From IMG/VR virus record IMGVR_UViG_3300027736_003065, positions 1 through 28,254 of that record: 28,254 nucleotides of DNA; one strand, given 5' to 3'. The notes beneath the pieces are model-generated. The model saw only the letters and a program-made list of their open reading frames with translations, searched no databases and was not told where the DNA came from. Origin of the DNA: a virus. Below are positions 1 through 28,254 of this stretch, piece after piece (the first letter of the stretch is position 1; each line of letters begins with the position of its first letter). The translations under genes and the position numbers were made by a program.

Positions 1-495
1 TTTATGATTTTGATGGATTGCAAAAAGGATATCATCTGTTTTTTTAATTTTCTTATTAACCCCATGAATTGTTTTGTATCTATCTACAAAAACTAAAGAC
101 GGACAGGCTTCATATGTAAACCCATCAACGACATGTCTTATTGTAAAATTGTCACCAATTCTATCTTTTATCCTGTGAGCCAAGTCCCAGTCTTTAACTC
201 CTACAGAACGTATCATGCATTTTTTTGATTGATTAATTACTCGCCATATACCTTCTTCATGCGATTCATTGATTATTCCGCCGCCTCCAACTACAATTAA
301 ATCATATTGATCATAATCACTTCTGTGATCATTTATATGACCAAAAGCTACATTTTTTGTAGTTATTCCGTACAAATTATGTGGATTTTCGCCAAAATTT
401 GATATTTTAAAATTTTCATATTGATTGCCCCAGCTGCATGCCATGTCGCCGACATTTTCTGGTGTTAATGAGAATAAAGATAATACTTTTGACAT
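1..495 (-). CDS. polysaccharide pyruvyltransferase-like protein (C-terminal part outside the window)
   Basis: The first 165 codons are visible, reading off the left edge. The N-terminus runs into VGDMACSWGNQYENF and then a YDLIVVGGGGIIN segment near residues 67-79. The glycine-rich VGGGGI stretch after a first Rossmann half is the typical opening of the PssK/WcaK/CsaB polysaccharide pyruvyltransferase family, which transfers pyruvate from phosphoenolpyruvate to sugar hydroxyls or has drifted to related glycan roles. The gene is divergent from the glycosyltransferase at 529, and only 33 nt separate the two start codons. No Shine-Dalgarno precedes the ATG; a T4-late-like box (501-508) ends 5 nt upstream. 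The family call is by motif only, and the C-terminal half cannot be checked. Confidence 0.65.
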   Translation of the reverse strand, partial: MSKVLSLFSLTPENVGDMACSWGNQYENFKISNFGENPHNLYGITTKNVAFGHINDHRSDYDQYDLIVVGGGGIINESHEEGIWRVINQSKKCMIRSVGVKDWDLAHRIKDRIGDNFTIRHVVDGFTYEACPSLVFVDRYKTIHGVNKKIKKTDDILFAIHQNHK

Positions 496-500
496 GATGT

Positions 501-508
501 TATTTAGT
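501..508 (-). promoter_or_regulatory. T4-type late promoter box ACTAAATA
   Basis: ACTAAATA on the minus strand ends 5 nt before the ATG at 495. T4 late boxes (TATAAATA) are centred about 10 bp upstream of the start of transcription, so the predicted +1 is the A of the ATG and the mRNA would be leaderless. Confidence 0.55.
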
Positions 509-515
509 TTTTCGT

Positions 516-523
516 AATATATA
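516..523 (+). promoter_or_regulatory. variant late box AATATATA
   Basis: AATATATA ends 5 nt before the ATG at 529, which has no Shine-Dalgarno. The same octamer at the same distance precedes the gene at 3428. It differs from the T4 core TAAATA at one position. Confidence 0.35.
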
Positions 524-528
524 ATCAA

Positions 529-1719
529 ATGATAAATTATAAATTATGTAATCCTGATTACAGTTTTGTCATGGCTCCTTTTTATCTTATCGGTGATGAC
601 GAGCTATTGAAATCACAGTTATTAAATTTGAATTATCAGACAGATAAATCTTTTGAAGTTGTTATTCCAGATCCTCATTATTCTAAAAGGGCATGGTTAT
701 CAGAATTTGTGAAAACGCTTCAGTATAATGTTGTACATTTCCCTTATGTGGTTAATTCAAATGTGCCAAAAACATTTGATTATGGTATATTCAATAGTGG
801 TGTTTTGATGTCATCTACAAATAAAATTATTACATTTCAAGATTGGAGATTTTGTCATCCAAAAATTATTAAAATTTTGAAGATGGTTAATAATTTTAAA
901 TTTGTTGGTTTTAATTGGCAAGTTTTATATAAAGATGATTGTTTGTGTCTTGAGCCAAGAAGAATGAATCCTGTTAAATCAACAGATAGACATACCAAAA
1001 GCACAATTCCTATTTCGATTGAAGATGCTAATGTTTTGTATAGAGATGGAATATTTAATGATTTGTCTTGGGAATCAATTCGTGTTAACACTTTTCACAA
1101 TTCTTGTTGGGGTCATTATTGCATAAATAAAGATTTGTGGCTTGCAGTGAATGGTATAGACGAAGTTGCGACAAATACAAGACATTATGCGGATTTAGAT
1201 TTAAACACAAGATTGCAGGAATATTATAGAATTAATAATATTATTGTTGAAATTCCAATGGTAAAAAATGTAATGGTGAGAATGATGCATGATAAAGGTC
1301 AGTATTTTGGAGGATCTAATGTTCCTTTAGATTTCAAGATAAATGAAGATCATAAAAATTGTTGTTTTATAAACACAGGAATGATGAATGATAAAGCTTT
1401 TGTGGAATACGTTGTTAGCAAAATTGATAAAAAAGAATATGTAAAACTTTATGAAACAAAATACTCAGAAGATTTTGTAATGAATAATAACAATGATGCT
1501 CTTGATAAGAATCATGCAACAATAGGATTTCAGTGTTTAAAATGTGGATTAATAGGAGAAACTCCTCATTGGTATGAAAAATCTCCTAATGCAAGAATAA
1601 AATCTTTAATTAATATTGGTGCGGGTAAATACAAATTGGGTAGGGATTTAAATCATCTTAATGTTTTGATGAAAAATAAAACATTTGAACAAAAAGTAAA
1701 TATATTAAATAGCTTTTAG
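529..1719 (+). CDS. GT-A fold glycosyltransferase-like protein
   Basis: This is a 396-residue protein with a GT2-type layout. An N-terminal half has the segment SFEVVIPDPHYSKRAW (residues 41-56). A central TFQDWRF (102-108) sits where the metal-binding DXD normally lies. The later block GHYCINKDLWLAVNGIDE (195-212), followed by HYADLDLNTRL (219-229), matches the family pattern of an acceptor-side Gly-Phe-Asp-Glu loop followed by an acidic pair. The DXD is degenerate, with one Asp in QDW, so the metal site may be incomplete. A CLKCG pair lies near residue 346. It is followed after 14 nt by a methyltransferase, and the two are probably co-transcribed. The target, virion sugar or host glycan, is not visible. 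Confidence 0.6.
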   Translation: MINYKLCNPDYSFVMAPFYLIGDDELLKSQLLNLNYQTDKSFEVVIPDPHYSKRAWLSEFVKTLQYNVVHFPYVVNSNVPKTFDYGIFNSGVLMSSTNKIITFQDWRFCHPKIIKILKMVNNFKFVGFNWQVLYKDDCLCLEPRRMNPVKSTDRHTKSTIPISIEDANVLYRDGIFNDLSWESIRVNTFHNSCWGHYCINKDLWLAVNGIDEVATNTRHYADLDLNTRLQEYYRINNIIVEIPMVKNVMVRMMHDKGQYFGGSNVPLDFKINEDHKNCCFINTGMMNDKAFVEYVVSKIDKKEYVKLYETKYSEDFVMNNNNDALDKNHATIGFQCLKCGLIGETPHWYEKSPNARIKSLINIGAGKYKLGRDLNHLNVLMKNKTFEQKVNILNSF

Positions 1720-1733
1720 GAGAAATTATAAAA

Positions 1734-2357
1734 ATGAAATATCAATTTACAGCCGATTGGTTTGGTAATACTGAATTACAAGATGATTTAATTAAAACCA
1801 TAAATTTAGATCCAACCAATCAAATAAATCTTTTAGAAATTGGATCTTATGAAGGCAGAAGCACTGTTTGGTTTATAGAAAAATATTTACACAACATTAA
1901 TTCAACGATCACATGTATAGATCCTTGGCTTGATTATTCTCAAGATAAGAATAGTTTAAATTCCTATAATGCTGTTGATGCTCAATGGAAGTTTGGCTCA
2001 CTAAAAATTAAGGAAATTTTTGAAAATAACATTCAGCTTTCAGGTAAGAAAGATCAAGTTATAATTCACCACGATTTATCGACAAATATTCTTCCCAAGC
2101 TTCTTATAGAAAAGAAAAAATATGATGTTATTTTTATAGATGGGAATCATGTTGCTCCATTCGTAATGATGGATGCTGTACTTTGTTGGAATCTATTAAA
2201 CAAGAATGGCATAATGATTTTTGATGATTATTTATGGATGCCTAATCTTGACAAAAAACTAAGACCTCAAATGGCTGTTGATTATTTTATTGAAGTTTTT
2301 GCAGATTATTGCGAAGTAAAACTCGACAACTACAGAAAATCAATTATGAGAAAGTAA
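1734..2357 (+). CDS. class I SAM-dependent methyltransferase (Methyltransf_24/TylF-like)
   Basis: This 207-residue protein has clear Rossmann methyltransferase motifs. Motif I is LLEIGSYEGRST (33-44). The acidic end of strand 2 is in CIDPW (61-65). Motif IV is YDVIFIDGNH (130-139), followed by GIMIFDDYLW (159-168). The order and the IDGNH/FDDY pair are typical of the Methyltransf_24 group, which methylates sugars or small hydroxylated substrates. An AGGAG sits at 1718-1722, overlapping the stop region of the preceding glycosyltransferase, and the spacing to the ATG is long. The gene faces the convergent aminotransferase directly, with no gap. A role in finishing the same glycan as its neighbours is inferred. 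Confidence 0.8.
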   Translation: MKYQFTADWFGNTELQDDLIKTINLDPTNQINLLEIGSYEGRSTVWFIEKYLHNINSTITCIDPWLDYSQDKNSLNSYNAVDAQWKFGSLKIKEIFENNIQLSGKKDQVIIHHDLSTNILPKLLIEKKKYDVIFIDGNHVAPFVMMDAVLCWNLLNKNGIMIFDDYLWMPNLDKKLRPQMAVDYFIEVFADYCEVKLDNYRKSIMRK

Positions 2358-3428
2358 TTATATTTGCTCTGTTACAGCTTCTATATCAACTTTGCTTATT
2401 CCCATGTATAAAGGCAAGCAAAGTATTATTTTTGAGATACTTTCAGATATAGGCATTTCTATTTTTTGCAAATATTTAACTGTGTTCAGTGAAGGGTAAA
2501 AATATCTTCTTGGAAAAATATTCTTAGAATTTAATTTTTCTACACAAATTAACAAATCATTTTCATTATTAAAAATAATTGGATAATAAGAATAATTTTC
2601 TTTTATATTTACATTTTTTGTTGGCTTTCTGATGTAATTTCTTTTATATGATTTATACAATAATTTATCGTAATATTCAAATGATTGTTTTCTGTCATTT
2701 ATAATACCATCAATTTCATCCAATGAACATAAACCCATAGCTGCATTGAATTCAGACATTTTAGAATTTATTCCTAATAATTCTATTTGATAATTTTTGT
2801 ATCCAAAGTTTCCTTTTATTTTCATTTCTGCCATTTTTGTTTCATCTTTTACATAGATTGCTCCACCTTCAATGGTGTGATAAACTTTTGTAGCATGGAA
2901 ACTGAGTATAGACATATCGCCATATTCTAATATTGATTTTTCTTTGTATTTAACCCCAAATGCATGAGCTGCATCAAAAATTAATTTAATATTATTTTCT
3001 TTACAGATTGTTTCTAGTTCTTCCAAGTTTCCTGTATTGCCATAAACATGAGTTGTTAAAACTGCTTTTGTTCTAGGTGTAATTAAACTTTTTATTTTGT
3101 TTATATCAATAAAAAGATATTCTGGATCTATATCGCAAAAAACAGGTTTCAATTTTGACCAAACGATTGAAGATGTTGTGGCAATAAAAGAAAATGGCGT
3201 TGTTATAATTTCATCACCAGCATCAAACTCATTTAAACACATTAACAAACCATTGCTACAGCTATTGATTAAACATAAGTCTTTAATGTCTAAGTATTTA
3301 CATAATTTTTCTTCAAGTTCTTTATGTAATGGACCATAGTTAGTTAAATGATTTGTTGTCCAAATAGTTTTTATTTTATTTATGTATTTTTCTATATTTG
3401 GAAGATATGGTTTGTTGACATTTATCAT
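2358..3428 (-). CDS. DegT/DnrJ/EryC1/StrS-type PLP sugar aminotransferase
   Basis: This 356-residue fold-type-I aminotransferase has the cofactor ring-binding Asp in KLIFDAAHAFG (D152) and the Schiff-base Lys in LSFHATKVYHTIEGGA (K181). The C-terminal segment FPRRYFYPSLN resembles the RYYYP block of nucleotide-sugar 3-aminotransferases such as FdtB and QdtB. The family transfers an amino group from glutamate to keto-sugar nucleotides, giving amino sugars for O-antigens, capsules or protein glycans. The length is normal for the family. There is no Shine-Dalgarno; a variant late box lies 5 nt before the ATG. The partner dehydratase or isomerase is not in this window, so the substrate may come from the host. 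I am sure of the family and not of the sugar. Confidence 0.88.
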   Translation of the reverse strand: MINVNKPYLPNIEKYINKIKTIWTTNHLTNYGPLHKELEEKLCKYLDIKDLCLINSCSNGLLMCLNEFDAGDEIITTPFSFIATTSSIVWSKLKPVFCDIDPEYLFIDINKIKSLITPRTKAVLTTHVYGNTGNLEELETICKENNIKLIFDAAHAFGVKYKEKSILEYGDMSILSFHATKVYHTIEGGAIYVKDETKMAEMKIKGNFGYKNYQIELLGINSKMSEFNAAMGLCSLDEIDGIINDRKQSFEYYDKLLYKSYKRNYIRKPTKNVNIKENYSYYPIIFNNENDLLICVEKLNSKNIFPRRYFYPSLNTVKYLQKIEMPISESISKIILCLPLYMGISKVDIEAVTEQI

Positions 3429-3433
3429 ATAGA

Positions 3434-3441
3434 TATATATT
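3434..3441 (-). promoter_or_regulatory. variant late box AATATATA
   Basis: AATATATA on the minus strand ends exactly 5 nt before the ATG at 3428. The octamer and distance are the same as for the gene at 529. The remaining gap up to 3517 holds nothing else I recognise. Confidence 0.35.
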
Positions 3442-3517
3442 GTTTAATTTTTAAATAATTATGGCTAGAAATGTGTTGTAGTAGATCATTCAAAAGATCG
3501 ATAAAGCAAATAAACAA

Positions 3518-4018
3518 TTAATAGGGCGGCATTTTCCACATATGCTTGCAAATTGAATCCTCGGCTTTCTTGCCACAGAGTCGAGGATCAATCGTTTCAG
3601 GGGCTTTAACGGTGCAAGGAAGGCAATCGCTATCGCTCCAAGGGATAATATCACCGGGAGGAAGTTTGCTCTTAATGCCGACCATTTTACCTCTAGAAAA
3701 TTTATGTGCATCTTTCCAAGGAATTATTTTGCCTTTAAGAGTTAGTTCTCTATGAGGAACGGGTCCGGGTTTTAATTGATGGATTGGGAATGGTGCTTTT
3801 TCCCAAATTGACCATAGACGAGCGTCATCTGTCAAATAAGTAATGGCATCAGCCTGTCCGGGTGTCATATAAGATGGAGGATAGTTACCAAGACCGCCAT
3901 AACCTAATGGATACAACAATGATTTACCAAATTGTTGACGTTCATCCAATCTATACAGCAATCCTTTTTGATATTGCTGTGTTTCGTTTAGTTTTAAATA
4001 TTCTTTAAATCCTCGCAT
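3518..4018 (-). CDS. unknown phage protein with T4-like capsid-targeting N-terminus
   Basis: This 166-residue protein has no family I recognise. It opens with MRGFKEYLKLNE, which resembles the T4 internal-protein targeting peptide MKTYQEFIAE. It ends in an L-x-E suited to gp21-type cleavage after residue 12. The rest is Pro/Gly-rich, with PLGYGGLGNYPPSY in the middle. The C-terminal third carries four cysteines: a CLPC pair, then one Cys each in RLCGKK and SICKHMW, which could bind a metal or form disulfides. The start overlaps the 3' end of the repeat-protein gene (stop at 3994) by 25 nt, indicating translational coupling. A packaged head protein is an inference from the N-terminus alone. 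Confidence 0.6.
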   Translation of the reverse strand: MRGFKEYLKLNETQQYQKGLLYRLDERQQFGKSLLYPLGYGGLGNYPPSYMTPGQADAITYLTDDARLWSIWEKAPFPIHQLKPGPVPHRELTLKGKIIPWKDAHKFSRGKMVGIKSKLPPGDIIPWSDSDCLPCTVKAPETIDPRLCGKKAEDSICKHMWKMPPY

Positions 4019-4734
4019 ACATTATGTATGGGTTTCTTTCTATATTTGTTTCTTCTTATTTTTTCTTTTTCGTGTCTTAATTTAAATTCTTCTTCTGAAA
4101 ACCACTTTTCCTTCCCAGCTTCATTGTATTCCCAGAACACCAAACCTGTTTCTTCGTTAACAGTTCCTCTGCGGATTCTTTTTTCTAAAGAATGCAATAC
4201 AAACATTCTTTTTGTTCTATAGAACATATCTAATTTTCTATAAGCAATAGCTCTACTTGTTTTTCTTTCTTCAAGTTTTTTAGCCGATCCAAAGTATGGT
4301 TTTTTGCCAATGAAATAGCAAACAAATTCTTCTGGGTTATTTGGATTAGGATCACCAAATTTAAGATTAGTTTGAAGTTCTTTAAGTCTTTGGGTCATGT
4401 CCTTTCTTCTGTCGTTCAATCTTTTTCTGTATTTTTCAAGTTGAGATTTACTTCCCCACACCTCTTTCCCTGAAGTGGAAATGCTCATAAAATATAAATT
4501 TCTAGATGAGTCGTATTTGCCAACATAATTTCTTTCATGTGGTAATTTCTTTGCTTGTAATCTTCTGTATTCTTGTTGACACATACGAACATATGCTTTT
4601 CTTGTATTTTCTCTTTTCTCATACTGTTCTTTTGTCGCCCAAACTTCTTTACCTTTTCGATAAACCCAAAATACTTTACCGTCTTCACGAATAGTTCCAC
4701 GCTTAATGTGGTTTTCTCTTTTGTGGGTAAACAT
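3994..4734 (-). CDS. four-repeat basic protein with VFW.Y..GKE.W modules, probably early
   Basis: This 246-residue, Lys/Arg-rich protein is built from four copies of one module at about residues 11-40, 70-100, 125-155 and 187-218. Copies 1 and 4 keep RGT...G.VFW.Y..GKE.W best; copy 2 keeps GKEVW and copy 3 is diverged. Arg/Lys-rich helices link the copies. Similar modules accompany HNH homing nucleases and stand-alone phage proteins as far as I recall, but no HNH residues are seen here. The gene has a GAGGAG Shine-Dalgarno and a close-to-consensus sigma70 promoter (4767-4794), unlike most neighbours, so early expression in the host is likely. A nucleic-acid-binding role fits the charge but is not shown. 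Confidence 0.7.
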   Translation of the reverse strand: MFTHKRENHIKRGTIREDGKVFWVYRKGKEVWATKEQYEKRENTRKAYVRMCQQEYRRLQAKKLPHERNYVGKYDSSRNLYFMSISTSGKEVWGSKSQLEKYRKRLNDRRKDMTQRLKELQTNLKFGDPNPNNPEEFVCYFIGKKPYFGSAKKLEERKTSRAIAYRKLDMFYRTKRMFVLHSLEKRIRRGTVNEETGLVFWEYNEAGKEKWFSEEEFKLRHEKEKIRRNKYRKKPIHNVCEDLKNI

Positions 4735-4741
4735 ATATGCT

Positions 4742-4763
4742 CCTCTGTTTTTCTTCCTAGAGG
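4742..4763 (-). promoter_or_regulatory. possible 5'-UTR hairpin covering the Shine-Dalgarno
   Basis: On the minus strand CCTCT (4763-4759) can pair with AGAGG (4746-4742), which overlaps the GAGGAG ribosome site of the gene starting at 4734. The stem is only 5 bp with a 12-nt loop, so the effect may be weak. Confidence 0.3.
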
Positions 4764-4766
4764 ATC

Positions 4767-4794
4767 ATTGTAATAAATTTACAATTTATGTCAA
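4767..4794 (-). promoter_or_regulatory. sigma70-type early promoter with inverted repeat
   Basis: On the minus strand TTGACA (4794-4789), a 16-nt spacer and TACAAT (4772-4767) form a near-consensus bacterial promoter for the repeat-protein gene. ATTGTAA (4767-4773) and TTACAAT (4779-4785) make a 7-bp inverted repeat with a 5-nt centre over the -10 and spacer, placed as an operator would be. Confidence 0.7.
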
Positions 4795-4823
4795 TGATTT
4801 TTTTTATTGATGATTCTTTCATA

Positions 4824-6632
4824 TTAGATTATATAGTGAGCTACCAACCGAATTGATAATAATAAAAGCCACCCAAACTCTTTTAAGAGTGTATGTTTAG
4901 GGCGATAAATATTGATTAATTCTTTTTGCTCAAGGTCTTCATTGTTTTGAGAAAATTTTAATTTTATGTTAGTTTTAATGTTCAGTCTTATTTCGTTCTT
5001 AATGTCATCTAGAATACTAATTGACGAGGTTTTTTTACCATCAAATCCAGCTGGTTGATTTTTATTTTGCAGACCCATCACATAAAGGCACATAGATAAA
5101 GCCATGATTGCATCGTCATGTTTGCCTTTTTGTGCTTCTGGTCTTTTGGTTGTATTATTGTACTCAAAACATTTCATTTCTTGTAAAAGACGAATTGAAT
5201 TAATTTTAATTGATTTTTGTAGAATGGCTGTTTGAAAACTTGTTAAAATAAGAGGTCTATTAGCAGAAGTTGTTTTAATTCCAACCCTTGCGCTTCTTGA
5301 ATCTGGATTATTATAGAAAAAGTTATCGTAATACAATTCATTTTGCAAGGTGTTTATGACAGAAAGACCAGCTGACATTTCTTCTATAATTAGTAAAGCA
5401 TTGTTGTAAAGTATAGCTAGTTCATATATCACTTGAGCGAATTCATATGGAGTGATATTGTTTGAGTAAAATTCTGATACTTGTTCTTTAGATTCTATTT
5501 CAAAAACTTGGATACAGGAATTATCTGCTCCTACACCTTCTGAGCAGTCTATGCCGAAATAGTATTCTTTTCCTGCCACAGGTTCTTTCCATATCCAAAG
5601 TGCGCCTTTATTTTCTTCTTTCATGTCAGGATCATCATTTTTGGTTTTATTTTGATACTTAGAAAATAGTTTTCTTTTTGGGTAGCCATTTTTAAGTTCT
5701 TCGTCTAATCGGGCTAATTCTTTACCGGGAATATATGTGTCGCCAGATCCAAGGAAAACTCTGAGGATTTCTTGTAAAAATCCTTTTTCACCAAGCTGCG
5801 CTCTTTGTTCATCTGCCCATTCTGGATTAACTTTTGAATTATAAAAAGGATGTTCGTGGTAGTCTATATCAATGATATTAAATTTATTTCTTCCTTCTTT
5901 TGCTCCCATGTATAATTCATAATAATAATTACCTGTTCCATTTACCGTAGAAATAATTGAACATTTACCACCTGTTGAAAGAACTGGGTACAATGCTCGC
6001 CAGTCAGTTTCCATGTTGGGTAAGAATGCTGCTTCATCTATACAAATAAATGCAACTGATTTTCCACGAGCGGCTTCTGGTGAATAGAATCTGAGACTTC
6101 CGCCTGTTTCTGTGATTTGCTTAAGATGGTCATTCCATTTTCCATCTTTTTTAGGTCTAAGCCAATCTGGCAAATGTTCAATAGCTCTATCAACGATATA
6201 TCCTGCTTCTACAGCTTCACGGTCAGACTTTGATATAAGCATCATTGAAAAATCAAGTGTAAACAATGCTTTATAAAGACCATGCAACAAAGTAACTGTT
6301 GTTAGACCTCCCTGACGAAATTTTGAAATAATATTAAATCTATGGTCTTCATAATCTTGAATTACTCTGTTTTGATATTTAAATATTACAAATGGTACAA
6401 GACCTCTAGTCGGATGTAAAATCTTTATAAACTTATGGCAAAAATAAGAAAAAGACTTTATACATTTATAAGTCTCTTCTTCTTGTTGTTGTTGGTTATA
6501 AGCGTTTAAATCATCGAGAGTTTCATCTGGATCTATTTCAAACTGAAATTTGTCCAACTGAAAGAAATCTTTATTATACTGGGTAGCATAATATTCTTTT
6601 ATCGATTTGTACTTTTTTTTCCAAACGCTCAT
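4824..6632 (-). CDS. 17: large terminase subunit (T4 gp17-like)
   Basis: This 602-residue protein is close to T4 gp17 in length. It is the DNA-packaging motor ATPase and headful nuclease, which docks on the portal. The ATPase domain shows a P-loop ISKFRQGGLTT (102-112), Walker B VAFICIDEAAF (193-203, D199/E200) and a coupling segment SIISTVNGTG (225-234). The RNase H-type nuclease shows D362 in YFGIDCSEG, an acidic pair in LLIIEEMSAG (417-418) and KHDDAIMAL (D506/D507). The P-loop lacks the usual GKT lysine, and K104 is placed where deviant Walker A terminases have theirs. The last residues are unusually hydrophobic. No Shine-Dalgarno is seen; late-like boxes lie just upstream. Confidence 0.95.
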   Translation of the reverse strand: MSVWKKKYKSIKEYYATQYNKDFFQLDKFQFEIDPDETLDDLNAYNQQQQEEETYKCIKSFSYFCHKFIKILHPTRGLVPFVIFKYQNRVIQDYEDHRFNIISKFRQGGLTTVTLLHGLYKALFTLDFSMMLISKSDREAVEAGYIVDRAIEHLPDWLRPKKDGKWNDHLKQITETGGSLRFYSPEAARGKSVAFICIDEAAFLPNMETDWRALYPVLSTGGKCSIISTVNGTGNYYYELYMGAKEGRNKFNIIDIDYHEHPFYNSKVNPEWADEQRAQLGEKGFLQEILRVFLGSGDTYIPGKELARLDEELKNGYPKRKLFSKYQNKTKNDDPDMKEENKGALWIWKEPVAGKEYYFGIDCSEGVGADNSCIQVFEIESKEQVSEFYSNNITPYEFAQVIYELAILYNNALLIIEEMSAGLSVINTLQNELYYDNFFYNNPDSRSARVGIKTTSANRPLILTSFQTAILQKSIKINSIRLLQEMKCFEYNNTTKRPEAQKGKHDDAIMALSMCLYVMGLQNKNQPAGFDGKKTSSISILDDIKNEIRLNIKTNIKLKFSQNNEDLEQKELINIYRPKHTLLKEFGWLLLLSIRLVAHYII

Positions 6633-6637
6633 GTATA

Positions 6638-6649
6638 CATTTATTTAGT
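6638..6649 (-). promoter_or_regulatory. late promoter box(es) before terminase
   Basis: Two overlapping matches lie before the ATG at 6632: ACTAAATA (6649-6642), ending 9 nt upstream, and AATAAATG (6645-6638), ending exactly 5 nt upstream. No Shine-Dalgarno lies between box and ATG. Confidence 0.5.
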
Positions 6650-6655
6650 AAGATT

Positions 6656-6663
6656 TTTAAATA
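6656..6663 (+). promoter_or_regulatory. late promoter box TTTAAATA
   Basis: TTTAAATA lies 33 nt before the ATG at 6697, leaving a short leader that contains the GGAGG ribosome site. The spacing is like that of the boxes at 9379 and 15732. Confidence 0.4.
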
Positions 6664-6696
6664 AAAGTCAGCTATATTTAATTGGAGGGCTTGAAA

Positions 6697-7143
6697 ATGG
6701 CAAAACTAAGTGACGATTTCATGAGCGACTTGTATTTAGATTTGCGTAATGAACGCAAGCACATGATGTTTTACTTGACAAATTCAAGTTCTTTAAAAGG
6801 CATGAATTCCATTGAATATGTCGAGATATTTGAGCATGAAGCAACTGAAGAAATGAAACATGTCAAAGATTTTCAAAATATGATTGTTGGAGTCGGAGGG
6901 AACATAAGTTCTGCCGAAGCACAAGGATTTGAAAAATTTGATATTTTTGTTAATTCTGAAGATGCTTTGAAGTATGCTTTGTTTATGGAAGAAGAAGTTG
7001 TTGACAACTATGTAAATAGAATAGAAGCATTAGATCAGCTTACAGACAAGACCACAAAAAAGTGGTTAGAAGTTTTTTATGAGAAACAAATAGAAAAAAG
7101 TCGAGCTGATGTAGATAAATACAAGAGGCTTCTAAATTATTAA
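6697..7143 (+). CDS. bacterioferritin-like (ferritin-like diiron) protein
   Basis: This is a 148-residue four-helix protein. The metal-ligand spacing follows E. coli bacterioferritin: Glu in LRNERKH (E19), EEMKH (E52, H55), Glu in helix C (FMEEEVVDNY, 97-106) and Glu in VFYEKQIEK (E129). The helix-D ExxH His is replaced by Ile132. M53 falls at the bacterioferritin heme-ligand Met52 position. Known members store iron or perform diiron oxidation, and the lost His may weaken the ferroxidase site. The ATG at 6697 is chosen over an upstream TTG because GGAGG (6684-6688) is well spaced from it. It lies between the terminase and virion genes and 9 nt before the next gene. Confidence 0.72.
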   Translation: MAKLSDDFMSDLYLDLRNERKHMMFYLTNSSSLKGMNSIEYVEIFEHEATEEMKHVKDFQNMIVGVGGNISSAEAQGFEKFDIFVNSEDALKYALFMEEEVVDNYVNRIEALDQLTDKTTKKWLEVFYEKQIEKSRADVDKYKRLLNY

Positions 7144-7152
7144 GGTAAAACT

Positions 7153-7980
7153 ATGCCATTCTTCATGAATGTTTTTGATTTTGAATTTCGTGGTAGTTTG
7201 CTATCAGCAGACAGACAATACCAACAAACCTTTAAAGTCAAAGCAAATACTAACAGATCAGACTATATGCTTAGCGGAAACGCTGAGCCATATAATTTTT
7301 CATCTGAAACTGATTTAACATTATCTTTTTGTTATGATCTTGAACAGGTGAATTACGCAAATGTTACTATTGACATATCTGGATCAACTGCTGCTGCAAC
7401 AACAGCGGCTGAAGTTGTAACCGCCTTGAATGCAGACAATTTATTTTCTACATTTTTTACTGCATCAGTTTTTAAAACTAATACTGTTGGTGTGACTGAA
7501 AACAAAGTTCTTATTAAATCTAAGAAACCAAAGTCTAATTTCAAAGCATATATTGTAAATTCAGGAGCAGAAGGATTTATCAAGTTTAATAAATTAGCTC
7601 CAATTCAAGAATTGCCAACTTATTTTACAAGATATGATATTGATGAAAGATTTAATTACACTGATCTTGGATCAGAAAGAATTTTGTTGTTGGACACCAG
7701 CAATACAATTGAAGCTGATTACATAGATGCTGCTGGATTTAATTCATCTTCCCCAAGTCCTGATTGGCAGCTTCTTAAGGGTTGTAATGATCAGTATATG
7801 TTCACAAAGAGGGTCTATACTAGTGGATTCATTTCTACTGAAATAAAATATCCTGCTGGAGCTTCTATTGGTGATGCTGCATTCAAGACTACTTATGAAT
7901 ATAGCGGATCAGATTTGATTGGAGTTTGTCAAATTCCATACATTATTTCTAGCGGTGATTTGATTACACCTCCTGTTTAA
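7153..7980 (+). CDS. probable virion protein, family unknown
   Basis: This 275-residue protein has no family I recognise. It is rich in beta-branched, Ser/Thr and Asn residues and has an Ala/Thr-rich stretch (GSTAAATTAAEVVTALNAD, about residues 78-96), the composition of phage tail or baseplate proteins. It contains short Ig-like or beta-sandwich-like segments such as YANVTIDISG. There is no signal peptide and no membrane span. AAGGTAA lies before the ATG, the common ribosome site of late genes here. It is probably co-transcribed with the bacterioferritin-like gene 9 nt upstream. Its stop codon overlaps the convergent stop of the glycosyltransferase gene. A virion role is inferred from composition and position. 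Confidence 0.6.
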   Translation: MPFFMNVFDFEFRGSLLSADRQYQQTFKVKANTNRSDYMLSGNAEPYNFSSETDLTLSFCYDLEQVNYANVTIDISGSTAAATTAAEVVTALNADNLFSTFFTASVFKTNTVGVTENKVLIKSKKPKSNFKAYIVNSGAEGFIKFNKLAPIQELPTYFTRYDIDERFNYTDLGSERILLLDTSNTIEADYIDAAGFNSSSPSPDWQLLKGCNDQYMFTKRVYTSGFISTEIKYPAGASIGDAAFKTTYEYSGSDLIGVCQIPYIISSGDLITPPV

Positions 7981-8846
7981 AGCATTTTAATTTTATTTGG
8001 ACCATATAATCTTTGAACGAGTTCATTGAATGTGAATCGTTCGATTGTTTTCCATTTGTTTTTGTCTAAAAATATTACGTCCCAACTAACACTAATATAA
8101 TTGTTTTCCTGATTACGGGTTCTCAAAACATATGTTGGAATATGCATTGCTGCCGATAATGTCTTAATAGAAGTGTCTGGAGATATGACAAAACTACAAC
8201 ATCTTACAGCTTCTATGAAATAATTTACAGATATTTTTTTACCTTCAAATTTTTCAAATTCTAACCATTTAAATTTCTTGTAATTGTCGTATTTTTTTAA
8301 TTGGACTTCACTTCCAACTATTATTGGTTCAACATTTTTGTCTTTTAACAATTTACAAATAATATCAAATTCTTCTTTTGAGAAAAATTTTCTTATCTTT
8401 TTTTCTGTTGTGCTTCCAGAAGGACAAAATAAAGCGTATTTTTCTGGTAAATCTAATTTACAATTTTTAAAATTAGCATATTGTCTGTTTGTAACATCAG
8501 GTTTGAAATCTAAACAAGGGAGATGACACTTATTATTGCCATGTGTTCTAAAACCTCGACTTTTTATTTCTTCTCTTATATGATTGCAAAATTCATATGT
8601 ATTCTTATCTCGCCAGATCTCTTTCCCTACGTTAATTACATAATATTTTAATCCAAACGCTTTAAGAAATTTGTGAGATAAATCTAATGTATAAGGTTTA
8701 CTCCAATATATAATTGGCAAATTATGTTTCATTGCTATATCTAAGCCAAGAAAAAAATCACCAAATGCACCTGAACAAAATAACACTTTGCCTTCAAAAC
8801 TATATAGCCATGTTTTTAATTCTAAAAATTGCTTTTCATAAAACAT
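7977..8846 (-). CDS. GT9/heptosyltransferase-like glycosyltransferase
   Basis: This 289-residue protein has a GT-B-like outline. The N-terminal half has VLFCSGAFGDFFLGL (21-35), in the place of the GDxx acceptor loop of heptosyltransferases. The C-terminal half begins YALFCPSGS (137-145) and later has FVISPDTSIKTLSAAMHIPTYVL (219-241), which closely follows the donor-binding block of GT9 enzymes (a D-T/S-G-x-x-H-L-A-A type segment), although the His is replaced by Lys in SIKTL. The protein is shorter than typical heptosyltransferases (about 320-350). It is read against the neighbouring virion genes. A weak box AATACATA (8858-8851) lies 4 nt before the ATG and no Shine-Dalgarno is seen. It may modify host lipopolysaccharide or a virion sugar; I cannot tell which. 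Confidence 0.7.
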   Translation of the reverse strand: MFYEKQFLELKTWLYSFEGKVLFCSGAFGDFFLGLDIAMKHNLPIIYWSKPYTLDLSHKFLKAFGLKYYVINVGKEIWRDKNTYEFCNHIREEIKSRGFRTHGNNKCHLPCLDFKPDVTNRQYANFKNCKLDLPEKYALFCPSGSTTEKKIRKFFSKEEFDIICKLLKDKNVEPIIVGSEVQLKKYDNYKKFKWLEFEKFEGKKISVNYFIEAVRCCSFVISPDTSIKTLSAAMHIPTYVLRTRNQENNYISVSWDVIFLDKNKWKTIERFTFNELVQRLYGPNKIKML

Positions 8847-8856
8847 AAACTATGTA

Positions 8857-9372
8857 TTAAAATATACCCCACTTTTCCTTTAATCGCTTTACTTCCTTGT
8901 CCTCTTCTTTTTGCATTTGCTTTGTTATAACATTTCTATTGTTTTTTTCATCTCTTTTTATTTTATTCTCTGCTTTTGTGTACAATTGATCAATATTTTG
9001 TTCCCACTCATTAAGAGGATTATAAGAAACTAACTCACCATCAATTTCTTCGTAAACAACTCTGTTCTGCCAAAAAACTTTTAAACTATTATCATATTCT
9101 TTTTGAATTATTTCTAATGGAACACCTATACGCAATCCATCAAAATGATATCCAATGATAGAACTTGTATGATTTACATCAAACTCACGAACTTTATCAT
9201 CGTCTATATCGTCATATATAATGCTAATAGGATTGTTAGAAAAATTATCTTGAATAATTTCAGAGCCAAAAACTTTAGAAATTATTGATATTTTGCCTGC
9301 ATTACCGAATAAATCTTTTTGAATCGCTTCAGCCATTCGAAGTTCAGCAATTTTTTCTTCAATGTTTTGCAT
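8857..9372 (-). CDS. unknown soluble protein
   Basis: This is a 171-residue protein starting at MQNIEEKIAELRMAEA. An upstream in-frame ATG at 9417 would add a hydrophobic 15-residue leader, but that codon overlaps the start of the divergent protease gene and its late promoter, so the 9372 start is preferred. The N-terminus is helical. The middle has a possible beta domain around IIGYHFDGLRIGVPLEII. The C-terminus is a highly charged Lys/Glu helix with KEEDKEVKRLKEKWG. I recognise no family. It is the upstream gene of a pair with the GT9-like gene, 10 nt apart. No clear ribosome site is seen. Confidence 0.6.
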   Translation of the reverse strand: MQNIEEKIAELRMAEAIQKDLFGNAGKISIISKVFGSEIIQDNFSNNPISIIYDDIDDDKVREFDVNHTSSIIGYHFDGLRIGVPLEIIQKEYDNSLKVFWQNRVVYEEIDGELVSYNPLNEWEQNIDQLYTKAENKIKRDEKNNRNVITKQMQKEEDKEVKRLKEKWGIF

Positions 9373-9378
9373 GGCAAA

Positions 9379-9386
9379 TATAAATA
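9379..9386 (+). promoter_or_regulatory. T4 late promoter, exact TATAAATA
   Basis: A perfect T4 late consensus lies 29 nt before the ATG at 9416. The leader carries a strong AGGAGG. This is the anchor match for the other boxes in the window. Confidence 0.75.
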
Positions 9387-9415
9387 AGTAATAGAACAAA
9401 TATTTAAGGAGGAAC

Positions 9416-10960
9416 ATGGCTAGTAAAAAAAAGAATTTGATTAATACAAAACCTGCAACTGTTGCAAAACAAAATATTAAATATTATTTAAATGATCCAA
9501 CAACTCCCACTTTGACTGAAACAGTCAGCTTCTCTCCATCAACTTTATTTAGCACTGTTGGATATACTGGACCAAATGAAAACTTTTTAACTCCAGCTGG
9601 GCTAGCATCCAACACAATGGGTACTTTGATGTTTGCCATGAATAATTTTTACAATAATTACGCCATCAATAAAATAAGCACATGGTCAAAAGTACAAACA
9701 TTGGTTGTAAAGCCAAATGCTGGACAAATGCCAAATGCTTACTACGACAGAAAAGGTCTTAGTTTTTTCTGGTTTAATGGTAAAGATGGCAAAAAGATTT
9801 ATACTGCTTTATCGGCTGACATTATAACACATGAATTAGGTCACGCTGTTCTTGATTATCTCAGACCCGATTTTTGGTCAATTGGTGCTGTTGAAATTTG
9901 GGCGTTTCACGAAGCCTTTGGTGACGTTTTTGCTTTCTTGGCATCACTTCATCATGACGCAATGATTAACGCAATGCTAACTGAAACTAAAGGAAATTTG
10001 TTTGAAGCCAGCATAGTTTCCAAGTTGGCAGAGCAATTTGGCGTTGGTCTTGGCATGAATGGTTACTTAAGGAATGTTGATAATGACCTTAGTTATGTCG
10101 ATCCTAACACTTTGGCTAATGTCAGTACAAACCCAGATGCTTTGACCAAAGAGCCACATAATTTTTCAAGAGTTATGAGCGGTGCATTATATCGCATTTT
10201 TGCTGAAATTTACACAGCAAAAGGTAAAAATGTAGCTGCTGCTAAATTGGCTCGTGATTTTGTTCGTGATTCTTTATTCCGTTGTATGAAACTTGTACCA
10301 GCAGTTCCGGGCTTTTTCACAGCATTTGCCAAAGTATTTTGTGATTTAGGCAAAACAATCAATCCAGAATTAGCTGGAATTGCTAAAAATGTTTTCATTT
10401 CAAAAAATATGATGCCAGTATCTATGAAAATGAATCTCCATGAAAATAATGAAAAGATTAAAATCAGAGAAGAAAAAGAAGAAATGTTTACAATGATGAA
10501 GTTTGAATATCAAGCTAAACTTAGTGATATTCTTCATGTTGAAGATGAAAAATATAAAAATCTTAAAATCAGATTACCTGTTGATGATTTTACATACGAT
10601 GATGGTGATGGCGTAATGGGAATGATCAATTCAGACATGAATGAATCAATCAAATGTGGTCAGCAAGCAGCAAAGTATATTATTCAAAATGATTTGATTG
10701 ACAAAACATGGAGAATTGATGAAGAAGGATTATTAAAGAGGATAATGATCCGTTGTGATGGGTTTATTGATAACTGTACTATTCCCGGCGCACCTGAATA
10801 TGGTAAGTGTTGGAAATACAGGATCAGCGGTTGTGGCTGTGGTGGACCTTATGGATGCCCTGAAATTGAAGAAAAAGTTGCACCAGTAATAAAAAATAAT
10901 TGCTCTTCAAACTATGTTATCAAATGCGCTAATACTAGAGTTAGTGCGTGTGCTAACTAA
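9416..10960 (+). CDS. thermolysin-like (M4-type gluzincin) metalloprotease with Cys-rich tail
   Basis: This 514-residue protein has the zinc motif HELGH at 139-143, a third ligand E166 in HEAFGDVF, and D170 positioned as in the M4 signature (E-A-x-x-D). A later EPHNFSRVMSGALYRI may supply the transition-state His, as H231 does in thermolysin. The catalytic domain therefore spans roughly residues 60-320. A charged helical linker (about 340-365) follows, then a C-terminal domain with clustered cysteines, including RCDGF, NCTIPG, GKCWKY and GCGCGGPYGC. No signal peptide is seen, so it is not a classical secreted protease. It has an exact late promoter and a very strong ribosome site. A virion-associated or lytic role is inferred. 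Confidence 0.8.
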   Translation: MASKKKNLINTKPATVAKQNIKYYLNDPTTPTLTETVSFSPSTLFSTVGYTGPNENFLTPAGLASNTMGTLMFAMNNFYNNYAINKISTWSKVQTLVVKPNAGQMPNAYYDRKGLSFFWFNGKDGKKIYTALSADIITHELGHAVLDYLRPDFWSIGAVEIWAFHEAFGDVFAFLASLHHDAMINAMLTETKGNLFEASIVSKLAEQFGVGLGMNGYLRNVDNDLSYVDPNTLANVSTNPDALTKEPHNFSRVMSGALYRIFAEIYTAKGKNVAAAKLARDFVRDSLFRCMKLVPAVPGFFTAFAKVFCDLGKTINPELAGIAKNVFISKNMMPVSMKMNLHENNEKIKIREEKEEMFTMMKFEYQAKLSDILHVEDEKYKNLKIRLPVDDFTYDDGDGVMGMINSDMNESIKCGQQAAKYIIQNDLIDKTWRIDEEGLLKRIMIRCDGFIDNCTIPGAPEYGKCWKYRISGCGCGGPYGCPEIEEKVAPVIKNNCSSNYVIKCANTRVSACAN

Positions 10961-10970
10961 TGAGGTAACT

Positions 10971-11156
10971 ATGCATAGTTATGACTTCGAAGAGTATTTA
11001 GATGAGATTTTTTTAGCTATCACAGTTGATGACGAAGAAGAAGAACTGTGGGGCGATGATGATGACTACCCAGATGACGAAGATGACATCTGGGATGAAG
11101 ATTATAGTGATGATGACGACGATGAAGAATTAGATAATGATGATGAATCAGACTGA
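10971..11156 (+). CDS. very acidic 61-residue protein (gp67-like in character)
   Basis: The start at 10971 is set by GAGGT at 10962-10966, 10 nt after the protease stop. The protein begins MHSYDFEEYLDEIFLAI. From residue 20 it is almost entirely Asp and Glu, with few Trp and Tyr. T4 head core protein gp67 is a similarly small protein with a strongly acidic tail that is cleaved by the prohead protease. The N-terminal F-E-E-Y-L-D-E also resembles the targeting peptides found elsewhere in this window. Acidic low-complexity proteins can also be DNA mimics, so the gp67 comparison is only by composition, size and context. Confidence 0.55.
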   Translation: MHSYDFEEYLDEIFLAITVDDEEEELWGDDDDYPDDEDDIWDEDYSDDDDDEELDNDDESD

Positions 11157-11375
11157 TTTTTTATATCGTTTTTTAAATTTATTTCTTCTGACAGGAGCCA
11201 TTACAGGATCGAGATAATGTTTAACTGATCCAATTGGCTCCTCTCCACTTCTATGAATTCCTTCTATAGGACCATTATAGACAGCAACTAATGCAGCCGT
11301 TGGTTGCAGTTGTGGTTCTAGCCAAGAATCTGTGGCTATTTCAGACAATTGTAAAAACTTTTTGAATGACATCAT
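11148..11375 (-). CDS. small protein with T4-like capsid-targeting N-terminus
   Basis: This is a 75-residue protein. It opens MMSFKKFLQLSE, nearly the same pattern as the 3518-4018 product and like T4 MKTYQEFIAE. The L-S-E would be cut by a gp21-type protease after residue 12. The mature part is short and ends in a very basic tail, RRNKFKKRYKKSV, suited to binding packaged DNA. Two ATGs in tandem (11375, 11372) are possible starts. A CATAAATA box ends 5 nt before the first, and there is no Shine-Dalgarno. It overlaps the 3' end of the convergent acidic gene by 9 nt. An internal head protein is inferred. Confidence 0.6.
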   Translation of the reverse strand: MMSFKKFLQLSEIATDSWLEPQLQPTAALVAVYNGPIEGIHRSGEEPIGSVKHYLDPVMAPVRRNKFKKRYKKSV

Positions 11376-11380
11376 TAATC

Positions 11381-11388
11381 TATTTATG
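11381..11388 (-). promoter_or_regulatory. late promoter box CATAAATA
   Basis: The box ends 5 nt before the ATG at 11375, which predicts a leaderless transcript. It is divergent from the box at 11416. Confidence 0.5.
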
Positions 11389-11415
11389 ATTTAATCTCAA
11401 AAATATACTTTATTT

Positions 11416-11423
11416 GATAAATA
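11416..11423 (+). promoter_or_regulatory. late promoter box GATAAATA
   Basis: The box ends 5 nt before the ATG at 11429; the intervening GATTT contains no Shine-Dalgarno. Confidence 0.5.
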
Positions 11424-11428
11424 GATTT

Positions 11429-12025
11429 ATGCCAATAGATCCAAATAACTTTACGCAACTCAATGTAGGCGAACAAGGTTCGATAATGGATGAAACAGCC
11501 ATTGACTATGGCGATGTTTCACCAATATTAAATCCTTACCCATTAACCTCTGGTTCTCCTGTTTATCGACGCAGGTCAAGAATTGTTCTTGCTGGTCAAG
11601 GTCTTTATGAAATATGCAATGTTTCCAATGCGAATTTAACTGGAAGTGAATATGGTGTTGCTGTCAGACCAATTGTAAGAACTTACGCCAATCCAATCAA
11701 CGAATTTGGTGATGCTGTTGGGGCATCTCCAAATACACCTACAACTGTTGTGAGTTATACAGTCCCGTCTTCAAATGTTTTTTCTTTTATGGGATGCAAG
11801 GTAAGTGGAGATTTGGGTGCTAAATTTACTGTATATGTTGACGCAGCAGAAGTTTACACACTAAGAACAACAGATGCTAATTTGGATGGAATGATTTATT
11901 TTAATACACCAGTTTTTGAAGTTTCAGCTTCAAGTGTCGTGTTAATTGAAGTGCTTTACTATAATAATAATGCTATAACATGTGATTTTGAAGGCACTAT
12001 AATAGGTTTTAATACTCCGATATGA
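11429..12025 (+). CDS. probable virion protein with C-terminal beta-sandwich
   Basis: This 198-residue protein begins MPIDPNNFTQLNVGEQGS. The ATG at 11429 is chosen over an upstream TTG because the late box ends exactly 5 nt before it. The first half contains VYRRRSRIVLAGQGLYEI. The second half alternates hydrophobic strands (FSFMGCKVSGDLGAKFTVYV, VFEVSASSVVLIEVLYY), as in jelly-roll or Ig-like decoration and fibre domains. I recognise no family. The next gene starts within its stop codon (ATGA), so the two are translationally coupled. A structural role is inferred from fold-like composition and late control. Confidence 0.6.
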   Translation: MPIDPNNFTQLNVGEQGSIMDETAIDYGDVSPILNPYPLTSGSPVYRRRSRIVLAGQGLYEICNVSNANLTGSEYGVAVRPIVRTYANPINEFGDAVGASPNTPTTVVSYTVPSSNVFSFMGCKVSGDLGAKFTVYVDAAEVYTLRTTDANLDGMIYFNTPVFEVSASSVVLIEVLYYNNNAITCDFEGTIIGFNTPI

Positions 12026-12516
12026 CAACAAAAGAATTTGCAAAATGGTTTTCCAATATTGAAGGATTAAATATTTCTTCTATAGAAGAAGATAAAGTTT
12101 ATTTTACAATCACAAAAGAACAATTGGTTGTAAAAATAACAAAAACAGCAAATGAATCTGATAATTTTTTATCGTTACATAGCAATGGTAAAAACATGGT
12201 GTTTTGTCTTCATATGCATCAATACAAAAAATTTATTGAATTATTTGATGGTAAAAAATTAGAAAACTCTATTCCAGACTTATCTTTAGTAACTGTAAAT
12301 CAGATGATGGATGAACTAAAGAAAAGAAAAAACATTACATTTGCATTCGTAATGATGGAACACTCAGAAGTAGAAAATATTGTTTTAGAAGCGAGTGGCA
12401 ATCCAACATTCATTTGTGGCTTATTAGCTAGAGCAACAAATTTAGCTGCAAGATATGCAGATAAAAATATTGATTATTACTATTCAGGCGAAGAATTTGA
12501 AGACGATGACATCTAA
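12022..12516 (+). CDS. unknown soluble protein, coupled to the upstream virion gene
   Basis: This is a 164-residue protein whose ATG overlaps the preceding stop as ATGA. An N-terminal helix (KEFAKWFSNI) is followed by a beta segment (KVYFTITKEQLVVKI) and a helix-rich second half. It ends in an acidic tail, GEEFEDDDI. There are no catalytic motifs, membrane spans or signal peptide that I can see, and I recognise no family. It may be a chaperone or accessory factor for its coupled neighbour, but this rests only on the overlap. Confidence 0.55.
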   Translation: MTTKEFAKWFSNIEGLNISSIEEDKVYFTITKEQLVVKITKTANESDNFLSLHSNGKNMVFCLHMHQYKKFIELFDGKKLENSIPDLSLVTVNQMMDELKKRKNITFAFVMMEHSEVENIVLEASGNPTFICGLLARATNLAARYADKNIDYYYSGEEFEDDDI

Positions 12517-12518
12517 GA

Positions 12519-12833
12519 TCAATTAATAAATTCATCAAGTTTATCAGTAATAATTAATTCTCTGATTTTTTCAATTGATGCTTCTTTTTCTTCATCTGTT
12601 AAATTAGATTCATTAAGTTTTGGATAAACGTGTGTTTTCAAAAACTTACGATATAAAAATCCCTGCTTTTTTGCAGATCTTTTAATAAGACCTTTTGTCG
12701 TACTACAGTTTTGATACATAAAAATAAATATATCAATTGCAATTGAAATGACTGTGATTAAAACAACTGCTGATAATTTTTCATCATTTTGCAGGTTTGA
12801 TTCAAGTTTTTGTTTCAGATTAATTTCATTCAT
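12519..12833 (-). CDS. small single-span membrane protein
   Basis: This is a 104-residue protein. A polar N-terminus is followed by one hydrophobic segment, about residues 21-40 (SAVVLITVISIAIDIFIFMY), then a basic stretch (KGLIKRSAKKQGFLYRKFLK) and an acidic helical C-terminus. I recognise no family; size and topology fit a phage inner-membrane effector such as a superinfection-exclusion or lysis-timing factor, without proof. It is divergent from the BCS1-like gene, which also has an N-terminal membrane span, and the two share a palindromic promoter region (12839-12855). Confidence 0.55.
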   Translation of the reverse strand: MNEINLKQKLESNLQNDEKLSAVVLITVISIAIDIFIFMYQNCSTTKGLIKRSAKKQGFLYRKFLKTHVYPKLNESNLTDEEKEASIEKIRELIITDKLDEFIN

Positions 12834-12838
12834 ATGTT

Positions 12839-12855
12839 AAATTAGTTACTAATTT
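12839..12855. promoter_or_regulatory. palindromic divergent promoter, ACTAATTT on both strands
   Basis: AAATTAGT (12839-12846) and ACTAATTT (12848-12855) form a perfect 8-bp palindrome around one base. On each strand ACTAATTT ends exactly 5 nt before an ATG (12833 minus, 12861 plus). Neither gene has a Shine-Dalgarno. Confidence 0.45.
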
Positions 12856-12860
12856 AAAAT

Positions 12861-14066
12861 ATGTTTACACAAAGCATTTTCACACTAGTTCTTGCATTTG
12901 GAACTGCATTTGTAAGTGTATGGGCACTTTTCAAATACGTCATAACAATGGAAATGCGTCTAGAACCTGCTATATTTAAACATATATACAGCTCTCTTGA
13001 TGTCTCTACTTTTAAAGTAATATTTTCAGAAGAAATAAAAATTGAAAATAGATCTGCTTTAGAATTTTCTGCAATTCTCAAATACAAAGAATCGCCTTAT
13101 TTTTATGTTAATCATGGAGAAAGACTTCTTAATGCTGGATGGCAAGGTAAAGATCAAACTACAAGAATAGTTTTCATGCGATGGCAATACAAAAAATTAA
13201 GAAAATTTTTAAAAAATCTTTGTGATTATACAATCAATCATCGACCAGAAATGCCTGTATATGTGCTAACACCACACTACGTCGATAACATTGGCAAAAT
13301 TAAATGCAAATCAATTGTTCCGATTCAACCTAAATCAATTTGGAAAGACATTGAAGAACAAATTGAACTTTGCATTGAAGAGGAAGATAAAAAATTAGGA
13401 CTTATACTTCATGGCAAACCGGGTAATGGAAAAACAAGCTTTATAAAATATGTTTCTGAAAAATACAAATTACCAACATATTACATAACATTTTCGCCAG
13501 AATATGATAACATTCATCTAATGATAATGTTTTCTCAAATCCCAGCTAGATCTCTTGTAATACTAGAAGATTTTGATTCATACTTTGATAAAAGAACATG
13601 TGTCATGCAAAATTCAACTAATGGGATCAATGCTCCAAAATTTACATTTGATACAATTTTAAATTCTCTTGATGGAGTTTATAATTCATTTGATAAAAAT
13701 ATATTCATTCTTACAGCTAACGATGTCAGCAAAATTGATGATTCTTTAAAGCATAGACCTTCAAGATTTAAAATAGTTAGAGAATTTCCAGACCCCACAA
13801 GAGATATTATCAATAACTTTGTGCCAGAACCTTGGAATAAACATGTTAGTGCTGTAAATTACGATCAATTGATCAGAATTGCTGAATTTAAAAACCAAGG
13901 TTATACTATTACTAAAACTTTTGAAATGCTATCTTTACCATTGCCTCAAGAAGTTTTTAACATTGCACAAAAAATATATGAAGATCGGTTGATAAATAAC
14001 ATTGACGGCAACGCTGACAGCGATTTTTTAAAAGCTTGTCAGCAATTTGATGAAATGAATAAATAA
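12861..14066 (+). CDS. BCS1-like AAA ATPase with N-terminal membrane anchor
   Basis: This 401-residue protein starts with a hydrophobic span at about residues 5-27 (SIFTLVLAFGTAFVSVWALF). A BCS1-N-like region of about 130 residues and an AAA domain follow: Walker A LHGKPGNGKTSF (183-194), Walker B SLVILEDFD (231-239), a NSLDGVYNSF block (268-277), sensor-1 IFILTAND (281-288) and HRPSRF (298-303) in place of the arginine fingers. Order and wording follow the BCS1 family, membrane AAA translocases that move folded proteins in mitochondria. Bacterial and phage members exist with unknown roles. It is followed after 3 nt by an unknown gene. The role in infection is not known. Confidence 0.8.
   Translation: MFTQSIFTLVLAFGTAFVSVWALFKYVITMEMRLEPAIFKHIYSSLDVSTFKVIFSEEIKIENRSALEFSAILKYKESPYFYVNHGERLLNAGWQGKDQTTRIVFMRWQYKKLRKFLKNLCDYTINHRPEMPVYVLTPHYVDNIGKIKCKSIVPIQPKSIWKDIEEQIELCIEEEDKKLGLILHGKPGNGKTSFIKYVSEKYKLPTYYITFSPEYDNIHLMIMFSQIPARSLVILEDFDSYFDKRTCVMQNSTNGINAPKFTFDTILNSLDGVYNSFDKNIFILTANDVSKIDDSLKHRPSRFKIVREFPDPTRDIINNFVPEPWNKHVSAVNYDQLIRIAEFKNQGYTITKTFEMLSLPLPQEVFNIAQKIYEDRLINNIDGNADSDFLKACQQFDEMNK
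14058..14065 (+). promoter_or_regulatory. late-like box AATAAATA
   Basis: The box overlaps the end of the AAA gene and ends 4 nt before the ATG at 14070, which lacks a Shine-Dalgarno. It could add leaderless late transcripts inside the operon. Confidence 0.35.
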
Positions 14067-14069
14067 CAT

Positions 14070-14822
14070 ATGCATTCAAACGACATAAAAATATTTTTGG
14101 AAGATTATCATTTAGCCTTGATCTCTTCAGCCAATAGTGACCAATGGTTAGCAAATGCTAAAAATTATCCAGAAGTATTCAATTCATACTTTGAAACTAG
14201 CAATAATGTAGATGTTGTTTCAAATGGACATCTTGTAGAAAATATTATTAGTTATAAAAATAAAAACAAACTAACCTATGTTCCTGAACATGTAATTAAT
14301 TTTGAGGAAAACAAAAAAAAATTTGTTGCAGAAAATATTAGTGAAACATATCAAAAAACATCATATTACGCCAATATTCTTGAAAAACTTATCAACGAAT
14401 TTAGTGCGAATACAAGAAGTTTTGGATCTTACAAAATTCATCCTTTTCCTGAAAATGAAGATGATACTTATTTGCCAATTAAAAAATTCAAAATGATTTG
14501 CAATGGAAATGTTTGTAAAGCTACAATAGTTCGTGGTGGATTGAAAGTTGAAGGCGATGATGATATGTCTAATTATTTTTACAAAAGAATAATTAGCAAA
14601 TTTATGAAAACAGGATATACTGATGAGGTGCCAAATGAAAAACATAATCGTAGAAGATTGATTTTTATGAAATCAATTCCTCTTGAAGGAATAACAAGTT
14701 TATCCAAAACACCAAAAAAATATAAACTAAAATTTCTTGGCAATCAAACTGTTGATGATGGAAGTAACGAGTTCTCAATTACAAACGAACCAATTCAGGT
14801 CAGTTTCATAGGTAAACAATGA
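14070..14822 (+). CDS. unknown protein
   Basis: This is a 250-residue protein. An N-terminal helix region is followed by a Lys/Asn-rich middle and a beta-rich second half with FKMICNGNVCKATIVRGGLKV and an RRRLIFMKSIPLEGI segment. I recognise no domain or catalytic motif. It follows the BCS1-like gene after 3 nt and overlaps the next gene by an ATGA, so the three probably form one unit. A client or partner of the AAA protein is a guess from the arrangement only. Confidence 0.55.
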   Translation: MHSNDIKIFLEDYHLALISSANSDQWLANAKNYPEVFNSYFETSNNVDVVSNGHLVENIISYKNKNKLTYVPEHVINFEENKKKFVAENISETYQKTSYYANILEKLINEFSANTRSFGSYKIHPFPENEDDTYLPIKKFKMICNGNVCKATIVRGGLKVEGDDDMSNYFYKRIISKFMKTGYTDEVPNEKHNRRRLIFMKSIPLEGITSLSKTPKKYKLKFLGNQTVDDGSNEFSITNEPIQVSFIGKQ

Positions 14823-15133
14823 AAAAGAACATTAACGAAACAATTGGCAAATTAGAAAAACTTTACTTTGAAATACCTGATGATTTTGCTTTGCAAAATG
14901 CAAGGATGTTTTTTCGTAAAGCAATCAACGAAATGAAAGAAATACAAACCAAAAGAATAAAGAGAGAAAAAGTTCAACAAAGTGTTCCACAACCTATTAG
15001 CATGGATGCTGAATCAGCAAAGTTAGCTTTGAAAGAATTAGACAGACTTATTGCAATGGAAAACAAAAAATTAGAAAAACCTGAGAAAAAAGCTAATTAT
15101 GATTCATCTGATAATCAATTTTTAATTGGTTAA
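14819..15133 (+). CDS. small coiled-coil protein
   Basis: This 104-residue protein is translationally coupled to the previous gene by an ATGA overlap. It is almost wholly helical and charged: residues 1-60 look like a coiled coil, a Pro/Gln linker (QQSVPQPIS) follows, and a second helix is rich in Leu/Lys/Glu. I recognise no family. It converges with the minus gene ending at 15122, with a 12-nt overlap. Confidence 0.5.
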   Translation: MKKNINETIGKLEKLYFEIPDDFALQNARMFFRKAINEMKEIQTKRIKREKVQQSVPQPISMDAESAKLALKELDRLIAMENKKLEKPEKKANYDSSDNQFLIG

Positions 15134-15661
15134 CAATTTGCTACGAAATTTGTTTTTAATTAAAGAGAAATAATAATCACTCTTATTGTCAAAACATTTT
15201 TCTATTTTTACAGAATATTCTTTTGATTCAATTAATTTTTCATCTAATTCCAATTTTTGTTCAATTAAATTTAAAAGACTAGAAAAATTATTGTTGTTGT
15301 TAAAATAAACAATACAGTTTTCACAATAATGTAACATTTCATATATTCTACGCAAACGATAATTGATATATGAAGGATTATTTTCCCCGATTATATCATC
15401 CAAATAAAATATAAAAAAATATTTTTTCAAAACTTCTGTGGAAGCTAATTCATAATTTTCTAGGCAAATATCATAGAATGATGCGCCACCAAATTTATAT
15501 TTATGATTTTTTTGAAGCTCAATAACATCGTGACAATTAAAATATGTTGTCTTTACATTACTGTCTTTTGTTACTTTTTGCAACTTAGAATGAGAGGAAA
15601 GTGTCTTATCTAGCTTATTATGAGAAGATCCATGATAGCTTATAACAAAAAAACTTTCCAT
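15122..15661 (-). CDS. unknown protein, weakly sulfotransferase-like N-terminus
   Basis: This 179-residue protein starts at MESFFVISYHGSSHNKL. The ATG at 15661 is chosen over an upstream TTG/GTG because a late box ends exactly 5 nt before it. FFVISYHGSSHNKLDKTLSSH loosely resembles the phosphosulfate-binding loop that opens sulfotransferases, and YRLRRIYEMLHYCENCIVYF loosely resembles their second motif. The protein is much shorter than that family, so the link is weak. Five Asn in a row lie in YFNNNNNF. It is a single minus gene between plus-strand operons. Confidence 0.5.
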   Translation of the reverse strand: MESFFVISYHGSSHNKLDKTLSSHSKLQKVTKDSNVKTTYFNCHDVIELQKNHKYKFGGASFYDICLENYELASTEVLKKYFFIFYLDDIIGENNPSYINYRLRRIYEMLHYCENCIVYFNNNNNFSSLLNLIEQKLELDEKLIESKEYSVKIEKCFDNKSDYYFSLIKNKFRSKLLTN

Positions 15662-15666
15662 GTTAT

Positions 15667-15674
15667 TATTTAGT
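15667..15674 (-). promoter_or_regulatory. late promoter box ACTAAATA
   Basis: The box ends 5 nt before the ATG at 15661 and there is no Shine-Dalgarno. The octamer is identical to those at 501 and 15732. Confidence 0.5.
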
Positions 15675-15731
15675 TTTATTTTCACCAATTTGACAAACTG
15701 TTTTTAATCATAGCAAATTTTTAAAAAAAAG

Positions 15732-15739
15732 ACTAAATA
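15732..15739 (+). promoter_or_regulatory. late promoter box ACTAAATA for the portal gene
   Basis: The box lies 35 nt before the portal ATG and the leader contains an AGGA ribosome site. The same octamer occurs 5 nt before SD-less genes, so the box itself is not tied to leaderless starts. Confidence 0.55.
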
Positions 15740-15774
15740 ACTTGATTAGATAGATCAGGAATTAAGAGTAAATT

Positions 15775-18303
15775 ATGCCTACACCACTTTGGTCAGACAT
15801 CTTCAAAACTTTTACCTATGCGTTTGAATCAGATCCGCTTAGTAGAAGATTGCAATCTAAAGAGATTGTTGGCGCTGGTATCATCAGTCCTGACTCAATC
15901 CCTAGCATTTCTCCAGATGGGTCTTATTGGAACGGTCAAGATAACAGACTTATCAGACTTAGGGAAACTCAAGACTTTGTCGATCTTTCCACAGTAAGCA
16001 ACAGAATATCAAGATACAAAGAATACGAAAGACTTAGAGCTGTTCCAGAAATTGAAACATGTTTAACTATTTTCGCTGATGAAGCTTGTGTCGCTGGCAA
16101 TACCAAAGTAGCAACACCTTTTGGTTTTAAAACCATTAAAACTCTTGCTGAAGAAAATGCAAATGATAAATTCTTGGTTTATTGTTATGATTTCAAGAAA
16201 AAGGATTATACCCTTGGTTGGGCACATCATCCAAGAAAAACCAAAACAGCAGAAACAGTAGAAATTATTTTTGATAATGGCGGGAAGATTGAATGCACGG
16301 CAGATCATAAGCTACTTCTTCGTACAGGAGAATGGATACAAGCAGAAAATATTAAAGTTGGCGATGATTTAATGCCTTTTTATCGTGAAAAACCAGTTGC
16401 AGAACATAACAGTCTACTAGCTGGTCAATTCCCAAGAATATTTACTTTTAATAATGGATGGGTCACAGAAAGACAACTCGTTGATGAATGGCGAGCAGGA
16501 AGACCTATAGAAAAATATCAAAGAATAAATTTTTATACAAGACTAATCAATCAAGGCATGTCAATGGATAATATCATTGCCATGGTTGAAGAAACTTGGA
16601 TCACTGTAAAGGCAAGATTAAGAAAAGCTGGATTTACCTACAAAGAACTAAAGCATCTTTCAAAGAATAAGAGCGACAGCAGAAAAGTAATTGGTAAATT
16701 CAAAGGAATTAGCCAAGATGTTTATGACTTAACAGTTGAAGAACACCATAATTTTGCTACAGATCATACTATTGTTCACAATTGTCAAAAAGATGAATAT
16801 GGTAATGTTTTGAAAATTGAAGTTGAAAATGATGATGTAAAAAAAGAAGTCGAATTTCTTTTAATGTCTCGTCAAATGCTTAACTTCAATAAAAGAATAT
16901 GGGCAGATTTTAAAAGTCTATTACTTTATGGCGATCTTTTTTATGAATTAATTACGGATCTTGATTCTCCAAATGAAGGTATTTTGAAAATTCAAAGACT
17001 TCCTCCTGAAAGTATTTATCGGATTGAAACAACTAAAGGAAAAGTTATTGAATTCCAACAATCAAAAGAAGGACCAGATTATCAATCATTGGTTCGTGCG
17101 CCTGTAACAGTGGCTAGCGATCAAGAAATTCAAATGGCAACCGCTATTAGGTTTGCACCAGAACAAGTCGTCCATGTAAGAATTAATGAGGATAGAAGGC
17201 AATTCTATCCATATGGCAGCTCAATTACTGAGCCAGCCAGAGGACCAGCATATCAATTAAGATTGATGGAAGACAGTATGTTGACGTACCGTCTTGCAAG
17301 AGCACCTGAACGTAGAGTGTTTTATATTGATGTTGGTCAACTTCCCGGATTTAAGGCAGAAGCTTTTATTGAAAGAATGAAAGACCAATTCCGTAAAAGA
17401 AAAATTAGTTTGAATCAAAATGGATTTTCTGGACCTTCTTCTGTTGAAGAAAGATATCAGCCACCAGCAGTTGAAGAAGACTATTGGATTCCAACCAGAC
17501 CAAACTCTAATACAAAAATTGAAACACTTCCCGGTGCCCAGAATCTCGGTGAAATTGATGATGCTATTTACTTCAGACTAAAACTGATGACAGCTCTCAA
17601 TTTCCCCAAGAATTATCTGAATGTTGATGATCCAGCACAAACTAAGATTACTTTGTCTTCACAAGACGTAAAATTTGCAAGAACTGTTGAAAGATATCAA
17701 TCTTCATTAGAAGATGGAATTTATGAAATAGCACAAAGACATTTACATATGCGTGGATTTCCACCTGAAACATATGATGACTTGAAAATAAGCATGACTC
17801 CTCCAAGTGAGTGGAGAGAACTAAGCAGAGCAGAAATTGTTAATAATAGAATTCAGAATGTTACAAGTCTTAAGTCTGCTGGACTAATTAGCGATTATGA
17901 TCTATTGCGTTTCTGGATGCATTATACAGAAGAAGAAACCAAAGATATCCTTGCAAGAACCAAATTGCAAAAACTCGAAGATGCAAGATTGCAAGTTCTA
18001 CAGCAAAATCCACAACTATTGGGTGTCGGTATTCCTTCACAAGATGATGAGCAAGTTGGTGCAACTGAAGAAGGTCCAAATAAACAACTTGAAGTTCCGA
18101 CAGAAGAACCCCAAGAAGGTTCTCCAGAAGCTATGGCTGGTGGAATGCCACCACCAACAGGTGCATCACCTGCTGCTCCAGCAGTGTCAGGAGGTTCGCC
18201 ATTGCCCGAACCAAGTGAAGAAGATGTTATTAAATATGATCTTGAAATCCAAGATTATGCAGCCGAAGAAGACATGGAGAGCCAAGATTATAGCATAGAA
18301 TAA
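15775..18303 (+). CDS. 20: portal vertex protein (T4 gp20-like) with in-frame intein
   Basis: The precursor is 842 residues. Residues 105-336 are an intein and splicing would leave a 610-residue portal. The N-extein ends EIETCLTIFADEA and the C-extein begins CQKDEYGNVLKIEV, which together restore the gp20 region around the conserved P-E-I/V and D-E-A. Further gp20 features are PPESIYRIE, FAPEQVVHVRIN, LRLMEDSMLTYRLARAPERRVFYIDVG and a NFPKNYLNVDD segment. The C-terminal 100 residues are Pro/Glu-rich and acidic. The portal is the dodecamer that nucleates the prohead and docks terminase. It sits directly upstream of the other head genes, as in T4, and has a late promoter. Confidence 0.95.
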   Translation: MPTPLWSDIFKTFTYAFESDPLSRRLQSKEIVGAGIISPDSIPSISPDGSYWNGQDNRLIRLRETQDFVDLSTVSNRISRYKEYERLRAVPEIETCLTIFADEACVAGNTKVATPFGFKTIKTLAEENANDKFLVYCYDFKKKDYTLGWAHHPRKTKTAETVEIIFDNGGKIECTADHKLLLRTGEWIQAENIKVGDDLMPFYREKPVAEHNSLLAGQFPRIFTFNNGWVTERQLVDEWRAGRPIEKYQRINFYTRLINQGMSMDNIIAMVEETWITVKARLRKAGFTYKELKHLSKNKSDSRKVIGKFKGISQDVYDLTVEEHHNFATDHTIVHNCQKDEYGNVLKIEVENDDVKKEVEFLLMSRQMLNFNKRIWADFKSLLLYGDLFYELITDLDSPNEGILKIQRLPPESIYRIETTKGKVIEFQQSKEGPDYQSLVRAPVTVASDQEIQMATAIRFAPEQVVHVRINEDRRQFYPYGSSITEPARGPAYQLRLMEDSMLTYRLARAPERRVFYIDVGQLPGFKAEAFIERMKDQFRKRKISLNQNGFSGPSSVEERYQPPAVEEDYWIPTRPNSNTKIETLPGAQNLGEIDDAIYFRLKLMTALNFPKNYLNVDDPAQTKITLSSQDVKFARTVERYQSSLEDGIYEIAQRHLHMRGFPPETYDDLKISMTPPSEWRELSRAEIVNNRIQNVTSLKSAGLISDYDLLRFWMHYTEEETKDILARTKLQKLEDARLQVLQQNPQLLGVGIPSQDDEQVGATEEGPNKQLEVPTEEPQEGSPEAMAGGMPPPTGASPAAPAVSGGSPLPEPSEEDVIKYDLEIQDYAAEEDMESQDYSIE
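16087..16782 (+). other. intein within the portal protein
   Basis: This is a 232-residue intein, residues 105-336. Block A starts with C105 in CVAGNTKVATPFG. Block B is ECTADHKLLL, with the catalytic T175 and H178. Block F is VYDLTVEEHHNF. Block G is HTIVHN, ending in H335-N336, and the +1 residue is C337. All splicing residues are present, so it should be active. Between blocks B and F lie about 110 residues without LAGLIDADG or HNH motifs. They include IIAMVEETWITVKARLRKAGF, which looks like a helix-turn-helix and may be a remnant or DNA-binding part of a homing endonuclease. Confidence 0.92.
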
Positions 18304-18311
18304 GGTGAATT

Positions 18312-19082
18312 ATGAACGAAGAAGATTATGAAGACGATGTCCAAGAACAAGAAGAAACAGATCTTCGTGGCGAATATGTTTGGGATGGTTCTCACTTAAC
18401 AAGCGCAGATATTGATGTTGACGATTCTGGTGGTCATGAAGGACATTTTCTTCAACAAATTGTTAGCAATTTACATGATGATGCAATTTCTCTTGCACAA
18501 GATATAAAACAACATTTAGAAACATTGCCAGAAGATCAGTTAACAGATGATCAAGCAGAATTTTTAGAATATTCTGACAGAAAAATAAGAGATATTGGTA
18601 ATAATGATTATGGATATGATCCAGACAAATTTTTGAGTTTTTTGGGCTATTTAGAAACAGTTGATCCATCTTCTTATAATGAATTTAAAACAAAAAACGC
18701 AGATACAATTGATGGATTCAAAGATCCTCGTCGTTGGGGTTGCAAACAAGGAAACATTATTAGTAGAGATCACAGTTTTGAACTTTGGGGATGGGATGAA
18801 AATCAAGCTAAAGATCTTTTAAGTATGGTTTATGAAATAGCAAACGGAGATACAGTTAGTCCTACAACAAGTTTAAGCATAAGTGATTATAAAACTGGTA
18901 GACATTATTCAACAACAGTTGGAGAATTAGAAGCTAAAGAAAAACCTCAAAATATTGTTCCCGGTGCAGTAAAAACAAAATCAAACATTCATATTCCTTG
19001 GGACAGAAGTATGTTACAAGGGGACAGTAATAATTTCCCTAAATTCAAAAATTGGATGAAGTTAAGAGAAGGCAGGAATTAA
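18312..19082 (+). CDS. probable head-associated protein with C-terminal targeting-like motif
   Basis: This 256-residue protein lies 8 nt after the portal gene behind an AAGGTGA ribosome site, so it is in the portal operon. It has a very acidic N-terminus (MNEEDYEDDVQEQEE) and a helical middle with QDIKQHLETLPEDQL. A conserved-looking GFKDPRRWGCKQGN and SFELWGWDENQAKDL follow. The C-terminus is FKNWMKLREGRN (245-256). This end closely matches the N-terminal FKEYLKLNE and FKKFLQLSE of two other proteins here and offers an L-R-E cleavage site. T4 has small head core genes 67 and 68 at this place, but no sequence match is visible. Confidence 0.6.
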   Translation: MNEEDYEDDVQEQEETDLRGEYVWDGSHLTSADIDVDDSGGHEGHFLQQIVSNLHDDAISLAQDIKQHLETLPEDQLTDDQAEFLEYSDRKIRDIGNNDYGYDPDKFLSFLGYLETVDPSSYNEFKTKNADTIDGFKDPRRWGCKQGNIISRDHSFELWGWDENQAKDLLSMVYEIANGDTVSPTTSLSISDYKTGRHYSTTVGELEAKEKPQNIVPGAVKTKSNIHIPWDRSMLQGDSNNFPKFKNWMKLREGRN

Positions 19083-19405
19083 CCACCCATATTTGGTGGT
19101 AAATTATTTGGTTTATCTAAAACTCCTGTTTCTTGTGCCAATCCTTTATTCTTTGAATATTGTTCAAAATTATCTTGCAAATTTTGCATCATAGCTTGTA
19201 AATCGTTATCTCTGACATCATAAACAAATTCTTTTACAGTTTCAAAAAATTTCTTAAAATAATTAGGATTATCTAAAATTAGATGAATTATTTTTTCTAA
19301 TTCCATTGATTTTTTTATGGTTTCTTCAGGAACAACTTGTTGATTTTGATCAGTATTTTCATTATATCCGAATCTACGATTGATAAAATCACTAAATGTT
19401 TGCAT
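19079..19405 (-). CDS. small protein with internal-protein-like N-terminus
   Basis: This 108-residue protein starts MQTFSDFINRRFGYNE, and the first eight residues parallel T4 MKTYQEFI. It is otherwise Gln/Asn-rich and helical with no known domain, and ends NNLPPNMGG. It has its own GAAGGTAAAT ribosome site. Its stop overlaps the stop of the convergent gene at 19082. It is an isolated minus gene inside the head module. An internal head protein is inferred; it lacks an L-x-E at the expected position, so cleavage after residue 16 would be atypical. Confidence 0.55.
   Translation of the reverse strand: MQTFSDFINRRFGYNENTDQNQQVVPEETIKKSMELEKIIHLILDNPNYFKKFFETVKEFVYDVRDNDLQAMMQNLQDNFEQYSKNKGLAQETGVLDKPNNLPPNMGG
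19083..19100. terminator. possible short hairpin at convergent gene ends
   Basis: ACCACC and GGTGGT form a 6-bp stem over a 7-nt loop at the point where two convergent genes end. There is no T run, and it lies in the last codons of the minus gene, so termination is uncertain. Confidence 0.2.
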
Positions 19406-19506
19406 ATTTACCTTCTTTTTTTATGAGCTACTGCATAGATATGAGTTAGGATTCAAAAAATTCTCACTCTATGTGAATTAAACATTGTTTTTTTTGGGAG
19501 AACAAA
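19406..19506 (+). promoter_or_regulatory. upstream region of the core-protein/gp21-22-23 operon
   Basis: This 101-nt gap holds a GGGAG ribosome site for the gene at 19507 and, 22 nt before that ATG, a weak late-like core TAAACA (19479-19484). No exact TATAAATA is present, so the promoter of the capsid operon is not clear from sequence. Confidence 0.25.
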
Positions 19507-21276
19507 ATGAAGAGAAAACTCATCGATTATGATGTCTTCAAGCAGATTGAGCGCAAGTTCCTTCAAACAGCCGAAAAAGAATTAAACGAAGCATGTGACA
19601 CAATTGCGTCAGCACTTGGTAAAGAAAACATGGCTTTATTCGGCATTACAGAGAACGAAGCTACTTTTGCTACTGATCAGGGTACTTTGGTTCACGCAAC
19701 CTACCTCATTGACGATTCCAAGCTTTTGCTTGAAAACATCGAAGAATTAGTTGTTGATGAGTCATCCCAGATTAACGAAGGCAAGAACATTATTGACAGA
19801 ATGGTTGATTCTATTCTTGATGATAACAAAGAAAATGCAAGTGATTTGTTTTCAAGTTACTTCAGCCTTCCCTACGTTCGTGTTGGTCTTCAAGAAGGCG
19901 TTATCAACGAAGCAAAGGGTAGCAAAAAGGGCAAAATGCCTCCTCAGCTTCTTGCTTATCTCAAGAAGAAGGCAGCTAAAAAGGGTAAAAAGAATTCTAA
20001 CAAACGTGAAGAAATGGTCAAAAAGCATTCTTCAGACAAGATGGATAAACTTGGAAAGAAGGCAAAGGCTGAGGTTGTTAAGGAATGGTCAACTGTTTCA
20101 AAGAACATCTTTGACTATGTTGATTTCAGAACATTTGGCGCACCAACTTTGAGCGAAACCGTCAAGGATAAGCTTGGAAATGTTATTTCTGTAGCTATTC
20201 CTCGTTCACAGCTTAAGAATGAAGCTAAAATGCTTGCATTCAATTGGAAGACTCTTAACACTGATGTTATGTATCAGAGAGATCTTATGAGAATGCTTGC
20301 TCATAACATCCATTGGGGTCTTGCTTGTAAGGACATGAAGAAGTGCAATGGTATGAGCGATGCATCCAAGCTTCAGGAAACTGTTGAAAATGTAGTTGCT
20401 GCTTTCCCAAGCGTAATTTATCTTACCGAAGGTGAATTGGCTAAATTGATCAGTGATACATTGGTTAGAGAAAATGTCAAGAATTTCGATGATGAAACTT
20501 GCTTTTTCTTGGCTGAGGGTGTTCTTAGAACTTGCTATGACAATTACAAGGACAAAGTAAACCAGATTTACAAGCTTGCTGATATGTTTGAATCTGACAG
20601 TTATGAAGGTTTCAAGCAGGCTTCTGAAATCATGGTTGAAAAGCTTGATGAAGTTTCCAAGACCGAAAGAATGGCTTTTGAAGATGCTTATAAGTCTTTG
20701 AACAACTTGGCTGGTCTTGCTGAACACTTCGGAGATGCAAGCATTAAGTATAAAATTGCTGGCTACATGGGCGATATTGAAAACGCTCTAATTGGCAAGA
20801 AAGCTTTTGATCTTGATGTTCTTGAAGAAGCAGCAGCAATGCTTAAAGCAGCAGCTAATCTTCCAATGAGTGGAGATTGGTATGTTTCTGATAAAGTTGG
20901 TCACACAGTGACTGGCGATGTCGAAGCAATTGCAAAATATTCTAAGATTGATGGATCGCCTAGCAAATACGCTTCCACTAGATCACCATTCGTTAGCGAT
21001 GGCAAATCTTATGACAGGCAAGGCATTGAGGATCTTAAGAAGGGTTATTTAACGCACGATGGCGCTGATGTTTACCCAAATGTTAAGAATCCATATGTAC
21101 CCAAGGCTGGCGATTATAAGATTCATGGCGAAAAGACTATCGAATCAGATAGCGATGTCCTTGGTCATGACGATGGTCCCGAAACTTGGGATAAGTTAAA
21201 AAATCCTTACATTCCATCAAACGGAATGACATTGGCTCATAGCTTCAAACTGCTCAAGGGCAGCGAAAGGGGTTGA
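19507..21276 (+). CDS. large internal/core head protein upstream of prohead protease
   Basis: This 589-residue protein has no family I can name. Its position between the portal and gp21-like genes is where T4 has core protein genes. It contains several gp21-type cleavage sites in the N-terminal third: L26-N-E28/A, I89-N-E91/G, L128-Q-E130/G and I133-N-E135/A. After the last comes a very basic stretch (about 137-190, with LKKKAAKKGKKNSNKREEM). The middle is helical. The C-terminal 120 residues contain repeated short motifs (KNPYVPKAGD, KNPYIPSNGM). It uses more G/C-ending codons than most of the window. Cleavage would release a basic, DNA-binding segment inside the head; that is an inference. 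Confidence 0.65.
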   Translation: MKRKLIDYDVFKQIERKFLQTAEKELNEACDTIASALGKENMALFGITENEATFATDQGTLVHATYLIDDSKLLLENIEELVVDESSQINEGKNIIDRMVDSILDDNKENASDLFSSYFSLPYVRVGLQEGVINEAKGSKKGKMPPQLLAYLKKKAAKKGKKNSNKREEMVKKHSSDKMDKLGKKAKAEVVKEWSTVSKNIFDYVDFRTFGAPTLSETVKDKLGNVISVAIPRSQLKNEAKMLAFNWKTLNTDVMYQRDLMRMLAHNIHWGLACKDMKKCNGMSDASKLQETVENVVAAFPSVIYLTEGELAKLISDTLVRENVKNFDDETCFFLAEGVLRTCYDNYKDKVNQIYKLADMFESDSYEGFKQASEIMVEKLDEVSKTERMAFEDAYKSLNNLAGLAEHFGDASIKYKIAGYMGDIENALIGKKAFDLDVLEEAAAMLKAAANLPMSGDWYVSDKVGHTVTGDVEAIAKYSKIDGSPSKYASTRSPFVSDGKSYDRQGIEDLKKGYLTHDGADVYPNVKNPYVPKAGDYKIHGEKTIESDSDVLGHDDGPETWDKLKNPYIPSNGMTLAHSFKLLKGSERG

Positions 21277-21277
21277 T

Positions 21278-21922
21278 GTGAGTATGCTACTTGTGGACTG
21301 CTGTTCTAATGGCGGCATTCACATGGGTCTGAATGAGTCCGCAACTGGCGGACTCACCAGATTTCGTGGGAAATTTCAGCAAGCTGACGAAGTCAACAAA
21401 AATAATAGATGTTACACTTTTGGTGTTTTAGATAAAAACATGCAAGATTTAGTGGAATGCGTCAACGCAAGAGGTTTGGTTGGTGAGTTAGACCATCCTT
21501 CTGATTCCATTATTCACTTCGAAAAAGCATCCCATGTCGTAACCAAGTTATGGTGGGAAGGTAAGTCCTTGATGGGTGAAGGTGAGATTCTTAACACTCC
21601 ACATGGTAAGATTTTAAAAGCTCTTATTAACGATGGTGTGCGTGTTGGTATTTCGTCAAGAGGTGTTGGTAACGGCTCTACAAATGATAAAGGCGTGTTA
21701 ATGATTACAGAATCATACAAGCTAATTACATTTGATGCAGTTGCTGATCCTTCAACTTATCAGGCATTTCAAAGGAAAATTACCAAGGAAAACTATAATC
21801 CTAATAATTTTTCCGCAAGAAATGAAAGCAGAAGCATACATAGTGTTAATAAGGACGCATTAATAGCTTGTTTAGGCGGGCTGATTAAGAATAAAACTAG
21901 TAACATAATAGGGAGACTGTGA
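21278..21922 (+). CDS. 21: prohead core protease (T4 gp21-like, peptidase S80)
   Basis: This 214-residue serine protease cleaves scaffold, core and capsid proteins after hydrophobic-x-Glu during head maturation. Candidate catalytic residues are H73 in GLVGELDHPSD and S126 or S127 in RVGISSRGVG. The FDAVADPS block (152-159), characteristic of the family, follows. The N-terminus has LNES at residues 18-21, which could be a self-processing site. A GTG at 21278 fits GAAAGGGG spacing better than the ATG two codons later. It lies 1 nt after the core protein gene and 1 nt before the scaffold gene, the T4 order. Confidence 0.92.
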   Translation: MSMLLVDCCSNGGIHMGLNESATGGLTRFRGKFQQADEVNKNNRCYTFGVLDKNMQDLVECVNARGLVGELDHPSDSIIHFEKASHVVTKLWWEGKSLMGEGEILNTPHGKILKALINDGVRVGISSRGVGNGSTNDKGVLMITESYKLITFDAVADPSTYQAFQRKITKENYNPNNFSARNESRSIHSVNKDALIACLGGLIKNKTSNIIGRL

Positions 21923-21923
21923 G

Positions 21924-22805
21924 ATGAACAAGATTTTCAATTCTTTAAAGAACCTTCTTCCATCTGACCAGATCAACGAAGTTGCTCAAGCTGTCAACGA
22001 GATGATTGAAGAGTCAAAGAAGGAAATGGAAGCTGAATACAATAAGAACCTCGAAGAGGCTTATATGCAGCTTACCAACGAACTTTCTCAAGCTGAAAAG
22101 ACTGCCTATCAAGGCTATAATGAAGCTTATGCTATCATTAATGACCTTCAGGGAAGAATCGGCAACCAAAAGGCTGAATTCGAAACTGCTCTTGAAGAAG
22201 GTTATGAAGAAGCTTATCAGATGCTTCTCGCTGAAAGAAACAGCAAGAACAGCGTCGAAAGCGATCTTTATGAAGAGTATGATGGCAAGCTCAAGGAAAT
22301 GAAGGAATACATCGTTGACAAGGTTGACGAATTCCTCCAAGTCAAGGGCGTTGAAATTTACGAGCAGGCGAAGAGAGATCTTCTTGCTGATCCTCGTATT
22401 GTTGAACACAAAGTTGCACTCGACAAGATTGTCAACATCGCTTCTGATTACATCGCTGGCGATGAACAATTCTTCTCAACTTCCGGTAAGCTTGAAGAAG
22501 CCCGTAAGTCCGCAGAAGATCTTAAGGGTCAGCTCAGAATCATGGAAGCAAGGAATATCCGTCTTTCAACCGAGAATACGAAGTTGAACGAAAGTGTTCG
22601 TAGAGCTTCTGAAGTCATTGGTGAACACCGTGTTGATCGCACAAAAAGAGTCATCAGTGAGCAGAAAGAGCGTGGAATGAAAGCAAGAGTTGCAAGCGGG
22701 AGAGGTCAGTTAGTAACTGAGAATGTTCAGGTTATTTCTGAATCAAACTCAGCGAATATGAACAACGATCTTCTCGTTCTTTCAGGTGTTAAGAAATCTA
22801 AGTAA
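21924..22805 (+). CDS. 22: prohead scaffold protein (T4 gp22-like)
   Basis: This is a 293-residue, almost wholly helical, Glu/Lys-rich coiled-coil protein between the protease and the major capsid genes, where T4 encodes the main scaffold gp22. It contains many cleavage sites for the gp21-type enzyme (NLEEAYMQL, ALEEGYEEA), consistent with complete degradation during maturation. A short C-terminus, LSGVKKSK, resembles the capsid-binding tail of T4-type scaffolds. GGGAG lies 8 nt before the ATG. Sequence similarity to T4 is low, so the call rests on composition, length and synteny. Confidence 0.88.
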   Translation: MNKIFNSLKNLLPSDQINEVAQAVNEMIEESKKEMEAEYNKNLEEAYMQLTNELSQAEKTAYQGYNEAYAIINDLQGRIGNQKAEFETALEEGYEEAYQMLLAERNSKNSVESDLYEEYDGKLKEMKEYIVDKVDEFLQVKGVEIYEQAKRDLLADPRIVEHKVALDKIVNIASDYIAGDEQFFSTSGKLEEARKSAEDLKGQLRIMEARNIRLSTENTKLNESVRRASEVIGEHRVDRTKRVISEQKERGMKARVASGRGQLVTENVQVISESNSANMNNDLLVLSGVKKSK

Positions 22806-22829
22806 GTTTAATAAAGAAAGGTAACTACA

Positions 22830-24287
22830 ATGAGTCTCAATTCAACTTATTTGAACGAAGCAAAAGAACTAGAGAGCCGTTGGGCGAAAACTGGTCTTCT
22901 CAAGGGTATCGAAGATACTCATACCCGTTCTGCTACCGCAGTTCTTCTTGAGAACCAACGCCTAATGCTCGAAAGAGAAAAGCTTTTCAATGAAGTGTCA
23001 ACCGACACCGCAGATGTTGCACAGTTCAAGAGGATTTCAATTCCTCTCGTCCGCAGAATTTACCCACAGTTGATTGCTAACAAGATTGTTAGCGTTCAGC
23101 CACTCCTCGGACCAACCGGGTTGGTGTACTATCTCCGTTTCCGTTACTCCTCCAACAAGGGTAGCGTTCGTGGAGCTAGCAACAACGGTGGTTTCCCCGG
23201 AGACGATATTAACTCACTCCAGCAGCTCGCTGATGGTACTGCTAACCTCGACGTTTACTACTCTTCACAGTTCGTAAACAACGAATCAACCAGCACCGAT
23301 GCAGGCGCAGACGTTAATAGCGTATTCAGCCCACTTGAGCACACCCCAATCCTCGCTGGCACCATTACTGGTACTGTTTATGACGGTTCAACCGCTGTTC
23401 AGACATTCGTTGTCTCTTCAAACGGCACCTTCACCTTTACCGCAATTGGTTCACCTGAGAATAGAGCAACAGCTGGTAGCATCGACCTTACCACTGGCGA
23501 ATTCACACTCACTTGGGACAATGCACCCGGTTCAAACTACTGCACAATCTCTTATGAGTACAATATGGAGTGCAATCAGGATCTTCCTGAAATCAACCTC
23601 GTAATTGAATCAGAAGATATCGTTGCTAAGACCCGTAAGCTCAAGGCTGTATGGTCTTATGAAGCACAGCAGGATCTCCGTAGTCAGCACAATCTTGACG
23701 CTGAAGCTGAGTTGACCGCTGTTCTTGCACAGGAAATCAACCTCGAAATCGACCGTGAAGTTCTCGGCGATCTTCGTAACAACGCAGGTACGGTTTCAGC
23801 TTGGGACTTCTCAACTGCAATCGGTCAGACCATCAAGGAAAAGTACGAAGCCCTTTATGTTAAGATCATCGAAGTTTCTAACGTCATCCACAGAAAGACC
23901 CTCCGTGGCGGCGCTAACTTCATCGTGACCTCACCTGAAGTTGCTTCAATCTTCGAAACAGCAACCGCTGGTTTCGCTCCTGCTCCTTCTGAGACTTTCA
24001 CAAGTTCACTCGGCGTTCAGTATGTCGGTACGGTCGCTAACCGTTATCGTCTATACAAAGATCCACTCTTCCCAAGCAACCAGTTGCTCATGGGTTATAA
24101 GGGCGACAGCTACATGGACAGCGGTTACTTCTACTGCCCATACGTTCCTCTCACCCAGACCCCAGTTGTACTCGACCCAGAGTCCTTCTGCCCAAGACGT
24201 GGTTTGCTTGTTCGATACGGAAAAAAGTTATTAAGGGAAGGCGCAAAGTTCTATGCCCGTCTCTCAATCGCAAATTTCAGGGTGTAG
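22830..24287 (+). CDS. 23: major capsid protein (T4 gp23-like)
   Basis: This is a 485-residue HK97-fold capsid precursor. The N-terminal arm contains TAVLLENQRLMLE (36-48), typical of the family, and a likely maturation site LFNE/V at residues 52-56. It is followed by the conserved ISIPLVRRIYPQLIANKIVSVQPL block. Later blocks include FIVTSPEVASIFE and YRLYKDPLFPSNQLLMGYKG, both typical of gp23. A second LNE/A lies at residues 8-11. AAAGGTAA precedes the ATG. Codon use is much richer in C-ending codons than elsewhere, as expected of the most abundant virion protein. It is followed by a strong terminator. Confidence 0.97.
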   Translation: MSLNSTYLNEAKELESRWAKTGLLKGIEDTHTRSATAVLLENQRLMLEREKLFNEVSTDTADVAQFKRISIPLVRRIYPQLIANKIVSVQPLLGPTGLVYYLRFRYSSNKGSVRGASNNGGFPGDDINSLQQLADGTANLDVYYSSQFVNNESTSTDAGADVNSVFSPLEHTPILAGTITGTVYDGSTAVQTFVVSSNGTFTFTAIGSPENRATAGSIDLTTGEFTLTWDNAPGSNYCTISYEYNMECNQDLPEINLVIESEDIVAKTRKLKAVWSYEAQQDLRSQHNLDAEAELTAVLAQEINLEIDREVLGDLRNNAGTVSAWDFSTAIGQTIKEKYEALYVKIIEVSNVIHRKTLRGGANFIVTSPEVASIFETATAGFAPAPSETFTSSLGVQYVGTVANRYRLYKDPLFPSNQLLMGYKGDSYMDSGYFYCPYVPLTQTPVVLDPESFCPRRGLLVRYGKKLLREGAKFYARLSIANFRV

Positions 24288-24320
24288 GCATAATATTATT
24301 ATCTCAAATAAGGGATAAGA

Positions 24321-24351
24321 AAAACCCCGGTGTTTACCGGGGTTTTTTTTT
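24321..24351. terminator. strong rho-independent bidirectional terminator
   Basis: AAAACCCCGGT (24321-24331) pairs with ACCGGGGTTTT (24336-24346) over the loop GTTT and continues into a T run. Read on the minus strand it also has a T tail. It ends the capsid operon and the convergent deaminase gene. Confidence 0.93.
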
Positions 24352-24353
24352 AT

Positions 24354-24794
24354 TCAAACAACAACATTCATTGTCCCTTCCAAAATTGGTAAAGAACGAT
24401 TTTCTTGATCACTCAAGCACCAATAGATTTTAGTTAAAGAAAGGGCATCAAGTGCTATTTGGCATTTGTAACATGGTTTAGCCAGTCTAAATCGTCCATG
24501 GCGGTTGATTTTTAGGCTTAGGATCGTAGTTCTCTTGCTATAGTGCTTATCATCGAGTTTGAGTAAAAGATCGGCTTCAGCGTGAAGGAAGGGGTATTTC
24601 TGCCAATGCTCTATATTGAATCGTTTAGCTAATCGATAAGCTTTAGCAGAAGTCATGATTGGGTTATTCTTACCTATTGCTAATATTCTATTTTTTCTAA
24701 TAGCGAAAGCATAATGATAAAATGGACGAGATGTTTCTCCATCCCAATCTTCCATCATAATTTTGACACATTTTTCTAAATGATATTGGTTCAT
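24354..24794 (-). CDS. zinc-dependent nucleotide deaminase-like protein (CDA fold)
   Basis: This 146-residue protein has the cytidine-deaminase-fold zinc signature: H71-A-E73 in PFLHAEADLLL and P107-C-x-x-C111 in KPCYKCQIAL. The strand and helix order around these motifs fits the family. The spacing between HAE and PCxxC (about 35 residues) is like dCMP, tRNA-adenosine and riboflavin-type deaminases. The N-terminal segment YHYAFAIRKNRILAIGKN is the first strand pair. The substrate cannot be decided; a dCMP deaminase for phage DNA synthesis is the simplest guess, but key substrate-loop motifs are not obvious. It has a consensus sigma70 promoter and a predicted leaderless start. Confidence 0.8.
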   Translation of the reverse strand: MNQYHLEKCVKIMMEDWDGETSRPFYHYAFAIRKNRILAIGKNNPIMTSAKAYRLAKRFNIEHWQKYPFLHAEADLLLKLDDKHYSKRTTILSLKINRHGRFRLAKPCYKCQIALDALSLTKIYWCLSDQENRSLPILEGTMNVVV

Positions 24795-24820
24795 AGTTTA
24801 AATTATAATTAATTTAAACT
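24795..24820 (-). repeat. 10-bp perfect inverted repeat over the deaminase promoter
   Basis: AGTTTAAATT (24795-24804) and AATTTAAACT (24811-24820) are perfect inverted repeats with a 6-nt centre. They cover the -10 and the transcription start of the deaminase promoter, where a dimeric repressor could bind. Confidence 0.6.
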
Positions 24821-24829
24821 ATTTGTCAA
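24800..24829 (-). promoter_or_regulatory. consensus sigma70 promoter, leaderless start
   Basis: TTGACA (24829-24824), a 16-nt spacer and TATAAT (24807-24802) form a full consensus promoter. The -10 is 7 nt from the ATG at 24794, so the transcript should begin at or next to the start codon. Read as a late-type octamer, TATAATTT (24807-24800) ends exactly 5 nt before the ATG. Confidence 0.75.
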
Positions 24830-24831
24830 TA

Positions 24832-25779
24832 TTAATCTTCATGGTCGATGCTATCTTCATTTCTTGATTTAAAATATTGTACCAATTCATCTCTAAATTT
24901 AATTTTATTTCCTGTTAAGGCATAAATTCCTTGCCAATCTTTCTTTATGTCTGTATCTGGGTCATAGTTATTTTGAACTAGAACATTGCTTCTCCAACTA
25001 TAACCTCTATCTTTTTTCTTTCCGTGCCAATAGTGCAATAGTGTTCCTTCAACATATCCTACATTCTTCTTAATATGTTCAACTGCAAGGGTTTCCCATT
25101 TTTTTAGTACACGTTTGTATGCTTGTGTGAAATTTTTGTTTATAGTCATTTCTATTTTATCGACTAGACCAAAAGCCATATGTCTGTCTCCAGATCCTAA
25201 TATTGCTTCTTCTAATAGTCCACCGAATGAATTAAAGGCATATTTTGTAGCTGCCCAAGCGAAACCGGGGTGCCAATGGTCATATTTATCGCATTTTTGG
25301 TGTATGTTGTTGAAATAGCTATAAACAAATCCTTTGTGTGCTTTTATCATTTCGTGTTTAGGAGAAAGGTCTACAGCAGTGCTAAACATTTGGACTACTG
25401 GGTGATGTTGTAGTTGGTGTATGGTTTCTTCGACCCAATCTGGTCTTGCGAAGGCAACATCTGCGTCAATCCATGCAACGTATTCCCAATTTGATGGAAG
25501 TCTTTGTACTGCTACGTTGATCATGTTTTCTTTATGCCACAATTCAGATGTAGTTCTTACTTGAATGTTTTGTGGGTTGTCTGATGTTGTAACTTCAAAT
25601 GGTCTATTTCCGTATGCAGCTTCTATTGTGTAGAGTACTGCTCCAGAATCATTGACCATTTTTTCAAATTTTTTGTACAGTTTGTATCTGCTGTTGTATC
25701 TTTGAGGGTTGATGATAGGTGTGATGACATAGAGTTTTGCATCTTCCTGATAATTGGCAGCTAATGTTTTGCTGATCAT
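24832..25779 (-). CDS. GT-A fold glycosyltransferase (GT2-like)
   Basis: This 315-residue protein has an N-terminal LYVITPIINPQRY (16-28), a nucleotide-binding beta-alpha half and the metal motif D105-A-D107 in YVAWIDADVAF. The acceptor half includes HPGFAWAATKYAF, SFGGLLEEAILGSGDRHM and LLHYWHGKKKDRGY, a layout seen in GT2-type phage glycosyltransferases. The final Gly-Ser-Gly-Asp and His-x-x-His-like residues fit metal and donor binding. The ribosome site lies inside a perfect hairpin with an embedded late box. It is downstream of the adenylating enzyme gene, so early read-through is possible. The acceptor, virion protein, DNA base or host glycan, cannot be read from the sequence. Confidence 0.82.
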   Translation of the reverse strand: MISKTLAANYQEDAKLYVITPIINPQRYNSRYKLYKKFEKMVNDSGAVLYTIEAAYGNRPFEVTTSDNPQNIQVRTTSELWHKENMINVAVQRLPSNWEYVAWIDADVAFARPDWVEETIHQLQHHPVVQMFSTAVDLSPKHEMIKAHKGFVYSYFNNIHQKCDKYDHWHPGFAWAATKYAFNSFGGLLEEAILGSGDRHMAFGLVDKIEMTINKNFTQAYKRVLKKWETLAVEHIKKNVGYVEGTLLHYWHGKKKDRGYSWRSNVLVQNNYDPDTDIKKDWQGIYALTGNKIKFRDELVQYFKSRNEDSIDHED

Positions 25780-25783
25780 TTTT

Positions 25784-25809
25784 GCACCTCTAACAATATT
25801 TAGAGGTGC
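25784..25809 (-). promoter_or_regulatory. hairpin sequestering the ribosome site of the 25779 gene
   Basis: On the minus strand GCACCTCTAA (25809-25800) pairs perfectly with TTAGAGGTGC (25793-25784) over the loop ATATTG. The downstream arm contains the Shine-Dalgarno AGAGGTG, 5 nt from the ATG. Transcripts entering from upstream would hide the site. Confidence 0.8.
25797..25804 (-). promoter_or_regulatory. late promoter box TCTAAATA inside the hairpin
   Basis: TCTAAATA spans the end of the upstream arm and the loop. With T4-late spacing transcription would start near 25791, inside the downstream arm, giving RNA that cannot fold the hairpin. Confidence 0.5.
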
Positions 25810-25861
25810 CGGATAAAATAAAATTATTACAAATGATTAATGTTATTTTTTCATGATTTCT

Positions 25862-26890
25862 TCATGTAACCAACGAAATAAATTCTTCAAATTTATAATC
25901 AGGAAAATTATCTACATATTTTATTGTTATGTTAACAGGAGAATCAAGGAATTTTAGTATATGTTTTTTAAGTTCTTCTTCTCGTTCTCCAAGATTTTCA
26001 GAGATAATATGAAGTTCAAGTTCTGTCAAACTTGTTTGAATTAATTTATATTTTTTAATTCCAAATTTTGAATAATACTCTTGAGTTCCAAATAAAGCCC
26101 ATTTTTTGTCTCTGTTTGGCAAAATAAACATGTTTCTTACTCTTCCGTGTATTTTAGTAATAGTCTGAAGGCTTCTACCACAAGTACATTCACCAAGTTC
26201 TATACAATCTCCATTTTTATATCTTCTTATATAGGGGTTTGTTAGTGTTGTGATAATCATACTGCCATCTGTATCAACTTCTACTATTTGATTTTCCATG
26301 ACGTGATAGACATTTGGGTTATCTGGGCAAGTTATAGCTATAGTTCCGCATTCTTCTGATGAGAAAGAGCTACCGCCAAGTTCTCCGGTACTTTTTGTGT
26401 CGATTAGGTTGGTAATTTTTGATAGGTCAAGTTCTTTTAAAATGCTTGGTCTAGCGTGAATATAATGTGGATTTTTTTCTTCTAGCCAAGATTCTAGTTC
26501 TTTTGTAGGTAAATGTCCATTTCGGAATATTTTACCTTGTTTGGGAAAAATTTCGTGTGGTATTCCCCAAGATGGGTAAGTTGCTAAAGTTGATCTGGGT
26601 TTAATTATTGCGTAGTTTTTTGTTGAATCCCATTTGCGCCATAATACTTCTCTTATGTTTGTTGCATAGTACCAAATATAATCAGCATAAGATTTTTCAA
26701 TTGTTAGTGTTTCTCCAGTACTTCCAGAAGTTGTAGTAGAATAAAGTCCTTTTTTCATCCTTGTGTTTCTAAGGTCTTCTCTTGTAATGATTGGTAAATT
26801 TTTTAATTTTTCAAAATAAATTTTATGATTCCATTGTGATTTATTGAATTCATTTGTTAAAAGAACTACATCTTTTTCATGTTTACTCAT
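25862..26890 (-). CDS. PaaK/CapK-like adenylate-forming enzyme
   Basis: This is a 342-residue protein starting at 26890 (MSKHEKDVVLL). GGAG just upstream favours this ATG over one at 26923. The ATP-binding P-loop STTTSGSTGE (51-60) is intact. Further family blocks follow: GELGGSSFSSEECGTIAITC, YHVMENQIVEV, NPYIRRYKNGDCIELGECTCGR and the hinge-like KIHGR. The wording is that of phenylacetate-CoA ligase (PaaK) and CapK relatives, which activate carboxylic acids with ATP. It is shorter than PaaK (about 430), with a reduced N-terminal region. The gene overlaps the upstream methyltransferase-like gene by 8 nt. A role in making an acyl or amide modification on a glycan is possible. Confidence 0.82.
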   Translation of the reverse strand: MSKHEKDVVLLTNEFNKSQWNHKIYFEKLKNLPIITREDLRNTRMKKGLYSTTTSGSTGETLTIEKSYADYIWYYATNIREVLWRKWDSTKNYAIIKPRSTLATYPSWGIPHEIFPKQGKIFRNGHLPTKELESWLEEKNPHYIHARPSILKELDLSKITNLIDTKSTGELGGSSFSSEECGTIAITCPDNPNVYHVMENQIVEVDTDGSMIITTLTNPYIRRYKNGDCIELGECTCGRSLQTITKIHGRVRNMFILPNRDKKWALFGTQEYYSKFGIKKYKLIQTSLTELELHIISENLGEREEELKKHILKFLDSPVNITIKYVDNFPDYKFEEFISLVT

Positions 26891-27332
26891 AGAAACTCCA
26901 AAAGAAGAAATTGTAATCATCATATTCGTCTATCAAGTCTGGTCTGATGAGAAAATCGTTTTCTTTTGGAAAGTAGTCAGCAATTTTCATTATTGGTAAT
27001 TTATGTTTAAAACTTCTTGCTATAAAATTTCTACAATTTTCTTTACACATTGTGAGGATAGAGTCAGTTAATTCTTTAGTAAAGTTAAGTACACCATCAC
27101 CGATTATGTTGTCATAATAAGTTTTATTGTTGCGCCAATCTTGTTTAATTACAGTTGGCGCAACATACCAAGGATCGATATCCATTTGAAAATCACTTAT
27201 TGGTATTAATTTATGTGTACATCCAAGAAGAAGAGTTGTGCCAGATCCCAAATTATCTTTATATGCTTGAAAATCATCAAGTGAAGGAGAAAGTGGATGT
27301 GGTAACTCTGTTGCCCAATAAGAATTATCCAT
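26883..27332 (-). CDS. SAM methyltransferase-like small protein
   Basis: This 149-residue protein has a reduced Rossmann outline. TLLLGCTHKLIPIS (about 33-46) replaces the usual glycine-rich motif I. MDIDPWYV follows as the acidic strand-2 end, then VIKQDWRN and YYDNIIGDGVLNF, typical of methyltransferase motifs II-IV. The C-terminal half is short, so the substrate domain is small. Motif I has only one Gly, so binding of the methyl donor may be weakened. It overlaps the adenylating enzyme gene by 8 nt. A TATAAATA late box lies 49 nt upstream; no Shine-Dalgarno is seen. Confidence 0.6.
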   Translation of the reverse strand: MDNSYWATELPHPLSPSLDDFQAYKDNLGSGTTLLLGCTHKLIPISDFQMDIDPWYVAPTVIKQDWRNNKTYYDNIIGDGVLNFTKELTDSILTMCKENCRNFIARSFKHKLPIMKIADYFPKENDFLIRPDLIDEYDDYNFFFWSFYE

Positions 27333-27381
27333 TAATTATAAAATAGATAATTTTTATAAATCTTTTTTGCATTCATGTATC

Positions 27382-27389
27382 TATTTATA
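27382..27389 (-). promoter_or_regulatory. T4 late promoter, exact TATAAATA
   Basis: An exact T4 late consensus on the minus strand, 49 nt before the ATG at 27332. It is divergent from the box at 27411. Confidence 0.65.
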
Positions 27390-27410
27390 CTTGCGAATTT
27401 TAAATCAATG

Positions 27411-27418
27411 CATAAATA
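27411..27418 (+). promoter_or_regulatory. late promoter box CATAAATA
   Basis: The box lies 21 nt before the ATG at 27440, with GAGGAG (27427-27432) in the leader. It is divergent from the exact late promoter at 27382-27389. Confidence 0.6.
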
Positions 27419-27439
27419 TACATAACGAGGAGAAATAAT

Positions 27440-28254
27440 ATGAAAAGTTTAAATAATATTTTGACTGATATCAACAATGGTTATTCATCTGTTACAAGTT
27501 TAATTGAAAATAGATTTAATTTTGGTGATGAGCCGGATTATTGGACTGAACCTGAAGGATTTAGTTTTTTTGGTTGGGCTGATGTTGTTTTTATTCAAAG
27601 TGATGGAAAAATTATAGTTGCTGGTCAATCAGGATTGTATGATGTTGGTTTAAGCGATGATTATACGGTCATAAAAAGATTTAACACAAATGGTACGCTA
27701 GACGCAACATTTACTTCACCTAAGTTTCATGGAAGTAACAATGGATACATTCGTGATGTAAAACAACAATCTGATGGAAAATTAATCGTAGTAGGTCATT
27801 TCACTCAAATTAATGGTAATACATATAACAAAATTGTTAGATTAAATATAGGTGGATCGATTGATAATACATTTGTTATTGGTGATGGATTTAATAATCA
27901 CGCTCTTGTTTGTCACATTGATAGTGATGATAATATTTTTGTTGGTGGTAGGTTTACGGAATATAAATCCACATCAGTTTCTCGTATATGTAAATTAGAT
28001 TCTATTGGAGACGTAGACGCTACTTTTGCTTCAAATGTAACCTTGGGTGACTATGTTCACGCAATAGTTGCATTATACGGTTCTAATGAAATTTATGTTG
28101 GTGGTAATTTTACAAACAAAATTGTAAAGCTTGATTATGATGGTAATGTTAATGGTTCATTTTCGGTTGGTACTGGATTTGATGACAGAGTTACAAGCAT
28201 CGGAATTCAAAATAATGGAAAGATAATTGTTGGGGGATGGTTTGATAATTACAA
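27440..28254 (+). CDS. delta-60-repeat beta-propeller protein (C-terminal part outside the window)
   Basis: The first 271 codons of an open frame run off the right edge. After about 45 N-terminal residues come tandem copies of a 40-50-residue repeat with the pattern I..DGKI.V.G.F ... I.RLN.DGS.D.TF. The copies start at about residues 50, 106, 157, 207 and 251. Examples are FIQSDGKIIVAGQ, QQSDGKLIVVGHF and IQNNGKIIVGGWF. These are the delta-60 (DUF5122) blades known from surface and adhesion proteins. No signal peptide is seen. A late promoter and strong ribosome site point to a virion protein, perhaps a tail-fibre or receptor-binding component. Confidence 0.8.
   Translation, partial: MKSLNNILTDINNGYSSVTSLIENRFNFGDEPDYWTEPEGFSFFGWADVVFIQSDGKIIVAGQSGLYDVGLSDDYTVIKRFNTNGTLDATFTSPKFHGSNNGYIRDVKQQSDGKLIVVGHFTQINGNTYNKIVRLNIGGSIDNTFVIGDGFNNHALVCHIDSDDNIFVGGRFTEYKSTSVSRICKLDSIGDVDATFASNVTLGDYVHAIVALYGSNEIYVGGNFTNKIVKLDYDGNVNGSFSVGTGFDDRVTSIGIQNNGKIIVGGWFDNY

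Follow-up and report, generated by a model that had tools for sequence, protein, structure and literature searches.

The leader of a glycosyltransferase gene in the window (the whole stretch analysed, 28,254 nucleotides) probably works as a translation lock coupled to a promoter, of the kind known from T4 e and I-TevII, a reading to which we assign a probability of about 0.58 on the strength of the sequence and its predicted folding. The window, a 28-kb contig, is a fragment of an uncultured T4-like phage. It carries on its plus strand a portal gene with an intein, a prohead protease gene, and a gp23 capsid gene, and its capsid shares 76% identity with the capsid of LR756511, an uncultured 595-kb phage. 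With moderate confidence, a trick known from T4 would here serve a gene of a new kind in a distant giant T4-like phage. The features on which the argument turns are as follows, all on the minus strand.

24832..25779, minus: glycosyltransferase gene behind the leader, 315 aa, predicted GT-A fold
25784..25793, minus: hairpin 3' arm, TTAGAGGTGC
25785..25791, minus: Shine-Dalgarno AGAGGTG, wholly within the 3' arm and 5 nt before the ATG
25790..25792, minus: predicted transcription start, best guess 25791, placed by the box spacing of T4 and the clade's leaderless genes
25794..25799, minus: hairpin loop, ATATTG
25797..25804, minus: late-promoter-like box TCTAAATA, whose CTAAATA equals the late consensus of Aeh1 (-12 to -6)
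25800..25809, minus: hairpin 5' arm, GCACCTCTAA
25816..25833, minus: upstream element TTTGTAATAATTTTATTT, kept in the homologue L007 and copied before a neighbouring gene in L003-L006 and L008
25862..26923, minus: upstream gene P2, 353 aa, from which any read-through RNA would contain the closed hairpin
27382..27389, minus: consensus late box TATAAATA before the upstream operon (27332..25862)

The minus-strand leader reads CGGCACCTCTAAATATTGTTAGAGGTGCAAAA-ATG, with the ATG at 25779. The two arms pair perfectly over 10 bp (GCACCTCTAA/TTAGAGGTGC), the 3' arm is followed by AAAA and then the ATG, and the box TCTAAATA extends from the last part of the 5' arm halfway into the loop. A preliminary description of this DNA had proposed a perfect 10-bp hairpin with the Shine-Dalgarno in its downstream arm, a late box in the upstream arm and loop, and a late start inside the downstream arm. 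All of these elements were found at 25779-25809, on the minus strand (the description gave no strand), with the box at 25804-25797 and a box-predicted start, 25791, that would fall just inside the 3' arm. A terminator reading of the stem was ruled out, as a T-run after the stem is absent on both strands.

In the proposed mechanism, RNA entering from the upstream genes would contain both arms, and the 10-bp hairpin would bury the Shine-Dalgarno. A gp55-type late polymerase would read TCTAAATA and start at about 25791, and the resulting late RNA, AGAGGUGCAAAAAUG..., would lack the 5' arm and carry the Shine-Dalgarno free at its extreme 5' end. By calculation, opening the Shine-Dalgarno requires 14.4 kcal/mol in read-through RNA but 2.6 kcal/mol in RNA begun at the predicted start. 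Because a start at 25791 removes the 5' arm and the opening cost falls, the protein would be made only from RNA begun at the gene's own late promoter. We infer where transcription starts, that read-through RNA is made and silenced, when the lock acts, and that TCTAAATA serves as a promoter at this gene.

That CTAAATA is a late-type promoter element in this clade, as the preliminary description had supposed in calling it a late box, is indicated by its position-specific enrichment, by the presence of gp55-like genes, and by its agreement with the Aeh1 consensus. The promoter sample comprised eleven contigs, the window and ten related ones, totaling 1.74 Mb at 32-56% GC. Across the first eight, the density between genes is about 6 times that inside them for CTAAATA and about 3 times for ATAAATA. 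Before the ATGs that open reading frames, [CA]TAAATA shows a sharp peak at 4-5 nt in nearly every contig, including those of 53-56% GC (G009 is weak), and control motifs such as ATAAATC show no such peak. Of 13 related contigs, 9 carry the gp55 family phrog_234 (E 5e-7 to 5e-11); no gp55 homologue was found in the 28-kb window, itself a fragment. In T4 the late box TATAAATA lies at -13 to -6, and the Aeh1 late consensus is CTAAATA beginning at -12 (PMC1524935; for Aeh1 also PMC2988020). The clade box matches the Aeh1 consensus, a comparison drawn by motif and the -12 position; in this clade it lies mostly 4-5 nt before the start codon. Within the window, CTAAATA occurs 9 times against 7.4 expected, and the box alone is thus not rare in such AT-rich DNA.

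The stem itself stands well above chance. The 61-nt leader has a minimum free energy of -18.9 kcal/mol (z -4.6), matched by none of 200 shuffles, and when only the 30 nt upstream of the box were shuffled, the stem energy of -16.1 kcal/mol compared with -8.2 ± 2.5 kcal/mol and was equaled in 125 of 20,000 cases. Shuffling produced a perfect stem of at least 10 bp over the Shine-Dalgarno 7 times in 30,000; keeping the box constant gave 4 in 30,000, a figure stated separately because TCTAA of the box is by nature partly complementary to TTAGA. These measures, stem length and energy, take the place of a hairpin-hiding score by mean pairing probability, which is uninformative at this site (p 0.30) because the shuffled arms pair with the region too. 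Among 1518 Shine-Dalgarno genes in the 1.74 Mb of related contigs, stems of at least 10 bp were found only at the window gene, at its near-copy in G005, and at one gene with an 11-bp stem that is terminator-like and without a box; no further box-containing stem of this length occurs among them. Tests for stems over the Shine-Dalgarno and for start hiding across the related contigs gave no general enrichment, and a start-hiding hairpin at p ≤ 0.05 was seen in 8 of 109 box genes, which is no excess. At three other sites (G011:37447+, G017:1768+, and G012:124368-) a strong hairpin has the start codon in its 3' arm and a late box in its loop or 5' arm; these may represent the lock in leaderless form, a pattern that does not reach significance over the whole set of box genes.

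Comparison with relatives gives a mixed picture. The hairpin is identical in six close contigs, and across the seven including the window, variable sites number 0 of 30 in the hairpin and spacer versus 7 of 55 upstream (p 0.04), a weak test given that the contigs are near-identical. The leader travels with the glycosyltransferase gene although the upstream or neighbouring genes differ in several relatives. Two protein scans yielded a single diverged homologue, L007 (protein 76% identical), the genome contigs giving distant ones only; in homologues less than 60% identical the layout, judged by eye, is absent. L007 keeps CTAAATA, a 16-nt spacing (17 nt in the window), and GAGGTG, and its stem is weak (-7.4 kcal/mol, with 37% of shuffles as good), so that opening its Shine-Dalgarno would cost 5.2 kcal/mol in read-through RNA versus 4.3 kcal/mol from its own start. 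Read by eye in register, one pair changes from G-C to A-U on both sides, one changes to U-G, and three inner pairs are lost, changes that neither prove nor kill the stem. The covariation that the preliminary description looked to for support did not emerge: close relatives are identical, and L007 pairs no better than shuffles. L007 also comes close to the case named there as damaging, a homologue that loses pairing while keeping the gene, in that its stem is weak; its box and Shine-Dalgarno nonetheless persist. The promoter and Shine-Dalgarno are therefore either older or better kept than the lock, and the strong stem is so far limited, in the sequences compared, to one narrow lineage of near-identical phages. 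In L007 the upstream element TTTGTAATAATTTTATTT is better conserved than the hairpin. A copy of it (L003:4957-4996; L008) precedes a capsid-tag-like FMN-reductase gene (MISFIEYLAEAT) inserted beside the glycosyltransferase gene. As a sigma70 promoter TTTGTAATAATTTTATTT is doubtful, its spacing to a -10 being a misfit in the glycosyltransferase leader.

These observations bear most directly on the alternative that the late promoter is real and the strong hairpin a recent or neutral feature of a narrow lineage, its stem grown by drift without regulatory effect. The natural partial complementarity between TCTAA of the box and TTAGAG of the Shine-Dalgarno would give drift a head start, 6-bp stems appear in about 15% of shuffles with the box fixed, both the box and the Shine-Dalgarno occur in L007 with no significant stem, and box genes are not enriched in hairpins. 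Yet 10 perfect pairs including GCAC/GTGC are expected about once in 10,000 even with the box fixed, and the hairpin is invariant among the close contigs while the upstream leader varies, so we consider this account improbable, if the best placed of the alternatives.

It is less probable still that the palindrome is a DNA operator, with a dimeric repressor seated on a 26-bp dyad over the late box and start. The dyad is perfect and centred on the promoter and start, and there is a precedent for autorepression in I-TevI, which binds an operator overlapping its own late promoter and represses it (PMC2988022). An exact scan of viral contigs for the arms, however, recovered only copies of the leader and, besides these, a single site within an unrelated reading frame, which would leave the regulator with one target; the arms are altered in L007; and the Shine-Dalgarno sits exactly in one arm, for which an operator would have no need. 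We give equally little weight to a self-standing translational control (a thermosensor, or a repressor site to which a protein binds) that would act on every transcript, the late start lying upstream of it or being absent: hairpins over ribosome sites are common regulators and the conserved TTTGTAATAATTTTATTT could belong to another promoter giving whole-hairpin RNA, but the late box lies inside the hairpin and the clade's boxes predict starts about 5 nt downstream, which would remove the 5' arm, an Rfam search of the leader gave no match, and a stem with 10 perfect pairs and about -16 kcal/mol should stay closed nearly all the time.

If the leader is indeed a lock tied to its own promoter, the question arises of which RNA it silences. 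Same-strand genes lie upstream of the glycosyltransferase gene, and a search for a terminator before it found none. An early origin for the upstream RNA is not borne out by our results: in the upstream region, sigma70-like sites do not exceed chance, and a consensus TATAAATA (27389) heads the operon there. Given that box, the silenced read-through RNA may be late, not early, and the hairpin may insulate the glycosyltransferase gene from late read-through instead of timing its expression. The upstream protein P2 itself has no match in Pfam or PHROG; it contains a stretch, STTTSGSTGE, that we presume resembles the phosphate-binding motif of adenylate-forming enzymes. On the other side, a deaminase-like gene (24794..24354) lies directly downstream of the glycosyltransferase gene, and just before it is a perfect sigma70 promoter, TTGACA-16-TATAAT (window 24829-24802, minus), which suggests that this neighbour would be expressed early.

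The glycosyltransferase assignment made in the preliminary description is borne out by structure prediction, which gives a GT-A fold. The AlphaFold model has a pLDDT of 89 and 126 PDB structure matches at E ≤ 0.001, with GT-A enzymes on top. It resembles GT2/GT7-like enzymes, matching chondroitin polymerase, GlfT2, and beta-1,4-galactosyltransferases, but at TM-scores of 0.3-0.5 and about 10% sequence identity, and the Pfam Glycos_transf_2 match is sub-threshold. D105 and D107 of the DxD motif (D105-x-D107) are invariant in 36 homologues. On the model, the 315-aa product is a GT-A-fold glycosyltransferase, for which the earlier wording "sugar-modifying" is a general label but a fair one. Elsewhere in the window, the portal gene (gp20, 15775-18303, plus) contains an intein-splicing domain, PF14890.

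The survey of box positions also exposed what is a more surprising result than the lock: a class of late promoter that is predicted to give leaderless mRNAs and is associated with capsid tags. Taken with the published T4 geometry, a box 4-5 nt before the ATG would place the transcription start on or next to the A of the ATG, making these late mRNAs leaderless. T4 itself has no excess of the box at that spacing (4 matches versus 4 in a reversed-pattern control), whereas LR756511 has 29 matches versus 8. In the window, TAAATA stands 4-5 nt before an ATG at 507-, 11386-, 11418+, 14060+, and 15672-, and the same arrangement is far above chance in G001, G002, G010, G011, G012, and G017, as also in LR756511. 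Where genes predicted to be leaderless diverge from each other in pairs (window 11375(-)/11429(+) and G001 42131(-)/42161(+)), their late boxes lie back to back in one short shared region; in the G001 pair a single long palindrome is made up of both boxes and both start codons.

Capsid-targeting-like N-termini (M..F..[FWY][LIVMF]) occur in 49 of the 79 genes with a box at 4-5 nt versus 98 of 2164 others (Fisher p 3e-41, an optimistic value since some of the genes are paralogues and 15 of the 49 come from one contig). Such starts, for example MITFKQFLEN and MRFKQWLLLSE, are seen at G010:85479-97898, G001:47440-57882, window 11375-, and other sites. Capsid cargo is expected to be made late. The association suggests a portable cassette of late promoter, ATG, and capsid tag. 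We regard the odds as about even that the clade's late box normally abuts the start codon and yields leaderless gp55-type mRNAs, preferentially for capsid-tag-like proteins, with the glycosyltransferase gene an exception that keeps a Shine-Dalgarno and whose hairpin ties translation to its own late promoter. In the titles and abstracts of the literature searched, leaderless transcripts among giant phages are discussed for AR9, a phage with multisubunit polymerases of its own, and no report of leaderless mRNAs of a T4-like late system was found.

The logic of a hidden ribosome site coupled to a late promoter is known from T4 e, soc, 49, and I-TevI (PMC3014915) and from I-TevII, I-TevIII, segB, and Aeh1 mobE (PMC2988022); the preliminary description was correct in calling it established for e and soc, and its list was incomplete. 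The nearest twin in layout is T4 I-TevII, which has a late box in the 5' arm and loop, the Shine-Dalgarno in the 3' arm, a leader CCTCGTATAAATATGAATACGAGGTGAAACG-ATG, and 18 nt from box to ATG versus 17 nt in the glycosyltransferase leader. In T4 e (and also in soc and 49) the ribosome site is hidden in read-through RNA, late promoters lie in the 5' strand, and the late RNA is free (PMC3014915). There are also differences. T4 e has two TATAAATA boxes, and its early read-through and inhibition have been demonstrated, whereas here there is one CTAAATA-type box, and any read-through and its inhibition are predictions. I-TevI, I-TevII, I-TevIII, segB, and mobE are homing endonuclease genes inside early or middle transcripts, whereas the window gene encodes a glycosyltransferase; and promoter starts have been mapped in the intron-encoded I-TevI, I-TevII, and I-TevIII, whereas the glycosyltransferase start is predicted from sequence.

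If the lock operates as proposed, the coupling of translation to late-promoter use would reach uncultured giant phages and a gene for sugar transfer, and the T4 rule would not be confined to lysis, capsid-decoration, and homing-endonuclease genes. The analysis also provides a sequence-based late promoter with a predicted start for a giant-phage clade that has no close cultured relative in the collections searched, and that predicted start position opens the switch and the leaderless-mRNA rule alike to direct tests.
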